Shown here piece after piece: positions 1 to 64,000 of a stretch of DNA of 64,000 bases; positions within the stretch are counted from its first letter, which is position 1; each line of letters opens with the position of its first letter. The notes under the pieces were generated by a model. That model ran no database searches, was not told the DNA's origin, and worked only from the letters and a program-made list of their open reading frames with translations. This DNA comes from Candidatus Iainarchaeum sp. (GTDB taxonomy: Archaea > Iainarchaeota > Iainarchaeia > Iainarchaeales > UBA10219), in the NCBI GenBank assembly GCA_018304425.1, contig JAGVWE010000004.1:1-64000 (forward strand), written 5' to 3'. Made by a program: the position numbers and the translations under genes.

Positions 1-63
1 AGAACGCGGATAGTTGGCCGTGTTGGTACAATTTTTTGAATGCTTCTGGCGACCGAACGGGAA

Positions 64-139
64 CGCGTTTAACCGCGTTTAAGGGCGGTAAACGCCTTTC
101 CAGCCAGGCATGCAACGGGTTTTTAGGCGCTTTCAGGGG
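64..139 (+). promoter_or_regulatory. Putative promoter and ribosome binding site of the first gene
   Basis: Two direct copies of CGCGTTTAA lie at 64-72 and 74-82, followed by a short GC hairpin. The second copy can act as the TATA-like box. AGGGG at 135-139 is a ribosome binding site five bases before the ATG at 145, which decides that start over the ATG two codons later. The role of the doubled element is inferred. Confidence 0.4.
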
Positions 140-144
140 TATTC

Positions 145-1023
145 ATGGGTATGGAGCCTAAGTCCTCGTCCAGCGGCCAGCTGCCTCAACCGGGGTTGAA
201 GAGTGCCGCCGAGCAAGTCTTGTTGAAAAACCTGCAGGCACTGGAAGCCGAATTGAATGAGACGACTTCGTTGAAGAGAAAAGACGAGCTCCTGCAGCAG
301 ATTTCGCTGTTAAAAGAGCAGCTCATCCGCCTCCAGGGCCCCGAGTACTCGGTGTTGCAGCGGGAGAACAAGGAGTTAAAGGCCCGGCTCTCCGGTCCAG
401 AGGGAAACCCGGCCGCCAGGCCCGGCGCCGGCCCCGAGGCCCCTGACCTCCAAAAGCGGCTGCGGCTCTACGCGCTTTTACTCAAAAAGTATGCCGCCGT
501 CGTCAACGCCGCCGAGCGCAAGACGGTTGGAGAGGTCAAGGCCCTGGTCAACAAAGACGATTTGACGGTGGACTCGTTTGTCTCCCAGTTCAAGCGCGAA
601 GGCTACTCGTTTGACGCCCATTACCTGGCCGTGGCCGAGCAGGTGTTCAACGCCATCGTCAAAGACATCGACTTCGTCAAAGCCGACGTGGAACTCAACT
701 TCTGGCTTTCCCCCGCGGAAATCGTGCGGGAACGGGTGGCCGACGACGAGGACCTCGCCGTCTTCCTTTGCTCGTGCCTCTATGCCTTGGGCGACGAAAA
801 AGCGGAAGTCGTCATCGCGGAACTCGAGAACCTGTCCACGCACGCCTTCGTCGTCACCTATTATGGGACGCAATTCCTCTTGCTGGACCCCACGCAAAGG
901 ATTCCCTTTAACCGGTTCCTGGGCGACAAGAAAAGGGTCTTGCGGGAGTACGCGTTCGAGGGCAGTCCCCTCAAGAAGTTCCTGTACAAGTTCAACGCGA
1001 AAGACTACGAACAGTTCCTTTAA
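145..1023 (+). CDS. Coiled-coil protein with a transglutaminase-like domain lacking the catalytic Cys
   Basis: A 292-residue soluble protein. Residues about 20-85 are Leu/Glu/Lys-rich and predicted coiled coil, followed by a Pro/Gly/Ala linker (about 84-100) and a C-terminal domain. Residues 199-250 match the core of transglutaminase-like domains: the acidic stretch ADDEDLAVF, a helix ending in LYALG, then His233 (THAFV) and Asp248 (LLLDP). In active members the pattern is G-D-C-E-D; here the Cys position is Asp201, while His and Asp are kept. Cys209 and Cys211 lie further along the helix and are unlikely nucleophiles. The fold assignment is from motif spacing only. It is probably a non-enzymatic binding or scaffold domain. 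The gene stands just upstream of gap on the same strand with a 40-base gap. Confidence 0.6.
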   Translation: MGMEPKSSSSGQLPQPGLKSAAEQVLLKNLQALEAELNETTSLKRKDELLQQISLLKEQLIRLQGPEYSVLQRENKELKARLSGPEGNPAARPGAGPEAPDLQKRLRLYALLLKKYAAVVNAAERKTVGEVKALVNKDDLTVDSFVSQFKREGYSFDAHYLAVAEQVFNAIVKDIDFVKADVELNFWLSPAEIVRERVADDEDLAVFLCSCLYALGDEKAEVVIAELENLSTHAFVVTYYGTQFLLLDPTQRIPFNRFLGDKKRVLREYAFEGSPLKKFLYKFNAKDYEQFL

Positions 1024-1063
1024 TTGTTTTTCGTTGATTACATCCAATGGCGTTGGCGGAGGG

Positions 1064-2083
1064 ATGCATGTGGAAAAAATAATCAAAGTCGGCTTGAACG
1101 GGTTCGGCAGGATAGGCAAAGCGGTTTTCCGGGCGGGCGTGTCAAGGCCCGGCATCGAGTTCGTGGCAATAAACTCGCGTTCGGATCCCAGCATTTACGC
1201 GCACCTCCTCAAATACGACTCGGTTCACGGCCGGTTTCCCGGCACCGTCGAGTTGAAGGGCAAGCACCTCAGCGTCAACGGCTACGAGGTCAAGATGTTC
1301 CAGGAAACCGATCCCCTCAACGTGCCCTGGAAGCAGTTGGGCGTTGACGTGGTCATCGAGTGCACGGGCGAGTTCCGCAAGCGCGCGGACATCGAGAAGC
1401 ACCTGCACGCGGGAGCCAAGTACGTGGTGCTGACCGCGCCGCCCAAGGGAGACGACTCCATCCCCTTATACGTTTACGGCGTCAACCACACCCAATTCAA
1501 GAAGGAAAAGGACTTGCTGGTCTCCAACGCTTCCTGCACCACCAACTGCCTGGCGCCCCTTGCCAAGGTCTTGAACGACGCCTTCGGCATCAAGAAAGGC
1601 TTCATGTCCACGGTGCACGCCTACACCAGCAGCCAGAGCCTCATCGACCGCTCGGACAAGGACCTGCGCAGGGCCCGGGCAGCGGCCATCAACATCATCC
1701 CAACTTCCACGGGTGCGGCCAAGTCCATTGGCAAGGTCATCCCCGAACTCGCCGGCAAACTGGATGGCACGGCCTTCCGCGTTCCCGTGCCGAACGGTTC
1801 CATGGTGGACCTGGTGGTTGAACTCAACCGCAACGTGACCGTCGAAGAAGTCAACCAAGCCGTCAAGAAGGCCGCGGAGGGTTCCTTCAAGGGCATCATC
1901 GAGTACTCGGACGCGCACCTGGTCTCCAGTGACGTGCTCGGCAACCCGCATTCCTGTGTCTTCGACTCGCTGTGCACGCAACTCGTGGCCGGCAACCTCG
2001 TCAAGATCCTGGCCTGGTACGACAACGAGTTCGGTTACAGCTGCCGGCTCATCGACCTGATTCAGTACATTTACCGCCAGTGA
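1064..2083 (+). CDS. gap: Type I glyceraldehyde-3-phosphate dehydrogenase (bacterial type)
   Basis: 339 residues, the usual length for bacterial GapA/GapB. It interconverts glyceraldehyde 3-phosphate and 1,3-bisphosphoglycerate in glycolysis/gluconeogenesis. The Rossmann motif GLNGFGRIGK is at the N-terminus, the catalytic motif SNASCTTNC contains Cys158, and the partner His is His185 (STVHAYT). The C-terminus has the expected WYDNEFGYS. Most archaea use the unrelated-in-detail type II enzyme, so this is a bacterial-type gene, as in haloarchaea and some DPANN. After the second beta strand it reads INSRSD instead of IND; loss of that Asp is typical of NADP-preferring GapB enzymes. The ATG at 1064 is preceded by GGAGGG. 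The open frame upstream of 1064 is only read-through of the preceding gene region. The gene converges on pgi. Confidence 0.95.
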   Translation: MHVEKIIKVGLNGFGRIGKAVFRAGVSRPGIEFVAINSRSDPSIYAHLLKYDSVHGRFPGTVELKGKHLSVNGYEVKMFQETDPLNVPWKQLGVDVVIECTGEFRKRADIEKHLHAGAKYVVLTAPPKGDDSIPLYVYGVNHTQFKKEKDLLVSNASCTTNCLAPLAKVLNDAFGIKKGFMSTVHAYTSSQSLIDRSDKDLRRARAAAINIIPTSTGAAKSIGKVIPELAGKLDGTAFRVPVPNGSMVDLVVELNRNVTVEEVNQAVKKAAEGSFKGIIEYSDAHLVSSDVLGNPHSCVFDSLCTQLVAGNLVKILAWYDNEFGYSCRLIDLIQYIYRQ

Positions 2084-2102
2084 CTAGGTTTACCGTCAGC
2101 AA

Positions 2103-2855
2103 CTATTTTACGGCGGCCAAGAGCCTTTCCTGGAAGGCCTCTGGCTTGCGGAGCCACTCGAGTTTCTCCGGGGCCGCGACAAAGGCCTTGTAGAGGGGCT
2201 CGCTTCCCAGGCCGAGTTCGGGGAACGCCTGGGCCTTCAAGAACCGGAGGCTCGGGTGATGCAAGTACTTCTTGTTTTCCACCCACCCCTGGAGGGTCTC
2301 ATAGTAGATGCCGCCGCGCTTCTCCTTGTAGGCCTCGTACTCCGATGCAAACGTCCGCTCCACGAGGTTACTCATGACCAGGGTCTCCTTGCCCGGGTTA
2401 ATCGTCACGTGCCCGTAGTTGGGCGGAATCAAGACCTTGTCCCCTGCCACGGCTTCCACGACCAAGGCGTGGTCGCGGTCCTGTAAGAGGTAATGGGCTT
2501 GGCCGTTGAGTACCTCGTAGACCTCGGGATAAGAGCATTTGGCCGAGGCCAGGGGATGGAAGTGGCCATACGTCTTGTTGAATTCCCTGCCCAGCATCAA
2601 ACCCGGAACCACGGTCAAGTCATAGCGGAAGCCCTTGCCCCGGAACAAGTCCTTGTCTGCTTCCAGGCAGACATCCCGGTACATGTAATAGGTTTCGTCC
2701 GGCTGGTCCACGGTTTCATCCAGCAACACGTGTTTCATGCCCAACAGCCGCCTCGGCGTCATCACGGCATGCGACACGTCTTTCCCGAATTCCAGGGCAA
2801 AGCCTTCCCCGAGTTGGAGGGGTAAGCCGGACCGCTGGGAGAGGTCAAAAGCCAT
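2103..2855 (-). CDS. pgiA: Glucose-6-phosphate isomerase, archaeal cupin type
   Basis: 250 residues. It interconverts glucose 6-phosphate and fructose 6-phosphate. The cupin metal motif is clear: YGHFHP (His98, His100), a following Glu in YPEVYEV, and PPNYGH (His149), the set used by the metal-dependent PGI of Pyrococcus and Archaeoglobus. It is longer than the about 190-residue Pyrococcus enzyme because of N- and C-terminal extensions. The ATG at 2855 is chosen over an upstream in-frame start because AAGGGGATT lies just before it and the family starts there. It is divergent from pgk, sharing a short promoter region, and converges on gap, so three central-carbon enzymes sit together. Confidence 0.9.
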   Translation of the reverse strand: MAFDLSQRSGLPLQLGEGFALEFGKDVSHAVMTPRRLLGMKHVLLDETVDQPDETYYMYRDVCLEADKDLFRGKGFRYDLTVVPGLMLGREFNKTYGHFHPLASAKCSYPEVYEVLNGQAHYLLQDRDHALVVEAVAGDKVLIPPNYGHVTINPGKETLVMSNLVERTFASEYEAYKEKRGGIYYETLQGWVENKKYLHHPSLRFLKAQAFPELGLGSEPLYKAFVAAPEKLEWLRKPEAFQERLLAAVK

Positions 2856-2885
2856 CAGAGAATCCCCTTGAATTGAACGCGGAAA

Positions 2886-2930
2886 CAATTATAAAGGTCG
2901 TGGCCCGGGCAACCGCTTTTTATTTTTTGC
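2886..2930. promoter_or_regulatory. Divergent promoter region of pgiA and pgk
   Basis: AATTATAAAGG at about 2885-2896 read on the minus strand gives a TTTATAATT TATA-like box placed for transcription of pgiA. TTTTTATTTTTT at about 2918-2930 on the plus strand is placed for pgk. Assignment is by position and composition only. Confidence 0.45.
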
Positions 2931-2956
2931 CCACCCCATCCTCTCTTGGTGAGTCC

Positions 2957-4189
2957 TTGGCCAACGACGACCTGAATTATGTCGAACAAGTGGATGTGCG
3001 GGGGAAGACCCTGTTGCTCCGCGTGGACATCAACAGTTCCGTCGTCGAGGGAAGGGTCATCGTTTCCTCGCGGCTGCGCGAGCACGCGCAATCCATCCAG
3101 GAACTCGCCAAGCGGGGCGCCAAAGTCGTTGTTCTCTCCCACCAGGGCAGGGAAGGCGAGGAAGACTTCATTCCCCTGCAGCGGCACGCCAACCTCGTCC
3201 GCAAACTCATCCAACGCGAGGTCTCGTTCGCTTCCTGGGACGAGGACTACAAGGCGATCATCCGGAAGCTGAAGGACGGCGACATCCTGGTCCTGGACAA
3301 CACGCGGTTCCAGAAAGACGAGAGCGTGGAAAAAACGCCGCTCGAGCATTCAAGGGACAAGTTCGTCCAGGAACTGGCGTTGGTCAGCGACTTCTTCGTC
3401 GAGGACGCGTTGAGCATCTGCCACCGCAGCCACGCCACGGTCACCGGTTTTTGCCCGCTCCTGCCCTGCTTTGCCGGTCCCGCGCTGAAAAAGGAACTCG
3501 ATGCCTTGCAGCGCCTCACCGACATCAACGACAAGAAGCTCTGCATCCTGGGAGGCGCCAAGCCCGCCGACTCCATCAAGTTGTTGAAGCGGATGCTGGA
3601 AGGAGGCAAGGCCGGGGAAGCCTGCGTGGGCGGCTTGTTCGGCGAGTTGTTCTTGAAAGCCCAAGGCATTTCCTTTGGCGCCAAAGACCGGTTCTTCGAG
3701 GAAAAGGGGTTCACGGCCCTGCTGCCCCAGGTCAAGGAAGTCCTGGAAAAGTTTTCCGACCGCCTCATCCTGCCCGTGGACCTGGCCGCAGAAAAGGATG
3801 GCAAGCGCCTCGAAGTCCGGGTATCCGACCTCCCCACCGAGTACATGACCTACGACATTGGCCGAGACACCACGGAATTGTTCAAAGCCAGAATCCGCCA
3901 AGCCAACCTCGTGGTCTTCAACGGCCCCTTGGGCATGTACGAGAACCTGGAGTTCACGATTGGCACCAAGAAGGTCTTGGAGACCCTGGCCTTCACCAAG
4001 AAATGCTTTTCCATTCTCGGCGGCGGGGACACGGAGCGCGCCCTCCAAGTATTGGGCTTGCTCCACGAGGACTTCTCCCACGTGAGCCTGGCCGGGAAAG
4101 CCCTGCTCCAATTCCTCTCCGGCAACCATCTGCCCGGCCTCGAGGCCTTGAAGCAATTCAACCACCGGAAAAAGCCGGCCGGCTCCTGA
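2957..4189 (+). CDS. pgk: 3-phosphoglycerate kinase
   Basis: About 410 residues, the normal length of archaeal Pgk. It transfers the acyl phosphate of 1,3-bisphosphoglycerate to ADP. The N-terminal domain carries GKTLLLRVDINS and the HQGR substrate loop; the C-terminal nucleotide domain has GGAKPADS, NGPLGMYE and the GGGDT loop near the end. Family comparison places the N-terminus close to LANDDLNYVEQV, so the TTG at 2957, preceded by GGTGAG, is preferred to the TTG at 2873, which would add an odd 28-residue extension and overlap the pgi promoter. It acts directly after GAPDH, with which it shares the neighbourhood. Confidence 0.92.
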   Translation: MANDDLNYVEQVDVRGKTLLLRVDINSSVVEGRVIVSSRLREHAQSIQELAKRGAKVVVLSHQGREGEEDFIPLQRHANLVRKLIQREVSFASWDEDYKAIIRKLKDGDILVLDNTRFQKDESVEKTPLEHSRDKFVQELALVSDFFVEDALSICHRSHATVTGFCPLLPCFAGPALKKELDALQRLTDINDKKLCILGGAKPADSIKLLKRMLEGGKAGEACVGGLFGELFLKAQGISFGAKDRFFEEKGFTALLPQVKEVLEKFSDRLILPVDLAAEKDGKRLEVRVSDLPTEYMTYDIGRDTTELFKARIRQANLVVFNGPLGMYENLEFTIGTKKVLETLAFTKKCFSILGGGDTERALQVLGLLHEDFSHVSLAGKALLQFLSGNHLPGLEALKQFNHRKKPAGS

Positions 4190-4238
4190 TTCTTCCGGGA
4201 AAAAGAAGGGCCCGGGAAAAAGAACGGGCGAGCCGCGC
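4190..4238 (-). terminator. Convergent intergenic region with repeated T-tracts
   Basis: The element CCGGGAAAAAGAA occurs twice in direct orientation (about 4195-4224). Read on the minus strand it gives two TTCTTTTTCCCGG tracts directly after the stop of the membrane-protein gene, as expected for archaeal oligo-T termination. Confidence 0.45.
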
Positions 4239-4658
4239 TTAACAGCAGCGGCTCTTGATGTTCAAGTATCGCAAGCCCATGACGACCATGGCGGGAGCGA
4301 AGAAGTCCGCGAGATATCGTAGCATCAACCGCACGCCGAGCACGGGCAGCACGTCCCCGGATTCAAGGACTCTCGCGCCCTCGACTCCGAAGCCTGCCGC
4401 GCCCACCGCGGTTCCAACGCCGGGAGGCAGCATGAGCGACAACACGATGAGGGAAGCCATGACCACGATCATGCCCTCCGCGGCCGGGTGCTGCCGGTTC
4501 AGGTAGCCGAATGCGAGGCCCATCACGAGTAACAAGCCCACTAGGGCGTAGGTCATGGACACCAAAGCGGGTTGAATGAACGAAAGCGAGGCCAAAATGG
4601 ACAAGGCCACGGCTGCCACGAACAACAGGTTCGAGGGCTTTGAAAACTCTACAAACAT
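4239..4658 (-). CDS. Small polytopic membrane protein of unknown function
   Basis: 139 residues with three to four hydrophobic segments (about 10-30, 36-52, 62-80, 112-130) and a C-terminal Cys-Cys pair. I do not recognise the family. The start is supported by AGGAGG eight bases before the ATG and a TATA-like element (CTTATAAACA) about 60 bases upstream. It lies downstream of coaBC on the same strand but has its own promoter, so no functional link can be claimed. Confidence 0.7.
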   Translation of the reverse strand: MFVEFSKPSNLLFVAAVALSILASLSFIQPALVSMTYALVGLLLVMGLAFGYLNRQHPAAEGMIVVMASLIVLSLMLPPGVGTAVGAAGFGVEGARVLESGDVLPVLGVRLMLRYLADFFAPAMVVMGLRYLNIKSRCC

Positions 4659-4737
4659 TGGGGTTGCCTCCTATGCGCTGAAAGTGGTTGAACGCGTGAA
4701 ATTAATGGATTAGGTTGTTTATAAGCGTTTCCCCGCT

Positions 4738-5952
4738 TTACGCCCTTTTCAGCTCCTCGCAGAGGCGTTCCACGATTTTCTGGGCCAGGAAGTCCTTTCT
4801 GCCCTCCACCCAAACGGGTTGCCGGGCCCTTGACAATAACAGCACCTCATTCCGGGTTCCCCCCATGGGATGCCGGCCCACGTCATTGGCGATCACCAGG
4901 CCCAACCGGTGCCGGCCCAGGAACTCCAAGCCCACCCGCTCGAGTTCCCCTGCCTCCAGGTGGGTTTCGGCCTTGAAGCCCACCACGAACACGCTTGGAA
5001 ACCGTTTCCGCGCCTCTTCCACGATTTTGGGTGCGGGCTCCAACTTCAACTCCACTGCCTGGCCTGACTTCATTTTTTCCGGGCGTGCCTTGACCTTGAA
5101 GTCGCTGACGGCTGCCGCCGACACGAAGACGTCACAGCCTTCTCCTAACACCCGCATCACGGCTTCCCGCATTTCCTCCCCGCTTTCCACGCGCACGTTT
5201 TTCGCGCCGGGCACGGCTTCCCCGGAGTGGACCAGGGTCACGCTGGCCCCCAAGCGACAGGCTTCCCGGGCAAGGGCCCGCCCGGTTTGCCCGCTGGCCC
5301 GCGTGGTCAACACCCGCACCGGGTCAACGGCTTCCAACGTCGCGCCACTGGTTATCAGCACCCTCTTACCGGCCAACGGCTTCGGGCTCAGCATCCTTTC
5401 AACGGCCAGCACCACATCCTGGGTTTCCGCGATCTTGGCCTTGCCTTCTTCCCGCCGGGGTTCAATGAATTCCACGCCCACCGACTTGAGTTTCACGATG
5501 TTCTCGTGCACGAGGGGCTGCCGATGGTACATGTCTTCCTCCATGGCCGGAACCACGGCAACGGGCTTGCCGCTGCCCAGCGCCGTCAAGGCAAACAGGG
5601 AAACCACCGAGTCCGCGAACCCATGGGCAATCTTTCCAATCGAGTTCGCCGTGCACGGCGCAATCAACAACAAGTCCGCGGTGCCTTCCCGGCCCAGCAA
5701 CGCCACGTGTTCCACGGCCCCCGAAACCTTGTTAACGACTTTTTCGCCGGACGCAAACTCCATGGTCATTGGGGAAACGAATTCCTGGGCCGCGTCACTC
5801 ATGGCCACTTTCACCTTGGCCCCCAACCGCATGAGTTCCCGGCACAACTCAAAGGACTGGACGCAGGCCACGCTCCCGGTAAGCCCCAACACCACCGTTT
5901 TCCCATTAAGGGAACTCCCATAGCTTCCGGTAATCCGCTTGCTGGGGTGCAT
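4738..5952 (-). CDS. coaBC: Bifunctional phosphopantothenoylcysteine decarboxylase / phosphopantothenate-cysteine ligase
   Basis: 404 residues, the normal CoaBC length. The N-terminal flavoprotein half (CoaC) decarboxylates 4-phosphopantothenoylcysteine and the C-terminal half (CoaB) makes it from phosphopantothenate and cysteine, two steps of coenzyme A synthesis. Visible features are LGLTGSVACVQ at the flavin-binding N-terminus, the PAMEEDMY substrate segment, and LITSGATLEAVDPVR plus VSAAAVSDF and IANDV in the CoaB half. The CoaC PAMN motif is PAME here. The start at 5952 is chosen because a TATA-like TTTAAAAG lies about 25 bases upstream, implying a leaderless mRNA; longer open frame upstream is not homologous and overlaps another gene. 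Confidence 0.93.
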   Translation of the reverse strand: MHPSKRITGSYGSSLNGKTVVLGLTGSVACVQSFELCRELMRLGAKVKVAMSDAAQEFVSPMTMEFASGEKVVNKVSGAVEHVALLGREGTADLLLIAPCTANSIGKIAHGFADSVVSLFALTALGSGKPVAVVPAMEEDMYHRQPLVHENIVKLKSVGVEFIEPRREEGKAKIAETQDVVLAVERMLSPKPLAGKRVLITSGATLEAVDPVRVLTTRASGQTGRALAREACRLGASVTLVHSGEAVPGAKNVRVESGEEMREAVMRVLGEGCDVFVSAAAVSDFKVKARPEKMKSGQAVELKLEPAPKIVEEARKRFPSVFVVGFKAETHLEAGELERVGLEFLGRHRLGLVIANDVGRHPMGGTRNEVLLLSRARQPVWVEGRKDFLAQKIVERLCEELKRA

Positions 5953-6031
5953 AAAAAGCCTTTGCCGCTGAAGGCTTTTAAACCCTGCTTCGAGTAAAAG
6001 AATTAAATAGGGGAAGCCCTGACATGATTGT

Positions 6032-6574
6032 ATGCCGGGTAGACCTCCCTCCTCCCAACGAAGCCGTACACCTTCCCCGACACCGGCTGACACAGTGATT
6101 GCCACGTTAATGGAGCAGCGCACGCAGGCAGAGGACGGAATCAAGCGGGTCACCGGTCTCCTTAAGTCGCCATCCAGAAGTAGGTTGTTTTGCCAGCGGC
6201 TGGAAGGCGAGTTAAGGCTTCTTGGCTTAAGCCGCGACATCGCTGCCACGCGGATTAGAATCATTGGCTTTGAAGAACAACGCACGGCCATTCGTAAGAA
6301 CGTCGGTGAATTAAGAGGGCGCTTGGCCCGCATCCGCAGGGTCTCTACTCCCAAGGAACTGGCGCCCCTAGAAGCTAAATTGGCGGCACACGAACACATG
6401 CTGTCCCTGGTGCGTGGCAGCATGGCATTGGCACGCGAAAACCTCACCCTATTACGGGCTAAGTATAGAGCCGACCTGCGTATGCAGGCCCGCGAACCGG
6501 TTCTCCGGGCCAGGGAGAGAGCGAAGCAAAGCCGTTGGCGCAGGAAAGGCGCCCAGAGAAGAATTATCAAGTGA
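6032..6574 (+). CDS. Arg-rich coiled-coil protein, function unknown
   Basis: 180 residues, strongly basic, mostly helical with alternating Leu/Glu/Arg (predicted coiled coil about 45-140) after a Pro/Ser-rich N-terminal tail. No family is recognised. A TATA-like ATTAAATAG lies about 25 bases before the ATG, so the transcript is probably leaderless. Its codon choice is less GC-biased than the housekeeping neighbours. Similar basic, helical orphan proteins occur at 15818, 46256 and 53498. It might bind nucleic acid, judging from charge only. Confidence 0.55.
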   Translation: MPGRPPSSQRSRTPSPTPADTVIATLMEQRTQAEDGIKRVTGLLKSPSRSRLFCQRLEGELRLLGLSRDIAATRIRIIGFEEQRTAIRKNVGELRGRLARIRRVSTPKELAPLEAKLAAHEHMLSLVRGSMALARENLTLLRAKYRADLRMQAREPVLRARERAKQSRWRRKGAQRRIIK

Positions 6575-6622
6575 CCCGTTGTCCGCCGCAACCTTCTTTA
6601 ACCCGAACCGCGTTATCCTTGC

Positions 6623-6895
6623 ATGTCCCACTCGGCCCGTGCCCCACCCAAGCGCCCGCCCTTCCAGCGCTTCCTCCTCCACACGCTCGTGCTCGTGGCC
6701 GCGTTCACGCTGTTCCTCGTGGTCTCGGGGCTGGTGGACAACCCCTTCGTGCACCTGGGCTCGCTGGTCTACGCCGCCCTGGTCTGGGCGCTGCTCAAGC
6801 CCTGGGTCATGGACGCCGGGCACCACGAGAAAGGCATCAAGCGCTGGAAGCAACTCGCCTCCCGTCTCCAGGACTTCCACCCGTTCAAGGCCTGA
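6623..6895 (+). CDS. Small two-helix membrane protein
   Basis: 90 residues with two clear transmembrane segments (about 17-37 and 46-64) joined by a short loop, and a basic amphipathic C-terminal tail. This shape is common in bacterial and archaeal 2TM proteins but I cannot name the family. The ATG at 6623 has no ribosome binding site; a CTTTAAC element about 25 bases upstream suggests a leaderless message. Confidence 0.6.
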   Translation: MSHSARAPPKRPPFQRFLLHTLVLVAAFTLFLVVSGLVDNPFVHLGSLVYAALVWALLKPWVMDAGHHEKGIKRWKQLASRLQDFHPFKA

Positions 6896-6937
6896 CCGCC
6901 CTTATCTTTATTAAGGACTTTGAGGCGTCTACTTGCT

Positions 6938-7330
6938 ATGGTCTGGTATCCATCCATTGAGAAAATCATCGAGTTCAACGTGTTATCTTTGAGTGTGGTA
7001 AAAGCCAAAAGGGCCGACGCCGCCAAGGTCTTAAGCAGGGCGAAGATTTCTGTCACCATTGCTTCCTGCATGGAAGCCGAAGGGGGTGTTTTTGTCAAGG
7101 CTGCGGTCCTCCTTAAGGGGCTCGTTCAAGCGCACGCCTTTGCGAGCGGTAACCGGAGAACGGCCTTTCTAGTCACGAAATATTTTTTGGTCAGGAACAA
7201 CCAGCGGCTTGGCGTCGCGGACAACCCTGAGAACGCCAAGGTCCTACTCGGGGTTCGCGAGAACCATTATTCGGTTGCGGAAATAAAGGAGTGGATTGAG
7301 CATGGGAAAATCAAGGAATTCAAGCGATAG
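6938..7330 (+). CDS. Doc/Fic-like protein (death-on-curing family)
   Basis: 130 residues, the size of Doc toxins. The signature is HAFASGNRR at residues 66-74, matching the Fic/Doc motif HxFx(D/E)GN(K/G)R; the preceding helix KAAVLLKGLVQA and following TAFLVTKYFLV fit the Doc fold. Fic proteins AMPylate and Doc phosphorylates targets such as EF-Tu. Here the acidic residue that binds Mg2+ is Ser70, so activity may be altered. The ATG at 6938 is preferred because a TATA-like TTTATTAAGG stands about 25-30 bases upstream, giving a leaderless mRNA. Its 3' end overlaps a small ORF that may encode a partner. Confidence 0.7.
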   Translation: MVWYPSIEKIIEFNVLSLSVVKAKRADAAKVLSRAKISVTIASCMEAEGGVFVKAAVLLKGLVQAHAFASGNRRTAFLVTKYFLVRNNQRLGVADNPENAKVLLGVRENHYSVAEIKEWIEHGKIKEFKR

Positions 7331-7424
7331 CCTCCGATGTCGAATTGTTTCCGAAGAGTTGACGGAGTTCAACAAGCTCGTTAAAGGGCACGAAAAGCTC
7401 TTGGAAGCCATAGGCAAGCTGTAG
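7302..7424 (+). CDS. 40-residue ORF overlapping the Doc-like gene, possible partner or antitoxin
   Basis: The ATG at 7302 begins 29 bases inside the end of the doc-like gene in another frame and reads 40 codons to TAG at 7422-7424. The product starts MGKSRNSSDS and ends in an amphipathic helix, ELTEFNKLVKGHEKLLEAIG. GGAG lies about 10 bases upstream. Overlap with a toxin-like gene is the usual toxin-antitoxin layout, although Doc antitoxins normally come first. No family could be assigned; function is inferred from position only. Confidence 0.4.
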   Translation: MGKSRNSSDSLRCRIVSEELTEFNKLVKGHEKLLEAIGKL

Positions 7425-7660
7425 ACTCGTTGAAGTGGTACAAGGCGATTGTGTTCGCATCCACGATTAACTCTTTTTCGTACGTGCCATTGCTCCAATC
7501 CAAGGCGACGTTTCGGATGCCACTGGAAATGCTGATTTCATCCATCGAGCCACTAAAATAATTGGGAAAGGACGTGTGCTGTTGTGCGCCAAGACGCACT
7601 TCGTTGGTGGCCGTGCTCACCCCCCCGGTCCCATCACCCGTTGTCCACGATCCCGAAGCC
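7425..7660 (-). pseudogene. Remnant of a LamG/concanavalin A-like domain protein
   Basis: The minus strand reads a sequence typical of LamG lectin-like domains in secreted proteins: NEVRLGAQ, then FSGSMDEISISSG, an IRNVALDW segment and ALYHFNE at the end. Only about 75 residues remain; it has no start context, and the frame runs into unrelated sequence (the reverse of the 40-residue ORF) near 7425. It is the leftover of a larger secreted or surface protein. Confidence 0.55.
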
Positions 7661-7892
7661 CAGCCCCAACGCCATCTCCCACTTGGACTGCACGGCTCGT
7701 TACCTCGTCGACCACCACACCGAAGCCTACTGCCGGGAAATCGGCGACGTCTTCACCAGCCAAGAGTGCAGTTACCGGGTGGCCGTCGAAGCCGGGCGCG
7801 TGGAATGGTGCGACTTCGTCGTCCTCCCCGCCAAGCGCCGCGACTGCTTCGCGCGCTTCGGCCTTGATGGGGGTGCGCCTACAACGCCTTAA
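7660..7892 (+). pseudogene. C-terminal fragment of a Cys-repeat protein
   Basis: Plus-strand frame ending at 7892 reads paired-Cys units: AYCREIGDVFTSQECSY, then VEWCDFVVLPAKRRDCFARFG. This is the same spacing (C, about 10 residues, R-x-x-C, then a hydrophobic helix) as the repeats of the lipoprotein at 9283-10854. The 5' side fuses into the LamG remnant with no credible start, so this is a decayed paralogue. Its last segment is repeated again at 9205-9286. Confidence 0.5.
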
Positions 7893-7908
7893 CCGTCTGC
7901 TTCCGGTT

Positions 7909-9090
7909 TTATAGCAGCCCAACCGTGTACAAGGGGATTTTGTTTTCGCTGGTGTCCAGGGTTTCGGTGACCACCACGTCGGCGCCTTGCCGCCTGTTTT
8001 TGGTCTTTCCGCCTATTTCGAAGGTCTTGCCCTCATACTGGAAGTCGGGGGTCGGGTCGCCGCCCGTTTTCAGGTAACAGCAGTCCACGTGGTTGACGAA
8101 GAATTCCTCCCGCAGCGCCCCGATGTCGGGCATGGTTCCCAGGGAGGCGCATAACGCGTGCCGGTAGGGAAAGGGCAGGTAGTATTTGGCTTCTTTCCGG
8201 GTGCTCTTGGTCGCCCGGCCGCAGGAATACACTTTTTTGATGGCTTCCGTTTTTTGCACGTTGTAGAGGAACCGCATCACCCAGACCTTGTTTTTTCCGA
8301 GCGTGTCGCCGATTTTCGAATAGCTTAATTCCATCGGCTTCGAGGTCGCGATGATTTGGAGCAGCTTGAAGAAGTTTTCCTCCGTGTCCGGGTCGAGGCC
8401 TTTCGCGAGCGACAGGTCCTTTGCCGCAATGGTTTCAATCGTGGAAACCACTGTTTTGTAGAACCCGGTCTTTGCGCCGTACAATACGCCCCCGCCCGCA
8501 TAGTATTCAGCCAGGTACTTGTTTGCATGGCTCGTGTGCCTCGTTATCTCCGCCTTTTCCGCCAGTAATTCCTGGAGGGTGAGCGGGGGGAGGTGCACCC
8601 CCTTTTTGATGCCGAGCCATTCCCGGAAGCCCGCCGGCTTCAGGTGCTCGAGCACCACCCTTCGGGCCAAATCGGCTTTCAAGGTCTTGAGTTGGATGGC
8701 CGATGACCCGGTAAAGGTTACGGAAGCCAGGTTCTGGTCGAAGACTGTTTTGAGGTCGGCGTCCCAGTCGGGTTTCGCGTGTATTTCGTCGATGAACAGG
8801 CGGGTGTGGCCCGCCTCCGCGAGCGCTTTCACGATATCGTAGAGGTCCACGCCACGGAGTTCGCGGTCGTCGGCGGAAAAGTACAGGCCGTTGTTGGCTT
8901 CCGCCAACTGCAATAGCAGCACCGTCTTGCCGATGCCGCGTAGGCCGGTTATGCCCAGGAAGTATTCTTTTTCTTCCGCGATTTTTGCCAGGGCTTCGTA
9001 GGCAAAGCGCTTCAAGGAAACCCCGCTCAATCGTTTCTTGCCCTCCTGGTGGGATTCCAATGCCCGCGTAACGATGCGCGCTTTTTCCAT
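7909..9090 (-). CDS. Archaeal AAA-type ATPase (DUF4143-like)
   Basis: 393 residues. The P-loop is GLRGIGKT, Walker B is LFIDEIH, and a sensor-like TFTGSSAIQL follows; the C-terminal part reads as a winged-helix and a nuclease-like region (TPDFQYEGKTFEIGGKTK), the layout of the archaeal ATPase family that carries DUF4143. Such proteins are common, patchily distributed accessory genes of unknown role. The ATG at 9090 is chosen because a TATA-like TTTTAAATGG is about 25 bases upstream, giving a leaderless mRNA; the open frame beyond it is not conserved sequence. It sits between two degraded copies of the same Cys-repeat gene end, so it may have arrived by insertion or duplication. Confidence 0.8.
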   Translation of the reverse strand: MEKARIVTRALESHQEGKKRLSGVSLKRFAYEALAKIAEEKEYFLGITGLRGIGKTVLLLQLAEANNGLYFSADDRELRGVDLYDIVKALAEAGHTRLFIDEIHAKPDWDADLKTVFDQNLASVTFTGSSAIQLKTLKADLARRVVLEHLKPAGFREWLGIKKGVHLPPLTLQELLAEKAEITRHTSHANKYLAEYYAGGGVLYGAKTGFYKTVVSTIETIAAKDLSLAKGLDPDTEENFFKLLQIIATSKPMELSYSKIGDTLGKNKVWVMRFLYNVQKTEAIKKVYSCGRATKSTRKEAKYYLPFPYRHALCASLGTMPDIGALREEFFVNHVDCCYLKTGGDPTPDFQYEGKTFEIGGKTKNRRQGADVVVTETLDTSENKIPLYTVGLL

Positions 9091-9204
9091 GGGTGTAATA
9101 GGCACCAAACCATTTAAAAGCGTTACATTTTTGTAACGAAAATGGCTTCGTTTGTTTCGTTTCTGTAACGCCGGCAAGCCTGCTTTTACCCCGCTAAAAC
9201 CAGT

Positions 9205-9286
9205 GCCTGGTTTCGTCGTGCTCCCGGGCAAGCGCAGCGACTACTTCACGCACTTCGGCCTTCCCTCGGATGCTAATCCGGTTTAA
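9205..9286 (+). pseudogene. Second short remnant of a Cys-repeat gene 3' end
   Basis: Plus-strand codons 9212-9286 read FVVLPGKRSDYFTHFGL to a TAA, closely matching FVVLPAKRRDCFARFGL at about 7812-7868. DNA identity over the shared stretch is high by eye. It flanks the ATPase gene on its other side and overlaps the stop of the lipoprotein gene. Confidence 0.5.
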
Positions 9287-10854
9287 CCCAGCTGCGCCAG
9301 GCACTTCTCTTTTCTTCCCGCGTTCTGCACCTGGTCGCAGAGCCCGGCGTCCTTGGTTTTGCCGGCCACGTACCGGTAACAGTTTTCCCTCGCGAGATAG
9401 GGGTCTTTTTCGCTGAGGGCCGCGTTCGGGGTTTCCCCGCAGAGCAGGGCATCCTTTTTGGCTACCGCGATTTGGCCGATGCACTCGCCGAGTTGTTCCT
9501 TGAACTTGATGTCCAGGCAAATCGTGTAATCCCCTTTCTTCACGGCCACGCGTTCCAGGCAATCATACCGTATCTGCGCCCCACCCCCGGCCAACTCGAT
9601 GTTTTCACAGGTGCGCTCGCTGCGGCTGCTGACCGCTACTTCCTTGATGCACTCGGATTTCTGGAACTTTTCCCGCAACCCGTTGCAGACCTCGACTCTT
9701 CCCTCGTTGGCCGCCGCGCTGATAATGCATCCGGCCTTGTCCGTTCCCTCCGGGAACTTCGCGCACAGGACCGGCTCATGGATCAAGGCATCCAGTTCTT
9801 TGAGGCAAGGCAACCGGTTCTGGTCGGACACGGCGTCACAGTAGTCCACGGTGAAGGCGTAGGCGGCGGAAGCCGCCTCGCAAGGGTTCCTGGCTTCTCC
9901 TGCCATTCCCGCGCAAAACCCGTTTAACTTCCGCAGCACCAACTGGTTCGCGCCCTCCCGCGCAGTTCCACCAAAACAACCGGCTCTCAGTCCCGCGTCC
10001 TGCACCGGGAGGCAGAGGCTCGCGTCCTTGGACTGCATGGCCACTTCCACCAGGCACTCGTCTCGTTGCCTCCCCGAGGCCTGCAGGCAGGCATGCTTGT
10101 CCGCATTCTTTTTGCCGAAGAACGCGTAGCACTCGCTTTCCTTGGTTGAGTCCATGATTTCCGGGCACAGGGCCTGCTTGTTGGAGCGCTGGGCTGCTGC
10201 CAACAGGCAGGCATCCCCCTCGGGCACGCCCCGGGAACAGTGTTCTTCGATGCCCAGGAGCTGGCCCACGATTTTGGCGCAGTTCTGTTGGTTGGCTTCA
10301 TTCATAATCAGTTCACAGGCCGCCAGGTTGTTGGAGTCCACGGCCGTCTTCGCGTAACACGTGTCCCTTCTCCCCGCCTCTTCGAGGCCCTCACAGAATT
10401 CCGGGTTCTGGGCGCGCACGGCCAGGTTCTTCAAGCAGATGTCTCTTCGCTCCCCGGCCTCGATGGCCAGGCATTCTTCGGGGTTGTTCCTGGCCAGCGC
10501 CATCTTTTCGAAGCAGTCCTCTCTTTTGCTGCCGGCTTGCAGGCACAGGTTTTTCACGCCCACCAGGGGCGCTATTTCCAGGAAACAGGCTTCCCGTAGT
10601 TCCTGGCCCCGGATGGGCTCGCACAGTTGTCCCACGCGGAGGACCGTGGCCCGGTTGTACACGCATTTGTCGATGGAGTCCAGGTACTTGAGGCAGACGC
10701 CCAGGTCCTTCAAGTACTTTTGGGGGATGAGTTCCTGGCCGAGTTCCGGCAGGGGCGTGGCTTCAGGAACCGGGGCTTTTTTCTCGGGTTCCTGGCTGCA
10801 CCCAGCCAAGGCGACCAGCAGCAGGAGCAGGGCCAGGATGTGAACGGGTTTCAA
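9283..10854 (-). CDS. Secreted lipoprotein made of paired-Cys repeats
   Basis: 523 residues. The N-terminus is a signal peptide ending in the lipobox LAGC (Cys19), followed by a Pro/Glu spacer. From about residue 50 to the end the protein is a run of roughly fifteen units of 25-35 residues, each with two cysteines in the pattern C, about ten residues, R-x-x-C, then an Ala-rich helix. The even Cys count and export suggest disulfide-locked helical hairpins in a solenoid outside the cell. No known family is recognised. The start is TTG at 10854 with GGGGGG nine bases upstream, four bases after the stop of the exosortase-like gene, so the two form one operon. Related debris lies at 7660-7892 and 9205-9286. 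Confidence 0.75.
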   Translation of the reverse strand: MKPVHILALLLLLVALAGCSQEPEKKAPVPEATPLPELGQELIPQKYLKDLGVCLKYLDSIDKCVYNRATVLRVGQLCEPIRGQELREACFLEIAPLVGVKNLCLQAGSKREDCFEKMALARNNPEECLAIEAGERRDICLKNLAVRAQNPEFCEGLEEAGRRDTCYAKTAVDSNNLAACELIMNEANQQNCAKIVGQLLGIEEHCSRGVPEGDACLLAAAQRSNKQALCPEIMDSTKESECYAFFGKKNADKHACLQASGRQRDECLVEVAMQSKDASLCLPVQDAGLRAGCFGGTAREGANQLVLRKLNGFCAGMAGEARNPCEAASAAYAFTVDYCDAVSDQNRLPCLKELDALIHEPVLCAKFPEGTDKAGCIISAAANEGRVEVCNGLREKFQKSECIKEVAVSSRSERTCENIELAGGGAQIRYDCLERVAVKKGDYTICLDIKFKEQLGECIGQIAVAKKDALLCGETPNAALSEKDPYLARENCYRYVAGKTKDAGLCDQVQNAGRKEKCLAQLG

Positions 10855-10858
10855 GGCT

Positions 10859-11716
10859 TCATCCCCCCCGTTTCACGGCCTTCTTCCAGTAAAAGCCGGC
10901 GTAGGCAAGGAAGAGGGCCTGGTTCAAGGGGCTTAACGCCAGGGCATTCACCCAGGCGAGGGGCAGGAAACCGAACAAGGCGATGAGGGCAAACAGCCGG
11001 ACTGCCACCAGGGCCAAGGCACCCAACAAGCCGAGGGCAAAGGGTTTGGCCAGCTTCCGGATCCTGAACTCCTTGCCTTCCCACACCCATAGGGCGAGGA
11101 ACGCAATCGAGTACAGGATGAGGGCATCCACTCCCGAGGTCTCTTCGACCGCGGTCACGCGCACGTTGAACACGTTGAGGGAAGGCGGCTTTGCCCCCAA
11201 GTCGAGGAAGGCTTCCACGCCCACCCACTGCAAGGCGTTGACGACCAGCGCAAGCACGGGTGCGGCCAGGAAGTTCCAGTCGAACACGTAGTCAATGATG
11301 TAGAAGGCCAGCACGCTGGGCACGATGTATTGCGTGTACTCCCTGGCCAGCCGCACGAACAAGTCCTTGCCCTGGAAGCCAATGACCAGCAGCAACCCGG
11401 CCAGGGTGCTTAACGCCTTCCGCGGCAGGCCTTCCTCGAAACCCATTCGGAGGGCGAGCACGGCAAGGGTTAGGACCAGGAAAAGGGCAAGCAGTTTCCG
11501 GTTTTCCTTGAACTCGGGCAGGGTTTGCAGCCTCTTTTTTGCGGCCAACGAGAACGCGAACAAGAGGAACGAGCCGAACAAGAAGTTGTTCATGGCCGGG
11601 TTGAAGAACCAGTGACTCAGCCGGCCCTCCAAGAAGTACGTGAAACCGCTCAACGCCGAGTACACGGCCAGGGCCAGTAGCGTGCGCTTCAAGAACCATT
11701 CAAAGCCCTTGTTCAT
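10859..11716 (-). CDS. Exosortase/archaeosortase-like membrane protein, catalytic Cys replaced by Thr
   Basis: 285 residues with about seven to eight hydrophobic segments. Residues 180-250 resemble the core of exosortases and archaeosortases, which cut C-terminal sorting signals and attach surface proteins to lipids: NVFNVRVTAV, then EETSGVDALILYS where active members have (A/E)CSGI(R), and a downstream Arg (Arg240) in a membrane helix. Thr193 stands at the position of the catalytic Cys. It may be inactive, use another mechanism, or be a distant relative. It is the first gene of an operon with the Cys-repeat lipoprotein four bases later. The family call is by motif and layout and needs profile confirmation. 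Confidence 0.5.
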   Translation of the reverse strand: MNKGFEWFLKRTLLALAVYSALSGFTYFLEGRLSHWFFNPAMNNFLFGSFLLFAFSLAAKKRLQTLPEFKENRKLLALFLVLTLAVLALRMGFEEGLPRKALSTLAGLLLVIGFQGKDLFVRLAREYTQYIVPSVLAFYIIDYVFDWNFLAAPVLALVVNALQWVGVEAFLDLGAKPPSLNVFNVRVTAVEETSGVDALILYSIAFLALWVWEGKEFRIRKLAKPFALGLLGALALVAVRLFALIALFGFLPLAWVNALALSPLNQALFLAYAGFYWKKAVKRGG

Positions 11717-11773
11717 GCATGGCTTGGTTGAGCGAACAACTAAAAAACCCCGACTAAAAAGTCGTTTGCCTTG

Positions 11774-12259
11774 CTATCCCAGGCCCTTGATCCAGAAGGG
11801 GTTGACGAAGAACAGGTACACCAACACGGCCAGGGAGAGGCCCGCGCTCAGGTAGCCCACCCAGGCTCCGCCCTCCCAGTCCTCGGGGTGTTCGCCGTCC
11901 TGGATGACGTGCAACAAGTAGCCTAAGACGAACCCCCAAATAGCCGCATCCACGATGGGCAGCGATAGGTTGGTTTCAGCCAGGAACTGGTTTTTCACGG
12001 ACAACAACACGATGGGAACAATGGGGGAGTGGAAGATCCAGCTCCTCGGCCCCAAGACGTTGAGGTTTTTCTTCAAGTACTTGTCCATGTCCGGGCTCAC
12101 GTTAAAGGTTTGGCCGGGGCCGTCGCCGTTCGCCACGCCCAGGAAGACCGAGGCCAGGAAGACCAGGCCCAGGAGGGGGTCGAACCGGCTCAAGTACACC
12201 AGCCAATAGCCGAGGCCCACGACTAAACCGGCTACTACGTGGTCGGGGTGGTTGCCCAT
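11774..12259 (-). CDS. DUF457/YdjM-like membrane-bound metal-dependent hydrolase
   Basis: 161 residues, four membrane segments. The conserved polar motifs of this family are present in order: HPDHVVAG near the N-terminus, SPDMDK, PRSWIFHS and GYLLHVIQDGEHPEDW, giving a His/Asp set that can bind a metal at the membrane surface. Members are called putative membrane hydrolases; substrate unknown. The TATA-like TTTAAATGG about 25 bases before the ATG implies a leaderless mRNA. It is divergent from the RqcH-like gene. Confidence 0.7.
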   Translation of the reverse strand: MGNHPDHVVAGLVVGLGYWLVYLSRFDPLLGLVFLASVFLGVANGDGPGQTFNVSPDMDKYLKKNLNVLGPRSWIFHSPIVPIVLLSVKNQFLAETNLSLPIVDAAIWGFVLGYLLHVIQDGEHPEDWEGGAWVGYLSAGLSLAVLVYLFFVNPFWIKGLG

Positions 12260-12333
12260 GCATAGATTGCCGCTGGCCAGCCATTTAAACCTATTGGGTG
12301 CCTTTAAAATACGTTTTCCGTTTTTCTCCGTTC

Positions 12334-13458
12334 ATGCAGGTTCCCAACCTCACCCTGGCCTATCAAGTGCTTGCCTTGAAGCCCCTGCTGGTGGGCGCCT
12401 TTCTCAACAAAGTGCAGCGGGTCTCCGACAAGGTGTTTAGGTTCCGGTTCCACTCCAAGCAGGGCTCCAAGGACCTGGTCTTCAATGGTTCCGCGTTCTA
12501 CGTTACCTCTTACAAGCTCGAAGCCCAGCCCAGCCAGGGCTTCGCGGCTTTCCTCAAGAAGCGCTTGTACAACAAGCGCGTGGACGCGTTCTACCAGCAG
12601 GGCGTGGACCGCGTGCTGGTGGTGGAGTTCACGGACTACAACCTCGTCCTCGAATTGTTCGCGGACTCCAACATCGTTCTTGCCGACAAGTCGTGGAAGA
12701 CGCTTTCGGCCCTGACGTATGGGGAGTGGAAGGACCGCGTCATCAAGCGGGGCCAGCCCTACCAGTTCCCGGCCTCCAAGGGCTTGAACCCCTGTTTCCT
12801 CAACGCGGGGCAACTGCGGCAACAACTGGTTGGACCGGACCTCATCCGGGCCCTGATTTCGTGCGCGAACATCGCGCCCCCGGTTGCCGAGGAAGCCCTG
12901 GCCTTGGCCGGCCTCGCAAAGACCGCGAAGCCGTCCTCCTTGACCGAGGCCGAACTCGCACGGCTCGCGGAAACCGTCAACGGCTTCTATGGCCGGCTTT
13001 CCCTGGAAACCCTCAAACCCGTTTACTATGCCGGGGAAAAGCTGTTGCTGCCGTTCCCGCTTTCCTCGCTCCAGGCAACCCCTAAGCCGTTCGCTTCCCT
13101 GGATGAGGCCTTTGACGAACTGTTCTCGGATGCACTGTCCTCCCAGGAGGCCGTGGAAAAAACCGCGAAGGCGGAAACCCGGCAGTCCAAGGACGCGTTC
13201 AACCTCGGCCAGCAACTCGCGGCCTTGAAAGAGTTTGAACGGGTTTCCCTGGAAGACCAGCACAAGGCCGAAGCCATTTACGTGCATTACCGTGCATTCG
13301 AGGAAGTCCTGCAAGTAGTTCGGGAGGCAACGGCCAAGGGCGTCCCGCAAAAGGAAATCCTGGCAAAGCTCCGGCAGGCTTTCAGGGAGGGCCGCACGCC
13401 CCTGGAAGTCGTTGACTTGGACTTGAAGAAGCGCGTGCTATCCATTGAATTGAAGTGA
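12334..13458 (+). CDS. rqcH: RqcH/NEMF-like protein, truncated (NFACT-N and coiled coil only)
   Basis: 374 residues. RqcH/Rqc2/NEMF binds the stalled large ribosomal subunit in ribosome quality control and directs C-terminal tailing. The N-terminal NFACT-N domain is recognisable (LTLAYQVLALKPLLVGAFLN, LVFNGS, VVEFTDYNLVLELF), then a central helical region and a coiled-coil ending in KAEAIYVHYRAFEEVLQVV. Full archaeal homologues are about 650 residues and continue into NFACT-R (beta-hairpin and tRNA-binding part); this one stops cleanly just after the coiled coil, with no frameshifted remainder downstream. The missing part may be encoded elsewhere. A TATA-like element (CTTTAAAATAC) about 27 bases before the ATG at 12334 sets the start. 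Confidence 0.8.
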   Translation: MQVPNLTLAYQVLALKPLLVGAFLNKVQRVSDKVFRFRFHSKQGSKDLVFNGSAFYVTSYKLEAQPSQGFAAFLKKRLYNKRVDAFYQQGVDRVLVVEFTDYNLVLELFADSNIVLADKSWKTLSALTYGEWKDRVIKRGQPYQFPASKGLNPCFLNAGQLRQQLVGPDLIRALISCANIAPPVAEEALALAGLAKTAKPSSLTEAELARLAETVNGFYGRLSLETLKPVYYAGEKLLLPFPLSSLQATPKPFASLDEAFDELFSDALSSQEAVEKTAKAETRQSKDAFNLGQQLAALKEFERVSLEDQHKAEAIYVHYRAFEEVLQVVREATAKGVPQKEILAKLRQAFREGRTPLEVVDLDLKKRVLSIELK

Positions 13459-13538
13459 AGCCGCCATCGAATGGAAGCCGGTTACAGCAGAAGAAGATGG
13501 CCATGGCCGCGCCTCGGCCGGGTGCCAAGCCCAAAGCG

Positions 13539-13811
13539 TTATTCCTGCTGTTGCGGGCTCACGAGTTCTCGCTCGTCCACAATGAAGACGTCGGAGACAG
13601 CGGTTACCGCGGAATAGGGCACCTGGATGACCCGGTCCTTGGACGTTATCCTCCGCGCTATCTTGCTGTCCTTGTCGACTTCCACAAGCAGGTATTCAAT
13701 GTCACCGGAAACCTCGTCCACCAGCAGGTCAATCAATTTGCCGACTTCGTCGCCGCGGTTCGTGATGACTCTCTTGGTTGCCAGTTGCCTTGCAATCGTG
13801 TATTTGTACAT
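13539..13811 (-). CDS. PRC-barrel domain protein
   Basis: 90 residues forming one PRC-barrel: ARQLATKRVITNRGDEVGKL, DLLVDEVSGDIEYLLVEV and VPYSAVTAVSDVFIV are the usual strands. Small archaeal PRC-barrel proteins are common; links to RNA metabolism and to cell division (CdpB proteins that bind SepF) are known for some. A SepF gene is present at 41654, so a division role is possible but unproven. It has a TATA-like TTTATATAGG at 13868-13877 and GGTG before the ATG. Confidence 0.8.
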   Translation of the reverse strand: MYKYTIARQLATKRVITNRGDEVGKLIDLLVDEVSGDIEYLLVEVDKDSKIARRITSKDRVIQVPYSAVTAVSDVFIVDERELVSPQQQE

Positions 13812-13865
13812 TTTTTCACCGGTTTTTTTGCCCGCAAAAAAGGGCTAATATTAGAAAGCGAAACA

Positions 13866-13877
13866 CCTATATAAAGC
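13866..13877. promoter_or_regulatory. Shared TATA-like box between the PRC-barrel and taw1 genes
   Basis: CCTATATAAAGC is nearly symmetric and stands about 55 bases before the PRC-barrel start. It could serve both directions. A second plus-strand candidate, TTTAACTA, lies near 13981. Confidence 0.4.
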
Positions 13878-13938
13878 TTTTTGTTAGGCTTTCATATCAA
13901 TTGCCTGGCCTGGCTTGTGTTTCCGAAGAAAAACCGGG

Positions 13939-13965
13939 CCCCTGGCCTCCAGGGGGGCGGCCGCC
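13939..13965 (+). repeat. GC-rich hairpin cluster upstream of taw1
   Basis: CCCCTGG (13939-13945) and CCAGGGG (13949-13955) form a perfect 7-bp stem with a 3-base loop, followed at once by the self-complementary GGCGGCCGCC (13956-13965). Depending on the transcription start it lies in the taw1 leader or just upstream of its promoter. Confidence 0.5.
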
Positions 13966-14025
13966 GGGCGGTGCCCTTGGTTTAACTATGTTTTGCTGTT
14001 CCATTGTTTTCGGGAGCTGACCGTC

Positions 14026-15015
14026 ATGCGCGAGCCAGAGGACTACATGCCCAAGGCCAAAACGGCTTTGCTGCGCAACAAGCAGTATGCCTTGTTCGGT
14101 CACTCGGCTGTAAAAGTCTGCCATTGGACCAAGAAGAGCCTCACCGAGGGCAAGTCCTGTTACAAGGGAAAGTTCTACGGCATCAACAGCCACCAGTGCG
14201 TGCAGATGACGCCCAGCGTGGGCTGGTGCCAGAGTGCCTGCACCTTCTGCTGGCGGCCCCTCTACTTCGACCCTAATGGCTTGAAAGAGGACTTCCTGGA
14301 CGCGCCCGAGGAAATCGTCGAGCAATCCATTCAGGCGCACTTCAAGCAGTTGTCGGGTTTCGGCGCCCAGGTCGGCACCGTCATCTCCAAGGAAAAATGG
14401 GCGGAAGCCCACAAGCCAAGGCACGTCGCCATCTCGCTCTCCGGCGAACCCACGCTCTACCCGAAAATCGCGGAACTCATTTCGGCTTACCGCAAGCAGG
14501 GCATCTCGACTTTCCTGGTCACCAATGGCTTGAAGCCCGAAGCCCTCCAGTTCATGGCCGACACCAACCAGTTGCCCACGCAATTGTATGTCTCCTTCCA
14601 GACCCCCACCGAGCAGATGCAGAAGGACATCAACCGCAGCCGGGAGAAGGACGCCTGGAAGAAGCTCAACCAGACCTTTGAATTGTTTCCCCGCCTGAAG
14701 ACCCGGAAGGTCGTTCGCGTGACCCTCTTGAAGGGCATCAACGACGCCGAGAACCTGATTCAAGGCTTTGCCGACATGATTGGAAAAGGCAAACCCGACT
14801 TCGTGGAAGTCAAGAGCTACATGCACATCGGCCAGTCCAGGCAACGGCTTGGAAGGCACAACATGTGCTCGCACGAGGAAATCAAGGCCTGGTCGCAGAA
14901 GCTCGCGAAGGCGCTTGGCTACCAGTACGCCGACGACAGCCCGGAATCCCTCGTTGCCCTGCTCTGGAACGGAACCACTCCCCGGTTCATCGACTTCTCG
15001 AACCAGGCGGTTTAA
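14026..15015 (+). CDS. taw1: 4-demethylwyosine synthase (TYW1/Taw1), radical SAM
   Basis: 329 residues. Taw1 makes the tricyclic 4-demethylwyosine base at G37 of tRNA-Phe from N1-methylguanosine and pyruvate. The radical SAM triad is CQSACTFCW (CxxxCxxC), preceded by QMTPSVGW; other family marks are HVAISLSGEPTLYPKI, FLVTNG, QLYVSFQTP, and VEVKSYMHIGQSRQRL. Further cysteines at the N-terminus (VCHWTKKSL, KSCYKGKFYG) match the second cluster of archaeal Taw1. The ATG at 14026 follows GGGAG; the in-frame region upstream is the GC-rich hairpin and not coding. Confidence 0.95.
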   Translation: MREPEDYMPKAKTALLRNKQYALFGHSAVKVCHWTKKSLTEGKSCYKGKFYGINSHQCVQMTPSVGWCQSACTFCWRPLYFDPNGLKEDFLDAPEEIVEQSIQAHFKQLSGFGAQVGTVISKEKWAEAHKPRHVAISLSGEPTLYPKIAELISAYRKQGISTFLVTNGLKPEALQFMADTNQLPTQLYVSFQTPTEQMQKDINRSREKDAWKKLNQTFELFPRLKTRKVVRVTLLKGINDAENLIQGFADMIGKGKPDFVEVKSYMHIGQSRQRLGRHNMCSHEEIKAWSQKLAKALGYQYADDSPESLVALLWNGTTPRFIDFSNQAV

Positions 15016-15077
15016 ATTTAAACGTTCTTGTCAGGCAACCCTTATTAATCCCAAATCCCTAATTAGTTCCGGTTTCC

Positions 15078-15458
15078 ATGGCCGAGTTAAAGGGCGTCAA
15101 GTCCTATGAGGGCGAGTTCGACGAGGAAGAAGACGAGCAGGGATTGCCAGGAGAAGAAGAACCAGGGCTTTCCGTCAAGTTGCCGGGCCGGAAGCGGAAG
15201 CGCCGGGGCTTGAAGGACGTGGGCCCCAGTTTTTGGACTGCGCAACGCGTGTTCATCTTGTTCGTGTTCCTCTTGGGCCTGGTGTTGGGCGGCTTCCTCG
15301 CCCACCAGTACGTGGAACCCGAACTCAACAAGCGGATTGTCAACGACTTGAACGCCTTCAACGCCACCAACAAGGCCTTGGACCGCAAAGTCGATTTCCT
15401 GGTCGAGTGCCTGCACTCCCAGCAAGTGAACCCGGACACGTGCCTCAAAGAACAATAA
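15078..15458 (+). CDS. Single-pass membrane protein of unknown function
   Basis: 126 residues. An acidic N-terminus (EFDEEEDEQ), a basic patch (GRKRKRR), one transmembrane helix (about 57-78), and a helical C-terminal domain with two cysteines. The positive patch before the helix predicts the N-terminus in the cytoplasm and the C-terminus outside. No family recognised. A terminator-like hairpin follows the stop. Confidence 0.6.
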   Translation: MAELKGVKSYEGEFDEEEDEQGLPGEEEPGLSVKLPGRKRKRRGLKDVGPSFWTAQRVFILFVFLLGLVLGGFLAHQYVEPELNKRIVNDLNAFNATNKALDRKVDFLVECLHSQQVNPDTCLKEQ

Positions 15459-15479
15459 AAGAAGGAGAAAAAAATAGGG

Positions 15480-15513
15480 CGGGATCGGCCCGAAGGCCAG
15501 ACCCGTTTTTTTT
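15480..15513 (+). terminator. Hairpin plus T-tract terminator
   Basis: CGGG (15480-15483) and GGCC (15487-15490) pair with GGCC (15495-15498) and CCCG (15502-15505) around a CGAA loop, followed by eight T at 15506-15513. It ends the membrane-protein transcript and lies between convergent genes. Hairpin-plus-T terminators are usual in bacteria; archaea need mainly the T-tract. Confidence 0.6.
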
Positions 15514-15518
15514 GTCGC

Positions 15519-15719
15519 TTATTTTCCGCAGCAGCTGTGGCCCTCGCATTCCTGGCAGTGCATGAACACCTTGATGGCGCCCAAAATCACCAGCATGACG
15601 CCCAGCCAGTGAACCCCTGCAAGGGGTAATTGGACGAGGCCCTTGGCCGTTGCCAGCCACAGCAAGCCGATGACTATCATCAGGCCGCCGCACATCTTCC
15701 TGCATTTACCGCACATCAT
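15519..15719 (-). CDS. Tiny Cys-rich two-helix membrane protein
   Basis: 66 residues: two membrane helices (about 11-29 and 36-52) flanked by cysteines at both ends, MMCGKCRKMC at the N-terminus and CQECEGHSCCGK at the C-terminus. Both clusters would lie on the same side and could bind a metal or form disulfides. The start at 15719 is supported by GGGAGGG upstream and a TTTATTAAGG element near 15760. The longer open frame upstream is spurious. Confidence 0.6.
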   Translation of the reverse strand: MMCGKCRKMCGGLMIVIGLLWLATAKGLVQLPLAGVHWLGVMLVILGAIKVFMHCQECEGHSCCGK

Positions 15720-15784
15720 ATGGATAATCCCTCCCCAAGCAAGAAGCCCAAACCCCTTAATAAACTTAATTTTCCCGTCAGCGC

Positions 15785-15797
15785 ACCTATTTAAAGT
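15785..15797. promoter_or_regulatory. TATA-like box for the gene at 15818
   Basis: ACCTATTTAAAGT lies 22-33 bases before the ATG at 15818, placed for a leaderless plus-strand message. Its minus-strand reading (ACTTTAAATAGG) could also help transcribe the small Cys-rich gene. Confidence 0.45.
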
Positions 15798-15817
15798 CCG
15801 AAAGCCAATAACCTTGC

Positions 15818-16297
15818 ATGGCGCGGCCCGCTCACTCACCTCGCAAGGGCTTGCGGAACGTTGGGAACTGGAGTCGCTTTCTGCGGCGAAACATTTTAAG
15901 AGCCGGGCCCACTCGGGCCGGCGAACTGTCCTCGAAGCAAGCCGAAATATACAATCGTACGGCGCTTTCCACTGCCCTGCAATTGACGGGCTTGCATCGC
16001 TCCATTTCAAGGGGAACGCGCGTGCGGCTCGCTGAATGCCTTCTTGACTGGCGATTGCGGGGAAATGAGGTCAAGCGTCAAATGAACACTGAACTCCGGG
16101 TAGCCGAGGTGCGCTATGGGTTACCCATTCCGGACGACATCCTGAGAAACATTGAGGGGATGTTGCGGGAAGAACGGGTTCGAGACGTTTTGCCGTTGGA
16201 AATCGAAATCCACGGCATTTGCAGGGGAAACGAAAACCGGCAAAAGCTCTTGCACGAGCTAACTGAATTGGACCGCATTGCCCATGAAATCGTTTAA
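15818..16297 (+). CDS. Basic helical protein, function unknown
   Basis: 159 residues, Arg-rich at the N-terminus (SRFLRRNILRAG) and helical afterwards with a Leu/Glu-rich C-terminus. No motif recognised. Leaderless start inferred from the TATA-like box 22-33 bases upstream. Codon use is less biased than in housekeeping neighbours, as in the other orphan basic proteins of the window. It overlaps the convergent gene by four bases. Confidence 0.5.
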   Translation: MARPAHSPRKGLRNVGNWSRFLRRNILRAGPTRAGELSSKQAEIYNRTALSTALQLTGLHRSISRGTRVRLAECLLDWRLRGNEVKRQMNTELRVAEVRYGLPIPDDILRNIEGMLREERVRDVLPLEIEIHGICRGNENRQKLLHELTELDRIAHEIV

Positions 16298-16665
16298 CGC
16301 CGTCTCCGCAGTCGCCGGGGCAGGTTTTCCTCCGTGGCCTCTGCTTTGCCGGGTGCCCTTGGCTTGTCTAGGGCATCCAGGCTGGGAAACCGTTTCATTC
16401 GGCCCCTGGCATGCTCCATTTGTTCGGCGATTTCTTCGGCCGCGGTTTCCGGGTTCAACGCGTTTTCCTCGACCTCGGCTTTTGCCAGCCGTTCCTGGGT
16501 CTCCGCCCAGATGCGTTTGGCGGCCTCGCGTTTGAGGCGTTCCTCGGTTGCCTTCTGCTGTCCTTCAGTGACCGTGGGCGGAGCCGGGGGCGTGGCCGTC
16601 GGCCCCGGAGGCTGCACGGTTTTTTTCTTTCCCAGCAAGCCCTTGAGCGAATCCATCCAGCCCAT
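16294..16665 (-). CDS. Charged low-complexity protein, function unknown
   Basis: 123 residues: N-terminal amphipathic LKGLLGKKK, a Pro/Thr-rich linker, then an Ala/Glu/Arg helical stretch ending in a poly-Arg tail (RRLRRRR). No family recognised. A TTTTTATAAAC element about 30 bases upstream supports transcription. The palindrome CCATGCATGG lies just before the start. Confidence 0.45.
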   Translation of the reverse strand: MGWMDSLKGLLGKKKTVQPPGPTATPPAPPTVTEGQQKATEERLKREAAKRIWAETQERLAKAEVEENALNPETAAEEIAEQMEHARGRMKRFPSLDALDKPRAPGKAEATEENLPRRLRRRR

Positions 16666-16721
16666 GAAAACCCATGCATGGAAGCGGAAAACTGTTTATA
16701 AAAAGAAGCAAGCGGGCGCCG

Positions 16722-18221
16722 TCAAACCGGTTTGACAAGCCGGGGGGTTGGGCGCAGCGAGAGCTGCAGGAACTCGTCCATCTTGAGTTCAACGTGTTTT
16801 TCGATTAAGTCCGCCGTGAACACGCCGTCCAGGAAGCCCTTGTCCGACTCCAGGCATTCCATGGCTTCCTTCAGCGAACCCGGGAGTTCCTTGACGCCCA
16901 GGGCCTTGCGCTTTTCCGGGGTGAGCTTGTAGATGTCCTCGTCCACGGGGTTGCCGGGGTCCGTTTTTTTCCGGATGCCGTCCAGCCCCGCCGCCAACAA
17001 GGCGGCGAAGGAAAGGTAGGGGTTGCAGCTCGTGTCCGGAGTCCTGTATTCCAGGCGCTTGGCGTGCTCGACCCCCGAGTAGTAGGCGGGGATGCGGATG
17101 TTGGCCGAGCGGTTCCGCTTGCTGTAGGCGATGAAGACCGGGGCCTCATAGCCCGGCACGAGTCTCCTGTAACTGTTCGTCGTCGGGTTGGTGAAGGCGC
17201 ACAAAGCCTTGGAGTGCTCGAGCAATCCGCCGATGTAATACCGCATGGTTTGGCTCATCTCCGCATAGGGCTCGTTGGGGTCGTAGAACGTGTTCTTGCC
17301 GTTCTTCCAGAGACTCTGGTGGACGTGCATGCCCGAGGCGTTGTCGCCGAAGATGGGTTTGGGCATGAACGTGCAGACCTTGCCCATGCGCGTGGCCGTC
17401 ATCTTGAGCACCTGCTTGTAAGTAATGACCTGGTCGGCCATGTGCACCAGCCGGTCGTATTTCATGTCGATTTCGCCTTGTCCCGCGGTCGCGACCTCGT
17501 GGTGGTGGGCGTCCAAGACCATGCCGAAGTCCTCCATCAGGGTGCGGCAGGCCTCGTTCCGGAAGTCCACCATGGTGTCCTGGGGCGGCCCCGGATAATA
17601 GCCTTCCTTGAACCGGATGGGAAAGGCGTTCCCCTCCATGTCGCTCCAGGCGGCTTCTGTGGACTTGATTTCGTAGCCGCAGCCGCTCCACGCGTCCCTG
17701 GCCGCGGTCGCGTTGGGCGTGATTTTCACGGAGTCGAAGACGAAGAACTCGAGTTCGGGCCCCCAGTACGTGGTGTCGTAGCCCATGGAGGCAGCGGCCT
17801 GCTCGGCTTTTTGCGCGACATACCTTGGGTCGCGGCTGAACCGCGTGCTGCTCGCGCCCTCGAACACGTCGGAGTACATGCGGGCCGTCTTGTGTTGTTC
17901 CCCGTACCAGGGCAGCACCGCGAAGGTCTCCGGGTCAGGCCGCAACAGCATGTCGGACTCGTGGATGTCCTTGAACCCCTTGATGGAGCTGCCGTCGAGT
18001 TTCCCGACCCCTTCGCCGAAGTTCTCGTATTCCAAGGTGTGCGCTGGCACGCTCACGTGCTGCAACTGTCCCAGGAGGTCCACGAACTGAAAGTCAATCC
18101 ATTTGACTTTTTCCTGGGCCACGCGCTTCAAGACGGTGGCAACGGCTTCGTGGTTGTGCAGCCGCTTGGCGCCGGCCGGCAGTTGGAATTCCTCTTGTCG
18201 CTGTGCTTGCTTTCCATCCAT
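16722..18221 (-). CDS. glnA: Glutamine synthetase type I
   Basis: 499 residues. It joins ammonia and glutamate with ATP to give glutamine. Visible landmarks are the beta-grasp domain with KLDGSSIKGF and ESDMLLRPD, the metal-site segments GPELEFFVFD and HHHEVATAGQGEID, the NASGMHVHQSL loop, the Glu-flap-like NPTTNSYRRLVPGYEAP, and NRSANIRIP. It looks like the archaeal GSI-alpha form; I see no clear Tyr adenylylation motif near the C-terminus, which is divergent (RPTPRL). GGGGGT precedes the ATG at 18221. Divergent from an Lrp/AsnC gene that is the probable regulator. Confidence 0.95.
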   Translation of the reverse strand: MDGKQAQRQEEFQLPAGAKRLHNHEAVATVLKRVAQEKVKWIDFQFVDLLGQLQHVSVPAHTLEYENFGEGVGKLDGSSIKGFKDIHESDMLLRPDPETFAVLPWYGEQHKTARMYSDVFEGASSTRFSRDPRYVAQKAEQAAASMGYDTTYWGPELEFFVFDSVKITPNATAARDAWSGCGYEIKSTEAAWSDMEGNAFPIRFKEGYYPGPPQDTMVDFRNEACRTLMEDFGMVLDAHHHEVATAGQGEIDMKYDRLVHMADQVITYKQVLKMTATRMGKVCTFMPKPIFGDNASGMHVHQSLWKNGKNTFYDPNEPYAEMSQTMRYYIGGLLEHSKALCAFTNPTTNSYRRLVPGYEAPVFIAYSKRNRSANIRIPAYYSGVEHAKRLEYRTPDTSCNPYLSFAALLAAGLDGIRKKTDPGNPVDEDIYKLTPEKRKALGVKELPGSLKEAMECLESDKGFLDGVFTADLIEKHVELKMDEFLQLSLRPTPRLVKPV

Positions 18222-18300
18222 TCAATGACCCCCACTCTTTTTGCCCGGTCCCTGGGCCAGGCACTACTACTACTATCCAGCTAAACGTCCATTAATAATT

Positions 18301-18406
18301 TTAGGCGATTTAGCCAAACATTTAACTAAAAAAGTGAACTTAATAAAACAATTGTTCAATTTTTGGTGTATAATTGACTTTTATTGAACGATTGTAGGGG
18401 GTTGAC
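18301..18406. promoter_or_regulatory. glnA-lrp intergenic region with inverted-repeat operators
   Basis: AT-rich, unlike the surrounding DNA. ATTGTTCAAT (18351-18360) and ATTGAACGAT (18383-18392) are inverted copies about 32 bases apart centre to centre and flank a TATA-like GTATAATT (18367-18374). The perfect palindrome AACAATTGTT (18347-18356) overlaps the first copy, and AGTGAACT (18333-18340) may be a third half-site. AT-rich inverted repeats at helical spacing are typical of Lrp/AsnC regulators, which bind as oligomers and often repress themselves. GGGGG before the GTG at 18407 is the lrp ribosome binding site. Confidence 0.6.
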
Positions 18407-18859
18407 GTGGAAGCGAAGGCCATTGATTCCTTGGATAGGGACATCTTAAACGCCTTGGAGGAGGATGCCAGGCGTTCCCTGCGCCAGATAGCCAAGCGGG
18501 TGCAGGCCAGCGTGACCACCGTCATGAACCGCTTGAAGCGCTTGGAGCAGACGGGAGTCGTTACCGGTTACTCGGCGCGCGTCAACTATGACCGGCTGGG
18601 CTACGAGTTCGATGCGCTCATCGATATCTCGGTTTCCAAGGGGAAACTCCTCCAGGTAGAACAGAAGATTGCCTCGCACCCCAATGTCTACGCGGTCTAC
18701 GACATCACGGGCGCAAGCGATGTAACCGTCATGGCCCGCTTCAAGACCCGGAAGGGCTTGGACGATTTCCTCAAGAAAATCCAGGCCTATGACTTCGTCG
18801 AGGACACTCACACGCACCTGGTGCTGCGCACCATCAAAGACCATAAGATGCTGGTCTAG
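18407..18859 (+). CDS. Lrp/AsnC family transcriptional regulator
   Basis: 150 residues. The N-terminal HTH (LDRDILNALEEDARRSLRQIAKRV, then TTVMNRLKRLEQTGVVTGYSA) is followed by the RAM effector domain (VYDITGASDVTVMARF). RAM domains bind amino acids and make octamers. Divergence from glnA across AT-rich inverted repeats suggests control of nitrogen assimilation together with autoregulation, by analogy with archaeal Lrp proteins. GTG start at 18407 with a strong GGGGG upstream. Confidence 0.9.
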   Translation: MEAKAIDSLDRDILNALEEDARRSLRQIAKRVQASVTTVMNRLKRLEQTGVVTGYSARVNYDRLGYEFDALIDISVSKGKLLQVEQKIASHPNVYAVYDITGASDVTVMARFKTRKGLDDFLKKIQAYDFVEDTHTHLVLRTIKDHKMLV

Positions 18860-18868
18860 CCGGGAAGG

Positions 18869-19288
18869 CTAGCCCCGGAATGGGTTGACAACCTTTATCC
18901 CGGGAATGCGCTTAAAATCCACCTCATTTTCCGTGACAATCGTTTGAATGCCGTTTTCCAGCATGGTTTGCGCAAGCAAGGCGTCCCAGAACGGGACCTT
19001 GTAATTGATGGCCAGTTCAATGGTGTGTTCGATTGTCTCCCGTGCGTAATAAATGAGGCCAAATCGTTCCAGCAATTCTCGCACGGTTTGAGCCAGAAAG
19101 GCCGTGTAAAGCTTTTTTCTGAGTACGACGGCGGCAAACTCGCCCAGGCATTGGGGCGACAGAAAAGCAAAAGGGTTCAATTTGTTTGCTTCCATGAACG
19201 CCAGCGCCTGCTGGTGTTTCTCGCCGGCGTCTTCGTCGTGCAAATAGACTAAGACGTTTGCATCAATCAGAAAGGGGCCCTCGTCCAT
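18869..19288 (-). CDS. vapC: VapC-like PIN-domain ribonuclease toxin
   Basis: 139 residues. The PIN acidic residues are visible: Asp9 (LIDANVLVYL), Glu50 (CLGEFAAV), Asp102 (FWDALLAQ) and the final TENEVDF segment. VapC toxins cut tRNA or rRNA when freed from VapB. Its start lies 26 bases inside the upstream vapB-like gene, the usual antitoxin-then-toxin order. Confidence 0.85.
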   Translation of the reverse strand: MDEGPFLIDANVLVYLHDEDAGEKHQQALAFMEANKLNPFAFLSPQCLGEFAAVVLRKKLYTAFLAQTVRELLERFGLIYYARETIEHTIELAINYKVPFWDALLAQTMLENGIQTIVTENEVDFKRIPGIKVVNPFRG

Positions 19289-19532
19289 ATGCCATTTCCC
19301 GCCTGTAATTCTTGATTCCGAGATGCCAGCCTTTTTTGGCTCTCTTTAATATGCTTTCCATCGCAGCCTTCCTCTTCTCGTTCAAGGCCACTTCTTGTAC
19401 GGCTTCCTCGATTACCTTGGCCATGGAGCCCTTCCTTGATTTATACTTAAACTCAGCCAACGCCCTAAGCAATTTTTCTGCTTCTGGTTTCAATGAGAGG
19501 GTAATGTTGCCCACCGGTTCACCCACATACAT
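19263..19532 (-). CDS. vapB: VapB-like antitoxin
   Basis: 89 residues. The N-terminal NITLSLKPEAEKLLRALAEFK resembles a ribbon-helix-helix DNA-binding region; the C-terminal charged helix would cover the toxin. The ATG at 19532 is preferred because GATATATTTAC lies about 20-28 bases upstream, giving a leaderless message; longer frames upstream run across the divergent promoter of the giant gene. Overlaps vapC by 26 bases. Confidence 0.7.
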   Translation of the reverse strand: MYVGEPVGNITLSLKPEAEKLLRALAEFKYKSRKGSMAKVIEEAVQEVALNEKRKAAMESILKRAKKGWHLGIKNYRREMAYGRGPLSD

Positions 19533-19629
19533 ATGCCAGTGATGTAAATATATCTTTCGCCCAGCCTCAGAAGCCACATATTCGTCAATCAACGAAATAA
19601 TTAAAAGCCCTTCCCTTCCCCTATTTTCC

Positions 19630-22600
19630 ATGCGCCCCGCTTTTCTCCGGGCGCTGGCTCTCCTCGCTGCCCTGCTTTTCCTCGCCGGTTGCACGGGAAA
19701 GGTTTCCCAAGCCGACCGCATGGCCTGCCTCAACCTTACTTACTACTATGACACGGGCATCCCCGAATGCAAGTCCCAGGAAGACTGCCTGTCGAAAGCC
19801 GTCAAGGCCTTTGACCTGGACTTCGACAAATTCCAGCCCCTCATCCGGCAGGGCCTCACCGAGTACGTGAACCGGCTGGCCAAGGCCTGGCTGCACCTCA
19901 ACACGGCCCGGCAGAAACTCCGCGAAATCAACGTGCTTTGCACGGCCTCCGAAAACTTTTCCGGCCTACGCCAGCAAGCCAACGATTTTTCCAATGCCCT
20001 GCTCCTGGCCGCCGGAGAAACCGATGCCCTTGCCGCCCTGGCCCCCGACCTCATCGAGGCAGAACGCGCCTACCTCCTCTCCCAGGACGTCAACCAATTG
20101 CCGGACACCCCGTTATTCGATGACTTCCGCGAGCTCTCGAAGAACGCCAACGAGTTCAGGAAAAGCGACCCGGAAAAAGCCCCGGACTCGTATGCCGGCC
20201 TCCAGTACACGGCCGCAACCCGGTTCAGCAGCCTCACGGCAAGCCAAGACATCCAAGTCAAGGAACTCTCTTCCCTGGACTTCGTCGGCAAGTACGTGAA
20301 ATCCTTTGCCCGGTTCATCCCCGTGTCCAAGGAATTCGTGCCCGTCATCTCCGATGCCCTCTCCTCGTGGGTGGAGCGGCTTTCCAGCACGCTTTCCGTG
20401 AAAGACGGCATGGCCCTCTTGCAGCAGTCCAAGCCCTATGATTTTTTCGAAGCCTTCAGCGCCTTCGTGGGCCCAAATGCTTCCGCTTCCCAGGCCTTCC
20501 TCGCCCTGTTTTCCTCGGCCTCCCGGCACAAGAAAGCCCTGGAAGCCGAAGACCAGCGGTTGTTCGACGAAAGCCAGGCCCACCTCCAAGCCGTGGACAA
20601 AACCCTTTCCACCCTGGACGCGGGAAGCCTGGCCGGTTTTGACGCTGGAGTAGCCAGCTCGTTGTTCCTCGCCTTCGGCAGCCCCCAAGCCCTGAGCCCT
20701 GAAAGCCTTTCACTGGGCAGCCCCAGCCAATCCATTCCTGCCATCCAAGCACAAGCCACCCTGCTCTCCAAGAAACTCGTGAACGCCTTGGCCGGCGGCA
20801 AGACCCTCGGCCAACGCACCATCGGATTGCGGGAAACCACGGAAGCGGCTGCCCTGCTCTTGCAGCGCACCACTTTTTTCGTCAACGATTCCCTGGCCGG
20901 GCTCTCCGACTTATGCCAGGCCAAGGCCGGCCTCATCCGCCAACAAGTCAAATCCCTCCAACAGGAAACCAAGGGCCTGCCTTCTTCCGCTCCCCAAGAA
21001 CAGCAGCTCCTCTCCACCCTTGCCTCCTTTGAACAAGCCCAGGGCACCGGCCGCAAGCTCTTGAAATGCCAGGCCCTCCTGGAAGCCCACAAGGCGTTCG
21101 AGCAGTTCTTTCAGGACCCGGCAGGCCTTCCCCTGGAACAGCGCGCGCAAACCCTGGACTGCATTGCCTTCGCCGAGCAGGCCCTGGACGCGCACGCCAA
21201 CGACTTGAAACCCTTGTTCCCCTCCTTTGCCCGCGTGAAACTCCTCTTCGAATCCAATGCCCCCGAAGAACAAGTGAATGCCGCCTGCCAGTCCCTGCGC
21301 CAGCAAATAAAGGAGTCCCTGGCCGCCCTGCCAGCCGTGCACTCCATTGAAGAAGACCGTGCCCGGCTCGAGGCCAGCGTTTCCGCCCTCGAAGGCCTAG
21401 GCCTCTACAGCCCAAGCCATGCCAGCGGCAAACTCGCCGAGTACCGACGAGCCCTCGAAGAAAACAAGCCCTACTTTTCTGGGGACTCCCTGGACCTCGA
21501 AAAAGCCTTGGACCGGCTTTCCGCGCTCCAAAAAAACCTGGGCCAGGGCGCTTCAGACGCCCGACAGGAATTCCTTCGCCTGCTGGCCCGGTTCCTCGCC
21601 GACACCGCGGCCTGGTCCGAGGAAAAACCTTCCACCTATTACGCGGACCAACCCCTGGAGTCCAGGCTCGTCGTGGAGTTCTCCAACCCATTTCCCGAAA
21701 TCAGGGAACCCCTCCAAGTGTCCCGCCCCTTCGAGGCAGCCCAAAAAGTTTCAAGCCAAACCCTGGACCCGGCCATCGCGCGCGTGGAGTTCAAGGGCGA
21801 AGCCCTGGTCTTCCACCTGGCCTATGTTCCAGCCAACTCCTTTTCAGCCGCGTTCACGTTGTCCGAGGAGCCCATCACCACGGAAACCAGGCATTCCCTG
21901 GAAAGCGTTTCCCTGGATTCAGCGGAAGCAAAAACCCTTATCCACGTTCACGCCGCCGAACCCGTGCAAAACCTTTTCGTCTCGGCTTCCCTGCTCTCCG
22001 CCGGCCAGCCACAGCACCTCTTCCTCCACGCCCATGGCGTGGCCCTGCCCTTCACCTTGACCGGCAACCAGGTGGAGTTCTCGTTGCCGCATGCCTTTGA
22101 CGGCCAGGAGATCCAGGCAGACTATTCCCTCCCCCAACCCCTTGCCTACTCGTTTTCCCTTTCCACCCAAAAAGCCCTGGACCTCAACACCACGCAACTG
22201 GAGTACACCCTTTCCCTGGAAAACCAGCTGCCCCTCGAATGGCCGGCCAGGCGCCTGCTCCTGCCCCTGCCCCTGCAAGAAAACGCCATCGAGGGCCTCC
22301 AATTGTTTGACGAAACCGGCCGGGAACTGCAATTCCTTGGCTTTGTAGGCCAAAATATCGCCTTTACCCCGCCAAAATTGCTTCCCCACCAGCCCACCCA
22401 ACTCCTAGCACGGTTAACCCTAAAAGACTTCAAATCCTATTGGGAAGGGGTTATAAGCACGCTATTAGGGCGTGCCAGCGTGCTCTCCCAAAGCACCTAC
22501 GCCCCCATCCGGGAAAAAGCCGGTGCCTTGCTGCCACGCCTACAAGCCCTGGCCACGGGCAGCCCCCTTTCCAGCCTCCAACGGTTCCCGGAAATCATCC

Positions 22601-23787
22601 CGCTTTTCAGGGAACTCACGGAACTCGAAGCCCAGGAAAAAACGTACCTCGCAGCCTTCGAAGCCTTCAAGGCCGAGCAGTCGGACGCGCAAGCCCTGTT
22701 CGCCGCGCACGAAAACCTGGTTCCCATGCTGGCAGGAACTCCCCTCCTGGCCGCCCAACAAGCACGCCTCGGGGAAGCCCGCCAAAAACTCTTGCAAGCC
22801 AGCCAGGCCTTTGACGCGGGCCAAGCCGAGTCCGCTCTTTCCATCCTCCGCGAGGCCCGGAAACTCTTGTCCCCGGCTTCCGGAAAAACCGATTCCCTGG
22901 TTACCACGTTACGGGCGGCCCTTAGCCAATGGTTCGCGGACGCCAAGGAAAAATTCCGGCAAGCCAAATCGCTGGGCCTGGAATCCAAGCTCGTGATTTC
23001 CTTCAACGAACTCCAGTCCCACTGGGAAGGCCTTGAACCCCAGTTGACTTTCGCTCCTGCCGCTTCCCTCCAACAGGCCCTTGTCGCCTTCAAGCAAAAA
23101 ACAACGGCCTTCTCCAGCCAAGCGGCCTCCCTCTTCGACGAAGAAGCCGATCAAGAGCGGGCGCGCCTCGCCGCCCTCCAACAACTCAGGGAAGCAGCCG
23201 CCGAGAAAACGCGTGCCCTCTCTGCCCAACTGGCCAGCCACTCCCCGGACGAGTTGGCCGAAGCCGGTCTGGCAGCCCTTCCCCGCCGGTTGGATTCCTT
23301 CCAGGAAACCCTGAAAAAACTCGAACCCGAAAACCCGCCAGCCGCTGACGAGGCCTTGCAGGCCACCGGCCCCCTGGCCTTTCTCCTGGAATCAAAGGCC
23401 AGGCGGTCCAGCCTGGAACGCGAGGAAAAGAGCCTGCAAAAACTCGGCACTGACTTGGACGAAACCCTGGCCCAAATCTCCGGCAAAGCCGTTGCCCAGT
23501 ACAACTCGGCTGCCACTCTTTACAATGCCGCCGAAACAAACCCCGAAGTCGAAGGCCTGCTAACCCGGGCCAAGCAGGAAATCAGGGACAAGTCCTTCCT
23601 GGCCTCCCTCGCCTCCACGAATGCCGCTACCGCCCTCTTGTCCTTCCGAAAACCAACCACGGCATTCACGGTGCCCCTGCCGGTTTATCCCCTCATGCTG
23701 GTCGTGGCCACCATCCTCTTCTTCCGGCTCCGCCAACAAAAAAGGGAAAAACAGGTGCCGGAAGAAAAAACCGTTGAAAGGGCCTAA
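19630..23787 (+). CDS. Giant surface lipoprotein with C-terminal membrane anchor
   Basis: 1385 residues. Signal peptide with lipobox LAGC (Cys21), cysteines up to about residue 110, then a very long Ala/Leu/Glu/Gln-rich helical region (predicted coiled coils about 250-620 and 950-1310) interrupted by a beta-rich section (about 670-940). A membrane segment near the C-terminus (VPLPVYPLMLVVATILFF) is followed by a basic tail, RLRQQKREKQ. So the protein could be tied to the membrane at both ends, making a large external loop or stalk. No homologous family is recognised. A TATA-like ATAATTAAAAG about 25 bases before the ATG implies a leaderless mRNA. It is divergent from vapBC. Confidence 0.75.
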   Translation: MRPAFLRALALLAALLFLAGCTGKVSQADRMACLNLTYYYDTGIPECKSQEDCLSKAVKAFDLDFDKFQPLIRQGLTEYVNRLAKAWLHLNTARQKLREINVLCTASENFSGLRQQANDFSNALLLAAGETDALAALAPDLIEAERAYLLSQDVNQLPDTPLFDDFRELSKNANEFRKSDPEKAPDSYAGLQYTAATRFSSLTASQDIQVKELSSLDFVGKYVKSFARFIPVSKEFVPVISDALSSWVERLSSTLSVKDGMALLQQSKPYDFFEAFSAFVGPNASASQAFLALFSSASRHKKALEAEDQRLFDESQAHLQAVDKTLSTLDAGSLAGFDAGVASSLFLAFGSPQALSPESLSLGSPSQSIPAIQAQATLLSKKLVNALAGGKTLGQRTIGLRETTEAAALLLQRTTFFVNDSLAGLSDLCQAKAGLIRQQVKSLQQETKGLPSSAPQEQQLLSTLASFEQAQGTGRKLLKCQALLEAHKAFEQFFQDPAGLPLEQRAQTLDCIAFAEQALDAHANDLKPLFPSFARVKLLFESNAPEEQVNAACQSLRQQIKESLAALPAVHSIEEDRARLEASVSALEGLGLYSPSHASGKLAEYRRALEENKPYFSGDSLDLEKALDRLSALQKNLGQGASDARQEFLRLLARFLADTAAWSEEKPSTYYADQPLESRLVVEFSNPFPEIREPLQVSRPFEAAQKVSSQTLDPAIARVEFKGEALVFHLAYVPANSFSAAFTLSEEPITTETRHSLESVSLDSAEAKTLIHVHAAEPVQNLFVSASLLSAGQPQHLFLHAHGVALPFTLTGNQVEFSLPHAFDGQEIQADYSLPQPLAYSFSLSTQKALDLNTTQLEYTLSLENQLPLEWPARRLLLPLPLQENAIEGLQLFDETGRELQFLGFVGQNIAFTPPKLLPHQPTQLLARLTLKDFKSYWEGVISTLLGRASVLSQSTYAPIREKAGALLPRLQALATGSPLSSLQRFPEIIPLFRELTELEAQEKTYLAAFEAFKAEQSDAQALFAAHENLVPMLAGTPLLAAQQARLGEARQKLLQASQAFDAGQAESALSILREARKLLSPASGKTDSLVTTLRAALSQWFADAKEKFRQAKSLGLESKLVISFNELQSHWEGLEPQLTFAPAASLQQALVAFKQKTTAFSSQAASLFDEEADQERARLAALQQLREAAAEKTRALSAQLASHSPDELAEAGLAALPRRLDSFQETLKKLEPENPPAADEALQATGPLAFLLESKARRSSLEREEKSLQKLGTDLDETLAQISGKAVAQYNSAATLYNAAETNPEVEGLLTRAKQEIRDKSFLASLASTNAATALLSFRKPTTAFTVPLPVYPLMLVVATILFFRLRQQKREKQVPEEKTVERA

Positions 23788-23863
23788 CGGACAAGCTTTT
23801 TTCGTTTTCAAAGAAACTATTTCCACCGTTCTTATGTAGCAGAAAGCTACTAATTGGTGCGGC

Positions 23864-25123
23864 CTAGCTTCGGTTGATATACCCATAAGCCAGGCCCGCC
23901 ACCACCACCAGGGCCAGGCCAGCCAGCAAGGCCGGGTTCACGTTATCTTCTTCCACCGTGATCGTTACCGGCTCGCATTCCGCGAACCGAAGCCGTACTT
24001 CCTGGTAAACGGTTTCACACCCCAAGGCATAGGCCCCCGGGGCATCCGCTTTCACCCGCACTTCCAGGTACTCGGTTCCCTGCGCGGGAATGAACTCGAA
24101 TTCCTTCACATCGTTTCCTTCCAGCGTCAAACCCGGGTCCACCCTCAACGAGAGCCGTACATCCGATACCCCTGCCAAGGACGTGTTCTTCAAGGCCACC
24201 CGCCCCACATACGTCTGGCCCACCTTCACGATTTCCTTTTCGCTCAGGATAAGGGGCTTCACCTTCACCTTCGCAGTCATTGCTTCAATCGACGGCCGAT
24301 TCGATTCCCTTGCCTGCCGTTCCCCAAACACATCCACGTACTCGAACTGGGCCGGCAACAAACTCATCTTCGTGGCCTCGGCAGCCTTCACCCAGTACAC
24401 GAACTCCTTTTCCCCGGGCTGCACGCAGGCCCCCTCCCCCGAATAAGCGCGGCACTTCGGAACCAGCGCCTGCCTGGCCTCCGTTGCTCCCTTCAGCACC
24501 ACGATTTCGGGCTGCTTTTCCTCCAGGGAAGGCTTCCGGTAACTGAAGTCAATGACGGCATCCGCACCCCCCCGGTTCCTCACCTTCACCGCGATCGCGA
24601 ACTCGTCCCCCACCACCGGACTAGTCTCCGAGGGCTCCATCGTGAACGAGTCCGGCGAGGAAAAATCCGGCAACCGGTACACCCCCACCCTGGAATCCGG
24701 TTCCACCCCGATCCTCGTCGCCGAAAAAGAGGTCTTCGCACACCACCGCAACTCGTTCTTCTGCCGTAACTCGGCTGCCGGCAGCCACACCCGCAGCCAC
24801 TCCCCTGCCAGGATTTTCTCGTTTACCTCCGCTACCGGGGCCTGGCCCTTGTTGAGGAACACATTGAAGTCAAACCGGTCCCACACGGGGGATACATTCA
24901 AGTGCAGCGAGGCAATCGTCGCCTCCCCTGGCAGGCTTGAACCCTGCGCTTCCAGGAAAAACGCCTGTCCACAGTCCACCTGGTTCACGCCCTCGACCTG
25001 AAAGCCCTCAAACCCCAGCTCCGAAAAACCCGTTTCCCGGAGGGTCTCGGCTTCTGCCCCGGCACTCAACGCAAGCAGCACAGCGGCAAGCCACGCAAAA
25101 AGAGTCCATCCACTCCGCCTCAT
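23864..25123 (-). CDS. Secreted protein with beta-domains and C-terminal membrane anchor
   Basis: 419 residues. A signal peptide (LFAWLAAVLLALSAGAEA) is followed by an extracellular region that reads as successive beta-sandwich domains; the parts near 180-290 and 300-390 resemble CARDB/NEW3-like adhesive domains (VGDEFAIAVKVRNRGGADAV; VGQTYVGRVALKNTSLAGV). A C-terminal helix (PALLAGLALVVVAGLAYGYI) anchors it. The ATG at 25123 overlaps the stop of the AK6 gene (ATGA), so it is translated with that kinase even though the functions look unrelated. It converges on the giant lipoprotein gene. Confidence 0.7.
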   Translation of the reverse strand: MRRSGWTLFAWLAAVLLALSAGAEAETLRETGFSELGFEGFQVEGVNQVDCGQAFFLEAQGSSLPGEATIASLHLNVSPVWDRFDFNVFLNKGQAPVAEVNEKILAGEWLRVWLPAAELRQKNELRWCAKTSFSATRIGVEPDSRVGVYRLPDFSSPDSFTMEPSETSPVVGDEFAIAVKVRNRGGADAVIDFSYRKPSLEEKQPEIVVLKGATEARQALVPKCRAYSGEGACVQPGEKEFVYWVKAAEATKMSLLPAQFEYVDVFGERQARESNRPSIEAMTAKVKVKPLILSEKEIVKVGQTYVGRVALKNTSLAGVSDVRLSLRVDPGLTLEGNDVKEFEFIPAQGTEYLEVRVKADAPGAYALGCETVYQEVRLRFAECEPVTITVEEDNVNPALLAGLALVVVAGLAYGYINRS

Positions 25124-25623
25124 TTCAGGAAACCCCTGGCCCGTAAACCGCTTATTATATGCTGCATTGTTTCTTTTATACCTTTCTTGGCCTGGACCTC
25201 CAAGACCTTCTTCTTGCCATACTTGCGCAGGGCATGCTTGAGGCAATAGTCGATGCCCTCGCAGAAGACGTTGTCCTGGATTTTTTCGGCACGGTAGCCC
25301 CTGTGCTCGAGCCGCGCCTCCAGCACCTCGGGATGCACCCTTAACACGACCACCACGTCCACGTCCAGTCGGGTCTCGCACAATAGGTGCCCTTCCACGA
25401 CCAGGTGCTGGTGCCGGCCGCGCCGGCGCAGCTCGAGGTTCAACTCCCTCCGCAAGGCTGCCAGGGGAACCACGAACTCGTTTTCCCGGACATCCCAGGC
25501 GCCGATGCCTTTCTTGACCGCGAACGCGCGTTCGTTCAGCCAGGGGCATTTCAACCGCTTCGCGAGCAGCCGGGCAACCGAAGTCTTTCCAACGCCCGGA
25601 GAACCCGTTATGGCTACTTTCAT
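25120..25623 (-). CDS. AK6/Fap7-family adenylate kinase-like NTPase
   Basis: 167 residues. P-loop GSPGVGKTSVARLLA, then VVEGHLLCE, and the family-specific stretch VLRVHPEVLEARLEHRGYR followed by KIQDNV. AK6/Fap7 proteins act as nucleotide kinases/ATPases and, in archaea and eukaryotes, help mature the small ribosomal subunit by binding uS11. The ATG at 25623 (MKVAITG) is preferred over one four codons upstream because the TATA-like TTTTTAATT is about 25 bases away. It may be co-transcribed with the 49-residue gene just upstream. Confidence 0.88.
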   Translation of the reverse strand: MKVAITGSPGVGKTSVARLLAKRLKCPWLNERAFAVKKGIGAWDVRENEFVVPLAALRRELNLELRRRGRHQHLVVEGHLLCETRLDVDVVVVLRVHPEVLEARLEHRGYRAEKIQDNVFCEGIDYCLKHALRKYGKKKVLEVQAKKGIKETMQHIISGLRARGFLK

Positions 25624-25654
25624 GGAAGAAACCATGGCAGCAACGAATTAAAAA

Positions 25655-25804
25655 TCAGAGTTTGCCGCCGAATGAAAACCTGCGCTCGACGGCAATCGAA
25701 GAGTCCTGGGCCTTGGCCCCGCCCTCTTCCAGGACCCGGCACAATTCCAGCACCCTTTCGATGTCGAGTTCGCTTCCAGCAACAACCCTTTCCAATTTTG
25801 GCAC
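25655..25804 (-). CDS. 49-residue protein upstream of the AK6 gene
   Basis: A GTG at 25804 opens 49 codons ending in TGA at 25655-25657. The product begins MPKLERVVAGSELDIERVLE and ends RRFSFGGKL. GAGGGG stands about eight bases before the GTG and an AT-rich TATGTAAATAG about 30 bases upstream can act as promoter. Codon choice (GAG, GTC, CGC, GGC) matches the GC-rich coding style of the region. Function unknown. Confidence 0.55.
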   Translation of the reverse strand: MPKLERVVAGSELDIERVLELCRVLEEGGAKAQDSSIAVERRFSFGGKL

Positions 25805-25894
25805 GCTAACCCCTCAAAACAAAACACTATTTACATACCCGAACTAGTTTTTATACTTTTCTCCCGCGGAATTTTTTTCCCGGGAAATCCGTCA

Positions 25895-25925
25895 ACTGCC
25901 AAGAAAAGGCCGGCCAAAAAAACGT
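25895..25925 (-). terminator. T-tract terminator after aCPSF1
   Basis: On the minus strand a run of seven T follows the aCPSF1 stop, then GGCCGGCC and TTTTCTTGG. Beyond it, about 25930-25964 holds nothing recognisable. Confidence 0.5.
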
Positions 25926-25964
25926 GTTTCCGATTCAAATACTTTCTTTCCGCTGGCAGCCGGT

Positions 25965-27857
25965 TCACCGGAGCCGGACCGCATCCAGGTTCCGGATGGC
26001 CGAGGAATTGATGTGGAACCGCGTGGAAACGGTCTTCGCGAATTCCAGGGTGTTCTGCTGGTCCCCGTGGTTGACCAGGCACCGCTTGGGCTTCGGCTTC
26101 AGGTTCCGCATGTACGCCATGAGCTCGTTCCGGTCACAGTGCCCGGAAAAGCCTTCCACGGTTTCCACGCGCATGTTGATCTTCAATTCCTTCGTTCTCC
26201 CCCCGGCCACCGTGATGGGGATGCTCCGCAGCCCGCCCTGGATCTTCCGCCCCAGGCTTCCCTCGCCCTGCCAGCCCACGAAGATAAGCGCGTTCTGGGG
26301 GTTCTCCGAAAGCCGGTATAAGTAGTCCAGGCTGGCTCCCCCGGTCAGCATGCCGCTGGAAGCCAAAATGATGGCCCCCCCCTGGTTCAAGACCTCGTCC
26401 CGGGTCTGCGGCGTAACCGACTGGAAGATGTCCGAAGTGAACGGCGAGTCATTCTGCAAGACCCTCCGCTGCACCTGCTTGCGCAGGTATTCAGGATAAG
26501 CCGTGTGGATGGCCGAAGCCTCTTTCACCAGGCCATCGATGTAGCATTTCGCCTGCAGCCGGCCAGTCCGGTACGCGTCCTCGATGACCAGCATGAGCTC
26601 CTGGGAGCGGCCCACCGCGAACACGGGAATCAAGACGTTGCCGCCCTTGTGCACGACCTCCGCCACCAGCCGCACCAGCCGCTCCTCGGCTTCCTCGCGT
26701 GGGGGGTGGATGTCGTCCCTTCCCCCATACGTTGACTCGATGATGAGGGTCTCGAGCCTCGGATACTTCATGTCCACGTTGTTGAACAGCCTCGTAAAAC
26801 CGTACTTGATGTCCCCGGAGTACACCAGGTTGTGGGCCCCATCCCCTATGTGCAGGTGCACGGAAGCCGAGCCCAGGATGTGCGCCGCGTTGTGCAGCGT
26901 CAACCGCATGTCCGGCGCGATGTCCGTAACTTCCCGGTACTCCCGGGGAATGCAGTACTTCACCATTTCCTTCACGTCCCGCTCCGTGTAAGGCGGTTCC
27001 TTTCCCTCCTTCAACAGGACATCGATGTAGTCAAACCCCATCAACGCCATCAAATCCCGGGCCGGAGGCGTGCAATACACGGGGCCCCGGTAGCCCAGCT
27101 TGAACAAGTAGGGAACGAACCCGCAGTGGTCCATGTGGGGGTGCGAGATGATGACGGCATTCAATTCGTTGACCGGGAACCGGATGGCGTCCAGGTACGG
27201 ATAGGGTTCCTCGGGGTCCGCGACGTTGATGCCGCAGTCCATGAGCACCTTGGTTTCCCGGGTCTCCACCAGCATGCAACTCCGCCCCACCTGCCGGAAG
27301 CCGCCCAAAGCCGTCAACCGGATCCAGCTGTTCTTGTCGGTTGTTTCCCGGTAAATGTTTTTCGCCACTTCTTGGAGGATTTTCTTGCGCTCGTTGCTGT
27401 ACTTGTGGAGGTGGTGCCTGACCCCTTTCAGGATTTCCGAGTCACTGGTCGGGGCGCGGATGATGTTGGGCGTCCAACCCGTTTCCAGGATGATTTTCTT
27501 CGAGGTTTCCCCACCCTTGCCAATGACCAGGCCGGGCTTGATGGCTTCAATGGTCACCTCGGAAAAGGCCGGGCTGAAATAGAGTTGCTTGACAATGGCT
27601 TCCTTGGGAACGATTTGCTCCAGCAAGGCCCGGGCCTTTTCCTCTTCCAAGAGCAATGACTTGTCCGTGCGGATGTTGATGCGCTTCTTCAAGTCAAACG
27701 CGATTTTCGCGACGTAGCCCTCGTTTTCGAAGAACGCCTTGGGGTTCCGGGTGTAGATGGCTACTTCGGGGCCCTCCATCTCAATGCTCGTAATCTGGGT
27801 CTCGGCCGGCAAAGCCGCCTGAATGGTTTCCTTTATTTGCTTGAGAAAATCAACCAC
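25965..27857 (-). CDS. fttA: aCPSF1/FttA, beta-CASP ribonuclease and transcription terminator
   Basis: 630 residues, the full length of archaeal aCPSF1. Order: N-terminal KH domains (GxxG in VIGKGG, residues 111-116), a metallo-beta-lactamase domain with SHPHMDH (His239, His241, Asp243, His244), LHNAAHILGS, YSGDIKYG, and a beta-CASP domain with ESTYGGRD, PVFAVGRSQE, ASSGMLTGG and the final FSGHCDRNEL and VNHGD motifs. It is the endo/5'-3' exoribonuclease that releases archaeal RNA polymerase at U-rich sites. GTG start at 27857 after GAGGGATGAACC. It follows psmB on the same strand with a 90-base gap, a neighbourhood seen in other archaea. Confidence 0.96.
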   Translation of the reverse strand: MVDFLKQIKETIQAALPAETQITSIEMEGPEVAIYTRNPKAFFENEGYVAKIAFDLKKRINIRTDKSLLLEEEKARALLEQIVPKEAIVKQLYFSPAFSEVTIEAIKPGLVIGKGGETSKKIILETGWTPNIIRAPTSDSEILKGVRHHLHKYSNERKKILQEVAKNIYRETTDKNSWIRLTALGGFRQVGRSCMLVETRETKVLMDCGINVADPEEPYPYLDAIRFPVNELNAVIISHPHMDHCGFVPYLFKLGYRGPVYCTPPARDLMALMGFDYIDVLLKEGKEPPYTERDVKEMVKYCIPREYREVTDIAPDMRLTLHNAAHILGSASVHLHIGDGAHNLVYSGDIKYGFTRLFNNVDMKYPRLETLIIESTYGGRDDIHPPREEAEERLVRLVAEVVHKGGNVLIPVFAVGRSQELMLVIEDAYRTGRLQAKCYIDGLVKEASAIHTAYPEYLRKQVQRRVLQNDSPFTSDIFQSVTPQTRDEVLNQGGAIILASSGMLTGGASLDYLYRLSENPQNALIFVGWQGEGSLGRKIQGGLRSIPITVAGGRTKELKINMRVETVEGFSGHCDRNELMAYMRNLKPKPKRCLVNHGDQQNTLEFAKTVSTRFHINSSAIRNLDAVRLR

Positions 27858-27947
27858 GGTTCATCCCTCTGTGTCGTCAACCAATATAGCAACGCAAAAC
27901 GCTCGATTAATGCAGAATAAACAATCAAATCCGGCGGCGGCAGGCCG

Positions 27948-28604
27948 TTACAGGTTTACCTTGACCTGTTGGACGATGGGCGCTACTTCTTTTTCGCCCA
28001 AAATCCGGACCCCTGACTTGTCGATGACCAGCACGGACACCGATTTTCCGCCGGAGAACACGTCCCGCCGCTTTCCCGACTCGATGGCGCGGACCGCGAG
28101 CTTAATGCCTTCCTCGGTGGACAGGTTGGGCTTGAAACCCAGGTCAATGGTGGTAAGCGCGGGCTCGGTACCGGAACCGCTGACCCCGTACTTGGGCCGC
28201 TGGAGGATTCCCCCGTAAGGGGTTACTTCCCAGAGGTCGGGCTTGCCATTGATGTAGCCGCCCAACAGGAACTGGCAAATGAACGGATAATAGCGGCTGC
28301 CGTTCAACACGTTGGACAACAGGGTGGCGGCTGCCTTCGCGGACATGGGTTCCTCGCGTTCAATCTCGTACAACTGGGTCTGGCCCTTGAGGAACCGGAT
28401 GATGGTCTGACTGTCTCCCACCGAGCCCGCGTTGGTCAAGCCCATGGTGTCCGTAATCTTGTAGACCTTCTCGGACTCTTCGTCGTAAGCGATGTGGCCC
28501 ATCGAGGCACGCATGTCTGCCGCCAAAACCACGGCGTCCTTGCAGACGATGCCTACCGTCGTTGTCCCGGTTTTAAGGTCGTGTTTGCTCTCCAAGAAAT
28601 CCAC
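27948..28604 (-). CDS. psmB: Proteasome beta subunit
   Basis: 218 residues. The propeptide of 13 residues ends at KTG, and processing would free Thr14 (TTTVGIV) as the catalytic N-terminal nucleophile. Other family marks: AADMRAS, the Lys-containing EKVYKI, and YGVSGSGTEPA. It forms the inner rings of the 20S proteasome. GTG start at 28604, with ATTATAATC about 25 bases upstream, so the message is nearly leaderless. Confidence 0.96.
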   Translation of the reverse strand: MDFLESKHDLKTGTTTVGIVCKDAVVLAADMRASMGHIAYDEESEKVYKITDTMGLTNAGSVGDSQTIIRFLKGQTQLYEIEREEPMSAKAAATLLSNVLNGSRYYPFICQFLLGGYINGKPDLWEVTPYGGILQRPKYGVSGSGTEPALTTIDLGFKPNLSTEEGIKLAVRAIESGKRRDVFSGGKSVSVLVIDKSGVRILGEKEVAPIVQQVKVNL

Positions 28605-28679
28605 CTAAAAATAAGTTAACCCGTTGATTATAATGCCATAGGCAAAAGTTTAAAAGGCTATTATTTGGCCTTAAAGCGG

Positions 28680-29399
28680 CTATTTCTTGGCGGCCCCGGC
28701 CTTTTCCCCGGTTCCGGCTTTGGCTTCGTCCAAGCCCACGGTTTCCACGAACCGGATGTTCTTGACTTCCTTGGCATAGGCCTGGATGACCTTGGAATAC
28801 ACTTGCTTGAGCACGGCCACTTCCTTCTGCAGGTTGCCGGGCAACGCGACCTCGAGGTTTCCCTCCTTGTAGGAAACCCGCACCTTCCGGTCCTCGGGCA
28901 ACGGGAAATACTTTTCTGCCAGGGCCTGCGCCTTTTCCTCGGGCTTCGCCAGATGCCGTTCGATTCGCACCTGGTATTCGACGTCGCGGCCCGCGAGCTC
29001 GGGGTTGAAGTCCAGCCTCACCCTCCCGCCCGACACGCTTTGCACCTTGGCATAGCGGTTGTCGACGTTGACAATCAAGCCCGGCACCGGCTTGAGTTGG
29101 TGCTTGTGGAACTCCTTGAGGGGCACGACCCGCACCAGGGCAGGCTGGCGCTCGCCGAAGGCCTTGGCGGCCGCGATTTTCACGGTCCGCGCCTCGCCGG
29201 CCTTCAACTTCAAGAGCTCTTCTTCGAGGCCCGGGATGACGTCGCCGTTGCCCAGGATGACGGGAACGGCCTTGTAGACCTGGCCATCCTTGTAGAGGCC
29301 CTCCCTTTTCGCGGTCTCCAAGTCCGTGGTGTCAAACGTCTTGTTCGTAAGCAGTTCCTTGCCCGTAAAGGACACCAAGACCACGTCGCCTTTCTCCAT
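28680..29399 (-). CDS. FKBP-type peptidyl-prolyl isomerase (SlyD-like, long archaeal form)
   Basis: 239 residues. The FKBP core is interrupted by an IF chaperone domain as in SlyD: GDVVLVSFTGKEL, then PVILGNGDVIPGLEEELLKLKAGE, and, after the insert, RVRLDFNPELAGRDVEYQVRI. The extra C-terminal about 90 residues are found in long archaeal FKBPs. It catalyses prolyl isomerisation and assists folding in the cytosol. TATA-like TTTAAATAAG about 40 bases upstream. Confidence 0.92.
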   Translation of the reverse strand: MEKGDVVLVSFTGKELLTNKTFDTTDLETAKREGLYKDGQVYKAVPVILGNGDVIPGLEEELLKLKAGEARTVKIAAAKAFGERQPALVRVVPLKEFHKHQLKPVPGLIVNVDNRYAKVQSVSGGRVRLDFNPELAGRDVEYQVRIERHLAKPEEKAQALAEKYFPLPEDRKVRVSYKEGNLEVALPGNLQKEVAVLKQVYSKVIQAYAKEVKNIRFVETVGLDEAKAGTGEKAGAAKK

Positions 29400-29497
29400 T
29401 CCAGTTCTTCCCTCGACAAAACTTCTAATCAGTTACTTATTTAAACCATCGGCAAGACCAAATATAACGCCCTATTTTGGGCTAATTCCGTGGTTTT

Positions 29498-30958
29498 ATG
29501 GCAAAGAAGGCGTCCACGCAAAAAACGGCCACGCACAAAAAGGCGGCCCCCCGCGCGGAGGAGAAGAAGAAGCTCCTCATGAACTGGTTCCTCATCATCA
29601 TCATGGTGGGCTCGGTTGGAATCGCCCTGGTGTCCAGTGGCAACAACCAGCCGGAACCGGACGCCAGCGAGCCCCCGCCCTTGAAGGAAGCCCCGACCAT
29701 CCTCCCATTCACCGCGGAAAACGTGGACGCCACCGTGGAAGACGTGTTCGGCTCCATGATTCTCTTGGCCTCGACTTCCCAACCAGACCTAGCCAAAATC
29801 GATGCCCAACTCCGCGGCATTCCAGGCGTTTCCCGCGTGAACTCCCAGTTCAAGGAGTTCAAAGAAGCCAGCCAGGGCCCCCAACAACTCGCGTTCATGG
29901 CGGAAGTCCTTTACGCGCCGGAAATCGCGCCCACGGAAATGCTTTCCCGCATCCAAGAACAGGCCACCCTCTTGAACGAAGTAGTTGTCTACCCCCTTGG
30001 CTTGGTTTCGCTGCCGGAAACCATTCACTTCGTGAACGACGACTTGAACCTCTCCAAGGACTTCCAGCCCAAAGACCGGTTCGCGCAAGCCTTTCTCTCC
30101 GTGGAAACCCGGAAAGGGGATGCCATTCAGGTGAACCTCCAAGCCGACCTCGCCGGGGAAAACGTGCAGCAAATGACGGTGTACGAGTCGCAGAACCCCA
30201 GCAACGCGCCCCAAATCATTGAGCTGATCGCCCGTTACCCCTTGGACTCCCAGGCCAGCACCTTGGCCGTCCTCGGAGACCTCCCCTATTCCTCGAATCC
30301 CCTGGATGCCAACGCTCTCAAAGGCGAGGCCCTGGCCTTGAAGGGCCTGGTTTCCGCGCAACTCGAGTTCGAGAACCCGCCGCTTGCCCTGCAAGTGGTC
30401 TCCCAAGACGACTTTTCCGCGAAAGCCGTTGACCTCAACCAGTCCCTCTCCCAACTCACGGGCATCCTCCGCGCGCGCCTCGACGTCGAAGGCAAGTCCG
30501 TTTACCTGGACTTCCAGAGCACCGTGGACTACGCGGACCTCAAAAAGGAACTCGTCAACGTGTTTGCCGCGGTGGGCGTAAAAAAGGAGGCCCTGACCTT
30601 CGTTGACCCGCGCATCCGCTTGGCAGGAATCTTTGACGCTTCCACGAATGAACTCGCCGGAACGGCCCAGCAACTCCAGGCCTTGTTCCAGTCCAGGGGC
30701 ATCGCGGTCGAAATCTATCAACTTGTTGCCGTCAAGGCAGACCAATTCGTGGACCCCAAAACCGGCAACGAGTACGCCATCGAAGGAGGGTTCTTCCAGG
30801 CCCTGGCCAAGCCCGGCCACCCATCCAAGGACGAGGTTTCGCTGGGCATCCAGTTCCTGGGCAAACGCGGCCAAGCCCTGAACATCCAAGCCATTGAAGG
30901 CGAGGCAGGCTCGCCGGTCAACCCACGAGAACAATCCATTCCCTTCAAGGTCAACTGA
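29498..30958 (+). CDS. Membrane-anchored extracytoplasmic protein, unknown family
   Basis: 486 residues: a Lys/Ala-rich cytoplasmic tail, one signal-anchor helix (about 29-45, WFLIIIMVGSVGIALV), a Pro-rich spacer, and a large soluble domain of repeated alpha/beta units outside the membrane. Three or four similar units begin with motifs such as ARLDVEGKSVYLDFQST, suggesting internal duplication. No family recognised. AAATATAAC about 35 bases upstream is the likely TATA box; a GCCC-TATTTT-GGGC hairpin follows it. Confidence 0.6.
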   Translation: MAKKASTQKTATHKKAAPRAEEKKKLLMNWFLIIIMVGSVGIALVSSGNNQPEPDASEPPPLKEAPTILPFTAENVDATVEDVFGSMILLASTSQPDLAKIDAQLRGIPGVSRVNSQFKEFKEASQGPQQLAFMAEVLYAPEIAPTEMLSRIQEQATLLNEVVVYPLGLVSLPETIHFVNDDLNLSKDFQPKDRFAQAFLSVETRKGDAIQVNLQADLAGENVQQMTVYESQNPSNAPQIIELIARYPLDSQASTLAVLGDLPYSSNPLDANALKGEALALKGLVSAQLEFENPPLALQVVSQDDFSAKAVDLNQSLSQLTGILRARLDVEGKSVYLDFQSTVDYADLKKELVNVFAAVGVKKEALTFVDPRIRLAGIFDASTNELAGTAQQLQALFQSRGIAVEIYQLVAVKADQFVDPKTGNEYAIEGGFFQALAKPGHPSKDEVSLGIQFLGKRGQALNIQAIEGEAGSPVNPREQSIPFKVN

Positions 30959-30961
30959 GTT

Positions 30962-32692
30962 TTACGGCAAAAAACATTGCACGATGGGGTGCGCGAAGTT
31001 CAATTCATAGCTGTGGTACTTTCTTCCTGCTTGGTGGGGTTGGAACACGCCCGCATACAGCAACCGCGTGAAGACGGCCAACATGTAGCCTCCCGGAGCC
31101 CTGTGCGCCCTCGACTTGTCCAGGAACCAGGTCATGGGCTGGTGCATGGCCCGGGCTTCCCGCGTGGAACTGAGTATGGCGTTCACGACGCCAAAGGCGT
31201 ACCTGCGCCGGATTTCAGGATTGGAAGCCATGCGCCGGGGCAACACGCTTCTAACGGTTTCTTCCAGGAACTGGTTAAGCCGCGAATCCAGGGTTACCAG
31301 GGCTTCCACCAAACCCGGGCGATGGTCTCGCAAACCATTTAACCAGTCCTCTTCGGGCTTCCAAAAGTGTTCCTCCGACAACACCAGGCGATGGGTGGCG
31401 GGTTGTCGCGGTGATTCCGGCGGGCGCATGGTCGTTGCCGGTCCGTTGTTCCTCTTTTTTTCCTTGACTGGAAGGATTGCCGCGGCAGAAGCAGGCGCAG
31501 GAACTCGTGGTCTGGCAAGTACGGTGCTGGCCGAAGCAGGAGGCAGCTCTGCTTGCCTTCGTTGTTCCTGATATTCCTGAATGGCTTGCCGGGCGGCCTC
31601 CTCCGCCGGCTTGCCCTGCAGTCGAAGCCGGTAAGCAGCCTTGTAGACATGCACGGGGTCAATGCCCGCCGCGTGGGCTTGCAAAGTCACCACTTCTTTC
31701 AGTCGCTGCCTCCTGGCCGTAGGGCCCCGAATCTCACTCGTGACCTCGTTCCGGTAACCGTTCAACAGTTGCTCCAAGAACAAGGGTGGATTGAAGTTGG
31801 ACATGGTTTCAGCCAACTCGCCGCCCACGCGTTCCGCGATGCCGGCGTGGAAGGGGATTATCCGGTTCAAGGCGTACACGCGCACCGCTTCCCTGGAGAA
31901 CCGCTTCAAGAACCACACGGCCGCTTGCCGGGCATCCCCCAGATAAGCGGTTTTCGCATTATAGTCCAGGCCCCGTTTGCGTGCTGTATCGCTTGTAGCA
32001 TCAGTCCACGCCCGTATCTCCCTATTAGAGGGCCTGACGCCGTGGACGAAAAAATGCAGGCGGCCGTCCACGACCAAGGGATGGAAGTTTTCTTGCTTGA
32101 TTTTCACCCAGCCCGGGACTTCCAGGGGTTTCCGAGCCTTCCGGTCTTCCAGTGCACTCCATGAAGCCCGTTCCAGAAACTCATCGCCTGGCTTCGTGCT
32201 TGGCGGGCCGGGTTTCATGGTTAAAAAGTTTGCATTGGCCTGGAGCGGTGCGCGGCCCGGGGTGAGCGGCGCCTTGGCCGGGGCTTGCCGGGATTTCCCG
32301 GGTTCCGGAGCGACCGGGTCTGCTGGCGGCAGGCAATCAATGAACGCAACAAGGCCTTCCGACCAATTGGTGCCAGGCCGATTGGTTTGCCGGTATTTTG
32401 CCTGCTCTTCTTGGTGGAGGAAGCGCAGCACCTTGTCAAAATTACCCATCAATGCATTGCCAATGACGTTGCCTTCCGGGCTTGCGTGTTCAAACTCGTA
32501 GCCCTTGCGTTCCCGGGTCAGGAACCGCAACCGCCGCTTGGGGTCCCGTTGCCTGCGGTGGCCACGCGCCCTTCCAAGCGCGAGCCTAACCTTGATTTCA
32601 CTGGCTTTCCCCTCACTGGGCTTGTAACCCAACCGCTCCCAAATGCGCGCCCATTGACTCACGGTATAAATGGCGGCCCGCTTCATGCCCAT
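30962..32692 (-). CDS. Large basic orphan protein sharing a C-terminal domain with its upstream neighbour
   Basis: 576 residues, Arg/Ala-rich. The last 140 residues match the C-terminus of the adjacent upstream protein (32762-33988): shared HF(W/Y)KP, RDHRP, a NQF(L/I) helix, RR(R/K)YA(F/W)GVV, (W/Y)F(L/V)DKS, R(A/I)PGGYM and (S/G)YE(L/F)N(F/Y)(A/D)HPI. The segment PGGYM to HPI looks like a winged-helix. A Pro/Ala linker joins it to a longer unrelated N-terminal region. Its promoter core TTTATAGTCCC and A-G-C-A run is nearly the same as that of its neighbour. No database family is recognised; a nucleic-acid role is inferred from charge. Confidence 0.6.
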   Translation of the reverse strand: MGMKRAAIYTVSQWARIWERLGYKPSEGKASEIKVRLALGRARGHRRQRDPKRRLRFLTRERKGYEFEHASPEGNVIGNALMGNFDKVLRFLHQEEQAKYRQTNRPGTNWSEGLVAFIDCLPPADPVAPEPGKSRQAPAKAPLTPGRAPLQANANFLTMKPGPPSTKPGDEFLERASWSALEDRKARKPLEVPGWVKIKQENFHPLVVDGRLHFFVHGVRPSNREIRAWTDATSDTARKRGLDYNAKTAYLGDARQAAVWFLKRFSREAVRVYALNRIIPFHAGIAERVGGELAETMSNFNPPLFLEQLLNGYRNEVTSEIRGPTARRQRLKEVVTLQAHAAGIDPVHVYKAAYRLRLQGKPAEEAARQAIQEYQEQRRQAELPPASASTVLARPRVPAPASAAAILPVKEKKRNNGPATTMRPPESPRQPATHRLVLSEEHFWKPEEDWLNGLRDHRPGLVEALVTLDSRLNQFLEETVRSVLPRRMASNPEIRRRYAFGVVNAILSSTREARAMHQPMTWFLDKSRAHRAPGGYMLAVFTRLLYAGVFQPHQAGRKYHSYELNFAHPIVQCFLP

Positions 32693-32761
32693 ACCCTACT
32701 TTGCTTGCTGGGACTATAAATTCGTTTCCTTTCCGTTTGCCGACTATCCAGTTCCCCTGCC

Positions 32762-33988
32762 TTACCCCTGCACGGTCCGCATGATGGGATGGTCGTAGTT
32801 GAATTCGTAGCCGTCGCTATGGCCATGGCTTTCGACGATTAACCCTTCTCGAATTAGTTGTTCTACGACGTCTGCCATGTAGCCGCCCGGAATCCGAGTC
32901 CCGCCACTTTTGTCCACGAAGTACTTTTTTCTTACATGGACGTTCCGGTTCACCCGCCCCGCCGTCAATAAAACTTTTACTACGCCCCATGCGTACTTCC
33001 GTCTTAATCCAATGTTGGCGGCCACCGGCTTTGGCAAGGCCAGGTCCAACACCCGTCGGATAAATTGGTTTGTCGGGGACTGCTGGTCCACCACCTGCAG
33101 CACGAACCGAGGCCGGTGATCACGCGTTCGTTCTAGATACTCTTCATAGGGTTTGTAGAAATGTCTGGGCCCGAGCGCTAGCGGTTCGCGTCGCAACACT
33201 GGAGGAGCGGGCGCCGCCGGGTTTGCCCTGGGCCTTCTCTTTTTGCCGTTGGGCGCCGGCCTTGTTTGGTCAGTTGCCAGCCGGTCAGCCTGGTAAGCGG
33301 GTGCAGGCCTGCCAGCTTGCGATGGCGGTGCCGGAATCAATCTCCTGATTTCCCGTCGCCTGGCCCCTTCAACTCGTGCCTCGGCTTCCCGCTTTTTTGT
33401 TTCCAAGGCGTTTTCGTATGCTTCCAGTGCACGGGACACAACCGTTTCCATGAGTTCACGGCCCGTTTGGCTGCCGGTTGCCTCTTCCCTGGCAACCCGT
33501 TGGGCTGCCCCCCGTGCCAGCGCTTCATCAAAGGACACCGTTCCTTCCGCCAAAAACGCCTTTCGCCCCCTGCCCAGCAACGGCGGCTTGGCCACGGCTT
33601 CGAGGGCATCCAGGGCCAGTTGCTCCAGTGCGGCTTGCCGGGCCTGTCGTTGGCCCCCAATGAAGCGTGCGCCCGGTCTTGCGCGGGCGACTTCCCTAGC
33701 CGTCTGCTCGCGCTTGCGGCCCACGCCGGTCGTGAACAGGATCCATTGTCCATTAAGCGGGAAGTCGTGCACGCCGCTCTCGGGCAGTGGCACGTTTTTG
33801 AGATTCAGCTGCTTCGCCAGCCACTGCCTGAGTTTTGGGAGGCCGCGCAGCGCGTGGGGGTCATCGATATAGCCGAATATTTTCGCCCAAGGCGTTGCCG
33901 GATGCAGCCGGCTCCGCTGCCTGGTTTTCATCCACCACAGCACCCGGGCAGGCGCTATCCGTTCATGCAGGGGGCGTGGAGTCGGCAT
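32762..33988 (-). CDS. Basic orphan protein, paralogue of the downstream gene
   Basis: 408 residues. The N-terminal 270 residues are Arg/Ala/Glu-rich and partly coiled coil, ending in a Pro-rich linker. The C-terminal about 135 residues are the same domain as in the 576-residue neighbour, with RDHRPRFV, SPTNQFI, LRRKYAWGVV, KYFVDKSGG and RIPGGYMADVV. The TATA-like TTTTATAGTCC stands about 25 bases before the ATG (leaderless). Tandem duplicates followed by fusion to different N-termini is the simplest explanation. Confidence 0.6.
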   Translation of the reverse strand: MPTPRPLHERIAPARVLWWMKTRQRSRLHPATPWAKIFGYIDDPHALRGLPKLRQWLAKQLNLKNVPLPESGVHDFPLNGQWILFTTGVGRKREQTAREVARARPGARFIGGQRQARQAALEQLALDALEAVAKPPLLGRGRKAFLAEGTVSFDEALARGAAQRVAREEATGSQTGRELMETVVSRALEAYENALETKKREAEARVEGARRREIRRLIPAPPSQAGRPAPAYQADRLATDQTRPAPNGKKRRPRANPAAPAPPVLRREPLALGPRHFYKPYEEYLERTRDHRPRFVLQVVDQQSPTNQFIRRVLDLALPKPVAANIGLRRKYAWGVVKVLLTAGRVNRNVHVRKKYFVDKSGGTRIPGGYMADVVEQLIREGLIVESHGHSDGYEFNYDHPIMRTVQG

Positions 33989-34021
33989 GGAAAGAATGAG
34001 TCTGCCGGACTATAAAAGCCT

Positions 34022-34363
34022 TTATCCCTTCAACTTCGCAATCGCTTCGGCGAGGTCGCCGCCGCTTGCCTTCAACGCGGTCTCGGCTTCCTTCTTCGAG
34101 CAACCGGCTTGTTCCATGACCAGCTTGACGTCTTCTTCGGGCGCCCCTACGGGGCCGGCTTCCTCGCGGGCCGTGCCAACCACGGTGTAGGTCTTCTGCC
34201 CGCCCATCTCGATGGCCGTGACGCTGGGGCTGTCCACCACCAACCGTTTTCCCTCCAACTCGAACACGACGCGCTTGGCGTTTATTTCCTCGGTCTTCAT
34301 GCCGAGTTGCTTCATCACGCGCTGCATGTCGCGGGGATTCATGTTGCCCATTCCCGGAAACAT
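34022..34363 (-). CDS. nac: Nascent polypeptide-associated complex protein
   Basis: 113 residues. The NAC beta-barrel (MKQLGMKTEEINAKRVVFEL, then TYTVVG) is followed by a C-terminal UBA domain (DVKLVMEQAGCSKKEAETAL, GGDLAEAI). Archaeal NAC is a homodimer at the ribosome exit tunnel. AAGGAGTGG lies before the ATG at 34363 and GGTTAAAAACG about 25-30 bases upstream serves as TATA box. Confidence 0.95.
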   Translation of the reverse strand: MFPGMGNMNPRDMQRVMKQLGMKTEEINAKRVVFELEGKRLVVDSPSVTAIEMGGQKTYTVVGTAREEAGPVGAPEEDVKLVMEQAGCSKKEAETALKASGGDLAEAIAKLKG

Positions 34364-34389
34364 AGTACCACTCCTTGCCCTAAACGTTT

Positions 34390-34794
34390 TTAACCCCGCG
34401 TGCGCTTGGGGTACCAGACGTTTTTCAGCGCCTGGCGCAGCCTTGCCAGGTCGCGGCTCAATTGCAGTCGCACCCGGGCCACGTCTGCCTCCGTGGCCGA
34501 CCCAAACACCTGTTGCGCGATTTCCTTCAATGAGTTGGTTGGACGCCGGGAATCCAGCCCCAGAAAACGCGTGACCCCTTCCTTGCGTGCAGGGTTCCAC
34601 CGCAGCCCAGCCAAAAGCCGCTGCACCTGTGGGCGAGTGGGAAGGTGGCCCACGCTGGACGACCCCAAATATAGGGTCAACACGGCTTGGGACGTGATTT
34701 CGATTGGCACCCGGTTTCCGGCCGTGCGGCCAACCACTCCGCAGGAAAGGGAACCGCGCGTGCCACGCTTTGCTCGGGCGTTATGTGCTTTCAT
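34390..34794 (-). CDS. HTH protein resembling sigma-70 region 4
   Basis: 134 residues. The C-terminal half, about residues 78-128, reads VTRFLGLDSRRPTNSLKEIA, then QQVFGSATEADVARVRLQLSRDLARLR. This follows the layout of bacterial sigma-70 region 4 (RFGL, TLEEIG, a turn, V-x-x-I-E-x-x-A-L-x-K-L-R). Archaea do not use sigma factors, so this may be a distant HTH relative with a local role. The ATG at 34794 overlaps the stop of the aguBA fusion (ATGA), so it is translationally coupled to that enzyme. The N-terminal half is basic and unrecognised. Longer upstream frame is antisense-type noise from aguBA. Confidence 0.5.
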   Translation of the reverse strand: MKAHNARAKRGTRGSLSCGVVGRTAGNRVPIEITSQAVLTLYLGSSSVGHLPTRPQVQRLLAGLRWNPARKEGVTRFLGLDSRRPTNSLKEIAQQVFGSATEADVARVRLQLSRDLARLRQALKNVWYPKRTRG

Positions 34795-36749
34795 CTGCGC
34801 TTGCCTCCCCTCGGAAAACCGGTCTTCGGCACCTGCTGGGAGATGCAGTGCAGGGTCCCGCAGCCGTGCACGAGGTCGCGGCAGTCGATGCCGACAATCT
34901 TCCGGCCGGGGAAAAAGCGTCCAATGATTTTCCGCGCCCGCGCGTCCGTCGCGAGCCCGAACCGGGGCACGAGCACGGCCTTGTTCGCGATGTAAAAGTT
35001 GGCGTAGCTGGCCGGCATCCGCTTGCCGCCTGAAACCAGGTGGGGCACGGGCAGCTTCACGACCGTAAAAGGCGCGCCGTCCGCGTCCCGCGCTTTCCGA
35101 AGCCGCTCGAAGTTGTCCTTGAGGTTGTGGTAGTTGGGGTCTCTCCGGTCTCCTTCGAACGCGCACACGATGGTCTTTTCGTCCACGAACCGCGCGAGGT
35201 TGTCGACGTGGGAGTCTGTATCGTCTCCCTGCACTCCTCTGCCGAGCCAGATGACGTTCGAAACGTCCAGGTACTCGCAGAGCGTGGCCTCGATTTCCTG
35301 CCGGCTCAGGCCCGGGTTCCGGTTATCGTTCAACAAGCAGTCCTCGGTCGTCAACAGGCTGCCTCGGCCGTTGACGTCGATGGCGCCGCCTTCCATGACC
35401 ATGCCGGCGCGGAAGAACGGCTTCCTCCACTCGCGGTTGATGCGCGCGGGCACGGAGTCATCCTTCAACAATTCCTGGTACTTCCCGCCCCAGGCATTGA
35501 ACCGCCACTTGACCATGCCCAGCCTTTTCTGCTGTCGGTTGGCGACAAAGCTAGGCCCGTAATCCCGGAACCACACGTCCGCGTAACCGTGCTCGTAGAA
35601 CCTCACTTTCTTGGGGTCGGCCCCCTTCTCCTGGAGGAAAGCCTCCACCCTCTTTCGCATGCGTTTGCCGGTAACGAACAAGTTCACGCGCTCGCTCTTG
35701 GTTTCTTGCAGGGAGCGGATGAGGTGCGCGTAGGCCTTCTCGACGTTGCCCAGGTTCTCAAAGGTGATGAGGTCGTAGGGCCACGCCAAAAAAAGCGCGT
35801 CATGCTTTTCCCATTCAGCGGGGAAGCGATAGCCTTGCGCGGCCGGCGTCTTCCGGTGCAGCACGTCCTTCTTGGGCTTGAGGGCTTTCGGCTCCTTCAG
35901 CTCGACGTAGTCGCGGGGCCTGCGGTTGCGGAAGAAGCCCCAGCCCTCGCGCACCCGCTGGTTCTCGTCCAAGTCGATTTCAACTACAAGGGCCGCGTCC
36001 TTCTTCGGGCCCGCGTTGGCCAGCACCCTGCCAAAGGGGTCGGATACGAATGAATGCCCCCAGAAGGAGAGCCTTCCCTCGTTGCCCGTGCGGTTGACGG
36101 CTGCCACGTGCACGTTGTTGGCGATGGCGTGCGCGCGCTGGATGCAGGTCCAGGCACCCAGCCAGTCGTCGGGCTCCTTGTATCCCTTGATGCGGCCGAT
36201 GGCGGTCGGGTAAAAGATGATTTCAGCGCCTTTCAGGGCGGCGATGCGCGCGGCCTCGGGAAACCATTGGTCGAAGCAGATGAGGGGCGCGATTTTGGCT
36301 TTCCGGGTCTTGAAGACCTTGAACCCCAAATCCCCGTGCTCGAAGTAGTGTTGTTCCCAGAACAGGGGGTCGTGGGGCAAGTGCATCTTCCGGTAGGTTC
36401 CGAGGAGTTTTCCGCGTTCGTCGATGACCGCGATGCTGTTGTAGAACTTTTTTCCGTGCCGCTCGTAAATCGGGGCAATCAGGACGATGCCGAGTTCCTT
36501 GGCTAGGCCAGCGAGCAGGCGCGTGGTCGGCCCTGGAATGGCTTTCGCCAACGCGAATGCGGCCTCGTCCTTTTTCGCCTGCGGAAAGTAAAGCGTGTCA
36601 AACAATTCGGGCAGGCACACGATGTCCGCGCCCCGGGCGGCCGCCTGGCGGACGAGTCTTTCGGCCTTGGCGTGGTTGGCTTGCTTGTCCGCTTCCATGG
36701 ACATCTGGATTAAGCCGATGCGAAGCTTTCGGGCCACGAGGTGCACCAA
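34791..36749 (-). CDS. aguBA: Fused N-carbamoylputrescine amidase - agmatine deiminase
   Basis: 652 residues, two enzymes in one chain. Residues about 8-290 are a nitrilase-family amidase like AguB with the Glu48-Lys121-Cys158 triad (LPELF, RKMHLP, LICFDQWFPE). Residues about 310-640 are an agmatine deiminase like AguA with RDYGPSF, MEGGAIDVNG, DTDSHVDN and the C-terminal GCGTLHCIS (Cys635). AguA converts agmatine to N-carbamoylputrescine and AguB hydrolyses this to putrescine, so the chain can run both steps of polyamine synthesis. The frame begins with TTG (36749) or GTG (36746); GTTAATAAAGG about 25 bases upstream suggests a leaderless start there. It is followed by the coupled HTH gene. 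Confidence 0.9.
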   Translation of the reverse strand: MVHLVARKLRIGLIQMSMEADKQANHAKAERLVRQAAARGADIVCLPELFDTLYFPQAKKDEAAFALAKAIPGPTTRLLAGLAKELGIVLIAPIYERHGKKFYNSIAVIDERGKLLGTYRKMHLPHDPLFWEQHYFEHGDLGFKVFKTRKAKIAPLICFDQWFPEAARIAALKGAEIIFYPTAIGRIKGYKEPDDWLGAWTCIQRAHAIANNVHVAAVNRTGNEGRLSFWGHSFVSDPFGRVLANAGPKKDAALVVEIDLDENQRVREGWGFFRNRRPRDYVELKEPKALKPKKDVLHRKTPAAQGYRFPAEWEKHDALFLAWPYDLITFENLGNVEKAYAHLIRSLQETKSERVNLFVTGKRMRKRVEAFLQEKGADPKKVRFYEHGYADVWFRDYGPSFVANRQQKRLGMVKWRFNAWGGKYQELLKDDSVPARINREWRKPFFRAGMVMEGGAIDVNGRGSLLTTEDCLLNDNRNPGLSRQEIEATLCEYLDVSNVIWLGRGVQGDDTDSHVDNLARFVDEKTIVCAFEGDRRDPNYHNLKDNFERLRKARDADGAPFTVVKLPVPHLVSGGKRMPASYANFYIANKAVLVPRFGLATDARARKIIGRFFPGRKIVGIDCRDLVHGCGTLHCISQQVPKTGFPRGGKRR

Positions 36750-36766
36750 AACATTTTATGGGGCGC

Positions 36767-36776
36767 AACCTTTATT
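36767..36776. promoter_or_regulatory. Shared TATA-like box of aguBA and the gene at 36818
   Basis: CCTTTATTAAC reads as a TATA-like element on both strands and lies about 25 bases from the aguBA start and 45 bases from the ATG of the plus-strand gene. Confidence 0.4.
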
Positions 36777-36817
36777 AACTTCTATTCCGTTTAATGGTGG
36801 GTTATTGAGGGGTTCTA

Positions 36818-37471
36818 ATGGGTAAAGCCGTCGTGTCCAACTTCAAGGCGTTCGCGGAAAAGTTTCCCCGCGTCGCGCAGCTCCCGGAAACCGATGTCCG
36901 GGTGCAGGCCTTGAAGCGCTACTTCGAGCGCGGCAGCTTTGTCTCGGTGTATGCTTCAGCCGGCGTTTGGCCGCGCCTCGACTTTCCAACGCCCTTGTGG
37001 ATTAAGGGCAAAATCGAGGAGTTCAAGCAGCAAAAGGCGCGGTTCGCGGAAAAGCACCGGAGCTGGAGCATCCTCGTGCACAAGGACCAGTTTGCCGCGG
37101 TGCGCACCCTCTTGGCCAAGTTCGGGGAACCCCTCTACTGGAAGCACCTGGCGAAAGTAACCTTTGACGTGGACTACAAGCAGGACGCGGCCAAGGTCTC
37201 CCTGCCCGTGCACCTGGTGACCGAAGAGCGCTGGAAGCCCATGATCAAGATGTTCGTCGAGGACCTGGACTACCGCAAGCAACTCGCGGAAACGGTTGAC
37301 ACCTCGATTGTCTACAAGAACGACAAGCGCGTGGCAAAATACGCAGACCAGTTGAAGGGCTTCCGCAAGTCCCTCTCGGTCAAGAAACGCGACATGTTCC
37401 AAGAAAAAGTCGACGAAATCAGCCAAGACCTCGAAATGTACAACGAAATCCTCAAGTGGGCGAAGGAATAG
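36818..37471 (+). CDS. Soluble helical protein of unknown function
   Basis: 217 residues, Lys/Glu/Phe-rich and mainly helical, with no membrane segments. I do not recognise the family. GAGGGG stands five bases before the ATG. Strongly biased codon use (GAC, AAG, CTC, GTG) resembles that of the housekeeping genes, suggesting a well-expressed, conserved cellular protein. Confidence 0.6.
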   Translation: MGKAVVSNFKAFAEKFPRVAQLPETDVRVQALKRYFERGSFVSVYASAGVWPRLDFPTPLWIKGKIEEFKQQKARFAEKHRSWSILVHKDQFAAVRTLLAKFGEPLYWKHLAKVTFDVDYKQDAAKVSLPVHLVTEERWKPMIKMFVEDLDYRKQLAETVDTSIVYKNDKRVAKYADQLKGFRKSLSVKKRDMFQEKVDEISQDLEMYNEILKWAKE

Positions 37472-37579
37472 CGTTTCCCGCTCTTCCGCACCGGAAATCC
37501 ACTCCCCTCCCCGGCCCTATTTAAACCCCCTGAACCACTATCTTCTTGCGGCCTCTTAAGGCCGAGTGAGGTGGAGTAA

Positions 37580-37834
37580 ATGTCGAGTCCCATAAAGAAG
37601 TTCCAGGTCGGAGGCGTCAGCGCGGCCGTCTGGGAAAACGAGTCACAGACCCCCGAGGGAAGCCCCTACCAGACGGTTTCCCTCCAGAAGCGGTTCAAGG
37701 ACAAGAACGACGAGTGGAAGTCCTCGAACTCCTTTCGCGCCAGCGACTTGCCCAAGGCCATCCTCGCCCTCCAAAAAGCCTACGAGTTCGTGGCCTTGAA
37801 GGAGCAAGGCGAGCTGGCGGTGGTCGAGGCTTGA
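37580..37834 (+). CDS. Small conserved protein (RYKD/SFR/DLPKA type)
   Basis: 84 residues. The pattern KKF(Q/R)VGGVSAAVWENE, VSLQKRFKDKNDEW, SSNSFRASDLPKAILALQKAYEF recalls a small family spread through archaea, bacteria and phages without settled function; a ssDNA-binding or cofactor role has not been shown. GAGGTGGAG precedes the ATG and CTATTTAAACC is about 55 bases upstream. Confidence 0.65.
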   Translation: MSSPIKKFQVGGVSAAVWENESQTPEGSPYQTVSLQKRFKDKNDEWKSSNSFRASDLPKAILALQKAYEFVALKEQGELAVVEA

Positions 37835-37876
37835 ACGGCCGGGCGGCTCACGCGGGCCCCGAGGGCGGCTGGCTCA

Positions 37877-37984
37877 CGGCCTTTTTACAAAAGGCCGGCG
37901 AAAAGGTGCCCTGCCAAGCAGGGCACAGCCTTTTTTGCTTCGCAAAAAAGCCCGGGGGAAACGGGCCCTGCTTTGCAGGACCCC
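37877..37984 (+). repeat. Tandem array of perfect hairpins in an intergenic region
   Basis: Three successive perfect hairpins, each with a 9-bp stem and 3-base loop: CGGCCTTTT/AAAAGGCCG (37877-37897, loop TAC), GTGCCCTGC/GCAGGGCAC (37906-37926, loop CAA) and CTTTTTTGC/GCAAAAAAG (37930-37950, loop TTC). Weaker ones follow: CCCG/CGGG (37951-37965) and CCTGC/GCAGG (37967-37979, loop TTT). The 203 bases between 37835 and 38037 hold this array and the helicase promoter only. Confidence 0.8.
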
Positions 37985-38037
37985 TCCCTTGCCCCCTTTG
38001 CTCTGCCTAAAAAGCCTTTTCCTCTCCCTGATTGCCT

Positions 38038-40221
38038 ATGGACGTCGCCCAAAAAGTCCTGGAACTCAACGGCTTTGATTCCTTCAACCCCATGCAGGCC
38101 AAGGCCTTGCAGCACGGGGTCCTCGAAAAAAACCTCGTCGTCTCGGCGCCCACCGCCGCAGGTAAAACGGTTCTCGCCGAGCTCGCCGCCTTGGAGTCCA
38201 TCGTCCACCGCAAGAAGAAAGCCGTTTACACGGGCCCGCTCCGCGCCCTCGCCGCCGAGCACTACAACGACTTCAAGCGCAAGTACGCCAAGCCCCTCAA
38301 CGTGCGCGTCACGGTTTCCACGGGTGATTTCGATTCGAGCGGCACTTACCTAGCCAACTATGACCTGATTTTCACGACCTATGAGCGCTTGGATAGCCTC
38401 ATTCGCCACAACGCTTCCTGGTTGCAATCTCTTGGCGTGCTCGTGGTCGACGAAATCCACGAACTCGATTCCGATCGCGGCCCGACCCTGGAAATGGTCA
38501 TCACCAAGCTCCGCCAAATCAACCCACACTTGCAGGTGCTCGCCTTGTCGGCGACCATTCCCAACGCCAAAGACCTTGCCCAGTGGCTCGACGCGGAACT
38601 CGTGGAAAGTGACTATCGCCCTTGCAAGCTCCACGAAGGCGTGTTCTTCGACCAAGGCATCACTTTTTCCGACGAAAAGGTCGAACCCGTTCTCTCCTCG
38701 CACGAGCCCCTGCACGCCTTGGCCGAGGACACCCTGGAAAAGGACAAGCAAGCCCTGGTCTTCGCGAACACGCGCAAGCGCGCGGAAGGCATCGCCAAGC
38801 AGTTGGCGGGCGTCTGCGCGAAGTCCTTGTCCGACGCCGAGAAAAGGCATCTCGCCGTGCAAGCCGAGAAGGCCTTGAACGCCTTGGAGCAGCCCACCGA
38901 GCAATGCCATGCCCTGCACGACTTGCTCGTCAAAGGGGTTTCCTTTCACCACGCGGGCCTGCTCTCCAAGCAAAGGGAAATCGTGGAAGACCTGTTCCGC
39001 GGCGGCCACTTGAAGATCGTCTGCTCGACGCCCACCCTCGCGGCAGGCATCAACATGCCCGCCTACCGCGTCCTCATCCCCAGCGTTTACCGCTACGCGG
39101 AATTCGGTTCCGAGAAAATCCCGGTCCGCGAGTACAAGCAGATGGCCGGCCGCGCGGGAAGGCCAAGGTACGACAAAGAGGGGCAGGCTATCCTCTTGGC
39201 CAAGAACTCCCTTGAACAAGACGAGCTCTTCGAGGCCTTCATCCACGCGGAACCAGAAGAGGTTTCCTCCCAGCTCGCCCACGAGTCCGTCCTCCGCACG
39301 CACGTCTTGGCCTCCGTTGCAGGAAATTTCGTGCGCAACCTCGACTCCCTCGAACAGTTTTTCGGGAAAACCTTCTACGCGCACCAGGCAGGAGGCGTGG
39401 CAGAACTCTTTTTGAAATTGAACGACATTATAGCCTTGCTCGCCGAGATGGGCTTCGTGGAATCCGTGGAAGGCAAGTTTTCCGCGACCAAGCTCGGCCA
39501 CCGGGTCAGCCAACTCTACCTGGACCCGGTCACCGCCCACCGCTTCATCAAGGGCTTGGAGCGCTTCCAGCACGCCGAGCTCTTCTACCTCTACCTCTGG
39601 ACGGACTGCCAGGAAAGCATGCCCTGGCTGTCCGTACCCAAGGCCAAGGAAGCCGAGCTCTGGGAAAGCCTCCAAACCGAGGGCAAGCACCTGCCCATCA
39701 ACGTCGAGGAAGAGATGTTCTCCGACCCCGTTATGTTGAAGAAATTCCATTCGGCGCTCTTCTTAAAGGCCTGGATTGAGGAGGTCTCCGAGCAGAGCCT
39801 TTTGAAGGACTTCAATGTGGCCCCCGGCAACCTCTTCGCGCGCACGCAGAACCTGGACTGGCTGGTCTACGCGACTTCCGAGCTCGCCCAGCTCCTCGAC
39901 TACCGCGAGCACCTCCCCTACGTGAACAAGCTCCGCAAGCGCCTGGCCTCCGGCATCCGTGAGGAACTCATCTACTTGTGCGAGGTCCGCGGCATCGGCC
40001 GGGTGCGCGCCCGCAAGCTGTTCTCCAACAACGTGCGCACCGTGGCCGACCTCAAGAAGATTCCGGTCGACTCCCTGGCCCGCATCCTCTCTCCCAAAGT
40101 CGCCGAGAAAGTCAAGGAACAACTCGGCGTCCCCGAAAAAGTCAGCGCCGCCGAACACCATGCGGCCGCGCGCGCAGCGCGCGAAGAACGCCAAGGCCAG
40201 AGCGTGTTGGGGGAGTTTTAA
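38038..40221 (+). CDS. hel308: Ski2-like superfamily 2 helicase, Hel308 type
   Basis: 727 residues. Helicase motifs in order: QxxAL with SAPTAAGKT (motif I), GPLRALA, DEIHELD (motif II), SATIPN (III), FANTRKRAEG (IV), STPTLAAGINMPAYRV (V) and QMAGRAGRP (VI); then a winged helix, a ratchet-like domain and a C-terminal helix-hairpin-helix (VRGIGRVRARKLF). Hel308 unwinds lagging-strand structures at stalled forks. The ATG at 38038 is chosen because CTAAAAAG is about 25 bases upstream, giving a leaderless mRNA. The C-terminal tail is Ala/Arg/Glu-rich. It overlaps the convergent cdc6 gene by four bases. Confidence 0.9.
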   Translation: MDVAQKVLELNGFDSFNPMQAKALQHGVLEKNLVVSAPTAAGKTVLAELAALESIVHRKKKAVYTGPLRALAAEHYNDFKRKYAKPLNVRVTVSTGDFDSSGTYLANYDLIFTTYERLDSLIRHNASWLQSLGVLVVDEIHELDSDRGPTLEMVITKLRQINPHLQVLALSATIPNAKDLAQWLDAELVESDYRPCKLHEGVFFDQGITFSDEKVEPVLSSHEPLHALAEDTLEKDKQALVFANTRKRAEGIAKQLAGVCAKSLSDAEKRHLAVQAEKALNALEQPTEQCHALHDLLVKGVSFHHAGLLSKQREIVEDLFRGGHLKIVCSTPTLAAGINMPAYRVLIPSVYRYAEFGSEKIPVREYKQMAGRAGRPRYDKEGQAILLAKNSLEQDELFEAFIHAEPEEVSSQLAHESVLRTHVLASVAGNFVRNLDSLEQFFGKTFYAHQAGGVAELFLKLNDIIALLAEMGFVESVEGKFSATKLGHRVSQLYLDPVTAHRFIKGLERFQHAELFYLYLWTDCQESMPWLSVPKAKEAELWESLQTEGKHLPINVEEEMFSDPVMLKKFHSALFLKAWIEEVSEQSLLKDFNVAPGNLFARTQNLDWLVYATSELAQLLDYREHLPYVNKLRKRLASGIREELIYLCEVRGIGRVRARKLFSNNVRTVADLKKIPVDSLARILSPKVAEKVKEQLGVPEKVSAAEHHAAARAAREERQGQSVLGEF

Positions 40222-41417
40222 GCAGTAAGCCCCTTCTCGATGGCTTCCTTTATCTTTTTGGCGTCGTAGCCGAGCTTGATGAACCGGGTCTGGCCCTTGA
40301 CGCCCTTCCCAGACTGGGTTGTTAGGATGAGCCCGTACATTTCCAGTTGCGAGATGCACTCCCTATACCAGCGCGAGCTGACCACCGTTTCCTTGAACTT
40401 CTTGGCAATCTTCACGTAGGTGTCGTAGACTTCCCCGCTGTACAAAACCCCTTCCTCGGTTTCCCCGGTCAGGGTCTTGAGGGGCGGCCGTTCCAGCGTC
40501 AAACCCGCAATCGCGTACAACACCAGTTGCTCCTGCTGGGGCAGGGTCAACACCATGTTCAAGATGATTTCCTCTTCCACCAGCCGCTTGGCCCTCCGCA
40601 CCTCTTCCTCGGAGACCCTGGCCAGCCCCTTCTTGTCCGCGAGTTCCCCGGCCCGCATCAACAACATCACGGCCTTCCGCGCGTCCCCCGACTCCTGGGC
40701 GGCGAACGCCGCGGCGAGAGAAACAGCGGCCTCGTCCACGCAGCCCTCGTTGAAGGCCAGCTTCGCCCGCTCGGAGAGGATGGACTTGAGTTCTTCCGCG
40801 TTGTAGGCCGGGAACACCATTTCCTGCTGGCACAAACTCGACTTCGTGCGCGGGTCCAGGTCATCCTTGAACATCACGTTGTTGGAGATGCCGAGGATGC
40901 AGAGGCTCCCCTTCCGGAGTTCGTCGTTGGCGCGGGAGAGCCCATAAATGAGTTCGTCCACGTCCTTCACCTTGTCGACCTCGTCCAGCACCAGCACGAT
41001 GCCTCTGCCCTCCCCGGCAAAGCCGAGGAGTTTCTCGTAGATGAACGCCGCCGAGTAGCCCATGAAGTTGTGTTCGGGGTAAAAGTCTTTCACGATCTTG
41101 GAGAGCACGCGGTACTTGGAGTTGTGGTTGCGGCAGTTGACATAGGTTCCTGACACCTGCGCGTTTTTCTGGCCCGCGAAGTCGAGGAGGTGCGAGAGCA
41201 CGTGCCGCGCGGAAGCCGTTTTCCCCGTGCCCACCTTGCCGTAAATGAAGAGGTTGTCCGCGCGCTTGCCGTTCAACAGCCCCGCGAGTATCTCCGTCAT
41301 CTTCTGGATCTGCTGTTCGCGGAAGAGGAGCTTGTCCGGCGTGTAATGCGGGGTTATGTAGTTGCGGTCGCGGAACACGGTTTCCCTGGCCAGCAGTTGT
41401 TCGAACAGGTTCGCCAT
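40218..41417 (-). CDS. cdc6: Orc1/Cdc6 replication initiator
   Basis: 399 residues. AAA+ domain with Walker A YGKVGTGKTAS, Walker B VLVLDEVDKV, sensor 1 (LGISNNVMF) and the arginine-rich lid, followed by a winged helix at the C-terminus (YRECISQLEMYGLI). Archaeal Orc1/Cdc6 binds origin recognition boxes and loads MCM. The gene commonly sits beside the origin it uses, and the upstream intergenic region here contains palindromes. ATG at 41417. Confidence 0.95.
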   Translation of the reverse strand: MANLFEQLLARETVFRDRNYITPHYTPDKLLFREQQIQKMTEILAGLLNGKRADNLFIYGKVGTGKTASARHVLSHLLDFAGQKNAQVSGTYVNCRNHNSKYRVLSKIVKDFYPEHNFMGYSAAFIYEKLLGFAGEGRGIVLVLDEVDKVKDVDELIYGLSRANDELRKGSLCILGISNNVMFKDDLDPRTKSSLCQQEMVFPAYNAEELKSILSERAKLAFNEGCVDEAAVSLAAAFAAQESGDARKAVMLLMRAGELADKKGLARVSEEEVRRAKRLVEEEIILNMVLTLPQQEQLVLYAIAGLTLERPPLKTLTGETEEGVLYSGEVYDTYVKIAKKFKETVVSSRWYRECISQLEMYGLILTTQSGKGVKGQTRFIKLGYDAKKIKEAIEKGLTA

Positions 41418-41653
41418 CCGTTCTAATTCACTGGGAGCTTGTTAAAAGAAGTTCGAGTAAAGGAAGTGAACCACTTCCGCTTCTATGACTTTGGTTTCAC
41501 AACCAACCCATTTTGTTCCGCGGCCCGTTTTGCGTGGATTTCGCCATCAAAAGGCTTAAATTATGGATTGGGTAATAAATATACCTGGTTGTTTATTGCC
41601 TTTGGCGGCGTTTAATCGTTGAAGGCATTAGCTGCTGCAAACGAGGGGTGATA
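41418..41653. other. Candidate replication origin region beside cdc6
   Basis: 236 bases without a gene. GGAAGTGAACCACTTCC (41462-41478) is a palindrome with 7-bp arms, TTGGTTTCACAACCAA (41491-41506) has 6-bp arms, and the AT-rich GGTAATAAA/TTTATTGCC pair (41571-41579, 41592-41600) is a third inverted repeat around a TATA-like sequence that can drive sepF. I see no exact match to the known ORB consensus. Position next to cdc6 is the main reason for the origin call. Confidence 0.35.
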
Positions 41654-42019
41654 GTGTTGGGTTTCTTAGAGAAAATCCTGAAGCCGAAGACAAGCGAAAT
41701 CGACATCGAGGAATTCCTGAACAACTTGGACGTCGAAGAAGAGTCCATGTACGACAACGCGGACGCCTTTGTCAAGCCCATGACCTTGGAGAAGGACACG
41801 GACAAGGACATGGTCATCGACGAAGTCAAGAAGGGCAACATAATCCTGCTCAACATCGCTGACCTCTCGAAGAGGAACGCCGTCAAGCTCCGCGACATGG
41901 TGAACCTCATCAAGAAACAGGTGGACGCCTTGGACGGCGACATCGCGAGAATCTCGCAGGACCGCGTCCTCATCACGCCGGCAAGGGTCAAGATCATCAA
42001 GAAACGAGAGACCATGTAA
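41654..42019 (+). CDS. sepF: SepF cell division protein
   Basis: 121 residues. N-terminal amphipathic membrane-binding helix (LGFLEKILKPK), an acidic linker, and the SepF domain (DEVKKGNIILLNIADLSKR, then DALDGDIARIS and VLITPARVKI). In archaea SepF anchors FtsZ to the membrane. Of several in-frame GTG/TTG codons, the GTG at 41654 is best placed after GAGGGG. No FtsZ is present in this window. Confidence 0.92.
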   Translation: MLGFLEKILKPKTSEIDIEEFLNNLDVEEESMYDNADAFVKPMTLEKDTDKDMVIDEVKKGNIILLNIADLSKRNAVKLRDMVNLIKKQVDALDGDIARISQDRVLITPARVKIIKKRETM

Positions 42020-42067
42020 GGGCCTTGCCGGTTCTCTTCCCCTCGTTGAGCAGCAAGGAGCCATTGC

Positions 42068-42826
42068 ATGTACCTTGACCGGCCGGCTTTCTCGGTTTCC
42101 TTTCCCCTGGAAAGCTGCCTGGAAGAAATCGAGTCCCTCATCAAGTCCAAGCACTGGACCAAGTTCGAAGTGGCCAGCGTCAGCCTCGTCTACGCGCCCT
42201 TCTTCTTCTTCAACTACTATTCCTACCTAGAGGAAAAGCGCGAGGACATGGAGCAGGCCGTGGTATCGGACACCGCCGGGGGAACCATGGCCATGGACGC
42301 CCAGACCAATGAACTCGACGAGGGCATGGCCTCCTTGTTCGAGGAAGAAGTGCCCCTGACCTCGCACCGACCCCCCGAGGGCTACAAGTTCGAGGTCGAG
42401 CGGCCCCTGACCAGCGAACGGGACGCCCCCCAAATCGCGCAAATCAAGCTCGCGCACAAGCTCGAGCTCCCCAAGGACCACGTCATCGTCTCCGGCCTCA
42501 AAACCGTGTACGTGCCCATCTGGGTGGCTTCGGTTTCGGTCGCGGAAGGCAATTACCGCCTCGAATTAAGCGCCGTGAACGGCGAGCTCCTCAGCGAAGC
42601 CGAAATCCCTGAACGGGAGAAGGGCTGGCTGGAGGTAACCGCGGAAACCCTTTCCGAACTCAAGGAACCCGGGGCCTGGGTGCGCTACTCGGCTTCCGTG
42701 GGAAACACGGTCTTTGACTCCCTGGTCAACAACCCGCTCACGCAGTCCATGATGTCCAACAGGCAACTCCAAATCCTGTTGCTCGCGGTCATCGCGGTCT
42801 GGCTGTTCTTCAACATCAGGTCCTGA
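42068..42826 (+). CDS. Tail-anchored protein of unknown function
   Basis: 252 residues: a soluble N-terminal domain with alternating beta-strands (FEVASVSLVYAPFFFFNYYS; KTVYVPIWVASVSVAEGNYR), and a single C-terminal membrane helix (QILLLAVIAVWLFFNI). The two halves of the soluble part each contain a Tyr-x-Pro strand motif, hinting at a duplicated fold. It follows sepF by 48 bases on the same strand, so an envelope or division link is possible but only inferred. Confidence 0.6.
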   Translation: MYLDRPAFSVSFPLESCLEEIESLIKSKHWTKFEVASVSLVYAPFFFFNYYSYLEEKREDMEQAVVSDTAGGTMAMDAQTNELDEGMASLFEEEVPLTSHRPPEGYKFEVERPLTSERDAPQIAQIKLAHKLELPKDHVIVSGLKTVYVPIWVASVSVAEGNYRLELSAVNGELLSEAEIPEREKGWLEVTAETLSELKEPGAWVRYSASVGNTVFDSLVNNPLTQSMMSNRQLQILLLAVIAVWLFFNIRS

Positions 42827-42827
42827 T

Positions 42828-45800
42828 TCACGCGAATTCGAGCAGGCTCTTCTGCTCTGATTTCTCGTTGGAGAAGATGCTGTTCACTTCTTTTTCGATG
42901 AGTTTGAGCCGCTGCCGCAGGTAATCAGACAAGTCGTATTGGTGGATGATTTGCTTGGCGATGTCGATGTATTTCCGGACCGAGCCCTGGGCGATGGTGA
43001 GGATGATGTTGCCCCCGCACTTCGTGCACTTCCCGACGAGGGGCACGCGCCGGAACTTGTAATTGCATTTCGTGCACCGGAAGTTCTGCCTCGAGAACGC
43101 GCGGGCGTTTCCCACGATGTCGGGCAGGAAATGAGAAACAAGCACCCGTTCTAGGGAGTCGCGGAGGCTCACCGCCCTAATCATGGCCTGCAGCTTGGCC
43201 TGGGTCTTGATCTTTTCCTCCATGGAACCCAACTGGATGTACTTGGACACCTTGGGGCCAGCATCGAAGACGCTGGTTTCATGCGTGAACCCGATGCCCG
43301 AATACTGGCCGGGCTTGCCCAACCGCATCTTCACGGTCTCGATGGAGTCCAGCTTGGGCATCACCAGCTTCTGGGACTGCTCGTAGAGTTCCAGGGGATA
43401 AGCCGTGCACACCTCCATGTTGTGCACTTCGTCGTCTATTTCGTTGGGGTCCAAGGCAACCGTGAACGCGAGGGGCGCGTCCATCCGGCCGCCGCGGCTC
43501 GCCGAGAGGTAGGCTTCGCTGAAGTTCAGCAGGCCATCCATCAACAGCATGATGCTGTCCTGGTCGCCGTCGATGTTCCTTCGCTTGACCTGGTGGAAGT
43601 AAGGATGCCCGAAGCACAGCCGCGCCTCCGTGTACCCGATGATCCGGCCGACGATGGCCGCGGACGTGTGGGGCGCGAGTCCCAGCACCAGTTCCCCGAC
43701 CAGGTCCTCGCGCGACGAGCACTTGTACTTCCGTTCCACGCCGAAAAACTTTTCCAGCAGGTCGTCGATGAACTTGGTGTCCCGGACGAGGAAGTCTCCG
43801 GCCTCCTTGTGGATGACGATGTCCTGGGGGAATATTTCCAGGAGCTGCGTGCCCTCCGTGAGTTCCCTGCCATGCAAGTCCCGGTCATAGCCGAGGGCCC
43901 TGGCCTTTTCCACGCTCAAGCCTATTTCCTGGGGCTTGAAGTGGGTGAGGGGCGCGTTCAACAACTCGTAGCGGATGGTTCCGTCCCGGAACACGTGCAG
44001 GTCGTAGAGCGCGCGGAGGATGCCTTTCTCGAGGGGTTCTGGCACCTTGGCCTCGTTGATGAGCCCCTTGACTCCCTTCACGAGTTCGGGGAACCGGGTG
44101 TTGAGGTCGTGCACCGCGGCCTCGACCACCGCGTTCAAGTCAATCTTTCGCTTGGTGTAGTGCTTCATGGGCACGCTGCATTTGGGGCACTTCTCCTTGG
44201 GCGCGTTGAGGCCGCACTTCGGGCAAACCGTCTGGAGGACGGTTCTGGCCTTGCAGTCCCGGCAGTAATAGTAGGGCATGGTCTTCCGGCAACCGGGGCA
44301 CACGTAGTGCGCGATGTCCACTTCCACGACCCCGGTGGACTGCCGTTTCGCGTCCTGCGAGTTCATGGCCTTGTTGATGCTTCGAATGTTTTCCCCGGCC
44401 AAGCCGATGGGGAACAACACGTGGGGGTTTCCCACCATCTTCCGGGGCCGGCTGGTCTCAGGTCTACCCATCCGTGCCCCAATGAAGGTGCCCCCCTTGT
44501 CTCGAATCGTGAGGCCCGACAGCCGGCTCAGGCATTCCAGGACGTCATGGGTGTCGCCTGGCTTTTCATCCGCCAATGCGCCCACCGTCTTGAGGAAGGG
44601 ATAGGCCTGGGTTTCCCCCACTACCAGGGCTCCGTTCACGGGCTTGTGCGGCAACCCAATCCGTTCCAGGAGCTTCTTCAACTCCTCGTCGAAGGCCAGT
44701 TCCGCGCCCACGATCCGGGTTTCGTCGAACACCTTGTTCGCGGCCTTGGCCTTCTCAATCAGGTAGAGGAGCTCGTCGCGGTTGAGCGCCTTGTAATAGT
44801 GGACATACTTCGGATGCAATGGGATGCCGAGTTGCAGGGAGAGCTCCACGGCCGTGGCGCCGTCCACGTCCTTCGGGTTTTTCAGGACCGGTCCGAGTTC
44901 AATGCCCTCCACTTTTTTTCCTTCAGCCAGCTGCTTTTGCAGTTCCAGCAGCCACCATTCCTCGCAATAGCCTGCCGGCATCAGGGGGTGCGCGGCCTGC
45001 TTGAAGTCGCCATAGGAGACCAGCAGGTCCCCCAGGAAAAGCACTTCCTTGACCTGGTCCAGGCACTGCCTGGCTTCTTCGAGGGAATGCAGTTGCCGGA
45101 CTTCGCCGGAAGCCAGCCGCACGATCGGCCCCTCAATGGAGTCACAGGGGAACACGCCCGCGCTCTTCCCCGGTCGCTCCACTTTAAGCTGCACCCCCAC
45201 CGAAATGAATTCATCGCTTAACACCATGGTGGCCGGGTGCAGGCCCTTTCCCATGATGCCCGAGTTCCGCGTCCGCCCATACCTCAACCGGAAGCCGCCC
45301 ATCCTGGAAGGATAGGCGAAGATGGGCCTACCGGCGGCAATCCGCGTCAGGTAACTGTAGCTGGGTTCGACGTTGATTTCTTTTTCCCCGCCCTTGCCGA
45401 TTTTGATGATTTGCTCGAGCCACCCCCAGTCCAGGCCCAGCCGCTTCGCCATCTGCAAAATCTTCATGGCCTTCAAGGCGATGCCCTCGCTTAACACGAG
45501 GCACATGCCGCCCCGCACCCGGTTGCTGTGCACGCGTTCCAGGTTCCGGTAATCGCTTACCTCCCGTTCCTCGGTGGGCTCTCCATTGATGCAGACCGGG
45601 CAGCCGCGGATGATTTTCCGCACTTCCTCGCCGGACAACTTGTATTGCCGCGTGAAAATCTCGTCGTAGACCGCGCATTCCTCGACATACCGTTCCACTT
45701 CCTCGTCGGTCGGCTTGTACCGGTCCAAGCCCAGGAGCTTCCGCGCGTAATCCCCGAGGATGAGCGGCAGCACCGTGGCCGTTCCCCCCGCGGCCCGGAT

Positions 45801-46259
45801 GGGGCCCGCGAAATAGATGTCCACGTAGGGGCTCCCGTCATAGTTCTTGCTGATTTTCACACTCGGCACCCCGTCCAGGGGGGCCACCACCACGCCCTCG
45901 GTCACCAGCACGAGGGAGGTCTTCACGGCCTGTTCCAGCCGCTTCTCGGCGGTCTCGAAGTCGCCGAGTTTCTTGTCCAGGATTTCCTCGAAAATCGTGA
46001 AAATGCAGTTCAACCGGTCCTTCCTCTCTGCGAACAACTCCCGATATCTCTTCGCCACGCCGGGGGGGCCGATGATTTGCTCGCACCGGTCAGCCAAGTC
46101 CATGGCCGGCTTGGACTCCACCAAGGCGGTTGCGTCCCTGCCCGTGGCCTTCGCCTTTTCCGCCCAGGCATACTGTTCCGCCACCTGGTCATACAAGCGG
46201 TTATAGTAGGCGTTCACCTGGGGTTCGGCCTTCAAGTTCAGGTTGATGCCGCGCTTCAT
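42828..46259 (-). CDS. polD2: DNA polymerase D large subunit DP2
   Basis: 1143 residues, a full-length DP2 without intein. The catalytic subunit of the archaeal replicative polymerase PolD, with a two-barrel active site like multisubunit RNA polymerases. The active-site loop reads NIDGDQDSIMLLMDGLLNF at about residues 895-912; the two catalytic Asp are kept, while the usual Glu between them is Gln. Zinc sites are visible as CPGC...CRDC...CPKC...CPKC (about 660-710) and near the C-terminus CTKC...CTKC. The ATG at 46259 overlaps the stop of the preceding orphan gene (ATGA), so its translation is coupled to that gene. Confidence 0.97.
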   Translation of the reverse strand: MKRGINLNLKAEPQVNAYYNRLYDQVAEQYAWAEKAKATGRDATALVESKPAMDLADRCEQIIGPPGVAKRYRELFAERKDRLNCIFTIFEEILDKKLGDFETAEKRLEQAVKTSLVLVTEGVVVAPLDGVPSVKISKNYDGSPYVDIYFAGPIRAAGGTATVLPLILGDYARKLLGLDRYKPTDEEVERYVEECAVYDEIFTRQYKLSGEEVRKIIRGCPVCINGEPTEEREVSDYRNLERVHSNRVRGGMCLVLSEGIALKAMKILQMAKRLGLDWGWLEQIIKIGKGGEKEINVEPSYSYLTRIAAGRPIFAYPSRMGGFRLRYGRTRNSGIMGKGLHPATMVLSDEFISVGVQLKVERPGKSAGVFPCDSIEGPIVRLASGEVRQLHSLEEARQCLDQVKEVLFLGDLLVSYGDFKQAAHPLMPAGYCEEWWLLELQKQLAEGKKVEGIELGPVLKNPKDVDGATAVELSLQLGIPLHPKYVHYYKALNRDELLYLIEKAKAANKVFDETRIVGAELAFDEELKKLLERIGLPHKPVNGALVVGETQAYPFLKTVGALADEKPGDTHDVLECLSRLSGLTIRDKGGTFIGARMGRPETSRPRKMVGNPHVLFPIGLAGENIRSINKAMNSQDAKRQSTGVVEVDIAHYVCPGCRKTMPYYYCRDCKARTVLQTVCPKCGLNAPKEKCPKCSVPMKHYTKRKIDLNAVVEAAVHDLNTRFPELVKGVKGLINEAKVPEPLEKGILRALYDLHVFRDGTIRYELLNAPLTHFKPQEIGLSVEKARALGYDRDLHGRELTEGTQLLEIFPQDIVIHKEAGDFLVRDTKFIDDLLEKFFGVERKYKCSSREDLVGELVLGLAPHTSAAIVGRIIGYTEARLCFGHPYFHQVKRRNIDGDQDSIMLLMDGLLNFSEAYLSASRGGRMDAPLAFTVALDPNEIDDEVHNMEVCTAYPLELYEQSQKLVMPKLDSIETVKMRLGKPGQYSGIGFTHETSVFDAGPKVSKYIQLGSMEEKIKTQAKLQAMIRAVSLRDSLERVLVSHFLPDIVGNARAFSRQNFRCTKCNYKFRRVPLVGKCTKCGGNIILTIAQGSVRKYIDIAKQIIHQYDLSDYLRQRLKLIEKEVNSIFSNEKSEQKSLLEFA

Positions 46260-47023
46260 GGTTTCAGCCTCGCCCTGCCTTTCTTGAACCGGTGTGCTTC
46301 TTCTTTGAACAATTTTTTCCATTGCGTGAGCAGTCCATCGTATTGGCGTTTCAATTCAGGGGTTTCCTGTATGCCCTGCCATATAAGGGGCCACAAGATG
46401 AAGTTTGCATTGGTCTTCCACGCCCTGGCATCCACTGGGTGGCCTGCTGGGCGCGGCAAAATCGTCACCAGTTGTTCGAACCTCCTCCGCTGTTGCATGA
46501 ACCGGATGGCGTTTCCTTCCAGTGCAATGTCTGGCTTGCCGGCCGCCAGCATCTTTCGAAAGCTTCGCCTGGTGCGCAGGCCATCCATCCAGACCAGGTC
46601 TGCCTCCATCATGTCCAGGATGGACTCCAGGGTGATGCGGAAGGCTTCCTGTAGCCGTGGCGGCAATTCACTGAATTTCATGGGCCGGTCCAGCGCGTAC
46701 CGGTTGCGTGCCCCGCCAAATTTTTTTTCAAGCCAGGCCTTGCGGTCCACCTCTGGCCGCCGGTCAAGCGGAAGGGCCATGTCAGGGGAGGGTTGAACGG
46801 CGAAGAGTGGCCTTCCAACCACCAACCCGATGGCCTCGCGTCGCCTGGCCCGCGCGAAGTGCTTGGCCCTTAACCGCTTGTCTTTCAGCATCTGGTAAGG
46901 TGCCTGCAGGACGGCTTTAACGGGCTTGAGTGCGCGGCCAGCCGCCTCCACCCCCAACAAGTATTTTTGTCGGGTGCGGCGCCTCGCCCGTGACCAGGCC
47001 TTTGTCAGCCTATTGCTCGCCAT
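46256..47023 (-). CDS. Basic orphan protein between the PolD subunit genes
   Basis: 255 residues, very Arg/Lys-rich, ending in FKKGRARLKP. A helical stretch, FRITLESILDMMEADLVWMD, is followed by RTRRSFRKMLAAGKPDIAL. I recognise no family. The start at 47023 lies 14 bases inside the end of the DP1 gene and its stop overlaps the DP2 start (ATGA), so it is embedded in the polD operon. Codon use is looser than in DP1 and DP2. A replisome-associated or DNA-binding role is inferred from charge and position only. Confidence 0.6.
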   Translation of the reverse strand: MASNRLTKAWSRARRRTRQKYLLGVEAAGRALKPVKAVLQAPYQMLKDKRLRAKHFARARRREAIGLVVGRPLFAVQPSPDMALPLDRRPEVDRKAWLEKKFGGARNRYALDRPMKFSELPPRLQEAFRITLESILDMMEADLVWMDGLRTRRSFRKMLAAGKPDIALEGNAIRFMQQRRRFEQLVTILPRPAGHPVDARAWKTNANFILWPLIWQGIQETPELKRQYDGLLTQWKKLFKEEAHRFKKGRARLKP

Positions 47024-48527
47024 AAAATCGTTTCTCCTCGATGTTCCCCGTGTTGAGGTGGACGATGGCCACCCGGCCAGGCGTGGGCACGTGGCCTTTC
47101 TCGGACTGGAACTTGGTCGCGGTCTGCCAGGTGCCGTTCGCGACCACCAGGCAGCCGCGGTAGCTGTCGTAGCCATTCCGGTGCATGTCCCCGGCAATGA
47201 ACAGGTCGGGTTCCAGGCGCAGGAGCATGTAGTCCTTTTTCTCCGGGATGTAGATGTTTTTCAGGCCATAGCCGACCATCAAGTCCCTTCGCTTCAGCAA
47301 TTCCACCAACGCCTTCTCCGGGTTCTTGGGAGAGAGGAAGTTGACCGCGGCATACAGGTCGTGCACGGAACTGCCGTGGTAGACCAGCACGTTCAAGCCC
47401 TCCACTTCCACCCAGGCCGGGCTGCCAACGAAGTGCACGTTGCCGGCTTCGCGGAGTTCCGGCACGAATTCAGGCGGGATGGCGGGCTGGGGTTCGGCTC
47501 GCCGCACGGCGTCATGCTGGCCCGGGCACACGATGACCTGGATGTGCTTGGGCACGGCCTGCAGGTAGGCGGAAAACTTCCGGTACTGCTCGAAAATGTC
47601 TTTGACGGCCAGTTCATCGAATTGGTCGGGGTAAATGCCGACGCCGTCCACGCAGTCGCCGGCAATGACCAGGTAACGGATTTTCTTCACCAGTTCCGAA
47701 TCCTTCTCGTTCTCCGTCTTGCCGTTCAGCCACTCGATGAAGGCCGTGAACTCTTTTTCGAGGAACAACTTGCTGCCCACGTGGAGGTCGGAAATGCTTG
47801 CCAGGCAGACGTCGCGCTCTGCCTTCCGGAACGGCCGTTGCGGTAGGTCCGGTAGGAACAAGTCGTTGGCAATCACCATTTCCGGCCCGATTTTCTGGCC
47901 GCGCACGCCTATCACGGCGTCCTGCAGGATGCGCTCCGTGTAGGAAACGAGTTCCTTGTTTTCCTTGGAGATGACCACAATCAATTCGGTTTCAAGGTCT
48001 TCCAGCCGCAGAATCTGGTTGCCGTTCTTGCTCTCCCATTTCTCGTTGACCATGCCAATCAGGTCGCAGGCGGTCTTGGGCGGCAGCATTTTCACGCTGT
48101 CCAGGCCCTTGGGCTGGAAGCCCTGCCGTTTCCGCAGCAGGCCGCTGAGGAACTCGAATTTGTCGCGAAAGAAGCCGATGAAGTCCCGGATGCTGCCCTC
48201 TGACGTGCTCTTGTCGGTTACGTCGAGTTCCCAGAGAATCCGGTAACGCGCGTCGCTTTCCCTGGCTCCCGCCTTCAAGGCGGCCTTGTCCAGGTGGAGG
48301 GCCTCGGGTTCCGCGACCAACTTGGTTTCGAGCGCGACGATGGCCTTGTTGACCGACTCCTCGGTGAGCATGAAGGTGGTCAACGCGAGCCGGTCCACGA
48401 CTTCCCGGTACTGCGGGAACCGGGCCAGCAGCTTCAAGGCCTTTTCGTCCACGAGCACCTGCTTCTGGGTGGCGTAGGCTAGCACTTCTTCATCGGTTGC
48501 CGGTTCATGAATGGCCGTTGCTTCCAC
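47010..48527 (-). CDS. polD1: DNA polymerase D small subunit DP1
   Basis: 505 residues. N-terminal helical region, OB-fold, then a calcineurin-like phosphoesterase domain with SISDLHVGSKL, AGDCVDG, CPGQHD, VYHGSS and GDMHRNG, the 3'-5' exonuclease proofreading site of PolD. It binds the C-terminus of DP2 (encoded two genes downstream). The GTG at 48527 follows GGGGGTCTTC. Confidence 0.96.
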   Translation of the reverse strand: MEATAIHEPATDEEVLAYATQKQVLVDEKALKLLARFPQYREVVDRLALTTFMLTEESVNKAIVALETKLVAEPEALHLDKAALKAGARESDARYRILWELDVTDKSTSEGSIRDFIGFFRDKFEFLSGLLRKRQGFQPKGLDSVKMLPPKTACDLIGMVNEKWESKNGNQILRLEDLETELIVVISKENKELVSYTERILQDAVIGVRGQKIGPEMVIANDLFLPDLPQRPFRKAERDVCLASISDLHVGSKLFLEKEFTAFIEWLNGKTENEKDSELVKKIRYLVIAGDCVDGVGIYPDQFDELAVKDIFEQYRKFSAYLQAVPKHIQVIVCPGQHDAVRRAEPQPAIPPEFVPELREAGNVHFVGSPAWVEVEGLNVLVYHGSSVHDLYAAVNFLSPKNPEKALVELLKRRDLMVGYGLKNIYIPEKKDYMLLRLEPDLFIAGDMHRNGYDSYRGCLVVANGTWQTATKFQSEKGHVPTPGRVAIVHLNTGNIEEKRFYGEQ

Positions 48528-48542
48528 GAAGACCCCCGCACG

Positions 48543-48800
48543 TCACTTTTTTATCTTCTCGCGGATTGACTCCAGTTCGGAGATAATCTGCCAGATTTCC
48601 GTGCGAGTGTGGCTCGGCATGTTGATGTCGTTGCTGATGTCGTCCAGGAGGTAGATGGCCCCCGTGATGCCGACATCCAGGTCCTTTTCCTGCAGCTTTT
48701 TCCGGGCCTCGTCCAAGGCCAGGCGGATGTTCCTTGGGACGGTGCTGTCGTTGGCGACGCTTGCCATCAAGTCGGTTACGTTCTTGGTGTCCACATTCAT
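48543..48800 (-). CDS. UPF0147 family protein
   Basis: About 85 residues: VTDLMASVANDSTVPRNIRL, then DVGITGAIYLLDDISNDINM and a C-terminal helix, the archaeal UPF0147 pattern. Function unknown. Several ATGs are in frame; the one at 48800 has GGTGG seven bases upstream and is preferred. It is 15 bases upstream of polD1 on the same strand, so probably in that operon. Confidence 0.85.
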   Translation of the reverse strand: MNVDTKNVTDLMASVANDSTVPRNIRLALDEARKKLQEKDLDVGITGAIYLLDDISNDINMPSHTRTEIWQIISELESIREKIKK

Positions 48801-48974
48801 GTTCATTCCACCCGGTTTCATCGGCTGACTTCCCCTCGCCCCAAACCAATCAGGCCAAATAGGGCAGGCAATCACGCCAGGGTCATCCAGAAAAAAGCCT
48901 TCAATTACCTTAACCTCCGCAGGCAATTCAGAGCCCGCTTGCACGGTTATACCATACTTGGAGGGCAAACTAAT

Positions 48975-50033
48975 TTAAAGCGAACCCGCTTTCCCAGCCT
49001 TTCCGGTCTTGGCCGGTTCTCCGAAGGTAACCGGCGTAAACACGGCTTCCCGCTTGTTGAACTTGGTCCAGTCGATGGCCGCGAAAACGGCGTCCCGCAA
49101 GCCGGATTGGAGGCCTTCGCCCTCGATTATCACGTTGCCGGCTTTCTTGGCGGCCTCCAATTGCTCGGGCCTCGCGACATCCGCCTTGTTCACCGCCACC
49201 AGGAACGGGACCTGGAATTCGGCCCGCATTTCCGCCAGCAAATGCAGCTGCTTGTCCAATGGATAGCCGCAGCCATCCGTGGGGTCCAAGACGAAGACAA
49301 TGACTTCCGTCAAGTGCTTCAAGGCAGTCAAGGCCTTTTTCTCGATGGCGTTCCGCTTCTCAATCGGCCGGTCCAGCAACCCCGGCGTATCCGCCACCTG
49401 GATTTCCAGGTACTTCTTCGAGTAATAGCCCAACTTGATGCCCTTGGTCGTGAAGGGGTAGGGCGCGATCTCCGGAGCCGAGGACGTGAGCCGCTTGAGC
49501 AGGGTGCTCTTTCCCGTGTTCGGGTACCCGGCCAGGACCACGGTCGGCAAGTCGAACCGCACCTTCGGAACCTCGCGGAGTTTCTTGCGCGCTTCGTTCA
49601 GGGTTGAGAGGCTGCCCTCCAGGCTCCGGACCATGGAGTCCACGCGCGCGTAAAACTGTTTCCGCGCCTTCCAGGCCAGGTCATCGTTTTTCGCGCCCTG
49701 GACTCTCCGGGCGTGCTCACGGGCGAGTTTCTTGATGAGCCCGGCCACGCTCTCGACATGGCCCAGGCCCTTCTTGAAAGCGTCCAAGTCCACCGTCAAA
49801 GACATGAGTTCCCGGTAAAAGGGGTGCAATTCCGCGATGCTGGGCACGTCCCGTACAAAGGCCCGCAGCCGTTCCTCCAGGAAAGTCGAGACGATGTTGA
49901 TTTTCCGGAGTTCGAGGACCTTCACGCGCCGCTCCTTTTGCACGGGTTTCTTGGCCGCGGCCGCCTCCCGGGAAGCGCGGCTGAACGCGGCGTCAATCAA
50001 TTGCTTGGGGGTCTCGATGGGCTTTAGTTCCAT
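48975..50033 (-). CDS. NOG1-like GTPase (Obg/Nog1 family)
   Basis: 352 residues. NOG1-type helical N-terminal domain (FLEERLRAFVRDVPSIAEL, HPFYREL), followed by a GTPase domain: G1 AGYPNTGKST, G3 VADTPGLLDRP, G4 NKAD. NOG1 in eukaryotes works in 60S ribosome assembly; the archaeal forms are thought to do likewise. The ATG at 50033 has GGTGACC just upstream and a TTTATAAAG box about 20-27 bases before it. Confidence 0.9.
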   Translation of the reverse strand: MELKPIETPKQLIDAAFSRASREAAAAKKPVQKERRVKVLELRKINIVSTFLEERLRAFVRDVPSIAELHPFYRELMSLTVDLDAFKKGLGHVESVAGLIKKLAREHARRVQGAKNDDLAWKARKQFYARVDSMVRSLEGSLSTLNEARKKLREVPKVRFDLPTVVLAGYPNTGKSTLLKRLTSSAPEIAPYPFTTKGIKLGYYSKKYLEIQVADTPGLLDRPIEKRNAIEKKALTALKHLTEVIVFVLDPTDGCGYPLDKQLHLLAEMRAEFQVPFLVAVNKADVARPEQLEAAKKAGNVIIEGEGLQSGLRDAVFAAIDWTKFNKREAVFTPVTFGEPAKTGKAGKAGSL

Positions 50034-50114
50034 ACCGGTCACCTATACAAGCTTTATAAACGTTTTCCAGTTGAAATCTAAGAATATCCAGGCGTTTGAC
50101 TATTTTGTGGTTGC

Positions 50115-51200
50115 ATGGCTTCTTTAAACCCATACAAGGGAAACTACCCGCTGCTCCTCATCCCCGTGGTAATCCTGTCCATCGTCTTCCTCTACCTCGT
50201 CCTGGTCTCCCCCGGCATCACGAAAGGCATTGACCTCGCCGGCGGAACCCTGGTCATCGTGCGCAGCGACAAGGCCATTGACGCCGAGCCACTTGAAGAA
50301 CTCCTGGAAGAGGAGTTCAACCTCGCCCAGTTGCAGGTCACCAGCATTTCCTCGCCCACGGGGGGATACGGGGCAACCGTCCAGTTCGCCTCCAATCCAG
50401 ACCTCCAGCAGGCGGCGGACGAGCTCTCCCTGGCGCGGGAGGCCTTGAAGGCCAACGACCCGGCCAAGGCACAGGCCCACGCGTTGACCGTGCTGGACCT
50501 CGCCAAGCGCTTCACTGGGGCAGCCAGCCTCCAGCCCAAGGACGCCGCTGACGCCGTCGAACTCGCCGGCCTCCAACTGATTGCCGCCGACCAGGCGTTC
50601 CAGGAACAGTTGCAGGACGCCATCGTGAAGTCCTTTGACCTGGGCGGGGAAGTCCGGTTCCAGAAGAAGGAAGTGGGGGCCTCGCTTGGCAAGGCTTTCT
50701 GGGATTCAGCGGTCATGGCCACGGTGGCCGCCTTCGTCATGGTGGCCATCGTCATCTTCATTTCCTTCCGCGAAATCATTCCCGCGGTCGCCATCACCCT
50801 GGCCACCGCCTTCGACATCCTCTGCGCCCTGGCCCTGATGTCGTTGTTCAAGATACCCTTGGACCTTTCCAGCATCCCCTCGCTCCTGATGCTCATCGGT
50901 TACAGCGTTGACACGGAAATCGTGCTCAACTCAAGGCTCACGACCCGCAAGGACATTTCCCCGCCCGAAAGGGTCATGGACGCGTTCTACACCGGCATGA
51001 CCATGACCTTGACGGCCTTGGCCGCCGTGACCGCCATGCTCGTGTTCTCGTATTTCGGCCAAATCATGGTCATCTACCAGATTGCCGCCGTGCTGTTGTT
51101 CGGCCTGCTGGGGGACATTGTTTCCACCTGGTTCATGAACGCCCCCATCCTGTTATGGTATTATGGGAGAAAGCACGCGGCAGGAGGGCGACACCGATGA
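50115..51200 (+). CDS. secF: Protein translocase subunit SecF
   Basis: 361 residues, six membrane helices: one at the N-terminus, followed by the extracellular P1-like domain (IDLAGGTLVIV), then five helices with the SecF pattern (FREIIPAVAITLATAFDILCAL, IGYSVDTEIVL). SecDF uses the ion gradient to help complete export through SecYEG. The external domain is longer than usual for archaeal SecF by an Ala/Asp-rich helical segment of about 60 residues (around 95-160). It overlaps secD by ATGA. Confidence 0.92.
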   Translation: MASLNPYKGNYPLLLIPVVILSIVFLYLVLVSPGITKGIDLAGGTLVIVRSDKAIDAEPLEELLEEEFNLAQLQVTSISSPTGGYGATVQFASNPDLQQAADELSLAREALKANDPAKAQAHALTVLDLAKRFTGAASLQPKDAADAVELAGLQLIAADQAFQEQLQDAIVKSFDLGGEVRFQKKEVGASLGKAFWDSAVMATVAAFVMVAIVIFISFREIIPAVAITLATAFDILCALALMSLFKIPLDLSSIPSLLMLIGYSVDTEIVLNSRLTTRKDISPPERVMDAFYTGMTMTLTALAAVTAMLVFSYFGQIMVIYQIAAVLLFGLLGDIVSTWFMNAPILLWYYGRKHAAGGRHR

Positions 51201-52870
51201 AGCAACTCCTGCGCAGTTGGCGGGTGTGGGTGTACGTCCTGGCCATGCTGGTCTCCTTTTACGCACTCACCTTCAACGGCTTGCGGTACGGCGTCGACTT
51301 TTCGGGTGGCACCCTGTTCCAGGTGCAGCTGGTGGAAAAAGTCAAGAGCCCCGAGCAGATGGCGCAAATCGAGAAAGTCATCGAGAAGAGGCTGGACTGG
51401 ACCGGCTTGAAGGACACCAAGGTCTCCGCGTGGGGCGACGAGTTCGTGGTCGCGCAAATCGCGGAAACGGATCCCGCGCGCGTCGAAGAACTCGAGAGCC
51501 TGCTGCGCAAGCAGGGAAAGTTCGAGGCCACGCTGGACGGCAACCTGTTATTCGATGGCTCCGAATTGACTCACATCCCCAAGGACCCCGCACAAGGCTA
51601 TGGCTTTTCCAATGCCGCCAACGACCTCGTCCAATGGAGCCTGCCCTTCTACTTGAACGATGCCGCGGCCAAGCGGTTCACCCGCATGTCCTTCCACCAG
51701 TGCATGGTCGTTTCCTATGCCCAGGCCGGCGGCAAGCAATACGAGTGCAAGCGCACGTACTTCTTCATTGACCGGCCGGTCAACAGCGTGCTGGTGATCC
51801 CGAAGGACCTCTACCTCTCCGACCGGCAGGCCCTCCTCCAGGGCAACCAGGAACACGACATCCCGGCCGGGGTTTCCCTCGAAGAACTCCTGCAAAATGC
51901 CAGCTTGCCCTATGTCGTGGTGGATTCCCCGGCAACCGAGGAGCAAACCACTGAGTTGAAGGACTTTTCCGCTTCCCGCCGCCACGCCATCGTGCCCCAC
52001 AACCTCTCCCCCGAGCTGGCCTCGCTTCTCGGCGGCATGGGCTACCGCTTGAAGAAAGTCAACGTCCCGGAACCGGACGTCCAACGCACACCGGGCCTGG
52101 CCACCGACGCCTATGACATCCAGCAAACCGTTCCCTGGACCTGGATTGCGTCGGGCGCGCGTTCCGTCATCTCGTTGACGGCAGGAGTCGCCAGCCTCGA
52201 GCCCTTTGTCGCGAACGCCGAGGACGCCAAGGAATTCAATCCCCTCCTCATCCAGGGAACGGGGGAAACCCAGGAGATAGCCGAAAAACGCCTCAAAGAA
52301 CTCACCATCATCCTTGAATCCGGTTCCCTGCCGATTCCGGTGGAAAGCGTTTCCAAGGAAACCATTTCGCCTTTCCTGGGAAGGGAATTCCTGGGCGAGG
52401 GGTTCTGGATTGGTTTGGTGGGCGTCCTGACCGTGGCAATCGTCTTGGCCATCCGCTACCGGCGCCCCAAGCTCATCGGGCCCATGATGGTGACCGTGTT
52501 GTCGGAAGCCTACCTGACGCTGGGCTTTGCCGCGCTCATCAAGTGGAACCTGGACCTGGCCTCCATCGCGGGCATTTTGACGGCGGTGGGCACGGGGGTC
52601 AACGACCAAATCATCATCACCGATGAATTGCTGCACGGCGGGGAGCGAACAACCACTTCCACGTCCTTCGTCAACCGCATCAAGAAAGCCTTCTTCATCG
52701 TGGTGGCGACCGCTTCCACGATTCTTGCCGCGATGGTCCCCATCCTGTTCATCGGCTTCGGCAGGCTGACTGGCTTCGCGATTACCACGATTGCGGGCGT
52801 GCTCATCGGCATCCTCATCACGCGCCCCGCCTACGGCGAGGCCGCGCGCCATCTACTCGAAGAAAAATAG
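51197..52870 (+). CDS. secD: Protein translocase subunit SecD
   Basis: 557 residues. One N-terminal helix, the GVDFSGGTLFQVQLV strand, a large P1 external domain (about 35-410) with a long insertion containing two cysteines, and five C-terminal helices including AVGTGVNDQIIITDELL, the equivalent of the conserved D(x)N(x)xI motif. AGGAGG stands nine bases before the ATG at 51197, which lies in the stop of secF (translational coupling). Confidence 0.92.
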   Translation: MKQLLRSWRVWVYVLAMLVSFYALTFNGLRYGVDFSGGTLFQVQLVEKVKSPEQMAQIEKVIEKRLDWTGLKDTKVSAWGDEFVVAQIAETDPARVEELESLLRKQGKFEATLDGNLLFDGSELTHIPKDPAQGYGFSNAANDLVQWSLPFYLNDAAAKRFTRMSFHQCMVVSYAQAGGKQYECKRTYFFIDRPVNSVLVIPKDLYLSDRQALLQGNQEHDIPAGVSLEELLQNASLPYVVVDSPATEEQTTELKDFSASRRHAIVPHNLSPELASLLGGMGYRLKKVNVPEPDVQRTPGLATDAYDIQQTVPWTWIASGARSVISLTAGVASLEPFVANAEDAKEFNPLLIQGTGETQEIAEKRLKELTIILESGSLPIPVESVSKETISPFLGREFLGEGFWIGLVGVLTVAIVLAIRYRRPKLIGPMMVTVLSEAYLTLGFAALIKWNLDLASIAGILTAVGTGVNDQIIITDELLHGGERTTTSTSFVNRIKKAFFIVVATASTILAAMVPILFIGFGRLTGFAITTIAGVLIGILITRPAYGEAARHLLEEK

Positions 52871-52919
52871 GTTCGAAGAAAAAGGTTCTAGAAAAAAGAG
52901 GAAAACGTCAGCAGCCACT
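52871..52919 (-). terminator. Convergent intergenic T-tracts
   Basis: On the minus strand this stretch reads CCTCTTTTTTCTAG and CCTTTTTCTTCG after the stop of the Tyr/Gly-rich gene: two T-tracts fitting archaeal termination. The TCGAAGAAAAA element is repeated across the secD stop. Confidence 0.45.
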
Positions 52920-53378
52920 CTAATAGCCGCCGACGAATGGACTATAACCGTACGCGCCGTACTGGTACGGATAATTGTAGCCAGCGGTGCGTGGGTTGTA
53001 GGCCAAGCCGTAATTGTCGTAGCCGCTCACGAACGGATTGTACCGGTAGGGCCGATTGTAGTAGTCGCCCGTGAAACCCGCAGTCGAGAACCGGCTTTCC
53101 GTGTTCCCGTACCCGTTCCCGTACAAGCCGTAACCTGGATACCCGTATCCCGCGTAGAGCGAGTTGTAGCCGGAGCCGTAGCCGTTTGCATACGGGGAAC
53201 CGTAGGCATAGCTGCCGCCGCTCTGGTAGGGATACCGATAGCCCAGCCCATAAGCTCCCTGCCCATAGGCGCCATAGGAACCATACGCGCCATAGGTGCC
53301 ATAGGCGTAAGCCGATGCCTCGGATGCAATCAAGGTCAATGCCGTGACGGCAAGCAAAGCCATTAACAGTTTCTTCAT
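52920..53378 (-). CDS. Secreted Tyr/Gly-rich low-complexity protein
   Basis: 152 residues. Signal peptide (MKKLLMALLAVTALTLIASE, cleavage near ASA), then a mature part of about 127 residues in which about 35 are Tyr and a similar number Gly, in short GAYG, GYG and YPY repeats with Asn, Pro and Arg. Such composition is seen in structural, adhesive or prion-like phase-separating proteins. No domain is recognised. The ATG at 53378 is preceded by AGGGGG, and CTTTAAATAC at 53428-53438 is the probable TATA box. Confidence 0.75.
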   Translation of the reverse strand: MKKLLMALLAVTALTLIASEASAYAYGTYGAYGSYGAYGQGAYGLGYRYPYQSGGSYAYGSPYANGYGSGYNSLYAGYGYPGYGLYGNGYGNTESRFSTAGFTGDYYNRPYRYNPFVSGYDNYGLAYNPRTAGYNYPYQYGAYGYSPFVGGY

Positions 53379-53497
53379 GGATAACCCCCTGTTCACGTTA
53401 ATAAATAACTATTCTGTTGAGGTTGTATTTAAAGGTATCTTTTTGGCTGGTTTGGGCCCTGGAAAGCCTTATATAGCGGTTAAGGCGTATTCCTTGC

Positions 53498-53998
53498 ATG
53501 GGTAGGTTATGGAAAAGCGGGGCCCGGAAGAACCGGAACCCCAAACCGTTGAAGCGCGCTCCCACCGCCCACGGCCGAAGGGCGGCAGGTCCATCCAATT
53601 ATCGGCGCATGAAACGCGTTGGCATGTTGCGCCCCACAGCCCGGGCTGCCGTTGAAGCCCGGCTGGCAGAGTCAGGCAAGCGACAAGTCGTTGCTACTCA
53701 CCAGGCAAGCTATGACCACATGGTGCGGGATTTGAAGGCGTTGCAAGCCGAAGAACGTGAGCTTGCGATTCAGGGCACCCTTTCCATGGGCACCAACCGC
53801 TACAACCAAGTGATTGCCGAGATACGCCGGCTCCAAGCCCTGCTCCCGCAAGCCAGGCGCATGCTAGCAGAGGAAAGGAGAGGCGTAACCGACTTGCTCA
53901 CCGGGCACCCCAGCTTTGAGGACGTCCTTAGCCGCCGCACCATTCAAGGCGATGCCTTGCTTCGCGAGTTGGCTAAGATCCGCAAGGAATTCCGCTGA
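53498..53998 (+). CDS. Arg-rich coiled-coil protein, function unknown
   Basis: 166 residues: a very basic N-terminus (RKNRNPKPLKRAP), then helices with Leu/Ala/Glu/Arg heptads (about 70-130). No family recognised; same general type as the orphan at 6032 but without clear sequence identity. CTTATATAGCGG about 25-30 bases upstream implies a leaderless start. It nearly abuts carS at its 3' end. Confidence 0.5.
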   Translation: MGRLWKSGARKNRNPKPLKRAPTAHGRRAAGPSNYRRMKRVGMLRPTARAAVEARLAESGKRQVVATHQASYDHMVRDLKALQAEERELAIQGTLSMGTNRYNQVIAEIRRLQALLPQARRMLAEERRGVTDLLTGHPSFEDVLSRRTIQGDALLRELAKIRKEFR

Positions 53999-53999
53999 T

Positions 54000-54527
54000 T
54001 TACCACGGCACGTGCTTGAGCTTGGCTTTGAAGGCAATCCAGTTGCTGAGGCGGTGGACGAACACCGTGGCGACGCAGATGACGATGATTTCGTAGAAGC
54101 CCGGCGTGTACGCGAGGCTGCCCACTATCATGGCGCCGAACGCGAAGTCGAGTTGGTCGAGGAACAGCACCGGGGCCCCGACTTCGAGGTCGTTTCTCCG
54201 CTTGATGAAGCTCGCGGCAATGTCTCCGGCCATGGCCCCAACCGACAAGAGGAAGCCGAGTGCCAGGTAGTCTTCGGCCAGCAAAGCGGTGTAGGCCGGG
54301 AAGGCCTGGCGCAGGAGCAATGCAACCATGGTTCCCGTGAAGATGCCGCCAAGCGTGCCGCGCACGGTCTTGCCTTTCCCGAAAACGGGTTTGCCGTCCA
54401 CCCACTTCACGTCCAAGTCAATGGGGGTCTTGCCGCGCCAAAGCATGGCCGAGGAATTCGCGAAGTACATGGGCAGCACGTAGAGAATGGTTTTCGCCAT
54501 TTCCTGGAGCAAAAGCGCTTCCCCCAT
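54000..54527 (-). CDS. carS: CDP-archaeol synthase (CarS)
   Basis: 175 residues with about five membrane helices. CarS transfers CMP from CTP to unsaturated archaetidic acid (2,3-di-O-geranylgeranylglyceryl phosphate), the gate to all archaeal phospholipids. Family motifs: PIDLDVKWVDGKPVFGKGKTVRG at the cytoplasmic loop, GDIAASFIKRR, and LDQLDFAFGA. AAGGGGGTTGAC precedes the ATG at 54527. Confidence 0.93.
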   Translation of the reverse strand: MGEALLLQEMAKTILYVLPMYFANSSAMLWRGKTPIDLDVKWVDGKPVFGKGKTVRGTLGGIFTGTMVALLLRQAFPAYTALLAEDYLALGFLLSVGAMAGDIAASFIKRRNDLEVGAPVLFLDQLDFAFGAMIVGSLAYTPGFYEIIVICVATVFVHRLSNWIAFKAKLKHVPW

Positions 54528-54564
54528 GTCAACCCCCTTGTTTAATAATTTTTAGGGGCCTACC

Positions 54565-54596
54565 CTATTTATTACCCAACGGGTAACCCAACGGGT
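54565..54596. promoter_or_regulatory. carS-sppA divergent promoter with tandem 11-bp elements
   Basis: CTATTTATTACCC near 54565-54577 can be the TATA box for both directions. It is followed by two direct copies of ACCCAACGGGT (54574-54584 and 54586-54596), each an imperfect dyad (ACCC/GGGT). The last copy ends six bases before the sppA ATG, so it would overlap the transcription start of sppA. Confidence 0.5.
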
Positions 54597-54602
54597 GCAA
54601 GC

Positions 54603-55505
54603 ATGCGGAAAATACTCCTAGTGGGCCTTGCGGCCTTCCTGTTCCTCTTCGGATTGGCCCTGGTTTTGAGCCTCTTCGTGGCTTCCACGGCCGGGGACGG
54701 GGCAACCCTGTCGTTTGGCAAGAAACTGGCTGTTCTTCCAGTCAAGGGCGAGATTTCCTCCGAGAAGTCGGTTCGCGACGGGGTGTACGCGGATGACCTG
54801 GTCGAGGACCTGGACAAGGCCGAAAAGGACTCCACGGTTGCCGGCATCTTCTTGGACATCGACAGCCCGGGCGGCAGCGTCGTGCCCACCAAGCAAATCG
54901 TGTACAAAATCCGTTCCCTTGAGAAGCCGGTGGTCGCGTACATCGGGGAAATGGGGGCCAGCGGCGGTTACTACATCGCGGCCTCGGCCGACTACGTGGT
55001 CGCGGACGAGGACTCCCTGACCGGCAGCATCGGGGTAATCTCCTTGTTGCCCAACCTCCAGGGCCTCCTGGAAAAAATTGGCGTGAAAATGGAGGTGCTG
55101 AAGGAAGGCGAGAACAAGGCCATCGCCAGCCCCTTCACGGAGTTGACGGCGGACCAGCGCAAGATCATGCAGGGCCTGTTGTCGGACGTGTACGCCAAGT
55201 TCAAGGCGGACGTCCTCGCGTTCAGGAAGGGCAAAGTGCGCCTGAAATTGTTTGACGAGCTGGCGGACGGCCGCATCCTGTCCGGCAGGCAGGCCCTGGA
55301 CGCGGGCCTCATCGACTTGACCGGTTCCAAGGAAGACGCGCTCAAGAAGGCGGCGGAGCTCAGCGGCATCGAAGGCGAGCCGGAACTCGTGAAGTACGAG
55401 AAGAAAGAGCTTTCCCTGCTGGACTTTTTCATGCAGGCCGGGAGCGCCTTCGGCTACTCGTTCAAGAACGCCTTGGTCTCCGATGCCCGGCTCTCCATCA
55501 AGTGA
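54603..55505 (+). CDS. sppA: Signal peptide peptidase SppA, S49 family
   Basis: 300 residues. One N-terminal membrane helix, then the S49 domain: LPVKGEIS, FLDIDSPGGSVVPTKQI, VVAYIGEMGASGGYYIAASAD (Ser nucleophile in ASGG), and ADGRILSGRQALDAGLID. SppA degrades signal peptides left in the membrane after export. It is the short, single-domain form common in archaea. It overlaps the convergent DUF92 gene by eight bases. Confidence 0.92.
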   Translation: MRKILLVGLAAFLFLFGLALVLSLFVASTAGDGATLSFGKKLAVLPVKGEISSEKSVRDGVYADDLVEDLDKAEKDSTVAGIFLDIDSPGGSVVPTKQIVYKIRSLEKPVVAYIGEMGASGGYYIAASADYVVADEDSLTGSIGVISLLPNLQGLLEKIGVKMEVLKEGENKAIASPFTELTADQRKIMQGLLSDVYAKFKADVLAFRKGKVRLKLFDELADGRILSGRQALDAGLIDLTGSKEDALKKAAELSGIEGEPELVKYEKKELSLLDFFMQAGSAFGYSFKNALVSDARLSIK

Positions 55506-56193
55506 GGCTGGTGAGGGCGTACACGAGCAGGCCGCCCGCGCTGCTGGCGATGAAGTTGACCTGCATGTTGTTGAGCTTTCCCTTCCGCTCCAATACGGCG
55601 CCCAACAGGCTGTCCACCAGGGAACCCGTTATCCCGGCGAGCAGGATGGCCAGCAAATGCACCTGGTTGCCCCGCAAGTAGTAGTAGGACACCGCCATCA
55701 CGAGGGAAGCGCCGAGGGCCGCGCCAAGCCCCAGCAGCGTTATCCCGCCGTCCGTTCCCCGCTCGACCTTTTGCAACGTGGTGATGAGCCGCGGTTTTTT
55801 CCCGGAAAGCATGCCGATCTCGCTGGACGCCGTGTCGGCCAACGCCGCTGAAAGCGCTCCAAAGAAGGCGGGGTGCTGTCCCAGCACCAAGGCAATCATG
55901 GCTGGCAACCCGTTCCCGATGATGTTTTGCGTGGTCCGCTTCTCGAATTTCTCGGCCTTGTTGCGGCGGCCGAACCGCGTGAAGACTTCCGCGAAGAGGA
56001 AAGTCACCATGCAGGCGATGAACGCGCTCAAGCCGCCCAAGGCAAAGGCAATGATGCCGAAGAAGTCGGCCAACAGCATGCCCTTGTAGTCCAGGGACCC
56101 CTTTTTGTGGAAGAAATAGGTGAGGGTTACGATAATCAGCGCAACGACCGCAAATTGTTCCCCGTCAATGGCCACGAGAAGCATTGAAGTCAC
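55498..56193 (-). CDS. DUF92/TMEM19 family membrane protein
   Basis: 231 residues with about six membrane helices. DUF92 marks: RTTQNIIGNGLPA, ALADTASSEIGMLSGKKPRLIT, GTDGGITLLGLGAALGAS. Plant relatives (VTE6) are phytyl-phosphate kinases, so a polyprenyl-phosphate or CTP-linked lipid reaction is possible. The GTG at 56193 overlaps the stop of eS1 (GTGA); it is the last gene of the ribosomal operon. Confidence 0.85.
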   Translation of the reverse strand: MTSMLLVAIDGEQFAVVALIIVTLTYFFHKKGSLDYKGMLLADFFGIIAFALGGLSAFIACMVTFLFAEVFTRFGRRNKAEKFEKRTTQNIIGNGLPAMIALVLGQHPAFFGALSAALADTASSEIGMLSGKKPRLITTLQKVERGTDGGITLLGLGAALGASLVMAVSYYYLRGNQVHLLAILLAGITGSLVDSLLGAVLERKGKLNNMQVNFIASSAGGLLVYALTSLT

Positions 56194-56825
56194 TGGGAGA
56201 GAACCCTTGACTTGATGATTTCAACCCTTTTAAGCGCGGCCACCTTTTTGGCGTCCGCCGTGATTTTTGCCGGGAGGTTGCCGAAGATCAGCTCGGTGAT
56301 GACCTTGTCATAGGTCTTGGATTTGGCGAAATCCAGTATGCCGTCCACCACTATCTTTCGGATGGCGGTGCACTGGTCGTTGGTCGCCTTCCTGACCGTG
56401 AGTGCAAGGGTCTTGACCCTGACTTTGACGTTGTCCTTCGTGACCACGTCCTGCACGCATTCAATCTTGCTGGCCCTTCTCCGCACCAGCCGCCGGATAT
56501 AATCGGGGCTCACCTGGTGCAGGATGGGCTCGGTGTAGGCCTTGTTTCCCTTGACTTCCCTGACCTTGAAGCTGATGGTGGCGCTCGCCTTCTTTGCGGG
56601 GCTCAGTTCCCTGGCGCCCACAATGATTATGCGGTCCTGAACCATTTCAGGCTTTTCCGCAATGGTTTCTCCCAGGGGCTTGCTGTCAAAGTAAGCGGGG
56701 GCGTACAGCGTGTACCAGATCTTCTTCTTCCACTTGTCAACGGTTTTCTTCTTTGCCTTGGGCTTGGCTTTCTCGTCCTTTTGGCCGCCCTTGGCCGCTG
56801 ATTTCGCGTCCTCTTCCACCTGCAT
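56190..56825 (-). CDS. rps3ae: Ribosomal protein eS1 (S3Ae)
   Basis: 211 residues, archaeal eS1 of the small subunit platform. Typical stretches: DKWKKKIWYTLYAPAYF, HQVSPDYIRRLVRRRASKIE, TKDNVKVRVKTLALTVRK. The ATG at 56825 follows GAGGG; the upstream TTG is in the preceding small gene. The N-terminus carries an extra Lys/Ala/Glu-rich extension of about 25 residues. Confidence 0.96.
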   Translation of the reverse strand: MQVEEDAKSAAKGGQKDEKAKPKAKKKTVDKWKKKIWYTLYAPAYFDSKPLGETIAEKPEMVQDRIIIVGARELSPAKKASATISFKVREVKGNKAYTEPILHQVSPDYIRRLVRRRASKIECVQDVVTKDNVKVRVKTLALTVRKATNDQCTAIRKIVVDGILDFAKSKTYDKVITELIFGNLPAKITADAKKVAALKRVEIIKSRVLSQ

Positions 56826-56829
56826 TTTC

Positions 56830-56937
56830 TCAGCCCTCAATCATTGCATTGATTTCCCGGATGATGTCCGTGAATTCTTTTTCTCCTTTTAGCCGGATTT
56901 CCCTTCCCTTAAGCTTCAGCGTTCCCTCGAATCTCAC
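56830..56937 (-). CDS. 35-residue protein between uS15 and eS1 genes
   Basis: A GTG at 56937, one base after the uS15 stop region, opens 35 codons to a TGA at 56830-56832, four bases before the eS1 ATG. The product starts MRFEGTLKLKGREIRLKG and ends with a helix (FTDIIREINAMI). It contains the ribosome binding sites of eS1 at its 3' end. Tight packing and coding-like composition support it; function unknown. In other archaea this slot can hold recJ-like or KEOPS pcc1 genes, but this peptide does not resemble either. Confidence 0.5.
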   Translation of the reverse strand: MRFEGTLKLKGREIRLKGEKEFTDIIREINAMIEG

Positions 56938-56938
56938 G

Positions 56939-57364
56939 TCATTTCACCAGCAAGGCCGCGGTCTCCGGAGTGTACCTCCAGCTCGCGGGCAGTTTTCCGG
57001 CGCCCTTGTAATACGTTACAAGCCGCTGGATCTTTGAAACCGCCAACTGGTAACCGCGCTTGGCCGTGTAGTCCTTGCGGTTGGTGGACAAGTGCTTCTG
57101 CAATTCCACGCTCCGCCGGATAAGGTTCAGCAAATCCCTTGGCACGTCCGCCAACAGCTTGTGCTCGCCGAGGACGGCTTCGATCCGCTTGCCCGTCAGC
57201 TTCTTGACGCTTGGAACCCCGTGCGAGTCCCGCAGGGTCATGCCGATTTCGCTGGCGTTCATGCCCTGGTTGGCCAGATCCACGATGAGCTTCTCGATTT
57301 CAGCTGGCTTGTAGGCTACGCCTTCCCCCGTGGATTCCGGCTGCACTTCCTTTGTCTTTGCCAT
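56939..57364 (-). CDS. rpsO: Ribosomal protein uS15
   Basis: 141 residues, archaeal/eukaryal uS15 length. The N-terminal extension (VAYKPAEIEKLIVDLANQGM) is followed by the RNA-binding core: LNLIRRSVELQKHLSTNRKD, and the final RLVTYYKGAGKLPASWRY. The ATG at 57364 is the family start; longer frames upstream are spurious. GGGTATATTG about 80 bases upstream may be the operon TATA box. Confidence 0.96.
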   Translation of the reverse strand: MAKTKEVQPESTGEGVAYKPAEIEKLIVDLANQGMNASEIGMTLRDSHGVPSVKKLTGKRIEAVLGEHKLLADVPRDLLNLIRRSVELQKHLSTNRKDYTAKRGYQLAVSKIQRLVTYYKGAGKLPASWRYTPETAALLVK

Positions 57365-57555
57365 AAAAAAACCCTTGAAATTGCCTTCAAAGGTACCAAA
57401 CCGCTCTTTCAAGGAAACGGTCAAGCCAATGAAAAAACAAGCAATATACCCCAATTCCCCAGTGAAAGGTATTTAAAGGTTGCCCCAACGTTCCTTTCCC
57501 CTCCAGCCCGGCGGTGCCTTTAAATACAAGAAAAAACTATAATTGCCCGGTTTCC

Positions 57556-58578
57556 ATGCGGTTTAATCGGGGAGCGGCTCTGGCCCTTTTGGTCCTGTTC
57601 TTGGCCGCTGGCTGCATCCAGCCCCAGGTAAAAAGAGAGCAAACTCCTCCCGCCCAGCAGGGGCCCGCCCCCTCCACCGGGCCCGTGATTCCACCCGTTG
57701 CCCCCAAAAGCCCGCCCGCTCCGGCCGCCACCAACATGGAGTTCTCTCTATGGGAGGGCCCGCTTTACTCCCTCCAGTACCCCAGCAACTGGGAAGTGCA
57801 GCTGCTGGGCGACCTGGTTGCCTTTGTCTCTCCCGCCGAAAACGCGGGCGACTTCCGCGAAAACGTGAACGTGTTCGCCGCAGCCCTGCCGCCCGAAGCC
57901 GCCGACACCTCGGCTGCCCAATTGTTTGCCAATTCCTTTGAGTCGCTCCAAGCCAGCATTGAAGACTTCCGGTTGGTGGAAGCCGACGACCAAACCCAAC
58001 TGGGAAACGAGCCAGGAGTGAAGGTCGCTTATTCTGGCACCAGCAAAGGCGTGCCCCTCCAGTTCCAGCAGCGCGTCATGGTCAAAGACGGAACCGCCTA
58101 CAGCCTGACCTACAGCGGCGAAAAAACGAAATACGGTGCAATGGCGCCCATCATCGAGGCCATGGCCCAGTCCTTCAAGTTAACCGAGTCCACTGCGCCG
58201 CAAGTGGTGGGAAAATGGGTGTCCTATGGCGAAACCGTTTTCTATGACTCCGGGGAACGCGAGTGGCCGGACCCCTCCAACACCCCGCCCCTTGAGTTGA
58301 AAACAGATCGCTCGTGGACACAGGGCGACGCGCAGAGCGCGCAAGGCACCTGGGACGTGCAGGCCATCGAAGAAAAAGATTGGGCGCGCTGGAACACCCG
58401 CCTTGCGGGCGCAAGCCGGAAAATCATTCTCTACGGCGGAGAAGCGGCATTAGCCGATGGCCCCATCGAAGAAGCCGGCAACCGCGTTGACGCGCTCTGG
58501 CTGCTCTACCGCGCCGGCCCTCCCGCGATTTCGCGGCCCGGCCAAGTCCAGATAAAATTCGTGAGGAGCGCGTCCTAG
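57556..58578 (+). CDS. Lipoprotein with PsbP/DUF1795-like domain
   Basis: 340 residues. Lipobox AAGC (Cys20), a Pro/Ala/Gln linker to residue 58, then a domain reading YSLQYPSNWEVQLL, VAFVSPAEN, ENVNVFAA, typical of PsbP/MOG1-like (DUF1795) extracellular domains, and a C-terminal beta-rich region of about 120 residues. CTTTAAATAC about 30-40 bases before the ATG is the TATA box. The next gene starts one base after its stop, so they form one operon. Confidence 0.75.
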   Translation: MRFNRGAALALLVLFLAAGCIQPQVKREQTPPAQQGPAPSTGPVIPPVAPKSPPAPAATNMEFSLWEGPLYSLQYPSNWEVQLLGDLVAFVSPAENAGDFRENVNVFAAALPPEAADTSAAQLFANSFESLQASIEDFRLVEADDQTQLGNEPGVKVAYSGTSKGVPLQFQQRVMVKDGTAYSLTYSGEKTKYGAMAPIIEAMAQSFKLTESTAPQVVGKWVSYGETVFYDSGEREWPDPSNTPPLELKTDRSWTQGDAQSAQGTWDVQAIEEKDWARWNTRLAGASRKIILYGGEAALADGPIEEAGNRVDALWLLYRAGPPAISRPGQVQIKFVRSAS

Positions 58579-58579
58579 C

Positions 58580-61500
58580 ATGTTCGCCAAGCAATTTCTC
58601 CCGCTCGTTTGCCTCCTGCTGTTCGCTGCCCTCGGCTCCGCCGCCCAGCTCACGGTCCACCTTGAAGGCCAGGGCTATGTCTCCTCCTATCCTTCGGGCA
58701 TCCTCTGCGGGGCCGCCTGCCAGGAAACCTATGACGAGGGCACGGAGATGACGCTGACCGCCCATCCCTCCGAGGGCATGACCTTCCTTAATTGGGAGGG
58801 CTGCGACTCCGCCAATGGCCTTCTCTGCATCGTCACGCTAAACGGCGATGTGGAGGTAACCGCCAACTTCTCCGGCCCAACCTCCACCGAGTTTAGGCTG
58901 CGGGTCACGCGCTCCGGCACGGCCACCGGAAAAGTGCAGTCCACGGATGGCCTGATTTTCTGCGGCTCCCTCTGCCTCTACGACGAAGCCAAGTACCAGT
59001 CCGGCTCCACCGTGACGCTCAACGCCTCGCCCGGAACCGCTTTCACTTCCTGGCAAGGCGACTGTTCGGGCACGCAAGCCACTTGCACGCTCTCCATGGA
59101 CTCAGACAAGGAAGTCGAGGCGGTCTTCGGCCAACCAACCCTAGTCAAAGAACTCCCCGAACCCGCGAAGCCCACGCCATCGCCCGGCCAGCCCCCGCAA
59201 ACCCAGCCGCCTTCAACGCCCCCCAAGCCCCCTGCGGGGCCCCCCAAGCCCGGCGACTTTTCCCTTCACGTCGAAGTGGCGGGCGGCCTTTCAGGCTCGC
59301 CCCCCGGCACGGTGGTTTCCTCCGACAAGCGCGTGAACTGCCAGGCCCCATGCGATGTCGGCTATGCCGCCGGCTCCCAAGTGCCGCTCGAGGCGGTGCC
59401 CGCCAAGGGATACAAGTTCAGCGGCTGGGAAGGCGCCTGTGGCGGCCCGCAAGCCGCGTGCACGGCGCTCGTCAAGGGCGGCTCCATTTTCTTCCGGCCC
59501 GTTACCAATGTGCGTGCTGTCTTCGTTCCCGTCCTTGCCAATGTGGAAGTCTCCGTGAGCGGGCCGGGCAGGGTCACTGACCCCTATCGGATAGGTTGTC
59601 CCGCTTTTTGCGCTGCAAGCTATCCGCTTCCCCAGGGAAGCGTTACACTGACCGCCTCCCAGGCCGCTGACGTGACCTTTGAAGGTTGGGGCGGCGCCTG
59701 CCAGGGCACGCAACCCACTTGCACGGTGGCCTTGAGCGAAGCCAGCCCCATGAAAGTCTCGGCTTCCTTCAAGGGCCCGCCGCCCCCGCCCAAGCTCACG
59801 GTCTCCGTGAAAGGAAATGGGAAGGACAAGCTGTGGATGCAGGTGGGGGGGCCAAAGCAGGCGGTAACTACAGTCGAATGCACCGGCGAATGCACCTACA
59901 CCTATCCCAGGGGAACGACCGTGCAGTTCGTGCCCTATCCAGATGCCCGCCAGCAGCTGAAGGATTTGGGGGGCGCCTGCCTCGGAAAAAAGGACGCTGA
60001 GGTCGCCTGCTCGGTGCTCCTCGACTCGGACAAGCAAGTCACGGCCTCCTTTTCGCCGCGTGATTTCCGCAAGCTGACCGTGGTCAAGCCCGTGCTGGGT
60101 GAAGTCGATTCCTCAAGTGTCATCCGGCCGTCCTCCGGCGGAGACATTCATTCTTGGGACGACAAAATCCGGTGCGGTAACGCAGACAACGCATGTTCCG
60201 CCGAATACGATTCGTTCATGAAGGTGACCCTCCAGTTCAAGGCAGACGACCCCAACGGCGTGGGCGTGTTCCTCAGCGGCTGCGACGAGGTCAAGCCCTC
60301 CTTCTATGGCGGGACCTACTGCCTCGTCGGCCTCAGCAAGGGCGACCGCACGGTTGAAACCTGGGGTTCCCTGCAGCAGGAGCAAACCATCGTGCGCGAA
60401 GCCCTTTTCCAGGTCTTCAACCAAAGGAAGGACTGCCACTCCCGCCTCAACCTCCTCCTCTTGACGGGCGAGCCATTCCAAAGGGTGTTGCCTGAATACA
60501 AGGCAAAGCGGGCGGGGAGGACAATAGAAGACGTGAAGGCTTACCTTAAAGGCCTGCCAGCCTCATGGCGGACAGACACCGGCATCCAGACCGCATTCGA
60601 CCAATGCAACGCCGACCTCGTGCAAGGGGCGCTCCGTGAGGTTTTCGCTGGTGAAAGCAAGCAGTTCCCGGTCCTCACCAACTTCCTCATGGACCCAAAC
60701 CAACGCCCAACGCAAAGAGGGGCAGCCATAATGTCCACTCTGACTGCAGCCCCACCGAACCCACCCGATTTCAAGGACTGGTTGCAAAAGAACAAAACCC
60801 TTGCCTATGAGCAATGGGGCATCAAGGATTTCCTGGACAACTGGAAACAAGGAGAGGAGGCGCGAAAAAAGCAGGACGAAGCCAAGCGCCAGGAAGAGGC
60901 CAACCGCACGCCTTCGATTTCCTCGATTTCGCCGGACGGCTGGCAGATCGGGAAACAACCTATCCTTGCGGGAGGCGACTTTGTCAACGTCGCTTCGGTG
61001 ACCATCGACGGCGCGGCCGTGCGGTTCGACCCGAGGTCCGCCAACGAAATCGCCCTGCCCGACATCGAATGGGGCGTCGACGAGCGCGGCCGCAAGCCCG
61101 ATAAGCCGGGCCGGGTGCGGGTCACCCTGGCCAATGGCAAGTACACGGAAGCGAACCTGATCTCCCCGGCCAGGGCCATCACCCTCCACGCGGAAGGGAA
61201 AGAGGAGGCCTGCTTCGGCGGCGTCGGGAAGGCCTGCAGCGGGGGCGGCGACGAATGGGATTGGAAATTCGGCTCCGACAAGCTGGTCGTCCCCGTCGGC
61301 TGCCTGCCGGAAAAGAACGGCTACCGCGAGTGCTGGGTGGTGCCGGGCAGCATCCGCCACGACAACTGCTGCGTGCGCTTCCCTTTCGGACAAATGTGTG
61401 CCGGAACCAGGCATTCGACGGACGGCAAGCCTGCCGAAGAGAACAACCACGATAGCCACTGTGTCCAGGAATGGGATGATGCCAAATGGGACGTGATCTG

Positions 61501-61717
61501 GCACCGGGCCTGGAAGCACAGCTTCCCCGTCAACCGGGGTCCGCCCGACCTGACTCCGGCCATCAGCTCCCGTTATCCTGATGGCGAAACCGTCACCACC
61601 GTCGGCTTGTGCGCCCCGAAGGAACACGAGATGCGTCAGGAAGCCGACGTTTCCTTCTGCTGCAGCCGCAGGTTCCGCAAGGGCTGGTTCGGTGAGAACA
61701 CCAAGATTTGCGCTTGA
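58580..61717 (+). CDS. Large secreted Cys-rich protein with InlB-like repeats and a TIG-like domain
   Basis: 1045 residues. Signal peptide, then about six repeats of 75-90 residues (near 22-100, 105-185, 228-315, 320-397, 402-490, 495-590), each with four cysteines (C-x2-5-C, then G-x-C ... C), a VTLTA strand and F-x-x-W-x-G-x-C: divergent InlB B-repeat domains stabilised by disulfides. A Pro-rich linker separates repeats 2 and 3. A helical middle part follows, then an IPT/TIG-like domain (SISSISPDGWQIGKQPIL, VASVTIDGAAV, about 770-870) and a Cys/His-rich C-terminal domain (CVRFPFGQMCAGTRHST) with no membrane anchor. Probably exported and surface-bound through a partner; the preceding lipoprotein is a candidate. 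Confidence 0.75.
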   Translation: MFAKQFLPLVCLLLFAALGSAAQLTVHLEGQGYVSSYPSGILCGAACQETYDEGTEMTLTAHPSEGMTFLNWEGCDSANGLLCIVTLNGDVEVTANFSGPTSTEFRLRVTRSGTATGKVQSTDGLIFCGSLCLYDEAKYQSGSTVTLNASPGTAFTSWQGDCSGTQATCTLSMDSDKEVEAVFGQPTLVKELPEPAKPTPSPGQPPQTQPPSTPPKPPAGPPKPGDFSLHVEVAGGLSGSPPGTVVSSDKRVNCQAPCDVGYAAGSQVPLEAVPAKGYKFSGWEGACGGPQAACTALVKGGSIFFRPVTNVRAVFVPVLANVEVSVSGPGRVTDPYRIGCPAFCAASYPLPQGSVTLTASQAADVTFEGWGGACQGTQPTCTVALSEASPMKVSASFKGPPPPPKLTVSVKGNGKDKLWMQVGGPKQAVTTVECTGECTYTYPRGTTVQFVPYPDARQQLKDLGGACLGKKDAEVACSVLLDSDKQVTASFSPRDFRKLTVVKPVLGEVDSSSVIRPSSGGDIHSWDDKIRCGNADNACSAEYDSFMKVTLQFKADDPNGVGVFLSGCDEVKPSFYGGTYCLVGLSKGDRTVETWGSLQQEQTIVREALFQVFNQRKDCHSRLNLLLLTGEPFQRVLPEYKAKRAGRTIEDVKAYLKGLPASWRTDTGIQTAFDQCNADLVQGALREVFAGESKQFPVLTNFLMDPNQRPTQRGAAIMSTLTAAPPNPPDFKDWLQKNKTLAYEQWGIKDFLDNWKQGEEARKKQDEAKRQEEANRTPSISSISPDGWQIGKQPILAGGDFVNVASVTIDGAAVRFDPRSANEIALPDIEWGVDERGRKPDKPGRVRVTLANGKYTEANLISPARAITLHAEGKEEACFGGVGKACSGGGDEWDWKFGSDKLVVPVGCLPEKNGYRECWVVPGSIRHDNCCVRFPFGQMCAGTRHSTDGKPAEENNHDSHCVQEWDDAKWDVIWHRAWKHSFPVNRGPPDLTPAISSRYPDGETVTTVGLCAPKEHEMRQEADVSFCCSRRFRKGWFGENTKICA

Positions 61718-61720
61718 TGT

Positions 61721-62341
61721 CTAATGGTACCGCGCCCGTTCCCCAATCTCTTCCATCTGCCTGAACACCCGCTCGGCCGCCCCCTGGCCGCAGGCCTCGG
61801 CATAGCCCTGGCAGACCGCTTTCCAGCCCTGTGGAAGGTCAAAGTGCGTGGCCTCAAACGTTTTCTTGAACACCAGCAAGTCGACGGCCTGGTCTTCCAC
61901 GCGCTTCGAGAAGTAGCCCAATCCGAAGTCCAGCAGCACCAATTCCGCCTTATTATGTAGCAGGACGTTGCTGGTCGTCAAATCCCCATGCACGATGCCG
62001 GCCGCGTGCAGCTTTCCCGCCATTTTCCCCAGCCGCTCACACCATCCCGTATTCTTTGCCGTCAACGCATCCTTCAACCGCGGCCCCTCCACGAACTCCA
62101 TGAAGACGCGTTTGCCCTGCCGGTCCACCTTGAACACCAAGGGAGTGCGCACGCCGGCCAGCTTGGCGCGGTGGAGCAGAATGCATTCCTGTTTGGTGCG
62201 CTCGCGCCTGATTTTTTCGTCCAATTCCTTGACGCGGTAGGTTTTCGGTTGGCGGTCTTTCACCAGGCAAGGCTGGCCGAGATACTCGTCCACGTACAAC
62301 TGGGCTTCCGCTCCCTGCTTGAGCCACTTCACTTCCTGCAC
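61721..62341 (-). CDS. bud32: KEOPS complex kinase Bud32
   Basis: 206 residues, a minimal protein kinase of the KEOPS complex that makes t6A37 in tRNA. Motifs: QGAEAQLY, Lys in CLVKDRQPKTYR, RRERTKQE, VHGDLTTSNVLL (catalytic loop) and LLDFGLGYFSK (DFG). The GTG at 62341 has GGAG upstream. Kae1, usually fused or adjacent in archaea, is not in the window. It overlaps the lipoprotein gene by 13 bases. Confidence 0.95.
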   Translation of the reverse strand: MQEVKWLKQGAEAQLYVDEYLGQPCLVKDRQPKTYRVKELDEKIRRERTKQECILLHRAKLAGVRTPLVFKVDRQGKRVFMEFVEGPRLKDALTAKNTGWCERLGKMAGKLHAAGIVHGDLTTSNVLLHNKAELVLLDFGLGYFSKRVEDQAVDLLVFKKTFEATHFDLPQGWKAVCQGYAEACGQGAAERVFRQMEEIGERARYH

Positions 62342-62883
62342 CTTGACTCCAGTTGCTTGGCGGCCGCCGTGTTGGTTATCGCCAGGTAGGCAACATAGCG
62401 GTCAAAGTCCGGGCCGGCCACGCCCGCAAATCTGTCCATGAAATTCGCAAAGTCTTTTTCCAGGATTTTTTTCTTTTCAAGGGCAAGCCGCGCACGGGTC
62501 GCCGCTTCCTCGAATGCGGCCCTCGCCTTTCCCGCCGCGCCATCCTTCGAGCAGTCCGGCGCGATGATTCCCACCACCTTCAAGTGCTCGCGGCCCTCAA
62601 ACATCTTCTTCAAGGCCGCGGCCACGTCCAACTCGATGTCCGCCGCTTTCTCCAATGCCCGGCCCTCCGCGGAGCCACTGGCGCCAGCGGCCTCCTTGAC
62701 CGCCTTCATCTCGGACTCGAAGCCCAGCACGTCCACGGGATGCGCTGGCATGAAGGCATCCGCTCCCAATCCATACTTGGCCAGTACCGCCTGGTAACCG
62801 GCCAACGCCTTGGCCTCGCCGCCCGGCACCACGCAACCCAGGGCCAGCAAGGACACGGCCAGCAGCAAAACAATGGTTTTCAT
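62329..62883 (-). CDS. Small lipoprotein of unknown function
   Basis: 184 residues. Lipobox ALGC (Cys17), then a helical Ala/Lys/Glu-rich mature domain with two cysteines (APDCSK; ESRCRK). No family recognised. The ATG at 62883 follows GGGTG; GTTTAAAGG at about 62914-62923 is the TATA box. It is co-directional with and overlaps bud32, without a clear functional link. Confidence 0.65.
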   Translation of the reverse strand: MKTIVLLLAVSLLALGCVVPGGEAKALAGYQAVLAKYGLGADAFMPAHPVDVLGFESEMKAVKEAAGASGSAEGRALEKAADIELDVAAALKKMFEGREHLKVVGIIAPDCSKDGAAGKARAAFEEAATRARLALEKKKILEKDFANFMDRFAGVAGPDFDRYVAYLAITNTAAAKQLESRCRK

Positions 62884-62913
62884 GGTTTTCACCCATTAAG
62901 GGTTTACCTTCCT

Positions 62914-64000
62914 TTAAACGTTTACGCCTATGGCCAGGCCATCCGCCACCTGGAGGGGCTCGGCCGGCTTCTCGAATGCAAGTTCCTTGGCGCGCGCCGC
63001 CGCCTGGATGTCCCGTGCCAGGGGCTCCAGCAGCCTCCGTTCCCTGGCGTCAATCGAGAGCCGCTTGACTTCCGCGCCCAGGGAAAGGCTCTTCGAGGAC
63101 TTGAACTGCCTGACCGCTGCCACCACCAGCACGGCCAGGTCCCCGGCCTGCACGGCTTTTTCGTCGGCAAACTCCTGGAACGGTTCCGGCCACGCGCTGA
63201 CATGGATGCTCTCCGCCTTTTCCTTGCCAGCGAAGTACAGGGAATAAATCTCTTCCGTGACGTGGGGCAGGAGCGGGGCAAACAACTTGAGAATAGTCAG
63301 CAACGCCGTGTACAGCGTCCACCGCGCCGACTGCACGTCTTCAGCCGGGTACGCCTGCGCGTTGTACAACCTGTCCTTCACCATCTCCAGGTAGTTGTCG
63401 CAGAACTCCTTCCAAAAAAAGTGGTCCGCCGCCATCTTGGGCTTGTGGAACTCATAGGCTTCAAAGCCCCGGGTCGCGGCCTCCACGGCCTGGTTCAGTT
63501 TTCCCATCAGCCAGGCGTCCAGGGGCGCGAGTTTCTCCGGCTTCCCGCCCTCCAATTTATCCAGGTGGGTCAAACAAAACTTGGCCGCATTCCACAGCTT
63601 GGTCACGAGCTTCTGCCCGGTCACCAGGTCCTTTTCCTGGTAGGGAAGGTCCTCTCCCAGGGAACAACTGGCCGCCCAATACCGGAGGGCATCCGCGCCA
63701 AACCGTTCCACGACCACGTTGGGCTCGACGACGTTCCCCTTGCTCTTGCTCATCTTCTCCCCGTAGGGGTCGGTGACGTAGCCATTGATCATGACGTCCT
63801 TCCACGGCAGTTTTCCTTCATGCAGGAGGCTTTTCACCACGGTGTTGAACAACCAAAAGGTGATGATGTCGTGGCCGTTCGCGCGCAGGGACATCGGGAA
63901 CATCCGGCCAAAGAACTTCTCGTCTTCCCTCCACTTCAACGCAATCTGGGGCGTCAAACTGCTCGTTGCCCACGTGTCCATGACGTCTTTTTCCCCCACG
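62914..64000 (-). CDS. valS: Valyl-tRNA synthetase, C-terminal part (cut by window end)
   Basis: About 361 residues are visible; the N-terminus lies beyond 64000. MDTWATSSLTPQI and SLRANGHDIITFWLF are typical of class Ia ValRS, and the KMSKS loop is present as GEKMSKSKGNVVEP. After it comes the anticodon-binding helical domain (WLMGKLNQAVEAA; LAPLLPHVTEEIYS). The C-terminus is short and without the long coiled coil of bacterial ValRS, as in archaeal forms. Confidence 0.95.
   Translation of the reverse strand, partial: VGEKDVMDTWATSSLTPQIALKWREDEKFFGRMFPMSLRANGHDIITFWLFNTVVKSLLHEGKLPWKDVMINGYVTDPYGEKMSKSKGNVVEPNVVVERFGADALRYWAASCSLGEDLPYQEKDLVTGQKLVTKLWNAAKFCLTHLDKLEGGKPEKLAPLDAWLMGKLNQAVEAATRGFEAYEFHKPKMAADHFFWKEFCDNYLEMVKDRLYNAQAYPAEDVQSARWTLYTALLTILKLFAPLLPHVTEEIYSLYFAGKEKAESIHVSAWPEPFQEFADEKAVQAGDLAVLVVAAVRQFKSSKSLSLGAEVKRLSIDARERRLLEPLARDIQAAARAKELAFEKPAEPLQVADGLAIGVNV

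Follow-up and report, generated by a model that had tools for sequence, protein, structure and literature searches.

An orphan ORF (P0001, 34390..34794, minus strand) encoding a predicted protein of 134 amino acids, 14% of them Arg, starts at the stop codon of a fused aguB-aguA gene (aguBA) in the window, the 64,000-nucleotide stretch of the Candidatus Iainarchaeum contig JAGVWE010000004.1 that we analyzed. We give an even chance to the explanation that this ORF is a lineage-specific small gene whose product, a basic, Arg-rich helix-turn-helix (HTH) protein, is translated together with aguBA and serves as a local regulator. The original prediction, that of a sigma-70 region 4-like protein, was accurate as an observation but overdrawn as an interpretation: the likeness to sigma region 4 lies in the predicted fold, and descent from a sigma factor was not shown.

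The 134 codons on the minus strand were confirmed, and the sigma-like words FLGL (residues 77-80), SLKEIA (88-93) and ARLR (117-120) are all present in the product. As had been noted, the start overlaps the stop of the polyamine gene: the ATG of the ORF and the TGA of aguBA share four bases (ATGA), an arrangement seen in 28 of 275 same-strand neighbour pairs of this genome. A Shine-Dalgarno-type sequence, GAGGGGAGG (34804..34812, minus strand), is located 9 nt 5' of the ATG, within the 3' end of aguBA; in the sampled genome, strong motifs of this type precede 62 of 241 confident genes, whereas just 5% of all ATGs have one. The DNA itself shows the ORF, its overlap with aguBA and the ribosome-binding motif. 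Because of the overlap and the ribosome-binding site, coupling of the ORF to the aguBA message is plausible, so this part of the proposed link with aguBA stood; aguBA itself, however, is a single gene, with a product of 652 amino acids, rather than two genes. Translation of the ORF would rely on termination-reinitiation at ATGA in the aguBA message, with help from the ribosome-binding site of the ORF.

The fused gene (34791..36749, minus strand) encodes N-carbamoylputrescine amidase plus agmatine deiminase (PF00795, CN_hydrolase, and PF04371), with matches to TIGR03381 and TIGR03380 that are both under the equivalog cut-offs. A relative of it with 54% identity occurs in genome G056, and G006 has two separate adjacent genes; in the stretches read, no recognisable HTH gene lies directly 3' of the agu genes of either genome. 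By eye, the fused gene of G056 adjoins genes for AdoMet decarboxylase and a deoxyhypusine synthase-like protein.

The next gene downstream of the ORF encodes the archaeal NAC (34022..34363, minus strand; 113 amino acids; TIGR00264, 119 bits), which was found in 77 of 86 genomes searched. The frame of the ORF occupies most of the 427-bp gap ahead of this gene. The NAC gene begins 26 bp past the ORF and has a ribosome-binding motif of its own as well as, by eye, a TATA-like sequence, TTAAAAAC; it is therefore possibly a transcription unit separate from the ORF. Inverted repeats that might serve as an operator were found neither at the promoter or start of aguBA nor at the start of the NAC gene. 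Further downstream, 30962-32692 and 32762-33988 (both minus strand) encode Arg-rich paralogues of 576 and 408 amino acids, whose C-terminal domains are 38% identical over 215 amino acids. This common domain was detected in 0 of 85 other genomes searched and corresponds to no Pfam family.

No homologue of the ORF was found by protein search in 93 relatives and about 86-87 genomes of the phylum, nor in GTDB contigs, IMG/VR viral contigs, plasmids or phages, and scans of the product against Pfam and NCBIfam gave no family at E<=10. Judged by its NAC gene the genome is archaeal, and it is the sole member of its family-level lineage among the genomes searched. Several matches were discarded: one in G086 (E 0.0116) overlapping another gene in a different frame, a weak one to phrog_9415 (E 0.026), and one to gene 1 of a Microbacterium phage (E 3), which belongs to phrog_3678. 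The top sequence match in the PDB (5xw7, E 0.0024), a BcsC-type TPR protein, is not DNA-binding and was likewise dropped.

The lack of homologues in any search would also be expected if the ORF were a non-gene, a chance frame in the G+C-rich DNA that separates aguBA from the NAC gene, with a coincidental likeness to HTH proteins, or else a very young gene. Codon usage bears on this alternative. Codon models trained on some 370 kb of this genome gave the ORF a native score of -0.01 per codon; called genes have a median of 0.41, and their 5th percentile is at 0.16. In the first codon model, 29% of ORFs nested within other genes scored as high, and one antisense frame at the locus is stop-free as well. 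With the atypical-gene model, 18% of wrong-frame windows equalled or exceeded the ORF, and 17% of right-frame windows scored as low. On the other side, the frame of the ORF scored best of the six locally under both the native and the atypical-gene models. Arg-rich genes with odd codon usage form a class in this genome: the two paralogues downstream (30962-32692 and 32762-33988) have native scores of 0.066 and 0.03, and a 239-amino-acid Sigma70_r4 protein encoded at G000:C5 scores -0.218 per codon, below the ORF. Since that gene, with its genuine Sigma70_r4 domain, scores worse, a poor score is compatible with a gene here. Codon usage leaves translation of the ORF unsettled, and the sequence evidence as a whole is somewhat in favour of a gene. 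The ribosome-binding site, the ATGA overlap and a helical domain that is fairly well predicted from a single sequence also argue against a chance frame, and we consider the non-gene or very young gene rather unlikely.

The small-gene explanation includes an HTH, which is a predicted structure. AlphaFold gave a poor model of the whole product (pLDDT 54, with residues 1-51 below 50). For the C-terminal part (residues 48-134; 34393..34653, minus strand), single-sequence AlphaFold2 predicted a four-helix HTH-like domain with a mean pLDDT of 78.7 and a pTM of 0.56, so that the HTH proposed for the C-terminal half was borne out as a predicted fold. The helices in these 87 amino acids are predicted at residues 54-63, 68-78, 89-97 and 102-127. 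The third is the predicted first helix of the HTH (LKEIAQQVF; 34504..34530, minus strand), and the last would combine the recognition helix with a long C-terminal helix (34414..34491, minus strand). The product would therefore consist of a poorly ordered N-terminus (1-50) followed by a C-terminal HTH domain (54-127), as a generic HTH DNA-binding protein might; helix 102-127 would contact DNA. We infer, and only infer, that the ORF is translated, that its product binds DNA as a local regulator, and that it controls aguBA or neighbouring genes.

When the C-terminal fragment was compared to the PDB with Foldseek, places 1-14 were all sigma region 4 structures, with TM values of about 0.5-0.6 and a non-significant best E of 0.53. 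This raises the alternative that the ORF is a diverged or degenerate true sigma region 4, captured from a bacterial or a resident DPANN sigma-70 gene, which would have been left as a stand-alone HTH regulator once region 2 was lost. We scored the ORF with a home-made sigma region 4 profile of nine sequences, of which that of E. coli RpoD was checked against the PDB. The ORF scored 9.6 bits. Of 3356 other ORFs 0 did better, as did just 2 of 5000 shuffles; since the choice of the sigma and DUF2285 families (see below for the latter) must be allowed for, this is marginal and not significant. With hhalign, the same profile gave the ORF a probability of 5%, whereas the sigma-like protein of a relative, used as a positive control, reached 97.8%; this control shows that hhalign would have detected a plain sigma case. 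In the Pfam scan the product matched neither PF04545 nor PF08281, and among the Sigma70_r4 matches listed for this genome (E below 0.01) the ORF is absent. Sigma region 2, the part that contacts the clamp of RNA polymerase and the -10 element, is represented by PF04542, which had no match in the ORF product. Compared to sigma-70 region 4, the ORF shares the predicted order of helices, the position of the HTH and the short SLKEIA and RLR likeness, but has neither a profile match nor region 2 or 3, and in the hhalign alignment its turn carries additional residues ahead of the recognition helix. The sigma relationship that had been proposed was not upheld by these comparisons. Genuine sigma-like proteins do occur in this genome and its relatives, yet we regard sigma descent as improbable. 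The fuller scenario, in which the region 4 domain of a resident sigma-70-like gene became a free-standing archaeal regulator that is co-translated with the polyamine gene and acts on it, has only a very small chance of being correct.

Profile comparison gave a slightly higher probability (15%, over 23 columns) for DUF2285, also called RovC_DNA-bd (PF10074; FseA, QseM). This is an extended-turn HTH family that resembles sigma HTHs (PMC10359603), and its likeness to them shows the ease with which separate HTH families share such words. The ORF might be a distant member of this family, which is carried by bacterial mobile elements; QseM is an example of a small HTH protein in this family that stands alone, as the ORF product would. 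The two share the core LD-x-R ... S-x-[KR]-E-[IV]-A-x-x-x-FG (LD.R.....S.+.IA...FG). A plasmid search with a DUF2285 consensus found no match; the family alignment was obtained by a plasmid search with the RovC stretch, and the resulting profile of sixteen sequences scored the ORF at 10.5 bits, above all 8356 decoys but not significantly. Read against the alignment consensus, the invariant positions D81, A93 and G98 are kept in P0001 and an R is replaced by K90, whereas the nearly invariant GGY end and LR of the third helix are missing. The alignment is limited to those 23 columns, the family is reported from proteobacteria, and PF10074 was matched at E<=10 neither by the ORF (Pfam) nor elsewhere in this genome, and the matches in relatives were all sub-threshold. 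Membership in DUF2285 is highly improbable.

The premise that archaea do not have sigma factors proved incorrect. A search of 53 genomes, made up of this genome and its relatives, gave Sigma70_r4 matches at E<=1 in 52, with 21 exceeding the curated cut-off; all four archaeal control genomes had such matches at E<=1 too. Sigma-70 factors were reported from DPANN archaea in 2021, with mis-binning ruled out (fam00359; PMC8204110). Because of these widespread matches and the published factors, a region 4-like HTH is unsurprising in this archaeon. At E<=1 this genome has eleven Sigma70_r4 places, of which one, elsewhere than the ORF, is above the cut-off. The 239-amino-acid protein mentioned above (L089:591-1310, minus strand; G000:C5, about 61390-62109) matches PF08281 (Sigma70_r4_2) at 7e-12 and also Sigma70_r4. 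By eye, its gene stands among archaeal housekeeping genes: those for enolase and PRPP synthetase flank it to one side, that for CTP synthase to the other. In a further protein of this genome (280 amino acids; L091:641-1483, minus strand; G000:C1, about 81840-82682), a NUMOD3 motif is joined to a Sigma70_r4 match of 19 bits, which is below the threshold.

Orphan HTH-like small proteins are common, and the ORF alone means little. It points to what is already published, that DPANN archaea hold sigma-70-like proteins alongside TBP and TFB. In two relatives there are proteins that exceed the Pfam cut-offs for region 2 as well as for region 4, L046:3-611 (minus strand, G025) and L047:1036-1734 (plus strand, G012, a 2-contig genome of 97% completeness). 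These correspond to the published DPANN sigma-70 factors (PMC8204110) and, as two-domain copies, are far better subjects than the ORF. The DPANN sigma-70-like proteins (fam00359, L046, L047 and the 239-amino-acid protein) exceed the Pfam cut-off, some of them with region 2, whereas the ORF does neither; what it shares with them is an archaeal genome and an HTH of the region 4 type, in the ORF product a predicted one. With the 239-amino-acid protein of its own genome, it also shares Arg-richness and an odd, in that protein strongly non-native, codon usage.
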